DNA of 22,341 nucleotides from a virus: positions 1 through 22,341 of the IMG/VR virus record IMGVR_UViG_3300035182_001714; one strand, written 5' to 3'. Numbering within the stretch: position 1 is the stretch's first letter; every line of letters begins with the position of its first letter. Below the pieces are notes generated by a model. The model was given only the letters and a program-made list of their open reading frames with translations, had not been told where the DNA came from and ran no database searches. Made by a program: the position numbers and the translations under genes. Shown piece after piece: positions 1-22,341 of this stretch.

Positions 1-1441
1 ATGCCCGACTGGCCGCATCAACCTGGTCGTCTTTAATGCCGTTCGGAAATGCCGCCAGTTCATCCAGGAACGCAGCATTCCAGGGCGCACGAACAATTGC
101 AACATTGCCGCCGTTCACCTGGCTGGCAAACAACGATGCTCTTGTCGCTTTATCTCCAGTTTCTGGCGATGTTTCCACTTGATAGCCTGCTAGCATTTTC
201 ACGAAAGCAAGTGCCTGCGCCTTGCCTGCCTGCCCGGGATCCTGCGGAAGACTCTGGCGAACAGCAACTCCGTCTTGCTTGGCCACGTTGCGAATCGCAG
301 TTTCCACCTCATCAGGGCCGCCGCGGAAGCGCAAAACATCGAGCACTACGTAGCCACCGGTTGGCATTCTGGCCAGCTTCACTCCGACCGTCCAATCGGG
401 ATCGCGGATGCCCAGTTGCTTCGTTGCTGCAAGATCCCATCCTCGCCCCACAAGTGCGCCGCGTAGATCCGGGGCGACTTCCAATACGTCAATCTTGCCA
501 ATCTTGAATAACGAGCCTTCCGCAGTGCGTGGGCTTTGCTGGTAAAGAGCCTGCCAATCGCGCATTGCGCCCGCTTCTTGATACTCTGCGTAGGCCTTCC
601 TCAGCTCCTCGCCATAGCGGTAGGACGGGTCATCATCCCACAACCACTCACCAGGCGCGCGTCCAAGCGGATCGTTCTCCTCGGCGATGGCTGGAATACT
701 AATCACACGCCAAAGACCCTTTTGCCGATCCAGCAGGCGGCCGCCCAAGTCATCGGGGTGCCACCTCGTCATAATCACAATGATTGTCGCTTCTGGTTTC
801 AGCCGAGTTCGCAGATCGCCGACGAACCATGCCCACTGACTTTCGCGAACGACTGCGCTTTCTGCATCCGCACGACTTCTAGTCGGGTCGTCAATAATGA
901 CCAGATCTGCTCTAGTGCCGGCAATGGCAGCGCCAACACCAGCCGCGCGATAATGCCCGCCGTTCGAGGTCGTCCATTCCTCGGCTGCTTCTCTAGTCAG
1001 AGAGTAACCAAGTGTTTCCGGATGATCCCGAATTAATGCCTGCGTGCGCCGGCTGAAACCCTCCGCCATCTGTGCAGTATTACTAGCGCAGATCACATCC
1101 AAGCCGGGCCGCTGTGCAAATGCCCATGCCGCCGACAATATCGTGCCATACGTTGTCTTTGCGCTGCCCGGCGGCAAATTGATCATTAGTCGCGGTGTGC
1201 GGCCCTGAATGGCATCCTGCAACTCTCGGACCAGCAGCCGGTGGTGCGCCGCTAGCGTTTTCCCAGTGGAGGAGAGCGCTTCCATGCACCACGCCGCCAG
1301 ATCAGCGCGGCCTGGCGGGATCTTCTCCGGCAGCCCGTCGTCAATTCGGCAGAGTTCCAGGAGCACTTCGTTCGGCACTTCCCGAACAGAGGCCCCGTCT
1401 AGCCGCCTCAGCGCGGGCGATAGATGCAATGCGCCGGACAT
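1..1441 (-). CDS. terL: Phage terminase large subunit, C-terminus beyond the left edge
   Basis: This is the ATP-driven DNA packaging motor and headful nuclease. Read on the minus strand from ATG 1441, it stays open for 480 codons to the window edge. Visible signatures are a terminase-type Walker A segment NLPPGSAKTTYG (codons 86-97), the Walker B stretch LVIIDDPT, the conserved QQSPRTAEGSLFK, the start of the RNase H-like nuclease domain (GRGWDLAAT), QDPGQAGKAQA, and the late acidic motif KDDQVDA just before the edge. The ATG lies 101 nt inside the 3' end of the preceding terS-like ORF, with a weak GGTGG upstream. A GTG further in is possible, but the residues before the Walker A segment read like a normal terminase N-terminus. 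I saw no frameshift in the visible part. It is co-transcribed with the gene at 1341-1745. Confidence 0.95.
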   Translation of the reverse strand, partial: MSGALHLSPALRRLDGASVREVPNEVLLELCRIDDGLPEKIPPGRADLAAWCMEALSSTGKTLAAHHRLLVRELQDAIQGRTPRLMINLPPGSAKTTYGTILSAAWAFAQRPGLDVICASNTAQMAEGFSRRTQALIRDHPETLGYSLTREAAEEWTTSNGGHYRAAGVGAAIAGTRADLVIIDDPTRSRADAESAVVRESQWAWFVGDLRTRLKPEATIIVIMTRWHPDDLGGRLLDRQKGLWRVISIPAIAEENDPLGRAPGEWLWDDDPSYRYGEELRKAYAEYQEAGAMRDWQALYQQSPRTAEGSLFKIGKIDVLEVAPDLRGALVGRGWDLAATKQLGIRDPDWTVGVKLARMPTGGYVVLDVLRFRGGPDEVETAIRNVAKQDGVAVRQSLPQDPGQAGKAQALAFVKMLAGYQVETSPETGDKATRASLFASQVNGGNVAIVRAPWNAAFLDELAAFPNGIKDDQVDAASRA

Positions 1442-1745
1442 CGTCCACCGTCAAAGTAAAACTGCCATCAACCTGAGAAGACGAAAGCCTCGCGTGCACA
1501 TACGGCGCCGCTTGCACTGCAAAGGCGGCCGCGTTCTTGATGGAACCCGCTCGTAATGCCTCCTGCATAGCGTAGAGAATGACCGCGATCGGACTCATTC
1601 TCTTAATGCGAGCTTCCGTTAGCTTGCCAGAAGCAAGTTTAGCCGCTTCTGCAAGCGCAGTTTCCCGATCTACGGTTGTCTTGTTTTTGCTTCCTTTGGG
1701 CCGACCACGCGGCCTACCGGTCGCAACATGGGGGATACCTGGCAT
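1341..1745 (-). CDS. Probable terminase small subunit or DNA-binding partner of TerL
   Basis: This ORF of 134 codons lies directly upstream of TerL and overlaps its start, which is the usual place for the DNA-recognition subunit of terminase. The N-terminus carries a basic AT-hook-like segment, GRPRGRPKGSKNK (about residues 10-22), followed by a helical body with ALAEAAKLASGKLTEARIKR and an amphipathic stretch ending in VDDVRRIASIARAEAARR. ATG 1745 was chosen. The ORF stays open upstream to a TTG at 1865, but that extension is Arg/Pro-rich and would begin only a few bases after the predicted transcription start. No strong Shine-Dalgarno (SD) sequence precedes 1745. The function comes from position and DNA-binding character, not from a recognised family. 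Confidence 0.6.
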   Translation of the reverse strand: MPGIPHVATGRPRGRPKGSKNKTTVDRETALAEAAKLASGKLTEARIKRMSPIAVILYAMQEALRAGSIKNAAAFAVQAAPYVHARLSSSQVDGSFTLTVDDVRRIASIARAEAARRGLCSGSAERSAPGTLPN

Positions 1746-1874
1746 TGGCCACAATCGCCCAGCAAAAAGGACGGCGTGGTGACGGTCGTTTGCACCACGC
1801 CGCCGAGTTGGAGGGGGACCAGCACTCGCCCGACGAGGGAGAACCCCGGGCACAATCCCCGACAATAAAGATTC

Positions 1875-1902
1875 ATTATCATTCTGCGGGCCACACTGTC
1901 AA
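1875..1902 (-). promoter_or_regulatory. Promoter for the terminase genes
   Basis: On the minus strand a perfect -35 TTGACA (1902-1897) is followed by 16 bp and a -10 GATAAT (1880-1875). Transcription would start near 1868 and run into the terS-like and TerL genes, leaving an untranslated leader of about 120 nt. It is the best sigma70-like match I saw in the window. Confidence 0.65.
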
Positions 1903-1931
1903 GCACTTTTTTCTAGGATTCGTTGGCGACC

Positions 1932-1973
1932 TGGCGCATACTGCGCCTCGCGGTGAGGACAGGCCTCCGCCGC
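1932..1973 (+). promoter_or_regulatory. Palindrome plus GC hairpin upstream of the 1994 gene
   Basis: GGCGCA-TAC-TGCGCC (1933-1947) is a perfect inverted repeat. It is followed by a hairpin with arms GCGGTGAGG (1950-1958) and CCTC(C)GCCGC (1964-1973, one bulged C). The right arm ends 20 nt before ATG 1994, and AGGGAGA lies in between. The same half-site, a GC hairpin and the same AGGGAGA recur before the genes at 17091 and 20164, although the upstream TTGCA-AAAA part is not clear here. Confidence 0.45.
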
Positions 1974-1993
1974 CAACGAAGGGAGAACAGACT

Positions 1994-2206
1994 ATGGCAG
2001 ACATCCATATGCTACCCACGGCATGCATCCAGCCGAATGCCGACGACCTGGCTGATGGCATGACAAAGGCCTGCGCGGATTCGCTTCTGCGCAGCCTCCC
2101 GGCGAGGCAGGGCAATCTCCGCCTACTCGCCGAGCTAGCGTTCCTGCACGGGCTACGCGCAGGCCTCCAGATGGCGGCGGCAGCACACGGTCACGACGAG
2201 GAATAG
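1994..2206 (+). CDS. Small hypothetical protein, 70 aa
   Basis: I do not recognise this protein. It is mostly helical in appearance, begins MADIHMLPTACIQPNADDL, has a central segment rich in Leu and Arg (SLLRSLPARQGNLRLLAELA), and ends in a His/Asp/Glu tail. ATG 1994 is well supported by AGGGAGA seven bases upstream; the frame stays open further upstream but without a comparable start. The gene stands alone. It diverges from the terminase promoter and converges on the minus-strand replication operon, with a hairpin terminator at its 3' end. Its upstream region shares elements with those of the genes at 17091 and 20164, so the three may be co-regulated. Confidence 0.6.
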   Translation: MADIHMLPTACIQPNADDLADGMTKACADSLLRSLPARQGNLRLLAELAFLHGLRAGLQMAAAAHGHDEE

Positions 2207-2213
2207 GACACAA

Positions 2214-2247
2214 GGGAGCCGGTCTAGGAAGCATCAAGCCGGCTCCC
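2214..2247. terminator. Bidirectional hairpin between convergent genes
   Basis: A perfect 9-bp stem GGGAGCCGG (2214-2222) / CCGGCTCCC (2239-2247) with a 16-nt loop lies where the plus-strand gene ending at 2206 meets the minus-strand gene ending at 2234. The right arm overlaps the last codons of the minus-strand gene. There is no T-run, so its activity as an intrinsic terminator is inferred from position and stem strength. Confidence 0.5.
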
Positions 2248-2845
2248 GCCCCATCAGTCGATCCTCGGCGATCTCGCTGGCATAGTGCTCCACCAGCGTA
2301 TCCAGCAGGGCTAACAGGCGACCGGTCTCTATTTTGCGGTCTACACGGCGGCCCGTGCGTTGTGCCACGCGTTCGCACCAGCTACTAATATCATGGTTGC
2401 ACAGCACCACCCAGACCAGGATCTCCTCCTGAGCCGGGCCGATACGCCGCGCAACACGCCGATAATTCGTCCAGCAGGCCACCTCGAATTGCTGCGCTGC
2501 TGAAAGCCCGCCCCGAGGGCCAGAGCCGTGACGGATACCAGCGCCCGCGTAAATACCGAGGCCGCCAGGCGTGAGGCCGATCGTCGCCACCTCGTAGGCA
2601 ATTCGCACTTTTTCGGCCGCTGCGATATGCTCATCGCTGATCCGGCAGCCGCGCGCCTTCATCCTGCGCAGCACGTCACTGCGCCGGTATCCACGCACCT
2701 CCCGGGCTTGCCGTTCGCTGCCATGTGCGATCTGCACCGGATCCCGCCAGGTAGCGATACTCACCTGCGCTGGATGCCCCACCTCGCGTGTGATCTCCGG
2801 GACCGGGCATTCGATGGGAAGCGCGTCGATCAGCTGCCGTTCCAT
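2234..2845 (-). CDS. DUF6456-like hypothetical protein, 203 aa
   Basis: This is the last gene of the long minus-strand operon. The region around SDEHIAAAEKVRIAYEVATI, a later segment QQFEVACWTNYRRVARRIGP, and the C-terminus from EILVWVVLCNHD through GRRVDRKIETGRLLALLDTL to VEHY follow the layout I know from DUF6456 proteins of alphaproteobacteria: an AGERLRxxFE-like helix, a GPE-like turn, a hydrophobic helix, and a final LALxxLxxHY. No enzymatic motif is visible. ATG 2845 was preferred over the in-frame ATG at 2875 because GGAG sits seven bases before it and nothing suitable precedes 2875. The family assignment is a recollection of the pattern and is moderate at best; a DNA-associated role would be an inference. 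Confidence 0.6.
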   Translation of the reverse strand: MERQLIDALPIECPVPEITREVGHPAQVSIATWRDPVQIAHGSERQAREVRGYRRSDVLRRMKARGCRISDEHIAAAEKVRIAYEVATIGLTPGGLGIYAGAGIRHGSGPRGGLSAAQQFEVACWTNYRRVARRIGPAQEEILVWVVLCNHDISSWCERVAQRTGRRVDRKIETGRLLALLDTLVEHYASEIAEDRLMGREPA

Positions 2846-3018
2846 GTTGTGGCTCCGATCAGGGAGTATCCCCATGACATGTTAGCGCAAGATAGTGTTT
2901 GGAGATACACCGCTATTCTGCCGGAGTGTAGGGATTTGCGAGATGCCGGCGCCCGGCCGCCATGGTTGCGCGTAGGGAACTGTCCGCGGAAGCTGACGGA
3001 GTGTTCACTACAGCGCAT
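2830..3018 (-). CDS. Possible small ORF filling an operon gap, 62 aa
   Basis: This ORF starts at an ATG inside the last codons of the zinc-ribbon gene and ends 16 nt inside the start of the DUF6456-like gene, so it exactly bridges an otherwise empty 160-nt gap in a tightly packed operon. The protein is Ser/Arg-rich with no recognisable domain, and I see no clear SD. Position is the only support. The alternative is that this stretch is an untranslated spacer. Confidence 0.3.
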   Translation of the reverse strand: MRCSEHSVSFRGQFPTRNHGGRAPASRKSLHSGRIAVYLQTLSCANMSWGYSLIGATTWNGS

Positions 3019-3337
3019 TAGGTGCTACATCAGGAGTAAACGGCGACACGTTGCGCACTTCTTCGGAGCAATTTTCGCATATACGGTTGCCAGGTCCCCA
3101 GGATTTGAACGGGCGCCCACAATGCAAGCATGTCCGGATTTTCACTGCGCGCTGTCGGATCTTCTGCTCCTTGCGAGCGCGCAATCTGTTCGTCAGCACG
3201 CGATAGCGCGTGCGTATTGCCTCGTCACTACCTCGGCCGAGCGCCCGAGCGATTTTGGCGAAGGACATGCCCTCCTTACGCGCGGCACAAATGAACAGAT
3301 CCTCCGCTGCGGAGTAGCGCTTGAATGTTAGCTTCAC
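3008..3337 (-). CDS. Small DNA-binding protein with HTH-like region and C4 zinc ribbon, 109 aa
   Basis: The GTG start at 3337 is chosen because a strong AGGGGAGAAGG lies just upstream; the longer reading to 3394 would put that SD inside the gene. Residues 8-48 (SAAEDLFICAARKEGMSFAK, then IARALGRGSDEAIRTRYRVL) resemble a SANT/Myb or GcrA-like helix-turn-helix. Four cysteines at 70, 73, 87 and 90 form a C-x2-C-x13-C-x2-C knuckle with the GPGNRIC signature typical of small phage and alphaproteobacterial zinc ribbons. A role in transcription control or DNA binding is likely; the target is unknown. It is the operon gene after RusA and a short ORF. Confidence 0.75.
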   Translation of the reverse strand: MKLTFKRYSAAEDLFICAARKEGMSFAKIARALGRGSDEAIRTRYRVLTNRLRARKEQKIRQRAVKIRTCLHCGRPFKSWGPGNRICENCSEEVRNVSPFTPDVAPNAL

Positions 3338-3350
3338 CGTTCCTTCTCCC

Positions 3351-3437
3351 CTACGACACGAAAAGCTTGTAGCCGGGGAGACCATACGACGCAACAGAAA
3401 AAGCCGGGCCGAAGATCCGATGATAGGTCATCATCAT
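3351..3437 (-). CDS. Possible 28-codon peptide between rusA and the zinc-ribbon gene
   Basis: Three consecutive ATG codons (3437, 3434, 3431) follow AAAGGGATACGGC, a good SD at normal spacing. The ORF runs to a TAG that touches the SD of the next gene. The peptide is aromatic and hydrophobic (for example YHRIFGPAFSVASYGLPGYK) with no recognised motif. It fits the tight spacing of this operon and fills a gap of about 150 nt. It may be a real small protein or a leader that couples translation to the zinc-ribbon gene. Confidence 0.4.
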   Translation of the reverse strand: MMMTYHRIFGPAFSVASYGLPGYKLFVS

Positions 3438-3484
3438 GCCGTATCCCTTTGATTCTGCAAGAACAATCAGTTTTGCCGCCGGGA

Positions 3485-3946
3485 TCAATCCAGCAATTCC
3501 TCAATGCGCACCGTGGTCGCCTGTTCCTTGCGCGATGGCGCATGCTGCTGATGCACGCTCAACTCGATCCGCGCGGGGTCATCGTCCACGATGAAACTCA
3601 GACCGAGGGGGTTGCGCGCGGAGCGCATTTTTACGACGTCGAGAAGCCCTTTCGCGCTCGCCGCCAGGTTGTCAGGGTCGAGTTGCCCGGTGCTGATCCT
3701 GGTCACGGTAATGCGAGCGCGGGAGAACGGCGGCCGGGGATAGTGCTCAGGTCCGCGCATCGCAGCCATAATCTCCTGTTGGAGCACGAGCATCTGACGG
3801 CGCCGCACCGCCCAGTGCTGCCGATCCCGGACGTTGAGTGATGGCAACAGAAACGGCAACACAAAATTGATTTCGCGCGGCACAGGATCACTCATGGTTT
3901 CCGGTCCTCCATTTCCGCCAGTTTCGCTAGACTCATCAGCGCTCAT
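3485..3946 (-). CDS. rusA: RusA-family Holliday junction resolvase
   Basis: This is an endonuclease that cuts four-way DNA junctions. The 153-residue reading has the RusA layout: an N-terminal LPSLNVRDRQHWAVRRR, then the metal-binding acidic motif GQLDPDNLAASAKGLLD (residues 88-104, with Asp90 and Asp92 as the expected ligands), and a third acidic cluster VDDDPARIEL (residues 120-129). Length is slightly above the usual 120-140 because of a Gly/Ser/Glu-rich leader. ATG 3946 follows AAGGAACCGG and overlaps the end of the methyltransferase gene. A second ATG at 3895 also has a GGAGG upstream and would give a protein of more typical size. It belongs with the replication genes and probably resolves branched replication or recombination intermediates before packaging. 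Confidence 0.85.
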   Translation of the reverse strand: MSADESSETGGNGGPETMSDPVPREINFVLPFLLPSLNVRDRQHWAVRRRQMLVLQQEIMAAMRGPEHYPRPPFSRARITVTRISTGQLDPDNLAASAKGLLDVVKMRSARNPLGLSFIVDDDPARIELSVHQQHAPSRKEQATTVRIEELLD

Positions 3947-5044
3947 CCGGTTCCTTCGTATTCAATTTGCACATCATCCGCCGCTCGGCGGCGATCTCGT
4001 CATAGGCACGGCCATCACCATCAAGGACTGGCTTGCTGTCAGGATAGAGAAGCTGCCAGCGGCGCAGCGCGACGTCCACATAGACCGGCACCACTTCGAT
4101 CGCTCGGATATGCCGCCCGGTGCGCTGCCCAGCAATGATCGATGTGCCGGAGCCAGAGAACGGCTCGAAGCAGATGTCACCGGCGGCGGCATAGGCTTCC
4201 AGCACGAAGGCAGCCAGGGCCACCGGAAATACGGCCGGATGTTCGGTCTCGATGCCGCGCGCCATGTGGCGAGTGATGCGTATGACGTTGTCGGGGATGC
4301 GAGATTCTTGGATCGGCTTCCCGACATGGGCCCAGGCAACGACAGTGCCATCGGCCCTGCGCATGGCAGTGGAATGGCCGCCAGCGCGCAGATGGTGGCC
4401 TTGGCCGGCGTACTTGCAGGGCACAGTCTTGTTCGGCCTGCGCGGCGTCCGACAGAAATGGAAGACAAACTCAAAGCTCGGCGCCAGGCGGCCGTTCCAG
4501 TCGCCCGGCAGCCCGAAACCCTGATCCCATACATACCAGCCGAACCGCTTCCAGCCCCGGGTGCGCATCCATGCGATCCAGTCCCACCAGTAGGGCTGCC
4601 ATTCGCCGTCGCGATGCACGATGCCGAGATTGACCAGACCTGGCCGTCCTCAGCCATCGGCAGCACGGAAAACACACCTTGCATCAGCCGATCCCAATCG
4701 CCGACGCCGCCGCTGGCGTAATTACGCTGCTGCGCATAGGGCGGACGGGTGAAGCACAGAGCAGCGGTCTCGCCGGCCATGACTCGGGCAACATCGTCCG
4801 GGCTGGTGCTATCCCCGCAGAGCAGGCGATGCTCGCCCAGCAGCCACAGATCACCCGACCGCACCACCGGATCGGCCGCAGGCTCGAGCGCTTCATCAGC
4901 AATGCCATCACCTTCCGGTGCGGTGTCATCACTGGCCGGCTTCAGGAGGCCTGGAATCTCGGCACTGGTGAATCCGGCATGAACGGCCGGCCTTTGAGCC
5001 TGTTTCCTGGTTGGATAGATGGGGGCGCGAGTGGCGTTGGCCAT
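3936..5044 (-). pseudogene. Beta-class DNA methyltransferase split by a frameshift
   Basis: Two overlapping frames together make one SAM-dependent DNA (N4-cytosine or N6-adenine) methyltransferase. The N-terminal frame (ATG 5044 to about 4637) includes RSGDLWLLGEHRLLCGDS and the catalytic motif IV region. The C-terminal frame (about 4636 to 3936) continues with VHRDGEWQPYWWDWIAWMR, GWYVWDQGFGLPGDWNGRL, ARGIETEHPAVFPV and the SAM-binding EPFSGSGTSIIAGQRTGR. Family members continue QVLVNLG across the join; inserting one base near 4637 restores exactly that. In addition, motif IV reads TRPPYAQQRNY where the family has TSPPY or SDPPY, so a key residue is replaced by Arg. The gene follows the cytosine methyltransferase with a 4-nt gap and overlaps rusA. 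A sequencing error could explain the frameshift but would not by itself explain the Arg. Confidence 0.8.
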
Positions 5045-5048
5045 CGTT

Positions 5049-6308
5049 TCAGGTGTCGCTTTCGTTATTGGATAGCCGCGCTCGATCCGCACGCGCGCAG
5101 CCCCGGCATGCCCGTCCGTTCGGCATCGTCACCTCGTATTCGATCAATGCGATCTCGCCGCGCAGATGCTCCGCCGCTTCGTCTAGGACGGCAATCGGCC
5201 GGCGCCCAAGCGGGCTATGTTTCTGCTCCACGTAGGCCTCGATGCGGCGGCCGATCCAGCGCATCACCGGCACGGCCATGCTGTTGCCCAGAACCCGGTA
5301 ACGGGGGCCGTCGGGACAATCTGCGGCGGCCTTCCGCCGCCAGGGAATGCGTGTGTAATGATCGGGAAAGCCCTGCAGCCGTTCGCGTTCGGTCGGCGTC
5401 AACCGGCGCACAGCCGATTGGAGGACGAAAGTTTCCGTTTCGAAATCTATCCGCCCACTAGCCGAGGCGCAGGCATTCAGGGCGGTTGAGATGTCGATGG
5501 AGCCGGAGGTGTTGTTGCCTCCGAAAGCGAGGGGCAGGTCGTCGGAGCTGGAACAGCCATGGCGGCGAGAGCCGTCCGCAAGGCTTCCGGCAACGCCTTG
5601 TTCCGCTTCCCGGCACGGCGGAGAATCCCGGCGCAGGCCATCGCGCTCAAAAAGTATCGGGGTGGGATCGGCCCGGCCTCGAGCACCTGCGACAACGAAC
5701 ACACGGCGGCGGCGTTGGGCCAGGCCGAAATATTGGGCGTCGAGGACCCGCCATGCGACTGTCCGCGCGGGTCCAGACACAACACCAGCGTCCGTCCACC
5801 TTCCCCCTGGAGCGACCAGCGGACCATCTTCTCCGGCCAGTCCGCCCAGAAAACATCCGAAGGCGTTATCGCGAGTGGATAGGACACCGGAAACGTTCTC
5901 CCAAAGGATGAATGCGGGGTCGATGGCGTCGGCCAGGTCTACGAAGCGGAGCGTCAGGTTGCCGCGCGCGTCGTCGAGCGACCGCCGCTGTCCGGCGACC
6001 GAGAACGCCTGGCATGGCGTGCCGCCGACCAGCAGGTCGATCCGGCCTCGCCATTCGGCACCGTTGATGGCGGTCATGTCTCCGAGGTTGGGCGTGGCGG
6101 GATAATGGTGGGCCAGGACGGCGCAGGGGAACGGCTCGATCTCGGCAAAGAAGGCCGGCCGCCAGCCCAGCGGCGCCCACGCCACGGTGGCAGCTTCAAT
6201 GCCGCTGCACACCGACCCGTAAACCAATCCGCCATCACGATGGCAATGGCGTACAGCAGGGCTTTCTGGGGGGCGATCTCCGTCTGCGGATTTTTTGATA
6301 GTCGGCAC
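5049..6308 (-). CDS. C5-cytosine DNA methyltransferase (Dcm family)
   Basis: It transfers a methyl group from SAM to C5 of cytosine at a specific DNA site; in phages this usually protects DNA from restriction. All main motifs are present: motif I YGSVCSGIEAATVAW (residues 30-44), motif IV GGTPCQAFS with catalytic Cys99, motif VI WENVSGV (136-142), motif VIII QRRRRVF (198-204), a target-recognition region rich in Ser/Gly between about 215 and 300, and motifs IX/X with YRVLGNSMAVPVMRWIG. A tail of about 60 residues follows motif X and is poorly conserved in appearance. The GTG at 6308 gives 419 aa, but family members usually start only a few residues before motif I, so a TTG at 6227 is an alternative. 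It looks intact, unlike its neighbour. Confidence 0.92.
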   Translation of the reverse strand: MPTIKKSADGDRPPESPAVRHCHRDGGLVYGSVCSGIEAATVAWAPLGWRPAFFAEIEPFPCAVLAHHYPATPNLGDMTAINGAEWRGRIDLLVGGTPCQAFSVAGQRRSLDDARGNLTLRFVDLADAIDPAFILWENVSGVLSTRDNAFGCFLGGLAGEDGPLVAPGGRWTDAGVVSGPARTVAWRVLDAQYFGLAQRRRRVFVVAGARGRADPTPILFERDGLRRDSPPCREAEQGVAGSLADGSRRHGCSSSDDLPLAFGGNNTSGSIDISTALNACASASGRIDFETETFVLQSAVRRLTPTERERLQGFPDHYTRIPWRRKAAADCPDGPRYRVLGNSMAVPVMRWIGRRIEAYVEQKHSPLGRRPIAVLDEAAEHLRGEIALIEYEVTMPNGRACRGCARADRARLSNNESDT

Positions 6309-6315
6309 GGATCAT
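6230..6315 (-). other. Protein-like reading split at an A6 run before the cytosine methyltransferase
   Basis: ATG 6315 begins MIRADYQK, then reaches CAAAAAATC. If the ribosome slips back one base, or if the run really has seven A residues, the reading continues NPQTEIAPQKALLYAIAIVM followed by ADWF, which looks far more protein-like than the unshifted Arg/Pro-rich reading that soon stops. The ATG overlaps the stop of the short ORF upstream (ATGA). This could be a small gene hit by a homopolymer error, a programmed -1 shift, or chance. Confidence 0.25.
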
Positions 6316-6377
6316 GGTCCCTGTCGTTCCTGGGCTGGAATTAAACCGCGCGCGCGGGATTTCGGGAGGATGGTCAT
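6312..6377 (-). CDS. Possible 21-codon ORF coupled by ATGA overlaps
   Basis: The ORF begins at the ATGA that also ends the gene at 6374-6556 and itself ends in an ATGA that opens the next small reading. It starts MTILPKSRARGLIPAQ and is basic. The only evidence is the chain of overlaps in a compact operon; no family is recognised. Confidence 0.25.
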   Translation of the reverse strand: MTILPKSRARGLIPAQERQGP

Positions 6378-6556
6378 ATCTCTTCGCACTCCATTTCTGC
6401 TAGCTGTGCCAAGCCCGCTAATGCTCGCCCGGTTCCTTCACGCTCCATTAGCACATCGTCTGCGGGCGGATGCGTTGCCAGCCAAGAACGCCATGCGGCG
6501 ATGAAATCCTGCCGTGCCTTGGTCATGAGAACGTAAGAAGTGTTTTGTTCGCTCAA
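6374..6556 (-). CDS. Small hypothetical protein, 60 aa
   Basis: I do not recognise this protein. The sequence is helical and amphipathic, with TKARQDFIAAWRSWLATHPP in the middle and an acidic end (LAQLAEMECEEI). The start is taken as TTG 6556 because AGGAG lies seven bases before it, just after the stop of the primase-helicase. The in-frame ATG at 6526 has no SD, and ATG codons further upstream would overlap the helicase. Translation is probably coupled to the helicase gene. Confidence 0.55.
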   Translation of the reverse strand: MSEQNTSYVLMTKARQDFIAAWRSWLATHPPADDVLMEREGTGRALAGLAQLAEMECEEI

Positions 6557-6569
6557 GGCGCGTCTCCTG

Positions 6570-9488
6570 TTATATAGCATCTCTATCGGTATCAACATCA
6601 CTCATACTCCCTGTTCCTGCGTCTGGTAATTCTGGAGAAATGAAGCAAGACGAATATCTGCCGGTGCTGGCATCGTAGTTTAGTTCCGCACTGCTACCCT
6701 TTCTGCCCCATCGACTGAAGCGCGATTTCCAGAGATGGACCTGAGTGACCTGATCTGGTGTGTGTATTGTCAGCCCTAAATCGGCTTTGTTGCTCCAATT
6801 TGCGCTGTTGCCGCAAATAGCCATGATCCCATTGCGGCGAGTAACGTAGGCTCCGGTCGGAACGGTCAAACAGTAAATGGGGCCGACGTAATCGACTTCA
6901 CGTCTATTCCTCGGGATGACAATGACCCGTTGTGTGCGGTTGGGATGTCCAATCGTCACCTGATATCGGTCGTGATGGTGCAATTCGGCGCGGCCGGCAA
7001 AGTTGGCGGAGGCGTATCGGCCGAGTTCTATAGCCAGTCTTTGGACCTCGCCGGCGAGACGCTTGCTAGTAGTCGCATAGACGCATCCCGCCTGCCTGAT
7101 TTTATTCGGGTCATATGGTCGCTGGTGTCCGTCACCGGCAATTAGAGCATCAAAAATGATCTGCTTTGTTCGTCTGTCGAGTTGCCACACCTCTTCGGGA
7201 AGTCGTTTATTAGCCGCACCTTGGCCGCATTTTTGTATGATCCAGTCACAAAACTCCTGCGATCCCCGGCGCAATATCCGCGCACGCCACATTGGCTGCT
7301 CGTTGGGGCGCGAGGCGGGGGCAGGGGCAATGGCTTCTGTAAACGGAATGCCTAGCCTCTTGACAACACTCCGGATTTCACCATTCGCCGCCGCCGCCTG
7401 GCAGACGGCCGGCGCGTTCTGAGAAGTCCACCCCTCCGCCACAAACCACCCAACGAACGCCCACGCCGCGTCTTGATCAACAATTCCTGGAATGATCGCA
7501 TTGGAGTTCGGAGCAATCAATTGTGCCGACATTGGCATCCGGTATTTAGCGTGCTTCAAATCGCGACTTTCCGAGAACTGCCATCCTTGATGCGACCACG
7601 TATCCGGACGCCCCAGCCTTTCATGTCCTGACGCTTTGCCGGGCCGATCCCACGCAGCTTGCAATAGCATTCGGTGGTTTGGTGTCACTAACAGATCAAG
7701 ACTATATCCTACGTAGTGGTGCATAGGTCCCGAGTAATTATACTTGTGCACCACACTCGGGCGTTGATAAGATAGGACGTTCTGAGTTGGATCAAAGCAG
7801 CACACTTGATCATCAAGTGTCACGTCTTTATGCGGCAACCATCCTCTCTGCGTCAATACTTCTGTATCGGAGGAATAGCAGCCCGCGATGTCATATGGTC
7901 CGGGCGGCCCGAGCTTGTCCCCGCTTTTCGGCGGCTGCATTTTGGCCGGGTGGACCACAACCCACACATTGCAGCCGTGGCGCTGCGCGAACGAGCGGAG
8001 CCGTTGCAATGACCGGCCGATATAGTCCGTCTCCGATAGAAGGCCGCGCTGGTGCTCGATCTCATTCCACGGATCGATCAGCAAATCGGTGGTGCCAAAT
8101 CGAAGCACGCACGCTTGTGCTCGTTCTAATATCCAATCGAGCGTCGGCGCGACGTCCTCAGCATCCGATGCCAGAAATGACATGCGGCCATGCAGCCAGT
8201 CGCCAGCCTGCACGCGTTCTTCTCTGCTCATCAATTGAGTTCCTGCCGGAACGTGTCTGCCTGGCAACGCCGGCTTTCCGACCAGGACTTGCGCGCATTG
8301 GATGGCAAATGCCTGCCACGGCTGCATTTCCGGCGAGAACACCAGCCACCGACGCGCGTGCTGGCGCATCAGGTGGACCATCAGAAATACCGTCCAGACC
8401 GATTTTCCAGCATTCGGCAAACCGGTGACGACGATCAGTCTTCCCTCGCCTGGTATTTTCAGAATATTGTCAGTTGCGGCAGCGCCAGTGGATAGGACCT
8501 CAGGGGCCGGCAGCTGTAGGAATTCGTCTAGTGCGGCCCCAGTTACGTCCTGCACGCCGTCAATCGGGTATGGCCGCGCCGCCTCGATGCAGTCGCGCAC
8601 TGCCGCCGGACCGCGCGTCCGCAGCACATCGTTGGCATCCTTGCAGCCTTCCGGCCAAGCCACGAGCCAACAGCGGTGCTTGCCTAAACGCCGAGCAAGC
8701 TCCTCCCGCAGGACCATGCCAGGCTCGTCCTGATCTCCGGCCAGGACAAATTTCCCCACCGATTCCAACAGTTCCGCATGCGTTGCCAGCGCCGCGAACC
8801 GCCTGTCTGTTTCGCGCCTCGGATCGTCCTCGTTCCGCAGCTCAGCCGGGGCGCCGTCTTTCAGGCTCACAGTCTGCGGATAGCCCGCCTCGTGGAGAGC
8901 CATCACGTCGAGTTCGCCCTCAACCCAACACACCACGTCCGGCGACGTGATGGCATCGACGTTGAACAGGGTCGGCAGCGCGTCCGGCTCCTGCATCATC
9001 GGATTCTTCTCGGGCGGCCGATATTTCCGGTTCACCACCTCGCCGTGGTAACGGTAGGGGAACACCAGCGCCAGCCGCTCGCCGAGTCCTGGAAACTTCT
9101 TCCTGATCAAGTAACATCCGAACGCATCGACTGTTTCGGCGCTGATGCCACGAGATGCAAACCAGTCATACATCTGCGCCGGGCGAGAAATCACTTCCGG
9201 TGCATGTTCAACCGGCCGGCGAGGTTCGCGTATTTGTTTCCTGGTAAACGGAACCACTCGGCCATCAGTCGATCGTAACTTGCCACCCGATGACCACCCG
9301 CACTTGGCGCGGTGGCACTGCCAGACGGCACCCTCCCCGTCCTCGTCGATCGTCAGCGACAGCGACGCCTCCCGTGTATGGCCGCCGCCACATTTTGGGC
9401 AGATTAGCTTTTCGGTATGGCCAGGACGAAATGATTTCGGGCGAATGCCGTTTTCTGCCAGCAGATCCGGTAGGCTATTCGCGCTCAT
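6570..9488 (-). CDS. Primase-helicase (T7 gp4/Twinkle type) interrupted by an intein
   Basis: This is a replicative DNA helicase with a primase-like N-terminus. Residues 30-63 hold a C4 zinc site (C30, C33, C58, C63). A Toprim-type region follows (VCWVEGELDVMALHEAG at 186-202, KFVLAGDQDEPGM at 246-258). The RecA-like helicase domain has Walker A TGLPNAGKSVWT (355-366), Walker B LLIDPWNEIEH (469-479) and an H3-like VWVVVHPAKM (508-517). Between PYDIAG (531-536) and SANWSNKAD (895-903) the reading is broken by 358 residues of intein; joining the flanks restores the family's DISGSANW-like motif, so the mature protein would be 614 aa. The start at 9488 has GGGAG upstream and follows the replication-initiator gene by two bases. 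It should unwind DNA at the fork; primase activity is plausible but not proven. Confidence 0.93.
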   Translation of the reverse strand: MSANSLPDLLAENGIRPKSFRPGHTEKLICPKCGGGHTREASLSLTIDEDGEGAVWQCHRAKCGWSSGGKLRSTDGRVVPFTRKQIREPRRPVEHAPEVISRPAQMYDWFASRGISAETVDAFGCYLIRKKFPGLGERLALVFPYRYHGEVVNRKYRPPEKNPMMQEPDALPTLFNVDAITSPDVVCWVEGELDVMALHEAGYPQTVSLKDGAPAELRNEDDPRRETDRRFAALATHAELLESVGKFVLAGDQDEPGMVLREELARRLGKHRCWLVAWPEGCKDANDVLRTRGPAAVRDCIEAARPYPIDGVQDVTGAALDEFLQLPAPEVLSTGAAATDNILKIPGEGRLIVVTGLPNAGKSVWTVFLMVHLMRQHARRWLVFSPEMQPWQAFAIQCAQVLVGKPALPGRHVPAGTQLMSREERVQAGDWLHGRMSFLASDAEDVAPTLDWILERAQACVLRFGTTDLLIDPWNEIEHQRGLLSETDYIGRSLQRLRSFAQRHGCNVWVVVHPAKMQPPKSGDKLGPPGPYDIAGCYSSDTEVLTQRGWLPHKDVTLDDQVCCFDPTQNVLSYQRPSVVHKYNYSGPMHHYVGYSLDLLVTPNHRMLLQAAWDRPGKASGHERLGRPDTWSHQGWQFSESRDLKHAKYRMPMSAQLIAPNSNAIIPGIVDQDAAWAFVGWFVAEGWTSQNAPAVCQAAAANGEIRSVVKRLGIPFTEAIAPAPASRPNEQPMWRARILRRGSQEFCDWIIQKCGQGAANKRLPEEVWQLDRRTKQIIFDALIAGDGHQRPYDPNKIRQAGCVYATTSKRLAGEVQRLAIELGRYASANFAGRAELHHHDRYQVTIGHPNRTQRVIVIPRNRREVDYVGPIYCLTVPTGAYVTRRNGIMAICGNSANWSNKADLGLTIHTPDQVTQVHLWKSRFSRWGRKGSSAELNYDASTGRYSSCFISPELPDAGTGSMSDVDTDRDAI
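6807..7880 (-). other. Intein with LAGLIDADG homing endonuclease, 358 aa
   Basis: The intein begins at Cys537 of the precursor (block A CYSSDTEVLTQRGW) and ends at Asn894, followed by Ser+1. Block B is LLVTPNHRM, with the TxxH signature at intein residues 66-69. Two LAGLIDADG-like helices are visible, FVGWFVAEG (142-150) and IFDALIAGDG (242-251), each keeping its acidic residue, so the endonuclease may be active. Block F is GPIYCLTVPTGAYVTRRNG. Block G reads IMAICGN/S: the terminal Asn and the Ser nucleophile are present, but the usual penultimate His is Gly. The insertion point is a conserved helicase motif, the typical position for an intein that homes into an essential site. Confidence 0.93.
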
Positions 9489-9490
9489 GA

Positions 9491-10366
9491 TCAGAGGCTC
9501 CCGTGGATACGTTGAATGTTCGTCCCCGGATAGACGTTCGCCTGCACCTCTGGATTGGTGCGGTTCCTGTAATTACCCTCACGAATTTTTAAGGCATTTT
9601 CTGGTTTTATGCACCAATCCAGGCAGCACGGAAACTTGCCGCTCGTCAAAAATGTGCTGTCTGCAATCTCTTGGCAGAACCCACGCCACCCTTCGATGCC
9701 GCCTAGATCGGCGATCAGCTTTCGCATTCGGGTTTGCCTGGCGTCTGTCATTCCGCGTGCTTTTGGCAGCTTGTTGGCGACGGTTTCATTCCACACTGCC
9801 AGCGCTCTGTCAACCAGGCTGGGCATGCTGGAGACCGAACATTCTGCGATTCGCTTAGGTGACGTGCTGTCATCTTTCTTCTTTGGTGTACTTTCTTCTT
9901 TCTGGACTATGGACTCTGGACTATGGACTGCTTGAGGTTCGAATGGCAGCAAGTCATTGATTTTGGCCGATTCGGGCGATTTTAACGAGGCGTTTTTCGC
10001 GCGTTTTTCGCGCGTTTTTCGCGCGTTTTTCGTTCGTTTTTGCCCTCCTGCGGAACCCGCTGAGGACAGGATTCCGTGCTCGATGCCGGCTTTGGTCAGC
10101 TCCTGCTCTGCCCGTCCGTTCGTCAGGCAGCCATCCACGAGCCGCAGCTTGCCGGCGGCGATTAGCCGGTCTCGGATTGCCCGCCAGCGGCGAGGACCGC
10201 ACCCGCAAACTTTGGCCAGCTTCGATGCGTCGTTGTCGATTGGGCCGCCGCGCATATAGATCAAATCCAGCAGGACGATGTAAACGCCCTTTTCTTCGGC
10301 GGTTAGAGTGCTCGTCCCGGCAATAAAATCACTCGGGAAGTGCTTGTAGTAGGGCCGGGCGCTCAT
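9491..10366 (-). CDS. DUF1376-type phage replication protein
   Basis: This is probably the replication initiator or helicase-loading partner of the next gene. The N-terminus (RPYYKHFPSDFIAGTSTLTA, then EEKGVYIVLLDLIYMRGGPI, about residues 4-43) is the DUF1376/YdaU domain of phage and prophage replication genes; a winged-helix-like stretch follows (LAKVCGCGPRRWRAIRDRLI). The middle (about 105-175) is a low-complexity Lys/Arg/Ser/Glu linker whose DNA is an array of 11-bp repeats. The C-terminus (VDRALAVWNETVANKLPKAR to FPCCLDWCIKPENALKIREG) is like the end of phage O/DnaT-type proteins. A strong GGAGG precedes ATG 10366. The operon order initiator then helicase and the repeats inside the gene resemble lambda O. 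Confidence 0.82.
   Translation of the reverse strand: MSARPYYKHFPSDFIAGTSTLTAEEKGVYIVLLDLIYMRGGPIDNDASKLAKVCGCGPRRWRAIRDRLIAAGKLRLVDGCLTNGRAEQELTKAGIEHGILSSAGSAGGQKRTKNARKTREKRAKNASLKSPESAKINDLLPFEPQAVHSPESIVQKEESTPKKKDDSTSPKRIAECSVSSMPSLVDRALAVWNETVANKLPKARGMTDARQTRMRKLIADLGGIEGWRGFCQEIADSTFLTSGKFPCCLDWCIKPENALKIREGNYRNRTNPEVQANVYPGTNIQRIHGSL
9901..9928. repeat. Perfect tandem 14-bp repeat
   Basis: TCTGGACTATGGAC occurs twice back to back (9901-9914 and 9915-9928) inside the replication gene, next to a pyrimidine-rich tract (about 9869-9900). Because 14 is not a multiple of three, the copies encode different residues, so selection seems to act on the DNA rather than on the peptide. Confidence 0.8.
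9990..10044. repeat. Iteron-like array of 11-bp units; candidate replication origin
   Basis: Three perfect tandem copies of GCGTTTTTCGC (9990-10000, 10001-10011, 10012-10022) are followed by a copy with one mismatch (10023-10033) and a decayed copy (10034-10044). Each unit has GCG/CGC dyad ends around T5 and is one helical turn long, so a bound protein would sit on one face. The array is inside the putative initiator gene, as lambda's origin lies inside O. Confidence 0.7.
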
Positions 10367-10393
10367 GGAGGCATCCTCCGGCGTGGCGCAAAC

Positions 10394-10465
10394 TTACAGA
10401 GGAACCGCAATTGGTAGTTGCGCGGGGATGGAATAGCTGCTATATGGACCATAGCCATGTCGCAT
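10394..10465 (-). CDS. Possible 23-codon leader peptide before the replication operon
   Basis: ATG 10465 follows GAGGAAACG and reads 23 codons (MRHGYGPYSSYSIPAQ at the start) to TAA, 27 nt before the replication-initiator ATG. It is Tyr/Ser/Pro-rich, and no family is recognised. It could be a small protein or a leader. A competing explanation is that the conservation of this stretch, if any, reflects the overlapping palindromes and plus-strand promoter. Confidence 0.3.
   Translation of the reverse strand: MRHGYGPYSSYSIPAQLPIAVPL
10418..10446 (+). promoter_or_regulatory. Candidate promoter for the plus-strand recombination operon
   Basis: TTGCGC (10418-10423), 17 bp, then TATATG (10441-10446) make a plausible sigma70-like promoter directed at the gene at 10692. 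The transcript would have a leader of about 240 nt containing the strong hairpin at 10513-10534. The -35 is only a partial match to consensus. Confidence 0.4.
10433..10453. promoter_or_regulatory. Two abutting 11-bp palindromes, candidate operator
   Basis: ATAGC-T-GCTAT (10433-10443) and TATGG-A-CCATA (10443-10453) are perfect 5-1-5 palindromes sharing one base. They cover the -10 of the candidate plus-strand promoter in the divergent control region. A repressor binding here could switch between the two early operons; no such protein can be assigned from sequence. Confidence 0.45.
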
Positions 10466-10512
10466 CGTTTCCTCGGCATGAGTTAGCCGCTGCCACGGCG
10501 CCCGCCTATCAG

Positions 10513-10537
10513 CCCCCGGGTTCCAGCCCGGGGGTTT
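10513..10537 (+). terminator. Strong GC hairpin in the leader of the recombination operon
   Basis: CCCCCGGG (10513-10520) and CCCGGGGG (10527-10534) form a perfect 8-bp stem with a 6-nt loop, followed by TTT. It may be an intrinsic terminator or attenuator. I see no convincing gene between about 10466 and 10691 on either strand, so this stretch looks like a leader or control region. Confidence 0.45.
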
Positions 10538-10691
10538 GGCGTTCCGGGGGAACACTAGCACGCACCCGGGAAGCGCTGCAAGGCATTTCGGTCGGTGCCG
10601 CTGCGCACACATTTTCCGTCCGCGCCGATATTTTCCCCTTGCCAGACGACCCGCGCCGAGGCAATATGCGCCGCCGTTGAGGGAGGCGCTG

Positions 10692-11030
10692 ATGCAGAGA
10701 AATCGATTGATATGGCCGCCCGAACCTGGCTGGTTCCGGCTGCGGCTGGTCCGTGGCGGATGGCTGGTCCCGTGCCAGATCGTCCGCCAGGACGGCCTGT
10801 GGTGGGCGATCGTTGACGGGAATGCGAAGGCGGCGAATGCCGATCCGGCATGCGCTGAAGATGTCGAGCACATATGGCATTATGGCACTGCCATCACGCA
10901 CTATGAATTCGATTATCTGGAATGGCTGCGTGCATTTGCGCCGCCGGATCATCCAGCGCGCAATCCGCTGGTGCGGATTGATCCTAGAGCGCTCACGCCT
11001 CAGGTTCCGCAGAAAAGGAGTTTCCGTTGA
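10692..11030 (+). CDS. Hypothetical phage protein, 112 aa
   Basis: First gene of the plus-strand recombination operon. I do not recognise it. The N-terminal half is a Trp/Arg-rich, probably beta-rich segment (PPEPGWFRLRLVRGGWLVPC, QIVRQDGLWWAIVDG), followed by an acidic middle (ADPACAEDVEHIWHYG) and EFDYLEWLRAFAPPDHPARN near the end. ATG 10692 has GAGGGAGG six bases upstream, while upstream in-frame codons belong to a low-quality extension. Its stop overlaps the TTG start of the next gene, so the two are translationally coupled. Confidence 0.75.
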   Translation: MQRNRLIWPPEPGWFRLRLVRGGWLVPCQIVRQDGLWWAIVDGNAKAANADPACAEDVEHIWHYGTAITHYEFDYLEWLRAFAPPDHPARNPLVRIDPRALTPQVPQKRSFR

Positions 11031-11830
11031 CCGGTGACCGGAATGCTCCGGCGCGCCCGGAGCCGATGACAGCGGCCGAAATAACGGCCTGGCTGGATTA
11101 TGAAAACGAGGCGCTAGTCCGACGTCGTGATCAGATCACTGCTGCATTTACGACATGTCTGGACTCCATAAAGCATGTTGATGATGACGAAACGCTCGGC
11201 ATTTTGCTTGAAAATACACGAATGGCGAAGGCGTTGATTGGTGGAACAGGAACAGCTGAGATGCGGCGCAAGGAACAGAAGCGTCCATTCTTGGAAGGAT
11301 CATCTACAGTAGACGGATGGTTTAAGCGGCTGGCTGCGCCACTCGCTCCGCTAATGGCTCAGGTTCAGGCGCTCATGGACGATTACGGACGCCGCAAGGA
11401 AGCCGAGTGCCGCGCTGAGGCCGAGCAGTTGGCCGCGATCGCTCGGAAGGAAGAGACGCGCCGGCTCGCCGAGGCGCAGGCTGCACTGGCTGCACAGGCG
11501 CCGGAAGCTGAATCCGCCATTGACGAAGCGGCTGCTGCAAGTGCCGCAGCGGCCAAGGCGGCCGCGCTGGCGGCCGGACGGGCAGCAGAGCTTACCCGCA
11601 CGGTCGGGGAATTCGGCGCGGTCGGATCTCTGCGCACGACCTGGGGCTACGAGGTCGATCTGGCGGCACTGGTGCGCGCGGTTGCGATCGGGAGAGTGCC
11701 GATAGATGCACTGGCCCCGAATCATGCCTGGATCAAGGATCAGCAGCGCACGCGCGATGCCAGTGGTAGGCCGATCGCGGCCATTCCTGGCGTGACTTGG
11801 GTCGCGACGCAGAAAATGAGCGTGAGATAA
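11027..11830 (+). CDS. Ala/Glu-rich coiled-coil phage protein, partner of RecT operon
   Basis: The start is TTG 11027, supported by AAGGAG just upstream and an overlap with the stop of the previous gene; the reading gives 267 aa. Residues about 110-205 form a long Ala/Glu/Arg-rich coiled coil (RRKEAECRAEAEQLAAIARK onward). The C-terminus, with ALAPNHAWIKDQQR and AIPGVTWVATQKMSVR, matches the ending IPGVxxxxxxxxxxR that I associate with phage proteins encoded beside RecT-type recombination genes (DUF1351-like). The role is unknown; an ssDNA or recombination accessory role is inferred from its position just before recT. Confidence 0.7.
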   Translation: MTGDRNAPARPEPMTAAEITAWLDYENEALVRRRDQITAAFTTCLDSIKHVDDDETLGILLENTRMAKALIGGTGTAEMRRKEQKRPFLEGSSTVDGWFKRLAAPLAPLMAQVQALMDDYGRRKEAECRAEAEQLAAIARKEETRRLAEAQAALAAQAPEAESAIDEAAAASAAAAKAAALAAGRAAELTRTVGEFGAVGSLRTTWGYEVDLAALVRAVAIGRVPIDALAPNHAWIKDQQRTRDASGRPIAAIPGVTWVATQKMSVR

Positions 11831-11852
11831 TTAACAGACGGGAGCATGGATC

Positions 11853-13721
11853 ATGAGCGAGACAACAAGCGCAACACTTAGCGCGCCTGCGCTATCAAAG
11901 GTTAGTTTCAAGCCTTTGAGCGCATGCAGAAACCTTGAGGAAGCATTCCAGACCAAGGAGCTTCGCGACGCAATTGCCGCCAGCCTGCAGACCACCATGA
12001 CCCCGGATGCAATGCTGCGGTCATTTATTCAGGCGGCACGGACGCAGAATGGCCTGATGTATAAAGCAGACATGCGCCAGGTCCTCGGTGCTATGCTTTC
12101 TCTTGCCTGGCTTGGCCTGCCGCCGAATACGCCGCTTCAGTATGCTCACCTGATACCGTTCAGGTCGGGCTGGAATCCTATCTTGAAGCGCAAGGAAGAC
12201 TACGTCATCATCCAGGTAATCATCGGGTATCCCGGATATATTGAATTGGCGACGAGATCCGGGCACGTTTCTAATATCAAGGCCGGCCTGATCTATCCGT
12301 CCGACCAATTCGACTACGAAGAAGGTGGGAACAAGACGTTCTCGCACAAGCCGAATATTGACATTGCCACCGACGGAATGACGCCGCGCGCCGCCTATGC
12401 CATCGCATATTTCAAGGGTGGCGATTATTTGTCAGACGTTATGTCGTGGCCTGACGTGCTGGCAGTCCGCAATCGTAGCCAGGCGTATCAGACTGCGCTG
12501 CGAGCCAAGGCGGCGGCCGAGGCGCAGAACCGACCCCTCCCGGCGACGTGGACTGACGCGCCGTGGGTCCGTGATGAGCACGAAATGGGGCGGAAAACTC
12601 CGGTTCGGCGTCTATCGAAATATTTGCCGCGGTGCCCGGAGTTACGCGCGGGCGTCGCCATCGAGGACGCGCAGGATCGTGGCGCAGTCCTGGATTTTGG
12701 CCCGGTCATTGACGGAGAGGCGAACCCGATGACGGGCATCCCTGAGCAGCCGGAGCCTGTCGATCCATCGGCTGCGTTCGGCGTGCGCAGCACCCCACAG
12801 GCCGGCACTGCTGCACAGGCCGCGCAGGCTGCGCCACAGGCTCGTTCCGCACCCATCCCGGCTACGCCAGCACCTGCCGCCGCGCAGACTGCCCCAGCGG
12901 CTTCTGCGTGGCCGGAAACGGATGCTGGCCCGGCTGAATTCGGAGAATATCTGATATCAGCTGATGGCACAGTCTCGGAGGAGCCGATCACTGATCCGGT
13001 CGCATGGGCACGCGCATTTGTCGCAATGATAGCCGAAGTGCCTCCGGTTGATCGCGGGTCTCTGCTGGAATTCAATGCAGACGGCCTTGCTTCTGCCCGT
13101 CAGCATGCCATAGCTGCGCAGATCCTTGCCGGTGTGGATGAGGAACCGGCGCCAGCTAGCGCCGCCGAGCCAAGGCCGGCTCACACATTCTCTGCGATCG
13201 ATCCAGGTGATGGCAACGGCCGGTCAGACTGGCCGGGCTGGGTGCGAAAGATCAGGGATTCACTGCCTAGCCTCACCGTCGAGACGTTCCTGCCGTGGCT
13301 CTCGGCGCAGCAGACCACGATCGGCCGAGCACCGATAGCGCAGCGGATGCTCGCGATCAAAGCCGTCCATGCCAGGTGCGTTGCGCTCGGTCTCACGCTG
13401 CCGGAATGGGTTGCGGAGCAGGTCAAGAGCAGCACTCCGATGTCTGCGAGGCCAGCAGCCGAACCCTCCGCAGCTGCCATTACAGCGGCGCCGGCGACTG
13501 TAGATCGTGATCGGCGATGGGCTGACGACATGCTGCACCAGATCGCCGAGGCTCGGAGTGCCGCATCATTTGATGAGCTGACACGCTTGGCAACGACGCA
13601 GACCGTAATGGCTCGACTGCGGCGAGAAAAACCGGCATTGTTCCGCGAAATGGAGCAAGCATTCAACACCAAATATGCGGAGGTTCATCCGGGACGCGGA
13701 AAGCAAAGCGACACAGAATAA
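11853..13721 (+). CDS. recT: RecT-family single-strand annealing protein with long C-terminal extension
   Basis: It binds single-stranded DNA and anneals complementary strands during phage recombination and replication. Residues 1-285 are the RecT core (TTMTPDAMLRSFIQAAR, LSLAWLGLPPNTPLQYAHLI, PFRSGWNPILKRKEDYVIIQ, GYPGYIELATRSGHV, ending RRLSKYLPRCPEL). A Pro/Ala/Gln linker (about 295-352) leads to about 270 extra residues, so at 622 aa it is roughly twice the usual RecT length. The extension holds three helical segments of 45-60 residues, each opening with a Trp (DPVAWARAFVAMI at 381, DWPGWVRKIRDSL at 459, RDRRWADDMLHQI at 552), separated by Pro/Ala linkers. ATG 11853 has GGGAG upstream. 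I see no RecE or lambda-exonuclease partner nearby. Confidence 0.9.
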   Translation: MSETTSATLSAPALSKVSFKPLSACRNLEEAFQTKELRDAIAASLQTTMTPDAMLRSFIQAARTQNGLMYKADMRQVLGAMLSLAWLGLPPNTPLQYAHLIPFRSGWNPILKRKEDYVIIQVIIGYPGYIELATRSGHVSNIKAGLIYPSDQFDYEEGGNKTFSHKPNIDIATDGMTPRAAYAIAYFKGGDYLSDVMSWPDVLAVRNRSQAYQTALRAKAAAEAQNRPLPATWTDAPWVRDEHEMGRKTPVRRLSKYLPRCPELRAGVAIEDAQDRGAVLDFGPVIDGEANPMTGIPEQPEPVDPSAAFGVRSTPQAGTAAQAAQAAPQARSAPIPATPAPAAAQTAPAASAWPETDAGPAEFGEYLISADGTVSEEPITDPVAWARAFVAMIAEVPPVDRGSLLEFNADGLASARQHAIAAQILAGVDEEPAPASAAEPRPAHTFSAIDPGDGNGRSDWPGWVRKIRDSLPSLTVETFLPWLSAQQTTIGRAPIAQRMLAIKAVHARCVALGLTLPEWVAEQVKSSTPMSARPAAEPSAAAITAAPATVDRDRRWADDMLHQIAEARSAASFDELTRLATTQTVMARLRREKPALFREMEQAFNTKYAEVHPGRGKQSDTE

Positions 13722-13764
13722 CTCCCGAATGCATCGGTGTTGCAACCACGAAAGTAATAGCGCC

Positions 13765-14181
13765 ATGAGCGAGAATACAATCACAGAAACGGAATATGAT
13801 TACTCCGGGACTGAAGAAGAGGCCGCAGCGGCGTCTGTGGCGTTCGGCATCCTGCATGACATAGCCACTGACGAGATTGCCGGTCAGCTATCAATGCGGC
13901 AGCTCGAAGTGCTGGCCTACGTAATCGAAAATAAGCCGCCGACAATGAAAAGCGCCGCTGACGCGATCGGAATCAGGCAGGATGGCCTGACGAAGGCGGC
14001 GAATGCCTTGCGCGCGCGCGGATTAATTACGCAGGATGCCGGATCGACTGACCGGCGCCATATCGTGATGGCACCGACGCCTATCGGCCGCGACGCAGTC
14101 GCTCGGATGTGCGATATTTTTGCGAAGCACACCGCGCGGGCTGCATTGGCATCGCAACGGTGCGCGGAAGGAGAATGCTGA
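13765..14181 (+). CDS. MarR-like winged-helix protein, 138 aa
   Basis: The C-terminal two thirds form a winged helix: LSMRQLEVLAYVIENKPPTM, KSAADAIGIRQDGLTKAANA (recognition helix), LRARGLITQDAGSTDRRHIV (wing), and a final helix from TPIGRDAVARMCDIF. The DRRHI wing is characteristic of MarR regulators. The N-terminus is an acidic leader (MSENTITETEYDYSGTEEEA) unlike classic MarR dimerisation helices. ATG 13765 was preferred over the longer reading that begins inside recT; its SD is weak. It may be a phage-borne regulator, possibly of this operon, but the operator cannot be assigned. Confidence 0.75.
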   Translation: MSENTITETEYDYSGTEEEAAAASVAFGILHDIATDEIAGQLSMRQLEVLAYVIENKPPTMKSAADAIGIRQDGLTKAANALRARGLITQDAGSTDRRHIVMAPTPIGRDAVARMCDIFAKHTARAALASQRCAEGEC

Positions 14182-14237
14182 TGGCTGACGAAATCAGATC
14201 GGAAAGCGTTGCTGGTGTCAAGGTGTCCTTTCGATGA
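14181..14237 (+). CDS. 18-codon ORF coupled to the SNF2 helicase
   Basis: ATG 14181, with AAGGAG nine bases before it, reads MADEIRSESVAGVKVSFR and ends in a TGA overlapping the helicase ATG (ATGA at 14234-14237). The helicase start has no convincing SD of its own, so this peptide probably delivers ribosomes to it. It may be a leader or a true microprotein. Confidence 0.5.
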   Translation: MADEIRSESVAGVKVSFR

Positions 14238-15607
14238 CTAGCACATACACTGAGTTTCTGATGCGCAAGATACCGCGCGTGCAAGCCCACGGGATTGAAC
14301 CCGAAGCGATGCCATCGCATCTGTTTGATTTTCAGGCTGAGGTGTGTCGGTTCCTGCTGCGCGCCGGTCGTGGCGCTGAGTTTCTCGGCACGGGGCTTGG
14401 GAAATCCCTTATTCAGATCGAGTGGTGCCGACAGGCGGCCGAGGCAACAAATGGCCGGGCGCTGATCCTGACGCCGCTCGCCGTTGCCCGCCAGATGGAG
14501 CGCGAGGCGCATAGGTTTGGCTATACGGCACAAGTTATTCGGTCGCAGGACGATGTGGCGGAAGGAATTAATATTTGCAACTACGAGCGATTGGATGGGT
14601 TGAATCCTCATTCATTCGGCGCCGTGAGCTTGGATGAAAGCAGCATTATCAAGAATTTCACCGGAGCCACGACGCGCAAGCTGATCGATATGTTTTCCGA
14701 TCATCGTTTCCGGCTCTGCAATACCGCGACGCCGGCGCCGAATGATCATATGGAACTCGGCACGCATTCAGAGTTTTTGGGTCTGATGCGGTCGGTGGAA
14801 ATGCTATCCAGGTGGTTTATCAATGATACGTCTGTAGCCTCGCAGACGTGGCGGCTCAAGGGGCACGCTGTGGATGCGTTCTGGGATTGGGTGGCGAGTT
14901 GGGCGAGATGCGCCGACAGCCCGGCCGATCTTGGTTTTGACGGCTCCCGGTTCACTTTGCCGCCGTTGAAGGTGTACAAGCACAGGGTGGCGGCTGAAGC
15001 GAAGGCGATGAAGGGCACCCTATTTGCGGGTGACGTCAACGCCACGGATATGCACGCCGTCAAACGCGAAACTGCCGATGCCAGGGCGCGGTTGATTGCT
15101 GATCTGGTTAGCGCTGAACCCGACGAGCCGTGGTTATTGTGGTGTGATAGCGATGCCGAGGCAGATGCGTTAATGACCGCCATCCCCTCGGCGGTCGAGA
15201 TACGTGGTTCTCACTCGCTGGATCGTAAAGAGGCTGCCCTTGACGATTTTACTACTGGCAGGAAGCGGTATCTTGTGAGCAAGCCTTCGATTTGCGGATT
15301 TGGAGCCAATTTCCAGCACTGCGCACGCCAGGCATTCATTGGCCGGTCGTTCAGTTATGAGGCCTGGTATCAGGCCGTTCGGAGGTGCTGGCGGTTCGGC
15401 CAAAAGCGGCCGGTGCACGTTCATCTCGCCGTTGCCGAGGGTGAGGATCAGATCGGGCGTGTAATTGACCGCAAGGCGGAAGGCCACGCGGCGATGAAAG
15501 TCGCAATGGCGGCCGCTATGTTGCGGTCGCGTGAAACTGCGGCGCAGGCGATGGTGCCGTATAGTGCCACACACAAGGGAGAGTTGCCGTCATGGTTGAC
15601 TGTATGA
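14234..15607 (+). CDS. SNF2/DEAD-like phage helicase
   Basis: This is a superfamily 2 ATP-driven DNA translocase. Motifs in order: Q-like DFQAEVCRFLLRAGRGAEF, Walker A LGTGLGKS (51-58), motif Ia LILTPLAVARQMERE (77-91), DEAH-box variant DESS (134-137), motif III TATPAPND (164-171), and motif VI QAVRRCWRFGQ (380-390). The length of 457 aa is typical of compact phage SNF2 helicases without an added nuclease. It overlaps the upstream 18-codon ORF and overlaps the next methyltransferase by 16 nt, so all three are translated as a block. Likely roles are fork remodelling or replication restart. Restriction or defence links are possible because helicase and methyltransferase are neighbours, but no endonuclease is seen. 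Confidence 0.88.
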   Translation: MTSTYTEFLMRKIPRVQAHGIEPEAMPSHLFDFQAEVCRFLLRAGRGAEFLGTGLGKSLIQIEWCRQAAEATNGRALILTPLAVARQMEREAHRFGYTAQVIRSQDDVAEGINICNYERLDGLNPHSFGAVSLDESSIIKNFTGATTRKLIDMFSDHRFRLCNTATPAPNDHMELGTHSEFLGLMRSVEMLSRWFINDTSVASQTWRLKGHAVDAFWDWVASWARCADSPADLGFDGSRFTLPPLKVYKHRVAAEAKAMKGTLFAGDVNATDMHAVKRETADARARLIADLVSAEPDEPWLLWCDSDAEADALMTAIPSAVEIRGSHSLDRKEAALDDFTTGRKRYLVSKPSICGFGANFQHCARQAFIGRSFSYEAWYQAVRRCWRFGQKRPVHVHLAVAEGEDQIGRVIDRKAEGHAAMKVAMAAAMLRSRETAAQAMVPYSATHKGELPSWLTV

Positions 15608-16524
15608 ATTCATCAGCCGGGAAACGGTGGTGTGCTTACAACGGAGACAGCGGCATGATCATGCCGCAGTTGCCTGATGGATGCGTTGACTTCTCCATAT
15701 ACTCGCCTCCTTTCGGGGATTTGTTCGTATACAGCGACAGCGCCAACGACCTAGGCAACAATGCCTCTGACGATGATTTTTTCGAGCAATACGGGTTCAT
15801 CATTCGTGAGAAACTGCGGCTCACGAAGCCCGGACGGCTAACGGCGGTTCACTGTTCTGATCTGCCGACCCGTAAATGGAAAGATGGATATATCGGGAGC
15901 AAGCCGTTCAGCGACAACATCACGGCGGCTCATATTGATGCCGGATGGCATTTTGTGCGGCGAGTGACGATCTGGCGTGATCCCGTGGTGGAAATGACGC
16001 GCACGAAAGCCCTGAGTTTGCTCCATAAACAAATCTTGAAGGACAGCACATGCTCGTGGCCAGGCACGCCGGATTACTTGCTGCTGTTTCGCAAGCCGGG
16101 CGACAATTTAGAGCCGGTGGGGCACAAACCGGCAGACTTCCCGGTTGAGCTGTGGCAGAAATGGGCATCGCCGGTATGGATGGATATCAATCAGACCGAC
16201 GTGCTGAACAATAAGGCATCGGCGCAGAGGTGGATTGGCGATCCCGTCAGCCTGGCGGGGGCGGCCGAGGATGCCGATGAACGGCATCTGTGCCCGTTGC
16301 AACTGCAACTCATCGAGCGCGCCATGACGCTGTGGAGCAACCCCGGAGACGTGGTGCTATCGCCGTTTCTTGGCATTGGCAGCGAGGGCGTTGTCGCTAT
16401 GCGGAGAGGGCGCAAGTTTATTGGAATCGAGCTGAAAGGCTCGTATTACCGGACCGCGATACGCGCCCTTGAAGCGGCCGAACGGAACGCAGTAGACCTG
16501 CTGCATATATCCAATGCCGACTGA
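15592..16524 (+). CDS. Beta-class DNA methyltransferase (N4-cytosine or N6-adenine)
   Basis: This is a SAM-dependent DNA methyltransferase with the beta-class motif order. Motif IV DFSIYSPPFGDL (catalytic SPPF at residues 38-41) comes first, then a target-recognition region, then motif X CPLQLQLIERAMTLWSNPGD (234-253) and the SAM-binding motif I VVLSPFLGIGSEGVVAMRRG (254-273), followed by KFIGIELKGSYY. SPPF is more usual for N4-cytosine enzymes, but the base cannot be fixed from sequence. Unlike the copy at 3936-5044, it looks intact. ATG 15592 overlaps the helicase end; the ATG four codons later (MNSSAG) is an alternative. It probably protects phage DNA from restriction, together with the cytosine methyltransferase. 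Confidence 0.87.
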   Translation: MVDCMNSSAGKRWCAYNGDSGMIMPQLPDGCVDFSIYSPPFGDLFVYSDSANDLGNNASDDDFFEQYGFIIREKLRLTKPGRLTAVHCSDLPTRKWKDGYIGSKPFSDNITAAHIDAGWHFVRRVTIWRDPVVEMTRTKALSLLHKQILKDSTCSWPGTPDYLLLFRKPGDNLEPVGHKPADFPVELWQKWASPVWMDINQTDVLNNKASAQRWIGDPVSLAGAAEDADERHLCPLQLQLIERAMTLWSNPGDVVLSPFLGIGSEGVVAMRRGRKFIGIELKGSYYRTAIRALEAAERNAVDLLHISNAD

Positions 16525-16551
16525 AGGCGGCAGTTTCTCGCGGAGGGTCCG

Positions 16552-16938
16552 ATGATGTCTGAGCAACGAGCGCATCGTGGATACTGGTATCTTGCCAGTC
16601 CTTACAGTTTGCATCCTGACGGCCCGGAGGTGGCATTTCGAGAAGCATGTGAAGCGGCAGCATTGCTAATAAATGCAGGCGTTCCGATATTTTCGCCGAT
16701 TGTGCATAGTCATCTGATTGCTATTGCAGGCAATATTGATCCTCTATCCCATGAGATTTGGTGGTCCGCCGATCGCCCGTTACTGGATGCGGCAGCCGGG
16801 CTTATTGTCTTGCACTTGCGCGGATGGGATTTATCTCGTGGGGTGGCTGAGGAGCGGAGGCTGTGCGCAGCTGCGGGCAAGCCTGAGATTCACATGGCGC
16901 CCGGGCTGCTGCCTCCTCAGTGGACTGCCGGGCCGTAA
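16552..16938 (+). CDS. DUF1937-family protein
   Basis: It matches the DUF1937 pattern, a small Rossmann-like fold related to nucleoside 2-deoxyribosyltransferases: YWYLASPYS at the start, AAALLINAGVPIFSPIVHSH in the middle, then DPLSHEIWWSADRPLLDAAA, IVLHLRGWDLSRGVAEE, and a final AAGKP. The usual function is unknown; a nucleotide or modified-base role is inferred from the fold. GGAGG sits six bases before ATG 16552; the next codon is also ATG. It is the last gene of the recombination operon before a repeat-rich gap of 150 nt. Confidence 0.8.
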   Translation: MMSEQRAHRGYWYLASPYSLHPDGPEVAFREACEAAALLINAGVPIFSPIVHSHLIAIAGNIDPLSHEIWWSADRPLLDAAAGLIVLHLRGWDLSRGVAEERRLCAAAGKPEIHMAPGLLPPQWTAGP

Positions 16939-16960
16939 TGGCTAGGTTCCGATGCGGCAT

Positions 16961-17090
16961 GGCATGCCGTGCGGCGTGCTATTGTGGCATGCCCGCCTTG
17001 CACAAAATGGCATAGCTAGGCGCGCCATAATGGCGCATGACTCCTGGTCAGCGATGGGGCGGAAGGGCCGCCCACATGAGGGAGAAGCTG
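16961..17090 (+). promoter_or_regulatory. Duplicated regulatory leader, copy 1
   Basis: In order: an inverted pair GGCATGCC (16961-16968 and 16986-16993), TTGCACAAAA (16998-17007), a perfect palindrome GCGCCAT-A-ATGGCGC (17022-17036) containing TGGCGCA (17031-17037), a hairpin GGGCGG/CCGCCC (17057-17062, 17068-17073), and AGGGAGA before ATG 17091. The same elements at almost the same spacings precede the gene at 20164. It probably contains the promoter and operator for the 17091-19877 operon, although no standard -35/-10 pair is clear. Confidence 0.55.
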
Positions 17091-17474
17091 ATGTCGTATG
17101 CCTTCATCTACAGCATGGACGGAAACGTGCTGAAAGGGGACTTCCGCTGGGGGGTAACTCCTGACGAGGTCCTTGACGATGCACGGACCATCGCCCGCGC
17201 CGATCGGCGCAGCGCAATAGTGGAAAATTGGTTGACGGGGGAGGTCTACCGAGTGACCCCCGCCGGGCACGTCTGGCGCGCTCCGAAGGGGTGGACGCCC
17301 TCGTGGGATGAGATGTTCGGCACGCAGAGGGAAGACACCCTCCAGGTCGAACTCAACCGCCTGGCGCAGAAGCGCCAGCAGGTGCGCGCCGCTTCTTGGG
17401 CCGTCCGGGAGGCCGGCGACGGCGGGTTGCCGGCCGCGGAGGCCACCAGCAACCCGGCATCGGAAGGGATCTGA
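17091..17474 (+). CDS. Hypothetical phage protein, 127 aa
   Basis: First gene of the third plus-strand group, behind a distinctive leader. I do not recognise it. The N-terminus looks like a small beta-alpha fold (SYAFIYSMDGNVLKGDFRWG, PDEVLDDARTIARADRRSA), then a short beta segment (IVENWLTGEVYRVTPAGHVW), then a helical C-terminus (LQVELNRLAQKRQQVRAASW) and a disordered Ala/Gly tail. ATG 17091 is favoured by AGGGAGA five bases upstream; the frame is open further upstream, but that part overlaps the hairpin. Confidence 0.65.
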   Translation: MSYAFIYSMDGNVLKGDFRWGVTPDEVLDDARTIARADRRSAIVENWLTGEVYRVTPAGHVWRAPKGWTPSWDEMFGTQREDTLQVELNRLAQKRQQVRAASWAVREAGDGGLPAAEATSNPASEGI

Positions 17475-17476
17475 CG

Positions 17477-17737
17477 ATGCGCGCCAGAAGACTGACCGCC
17501 GAAGACGTTCGGGGGCTTCTCGCTCGCCTGTCTCTGACACAGGGGCAGGCGGCGGCGCTTATCGGGGCGGGCCGGCGATCCGTGGCCCGCTGGTGTCGAG
17601 ATGGCGTTTCTGATCCGCCGACGGTGGCATTATTGAGGATATTGGCGGCACACCCGGAATTAGTGCCCATGCTGCCGGGAGCGCAGGCTGAGGAAGCAGT
17701 CGGCCATCTGGCCAATCAAGCAATCAAGGAGAGGTAA
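17477..17737 (+). CDS. Small helix-turn-helix protein, 86 aa
   Basis: Residues about 7-45 read as a helix-turn-helix of the kind seen in MqsA C-termini and small phage XRE-like proteins: DVRGLLARLSLTQGQAAALI, GAGRRSVARWCRDGVSDPPT, then a Leu-rich helix VALLRILAAHPELV. ATG 17477 is two bases after the stop of the previous gene; the longer open frame upstream is an overlap reading. It is a candidate regulator of this operon or of the GGCGCA-type operators, but there is no direct evidence of its target. Confidence 0.7.
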   Translation: MRARRLTAEDVRGLLARLSLTQGQAAALIGAGRRSVARWCRDGVSDPPTVALLRILAAHPELVPMLPGAQAEEAVGHLANQAIKER

Positions 17738-17738
17738 C

Positions 17739-18014
17739 ATGTCCAATATTGAAAATGCAGCAGTAAATCCGGCAGATCACCGATTTGTGATCCGCAATAT
17801 CAGCGCAATCGGATACGGCCAGGGCTTTACGCTCTGGCACTACCGGCCGGCGCATCCCGACGAGCAAGTGACCGTTCCGGGTTTCTTTGACGATATTTGG
17901 GACATGCTGGCGCCAGGCGATATGATGGTGATCAGCAGCGGGGCCGCCGGCCAGATATTGTTCGTTGTATCGGCTGAGCGGCCAGTGCGTCTTAGGAGTA
18001 TTGCCAATGTCTGA
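17739..18014 (+). CDS. Hypothetical phage protein, 91 aa
   Basis: It has a good SD (AAGGAGAGG) and starts one base after the previous stop. The sequence looks like a small beta-rich domain: DHRFVIRNISAIGYGQGFTL, WHYRPAHPDEQVTVPGFFDD, IWDMLAPGDMMVISSGAAGQ and ILFVVSAERPVRL. The GDMMxxSSG segment resembles small phage proteins found next to tail genes, but I do not recognise a family with confidence. The gene overlaps the next one by 8 nt, which ties it to the three paralogues. Confidence 0.65.
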   Translation: MSNIENAAVNPADHRFVIRNISAIGYGQGFTLWHYRPAHPDEQVTVPGFFDDIWDMLAPGDMMVISSGAAGQILFVVSAERPVRLRSIANV

Positions 18015-18624
18015 TTTCACATTCAAGCTCTGGCAGATAAGCGCTGATAGCCATACTGCGGGCGGCACGCGTGCATTCCGCCGGCTGCTGCAATACCTCG
18101 GACAGCCCGAAGAAGGCTGGGATCCAGAATGCGTGGTCAGCCTCGGAGACGTGGCGGTGAGCAACGGAGCCGCGGATGCCTGGAGTTCTATGCAGTTCTT
18201 GGACTGGTCAAGTATCGCCACCAGACGGATGATTATTGGCGCGTTGCTCCCGTTGCTGCGGCGTGTTCAGGTCCCAGCGGATGCTGTTTCCAGACTGGGG
18301 CGCTGGTGCTCCGGTGAGGAATGCAATCTCGAGCAACTATGCAACGAGTCATGGGTGCTGCAGCTAGTCACAGATCTAGCACTGAAGGCGCAGTCCTGGG
18401 GGCCTGTCTACGCGGCGGATACGGTTTTGGCGATTGCGCTGGAGGCGCAGGATTGCGCCGCTATCAGGGCAGACGAAACAGGAGATTCTCCGCTCGCCGC
18501 GGAAAAGGCAGTCGCAGCCGAAGTTGCTGCTCAAGCGGCAGATCTGATCGCAGCTTTTCCGCCACTACATGCGGCAGTCTCTTCAAAGAGCGACTGCATA
18601 ACAGAGGAAGCCCCCAATGGGTAA
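18007..18624 (+). CDS. Tandem paralogue 1 of an unrecognised phage family, 205 aa
   Basis: This shares a long N-terminal module with the next two genes: FRRLLQYLGQPEEGWDPE, VVSLGDVAVSNGAADAW, FLDW, RRMIIGALLPLLRRVQVPAD and LGRWCSGEECNLEQLC, then a less conserved middle and a shared ending AADLIAAFPPLHAA. The arrangement (hydrophobic module, R-IGALLP, RWC-GE, Ala-rich helices, FP end) recalls proteins annotated as putative immunity proteins in other bacteria; that is only an analogy. ATG 18007 has GGAG upstream and overlaps the previous gene. No signal peptide or membrane helix is visible. Confidence 0.7.
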   Translation: MSDFTFKLWQISADSHTAGGTRAFRRLLQYLGQPEEGWDPECVVSLGDVAVSNGAADAWSSMQFLDWSSIATRRMIIGALLPLLRRVQVPADAVSRLGRWCSGEECNLEQLCNESWVLQLVTDLALKAQSWGPVYAADTVLAIALEAQDCAAIRADETGDSPLAAEKAVAAEVAAQAADLIAAFPPLHAAVSSKSDCITEEAPNG

Positions 18625-19225
18625 TACAAACCTCACTCTTCAGCAGCTTTCGCATGCCGGGCCGTTTTTCCGGCGGCTTCTTCGTTATCTTGGGGAGCCG
18701 GAGGAGGGTTGGCATCCAAAGCGCTTGGTCAGCCTTGGTGATTTCGTAATGGCAAATGGAGTTGCTGGAGGGTGGCAATATATCCGGTTTCTCGACTGGG
18801 ATGATATTCCCGTCCGTCGTCAGGTTATCGGAGCGCTATTGCCGACATTTCGTCGTATTAACGCTCCCGCAAACATCATTACGGAACTTGCGCGCTGGTG
18901 CGCAGGTGAGGAAATCGATCTTTGGCGCCTTTCTGACAAGGCATTGGCAGTAGCACGATGGGAGGATATGCAGCAGAAGAACACACTGGATCCAGCAAAA
19001 TGGCGATCAGGAGAAGCCAGCTGGACACTAGTCGCAGTGATAGACGCGGCAAAGTCCATACGGTGGCGTGATGCAGAAAAAATTGCAGAAGCGTCGTGGA
19101 AAGCCGCAGCCGTGCTTGAACGTTCCAATCAAGCGCGCGACTTTATCAAAGAGTTTCCGCCACTGATCGGTCCTGTTTATGCCGCGGGGAAAGCACGCGC
19201 TCGCCGTCATCAAGCGCAAAACTGA
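18617..19225 (+). CDS. Tandem paralogue 2, 202 aa
   Basis: It repeats the module of the preceding gene: FFRRLLRYLGEPEEGWHPK, LVSLGDFVMANGVAGGW, FLDW, RRQVIGALLPTFRRINAPAN, ELARWCAGEEIDLWRLS, then a longer middle with WRSGEASWTLVAVIDAAK and a final RDFIKEFPPL. The start overlaps the previous gene by 8 nt. Sequence identity to copy 1 is clear over the first 110 residues and lower afterwards, so the duplication is old or under diversifying selection. The function is unknown. Confidence 0.7.
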   Translation: MGNTNLTLQQLSHAGPFFRRLLRYLGEPEEGWHPKRLVSLGDFVMANGVAGGWQYIRFLDWDDIPVRRQVIGALLPTFRRINAPANIITELARWCAGEEIDLWRLSDKALAVARWEDMQQKNTLDPAKWRSGEASWTLVAVIDAAKSIRWRDAEKIAEASWKAAAVLERSNQARDFIKEFPPLIGPVYAAGKARARRHQAQN

Positions 19226-19271
19226 GCGCATATATACTAAGTGAAGTCATTCCTCAAACAGGCAAACCCAA

Positions 19272-19877
19272 ATGACTCCAACGATGACCCTTTGGCAAGC
19301 CCACGAGATGATCAGTCCGTGGGACACTCCGGGAACTCAAGGGACCGCGCAATTCCGTCAGCTGCTCAATTACCTCGATCAGCCCGGGGACGGGTGGGAC
19401 TCAGGCTGCCGGATTTCTCTTGGAGACGTCGCGCTTGCTGCCGGCGCAATGTGCGCTTGGCAGGCGGCGTGCTGTTTGGACTGGACAGATGGCACAATTG
19501 CTAGGTCAGTTATTGGCGCCCTACTGCCGGCGCTTCGGCGAGTTGGTGCTCCAGCGCCTATTGTGGCGGAGCTTGCGCGCTGGTGCGCAGGCAAAGAGGC
19601 CGACCTGGCGGCACTGAGCGCTGCGGAGGAAGAGGCTGCCACAGTCAAAACAACCGGCGCAGAAGCCGCGGTGGCAGCGCGGGTCGCGGCAGATGCAGCC
19701 GGGGCAGCCACAAGGGCGGCGCCAGCGGCAAAGCCGCTCAAGCCGCCGCTACTGCTGATGCTGGCGGCAATACTGACGGCGGAAGCGGCGGGGCCTGCAA
19801 GAGAGAAGGAACGCGCTGCCCAGGTGGCAGATTTGGCGGCAGCTTTTCCGCCGCTGCACTCTGCGACTAGTCTGTAG
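19272..19877 (+). CDS. Tandem paralogue 3 with Ala-rich C-terminus, 201 aa
   Basis: The third copy has FRQLLNYLDQPGDGWDSG, ISLGDVALAAGAMCAW, LDW, RSVIGALLPALRRVGAPAP and ELARWCAGKEADLAALS. After residue 115 it becomes a long Ala-rich stretch with a hydrophobic LKPPLLLMLAAIL, then returns to the shared end VADLAAAFPPLHS. It lies 46 nt after copy 2 and has a weak SD (CAGG), and a TATACT in the gap hints at its own promoter. Frame use stays consistent to the end, so I do not think it is frameshifted. The function is unknown. Confidence 0.65.
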   Translation: MTPTMTLWQAHEMISPWDTPGTQGTAQFRQLLNYLDQPGDGWDSGCRISLGDVALAAGAMCAWQAACCLDWTDGTIARSVIGALLPALRRVGAPAPIVAELARWCAGKEADLAALSAAEEEAATVKTTGAEAAVAARVAADAAGAATRAAPAAKPLKPPLLLMLAAILTAEAAGPAREKERAAQVADLAAAFPPLHSATSL

Positions 19878-19952
19878 GTTCGTCGAAAAACACGCGCTCG
19901 GCGAACTCGCTCTGCTTGCCCCGGCTGAACCAACGCCCACCGAGTGACCCGT

Positions 19953-20033
19953 GACCTGCGGGTAGACCTGCGGGTGACCTGCGTATCCGAGGGCGTGGCC
20001 GCGCGGGTGGCGGGGGTGGGGCCGAGGTCACCC
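19953..20033. repeat. Intergenic direct and inverted repeats
   Basis: GACCTGCGGGT occurs at 19953-19963 and 19965-19975, with a shortened third copy at 19976-19984. GGGTGACCT (19972-19980) has its inverted partner AGGTCACCC at 20025-20033. The gap 19878-20163 holds no gene on either strand that I can support; its right part is the second regulatory leader. Confidence 0.6.
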
Positions 20034-20045
20034 AGCATGCCAAAG

Positions 20046-20163
20046 GGAATGCCACGGCGGCATTCCTGCATTGCATAAAACGATATGGTCATATGTGCCG
20101 GTCTGGCGCACTGTCTGCCTATCAAGAGGGGCGGATGGCCGCCCCAAAGAAGGGAGAGATCAG
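20046..20163 (+). promoter_or_regulatory. Duplicated regulatory leader, copy 2
   Basis: In order: hairpin GGAATGCC/GGCATTCC (20046-20053, 20059-20066), TTGCATAAAA (20071-20080), dyad TGTGCC-N5-GGCGCA (20094-20110), hairpin GGGGCGG/CCGCCCC (20128-20134, 20139-20145), and AGGGAGA before ATG 20164. The second arm of the inverted repeat is 4 nt before TTGCA, and TTGCA is 33 bp before TGGCGCA, exactly as in the copy at 16961-17090. Confidence 0.6.
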
Positions 20164-20418
20164 ATGGCCGCCACCAAGCACTTGCACAATCAATATCCCA
20201 CCAGCGAGATGAGCGATGAGGATTTTGAGACCGCCGAGTCCATTCTGGCTGAGCAGATCGCCGCCCAGATCGATCGCTACTGCCCGGAGGGCGAGGCGAT
20301 CAAGGCGGCCAACGACATGCTCACCAACGAGTTTCGGCCTGGATTGACGATCCAGGAGTGGCTCGCCGCGGCATGCCGCCGCCTTGGCATCGATCCGGCG
20401 GCGTGCGCCGGGCTGTAA
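20164..20418 (+). CDS. Small hypothetical protein, 84 aa
   Basis: I do not recognise this protein. It is acidic and helical (PTSEMSDEDFETAESILAEQ, IAAQIDRYCPEGEAIKAAND) and ends in TIQEWLAAACRRLGIDPAAC. ATG 20164 was chosen because AGGGAGA precedes it and the leader hairpin ends 18 nt upstream; the in-frame extension to 20071 would run through that hairpin. It is the last plus-strand gene and is followed by a good terminator. Confidence 0.65.
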   Translation: MAATKHLHNQYPTSEMSDEDFETAESILAEQIAAQIDRYCPEGEAIKAANDMLTNEFRPGLTIQEWLAAACRRLGIDPAACAGL

Positions 20419-20444
20419 CTCCACTCGACCTCCACACTGTCTTG

Positions 20445-20474
20445 GCCCTGCTCGGGCACACCGGGCAGGGCTTT
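20445..20474 (+). terminator. Intrinsic terminator of the plus-strand genes
   Basis: An 11-bp stem (arms 20445-20455 and 20461-20471, one G-U pair) with the loop GCACA is followed by TTT. It lies 27 nt after the last plus-strand stop codon and fits a rho-independent terminator, although the T-run is short. Confidence 0.65.
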
Positions 20475-20491
20475 CTGCGTCTGACCGGCCG

Positions 20492-20514
20492 AGCGGCGGC
20501 TCTAGGCCGCCGCT
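20492..20514 (-). terminator. Hairpin at the end of the lysis operon
   Basis: AGCGGCGGC (20492-20500) and GCCGCCGCT (20506-20514) form a perfect 9-bp stem with the loop TCTAG, which includes the stop codon of the minus-strand gene ending at 20502. It could end the lysis transcript, but there is no T-run and part of it is coding. Confidence 0.4.
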
Positions 20515-21230
20515 TCCTGCGCCACGAGGCCCAGGGCAGCAAGATCAAGGCCGGCGGGCGAGCGGCCATTGGTATCGAGCCACGAACGCGATACGGTGGC
20601 TGTGGCGCCGAGCGCATAGGTTGGCAGCGCGCCCCATGGGATGGCGCGTTCTTCGCCCCAGGTCACCACGTAGAGGAACCGCGCATCGTAGCGCCCAGCG
20701 CAGACTCGGTGCGCGCCCCAGCTTCCAGGCGCACCGGCATTGTCCCAGACGACCGCGCGCTCCCATTCAACGGGCAATGCCAGGTCAAGCTGGATCGGCC
20801 CGAGGAATGCGACCGCGGCGCGCAGATGCTCGGCATTCCGCGGGTCAAGCGAAAAGAGGTTCGGCACGTCCTCCCATTGCACGCCCCATTCGATGCCCTT
20901 ACTGCTCCACTGCGCCTCAGCCACGTCTGACTGGGTGCCAACGTCAGTTGCCTCGCTTCCGTCCCACCCGGCCCAAGCGCGATAAAGCGCCAGCGCCTCG
21001 GCAGCCGTCGGCTTGCGCACGTCACCAGCCACGGCGGCGCGCATGATCTGCACGGCTCGGAGTGCGGCGCACTCGACGCAGTTGGCATGCATGTCGTTGC
21101 CGAGCGCATCTCCGTCAAGCGCGATCAGGGCATGCCAATTGCAGGCACCAGGCGGCGATGGCGCAGCCGCCAGTGCCGCGCCAAGACGCTCCGAAGGCTG
21201 CGCCGGCCGGTGGATCAGACCGAGGCGCAT
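20502..21230 (-). CDS. Papain-like fold phage protein at the end of the lysis cassette
   Basis: The 242-residue protein follows the layout of phage papain-like proteins: a Cys-helix ANCVECAALRAVQIM (residues about 49-63), a Y-x-x-x-G-[YW]-D segment (LYRAWAGWDGSEATDVGTQS), and a His-containing strand SWGAHRVCAGRYDARFLYVV followed by TWGEE. Cys51 or Cys54, the His in WGAHRV and the polar residue near TWG would form the active site; the usual GGHAV is altered here to GAHRV, so activity is uncertain. The start overlaps the lipoprotein stop (TGATG). The role could be host wall, virion maturation or something else; the assignment is by fold pattern only. Confidence 0.65.
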   Translation of the reverse strand: MRLGLIHRPAQPSERLGAALAAAPSPPGACNWHALIALDGDALGNDMHANCVECAALRAVQIMRAAVAGDVRKPTAAEALALYRAWAGWDGSEATDVGTQSDVAEAQWSSKGIEWGVQWEDVPNLFSLDPRNAEHLRAAVAFLGPIQLDLALPVEWERAVVWDNAGAPGSWGAHRVCAGRYDARFLYVVTWGEERAIPWGALPTYALGATATVSRSWLDTNGRSPAGLDLAALGLVAQEAAA

Positions 21231-21691
21231 CAGTCAGCCGCCCGCAGAATCAGCCGCGCTTGCTCTGGCGTGTAAATGGACGCGGCGAGCTTGGCGCCCT
21301 TCACCCCCGCTGCAGCCAGGATCGTCGGCAGAAGCGAGATGGCGGCGTTGATCAGCGGCACGAACGGCGACGCGGCCGGGAACATCGGCAGGACGATATC
21401 GGCGATCCCCTGCACAGCCACGGCAATCTGCTGCACCAGGCCAGCTACCGCGCCTGTGGCAGTGGCGATCTTCGCCGCGTCGTTGGCGACGATGAGCGCA
21501 TCCGCCTGCACCTTCGTGACGACGGAGGTGGGCACGCCCGGGATGGCGGCGATCTGCTGCGCCGCCGCCGAGACGCCCGCCGCGACCAGCTGCACGTCAG
21601 TTGCGAACTGCGACGGCGAGTTAGGGATGAGCGAGCACCCAGCCAGCGCGGCCGGAGCAGAGGCGAGGATGATGCGGCGAGTGATGATCAT
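21230..21691 (-). CDS. Phage lipoprotein, 153 aa
   Basis: The N-terminus, with twin Arg (MIITRRIILASAPAALAGCS), has a signal helix and a lipobox LAGC, so Cys19 would be lipidated and the protein anchored in a membrane. The rest is Ala/Val-rich with two hydrophobic stretches (VAGLVQQIAVAVQGIADIVL and LINAAISLLPTILAAAG), which may be helices in or near the membrane. ATG 21691 has AGGAG upstream and overlaps the stop of the holin-like gene (ATGA). Such small lipoproteins are common beside GH108 lysis genes of alphaproteobacterial phages; a spanin-like role is possible but not shown. Confidence 0.7.
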   Translation of the reverse strand: MIITRRIILASAPAALAGCSLIPNSPSQFATDVQLVAAGVSAAAQQIAAIPGVPTSVVTKVQADALIVANDAAKIATATGAVAGLVQQIAVAVQGIADIVLPMFPAASPFVPLINAAISLLPTILAAAGVKGAKLAASIYTPEQARLILRAAD

Positions 21692-21918
21692 GGTTTGGTC
21701 TCCTGAGTTACCGACTGAGCGTTCTTGGCGTTGCCCCTGTTGGCAGCGCACCAGTCCAGCACTTCCCGCGCGATGCGCCACCAGCGTGGCGACGTAGCCG
21801 TGGCGGGAGGCAGCACAGCGGCGAGAATGGCAGCAATGCCAATTGCCGCCAGCAGGTAGTTGCCGTAGGCGTCAAGCCCGAGAGCATGCACCAGCGACAT
21901 CAGTTGCGACGGGTCCAT
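21688..21918 (-). CDS. Holin-like small membrane protein, 76 aa
   Basis: The protein has a short polar N-terminus, a single hydrophobic helix (YLLAAIGIAAILAAVLPP, about residues 21-38) and a charged tail with SPRWWRIAREVLDWCAANRG. Size, position between the GH108 lysozyme and the lipoprotein, and one-base overlaps on both sides (TAATG, ATGA) fit a phage holin or antiholin. A strong AGGAGG precedes ATG 21918. The family is not identified more precisely. Confidence 0.65.
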   Translation of the reverse strand: MDPSQLMSLVHALGLDAYGNYLLAAIGIAAILAAVLPPATATSPRWWRIAREVLDWCAANRGNAKNAQSVTQETKP

Positions 21919-22341
21919 TATTTAGTGCCTCCTGCAATTGCAACAGCCTGAAACGGCAGCGCGGCAAGCCGTCGGGACCAACCCGCGCCGAAGATTTTCC
22001 AGGTTGCCAAGCCAGTCATGAACAATAGCCGGAATGCCATGAAAGCGCGAGCTGTATCTTGCCAACTGCGGGCTGCTACAGCGGCTAAAGTGACAGGGCC
22101 GATAGTGCCGTCCGGATAGACAAAAACAGCCTGTTGAAGCCATTTGTTGGCTCGTCCAGGTCCATTGTTCACAGCTGCGTCAAAATGAAGAAGTGCAAGC
22201 CCAGGCGGCAAATCGTCGTCATGGTATTTCTGCCAGTAGTCGCGCTCGTAAATTGCTAGAGCTGCTTCACGACTGAGGTGCGGAATATCCAGATCAGGAT
22301 AGCTTGCAGCAGAGATGCCCCATGCAGTGCCGACGAGGCGG
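21918..22341 (-). CDS. GH108 lysozyme (endolysin), N-terminus beyond the right edge
   Basis: It cleaves peptidoglycan glycan strands for host lysis. The visible part starts at the window edge with RLVGTAWGISAASYPDLDIP, continues HLSREAALAIYERDYWQKYH, DDDLPPGLALLHFDAAVNNG, PGRANKWLQQA and DGTIGPVTLAAVAA, and ends near AGGTK. This is the GH108 core with its peptidoglycan-binding-like end. The catalytic EGG segment should lie just outside the window. The stop overlaps the holin start by one base, as is typical of phage lysis cassettes. Confidence 0.88.
   Translation of the reverse strand, partial: RLVGTAWGISAASYPDLDIPHLSREAALAIYERDYWQKYHDDDLPPGLALLHFDAAVNNGPGRANKWLQQAVFVYPDGTIGPVTLAAVAARSWQDTARAFMAFRLLFMTGLATWKIFGAGWSRRLAALPFQAVAIAGGTK

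Follow-up and report, generated by a model that had tools for sequence, protein, structure and literature searches.

Class 1 inteins of mycobacteriophages often lack the histidine that usually precedes the terminal asparagine (Kelley et al. 2016, PMC5050341), and exceptions to this residue that nevertheless splice are known (PMC5050341, PMC7664689). The RDF intein of Bethlehem gp51, which has a penultimate Gly, splices completely; its G316H variant needs more than 5 h to reach about half-completion (PMC5050341). The AceL NrdHF intein (PDB 6zgq) also ends in Gly-Asn and depends on the Cys at its block position F:4 (PMC7891396). It splices fast despite the Gly, using Arg69 (position N3:11), which lies at hydrogen-bond distance from the C-scissile carbonyl; the R69A substitution slows splicing and G145H abolishes activity, the Arg being a partial substitute (PMC7891396). 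Motif H4 of DnaB helicases is a classical site of intein insertion, occupied for example by DnaBi2 of M. smegmatis (PMC6195587).

The DNA analyzed here, a virus record of 22,341 bases that we refer to as the window, was proposed in a preliminary description to carry a homing-type intein in a phage primase-helicase. Our results agree. The window very probably encodes an active HINT and LAGLIDADG intein in motif H4 of a gp4/Twinkle-like helicase, belonging to a widespread, mainly phage family with Cys1 and a Gly-Asn end, which would splice by the class 1 route and home. The observations behind this reading are the anatomy of the element, its predicted fold, the precise interruption of a conserved site, conservation across the family, a lineage that follows its site, and a pair of occupied and empty alleles. 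From these we infer splicing and DNA cleavage by the window intein and a role for its Arg70.

Anatomy of the intein and its host gene

The features of the locus are given below. Residue counts refer either to 127 distinct related inteins or to the 82-member set used for per-position counts; because the sequences most like the query were kept, both describe the Gly family and not inteins in general.

6570–9488, minus strand: precursor open reading frame, primase-helicase plus intein, 972 aa (open frame; phrog_239; Pfam Toprim and AAA_25)
7881–9488, minus strand: N-extein, 536 aa, with a zinc ribbon-like start, toprim, and RecA-fold helicase with Walker A (T7 gp4, 6e-44 with the family profile)
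6807–7880, minus strand: intein, 358 aa, a HINT splicing domain interrupted by the LAGLIDADG endonuclease (motifs, AlphaFold, Foldseek)
7878–7880, minus strand: Cys1 codon (A:1), invariant in the 127 relatives
7668–7685, minus strand: block B / N3 motif TPNHRM (residues 66–71) with Thr66, His69 and Arg70 (N3:11), the candidate stand-in for the penultimate His (sequence; Arg69 of AceL NrdHF, PMC7891396)
7422–7457, minus strand: first LAGLIDADG helix FVGWFVAEGWTS (FVGWFVAEG), acid Glu149 (sequence; helix in the model)
7206–7208, minus strand: Lys225 in a block D-like NKRLP endonuclease motif (Lys in 75/82)
7122–7154, minus strand: second LAGLIDADG helix FDALIAGDGHQ, acid Asp250 (sequence; Asp in 80/82)
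6870–6872, minus strand: Cys337 in IYCLTVP, block F:4, the class 3 nucleophile position (Cys in 80/82 and 124/127)
6834–6839, minus strand: Arg348-Arg349 pair of block F, a family signature (80/82 and 79/82)
6807–6812, minus strand: penultimate Gly357 and terminal Asn358 (Gly 124/127, Asn 124/127)
6804–6806, minus strand: Ser+1 codon, C-extein nucleophile (sequence)
6570–6806, minus strand: C-extein, 78 aa plus stop, first residue Ser+1 (SANWSNKAD), joined directly to the N-extein in relatives

The precursor frame contains no internal stops, and the intein occupies its residues 537–894 (window 7880 to 6807). With a slash marking each junction, the N side reads DIAG/CYSSDTEVLT and the C side GIMAICGN/SANWSNKAD, and ligation of the exteins in silico gives a protein of 614 aa. 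The boundaries proposed in the preliminary description, together with the sizes of the intein and of the joined product, are therefore exact. A second contig (L001) matches the window without any difference from about position 10240 down to 1807. This identity over 8.4 kb excludes a one-off assembly error for the element; for the same reason L001 represents the same phage and was rejected as an independent carrier.

The precursor matches the PHROGs phage DNA primase/helicase family phrog_239 (E 8e-69), and Pfam places Toprim and AAA_25 domains in it. A profile built from intein-less relatives (n=20) matches T7 gp4 (6e-44), Twinkle (6e-18) and DnaB structures. By this combination of a Toprim domain with a RecA-fold hexameric helicase, the host protein is a T7 gp4/Twinkle-like primase-helicase, as had been claimed for it. 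In the family alignment, the site sequence DISG/SAHW falls without gaps over DLRG/SGAL of T7, and on this alignment we place the insertion site in motif H4, a DNA-binding loop. The third-position GC content of the C-extein (0.44; 6570–6806, minus strand) is lower than that of the N-extein (0.69) and the intein (0.57), a difference that comes from only 79 codons and may be due to chance.

Relatives, fold and known systems

The comparison with known inteins suggested in the preliminary description returned phage relatives as well as solved structures. By tblastn, phage inteins matched mostly over their full length, with E values down to 1e-28 and about 22–32% identity over long matches; their host genes encode NrdA, NrdB, ThyX, TerL, DNA polymerase, nucleotidyltransferase and methylases. 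A profile of 11 inteins matched solved inteins and homing endonucleases, including 6zgq (1.7e-12) and 2cw7 (2.6e-12), and an alignment of seven inteins served for the profile search of contigs. The AlphaFold model, for which an alignment of 61 sequences was the input, has a pLDDT of 92.5 and a pTM of 0.91 and contains the HINT fold as well as two long helices, each terminating in its acidic residue (Glu149 and Asp250). With Foldseek, the whole length matched the TliVMA intein (E 2.9e-16), PI-SceI and PI-PkoII; the splicing part matched AceL NrdHF, and the endonuclease matched I-DmoI, I-SceI and PI-SceI. In Pfam and NCBIfam no dedicated intein model matched; LAGLIDADG_3 stayed below the cutoff, and full-length models that contain inteins matched weakly.

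Among described systems, the Bethlehem gp51 RDF intein, compared by its published description, resembles the window intein in being a phage intein with Cys1, an endonuclease and a penultimate Gly, and differs in its host gene. AceL NrdHF, whose splicing domain is the best match in sequence and a close one in fold, shares the PNHRM string, the F:4 Cys, the absence of both usual histidines and the Gly-Asn end (PMC7891396), whereas it is split, lacks an endonuclease, begins with Ala1 and is class 3 by experiment. The H4 inteins of DnaB (M. smegmatis DnaBi2; Ssp DnaB, PDB 1mi8/6frh) are class 1 and sit in the same DNA-binding loop of a RecA-fold helicase. Ssp DnaB, however, has a penultimate His and an F:4 Asp, and a gapless motif comparison would put its junction, LRESG/SIEQD, two residues further along; the two sites thus appear to have the loop in common but not the exact junction. 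The VMA inteins TliVMA and PI-SceI share the whole-length fold, HINT plus LAGLIDADG, but with 10–14% identity and in other hosts and sites. Since the large Gly family is already partly described, the window intein adds a good new example to a known kind.

Occupancy of the insertion site

The helicase scan, from which the best 80 loci were kept, showed that 78 of them cross the site without an insert; the other two are the window's own phage (L003) and one further carrier (L011), which corresponds to an occupancy of about 2% of this sample. The continuity of these relatives bears out the earlier statement that joining the flanks restores a conserved DIAG-SANW motif. In the intein searches, L095/L096, L097, L098, L099, L179, L201, L204, L205 and L206 also proved to carry an intein at this junction, so that, counting L011, related inteins occupy the exact site in ten distinct gp4-like helicases besides that of the window. 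L179 is a Desulfohalobiaceae MAG whose protein at this locus is identical to that of a viral contig (L200). The site is therefore occupied rarely yet repeatedly. The impression that inteins at this motif are uncommon holds for their frequency among the best helicase loci (two of 80, one being the same phage), but not for the number of occupied helicases. The suggested comparison of helicase insertion points shows reuse of the exact site in gp4-like helicases; in DnaB the loop is shared and the junction appears to differ.

Three more inteins (L100, L102 and L202) interrupt other replication ATPases at G/S; two of these hosts (L100 and L202) match helicase or primase weakly, and L102 has no such match. 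Together with the gp4-site inteins they form one clade (support 99 in one tree and 96/93 in another), while a clade of gp4-site inteins alone is unsupported either way in the trees. A single intein lineage thus appears, from these trees, to follow its target loop.

One of the occupied gp4-like helicases (L206) carries two inteins: a class 3 intein with Ala1, the WCT triad and a penultimate His at the Walker A motif HGK/SS, and one of the Gly-Asn type at motif H4 (L206:1456-2511 and L206:3001-4053). This layout mirrors that of the two DnaB inteins of M. smegmatis.

The penultimate glycine

The preliminary description correctly noted Gly where most inteins have a penultimate His, a residue that is usual but not obligatory in class 1; as a refinement, the Gly is not peculiar to this intein. 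In the 127 related inteins, which represent the Gly family, Cys1 is invariant (127/127), and Gly is penultimate in 124, Cys occupies F:4 in 124 and the Arg-Arg pair of block F is present in 120. The searches that produced this set relied on conserved N-terminal strings and never on block G; for one set, a string from block F with the F:4 Cys in it was used as well. By these counts Gly357 is the family norm and not a lesion. Since a phage intein with a native Gly splices completely and Gly is the norm of the family, impaired splicing is not predicted.

The PNHRM string common to the window intein and AceL NrdHF makes Arg70 the best candidate for the substitute in the window's lineage, by analogy with Arg69. 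All inteins at the same site have Arg at N3:11 except L205, which has Gln. As a universal compensator of the family Arg70 was rejected, because Arg occupies N3:11 in only 40 of the 82 members; a compensator acting family-wide must be a different one, which might be, for instance, the Arg348-Arg349 pair.

Splicing class and alternative readings

By the usual definitions, the residues of the window intein assign it to class 1: Cys1 is present, block B has the TxxH motif (TPNH, residues 66–69), Asn358 is followed by Ser+1, and the WCT triad of class 3 is absent. Class 3 inteins have no nucleophile at position 1, and of the triad positions (B:12, F:4 and G:5), which are here Met71, Cys337 and Cys356, the F:4 Cys alone matches. 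A class 3-like or dual-nucleophile route, in which splicing starts at Cys337, either replacing Cys1 or in relay with it, as in AceL NrdHF without Cys1, is unlikely in our estimation. Cys337 is conserved almost like Cys1 (124/127 against 127/127), and among solved relatives the best match is to a class 3 intein, which has PNHRM, the F:4 Cys and Gly-Asn in common with the window intein and depends on that Cys (PMC7891396). However, Cys1 would be unneeded in a pure class 3 route and is nevertheless invariant, the triad is incomplete, and Cys is the second commonest residue at F:4 among inteins generally (PMC4031507), so that Cys337 need not be a nucleophile. We give a similarly low probability to the idea that a family with both initiating cysteines and Gly-Asn represents a two-cysteine state, with a Cys1-Cys337-Ser+1 relay, from which class 3 arose a second time in AceL NrdHF. 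In the plain tree of splicing domains AceL NrdHF falls within the Gly family (98/96); once position 1, F:4 and the three C-terminal residues are masked, it joins the long Ssp DnaB branch. On the masked data, the AU test gives p values of 0.22 for AceL with the WCT inteins and 0.37 for AceL with the Gly family. Because the grouping with the Gly family is lost on masking, we make no claim that class 3 originated twice.

The missing His, taken in isolation, might also indicate a decayed intein that has lost splicing or homing and left the helicase gene inactive. This is very improbable, since the frame is open, every catalytic position has the family consensus residue, and the Gly is both the family norm and functional in the inteins tested (PMC5050341, PMC7891396). 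We attach almost no credence to an ordinary helicase domain that is retained and never spliced: the open reading frame fits it, and nothing more does, whereas most relatives lack the insert and have the conserved motif uninterrupted, homologues lie in unrelated proteins (NrdA, NrdB, ThyX, TerL, DNA polymerase and methylases), and the intein motifs are complete at both ends.

The interest of the class 1 intein lies in the family pattern and a cheap mutational test rather than in the presence of an intein. The odd Gly proves to be a family trait, not damage, and a replicative-helicase loop in uncultivated phages is added as a place repeatedly occupied by one intein lineage. The family offers a clean test system for Asn cyclization without a penultimate His and for whether class 3 splicing originated more than once from two-cysteine ancestors, and its Gly-ending inteins may serve as splicing tools.

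Proposed course of splicing and possible signs of homing

In the class 1 route that we propose, the N-extein would move to a thioester on Cys1, helped by Thr66 and His69, and would then be transferred to Ser+1. Cyclization of Asn358 would release the C-extein, and an O-to-N shift would yield the joined helicase of 614 aa. The altered active site of the family would offset the missing penultimate His, with Arg70 (N3:11) as the candidate in the window's lineage. The free intein would cut intein-less alleles at their DIxG/S codons, and repair would copy the intein in.

One pair of alleles bears on homing. Next to the junction, over about 300 nt of the N side and 200 nt of the C side, the occupied L011 and the empty L009 are near-identical; farther upstream they are about 77–93% identical. 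The pair suggests recent homing. Directly before the insertion point, a tract of 16 nt contains 8 synonymous differences (L009:2100-2115 against L011:4542-4557). Short co-conversion during homing from a different donor would leave a tract of this kind; alternatively, allele lineages may have recombined. In the 80-locus helicase scan, no empty allele exceeded 57% amino-acid identity to the helicase of the window, so homing of the window's own copy is a prediction.

Other observations on the family and the phage

Three relatives at one site with FNSQSHIANV-like sequence (L137, L158 and L160) apparently terminate in Gln where Asn is usual, with GQ or SQ ahead of Ser. Related Gly-Asn inteins occupy the conserved junction KANIQA/TL in L180, L182-L185, L187 and L190; these contigs are binned as Woesearchaeota, Pacearchaeota and other archaea, and the family is thus not limited to bacterial phages.

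Elsewhere in the window, a DNA methylase gene (N6_N4_Mtase; 3936–5092, minus strand) seems split into two overlapping frames (3974–5092 and 3936–4619), an arrangement that is identical in L001 and may represent a frameshift, programmed or in a decayed gene. Further DNA methylases (C5, N6_N4) are encoded at 5049–6308 (minus strand) and 15592–16524 (plus strand), giving the phage several methyltransferase genes. The large terminase (2–1441, minus strand) is closest to that of Acetobacter phage phiAO1, with 47% identity, a hint that the phage infects an acetic acid bacterium or a relative of one.
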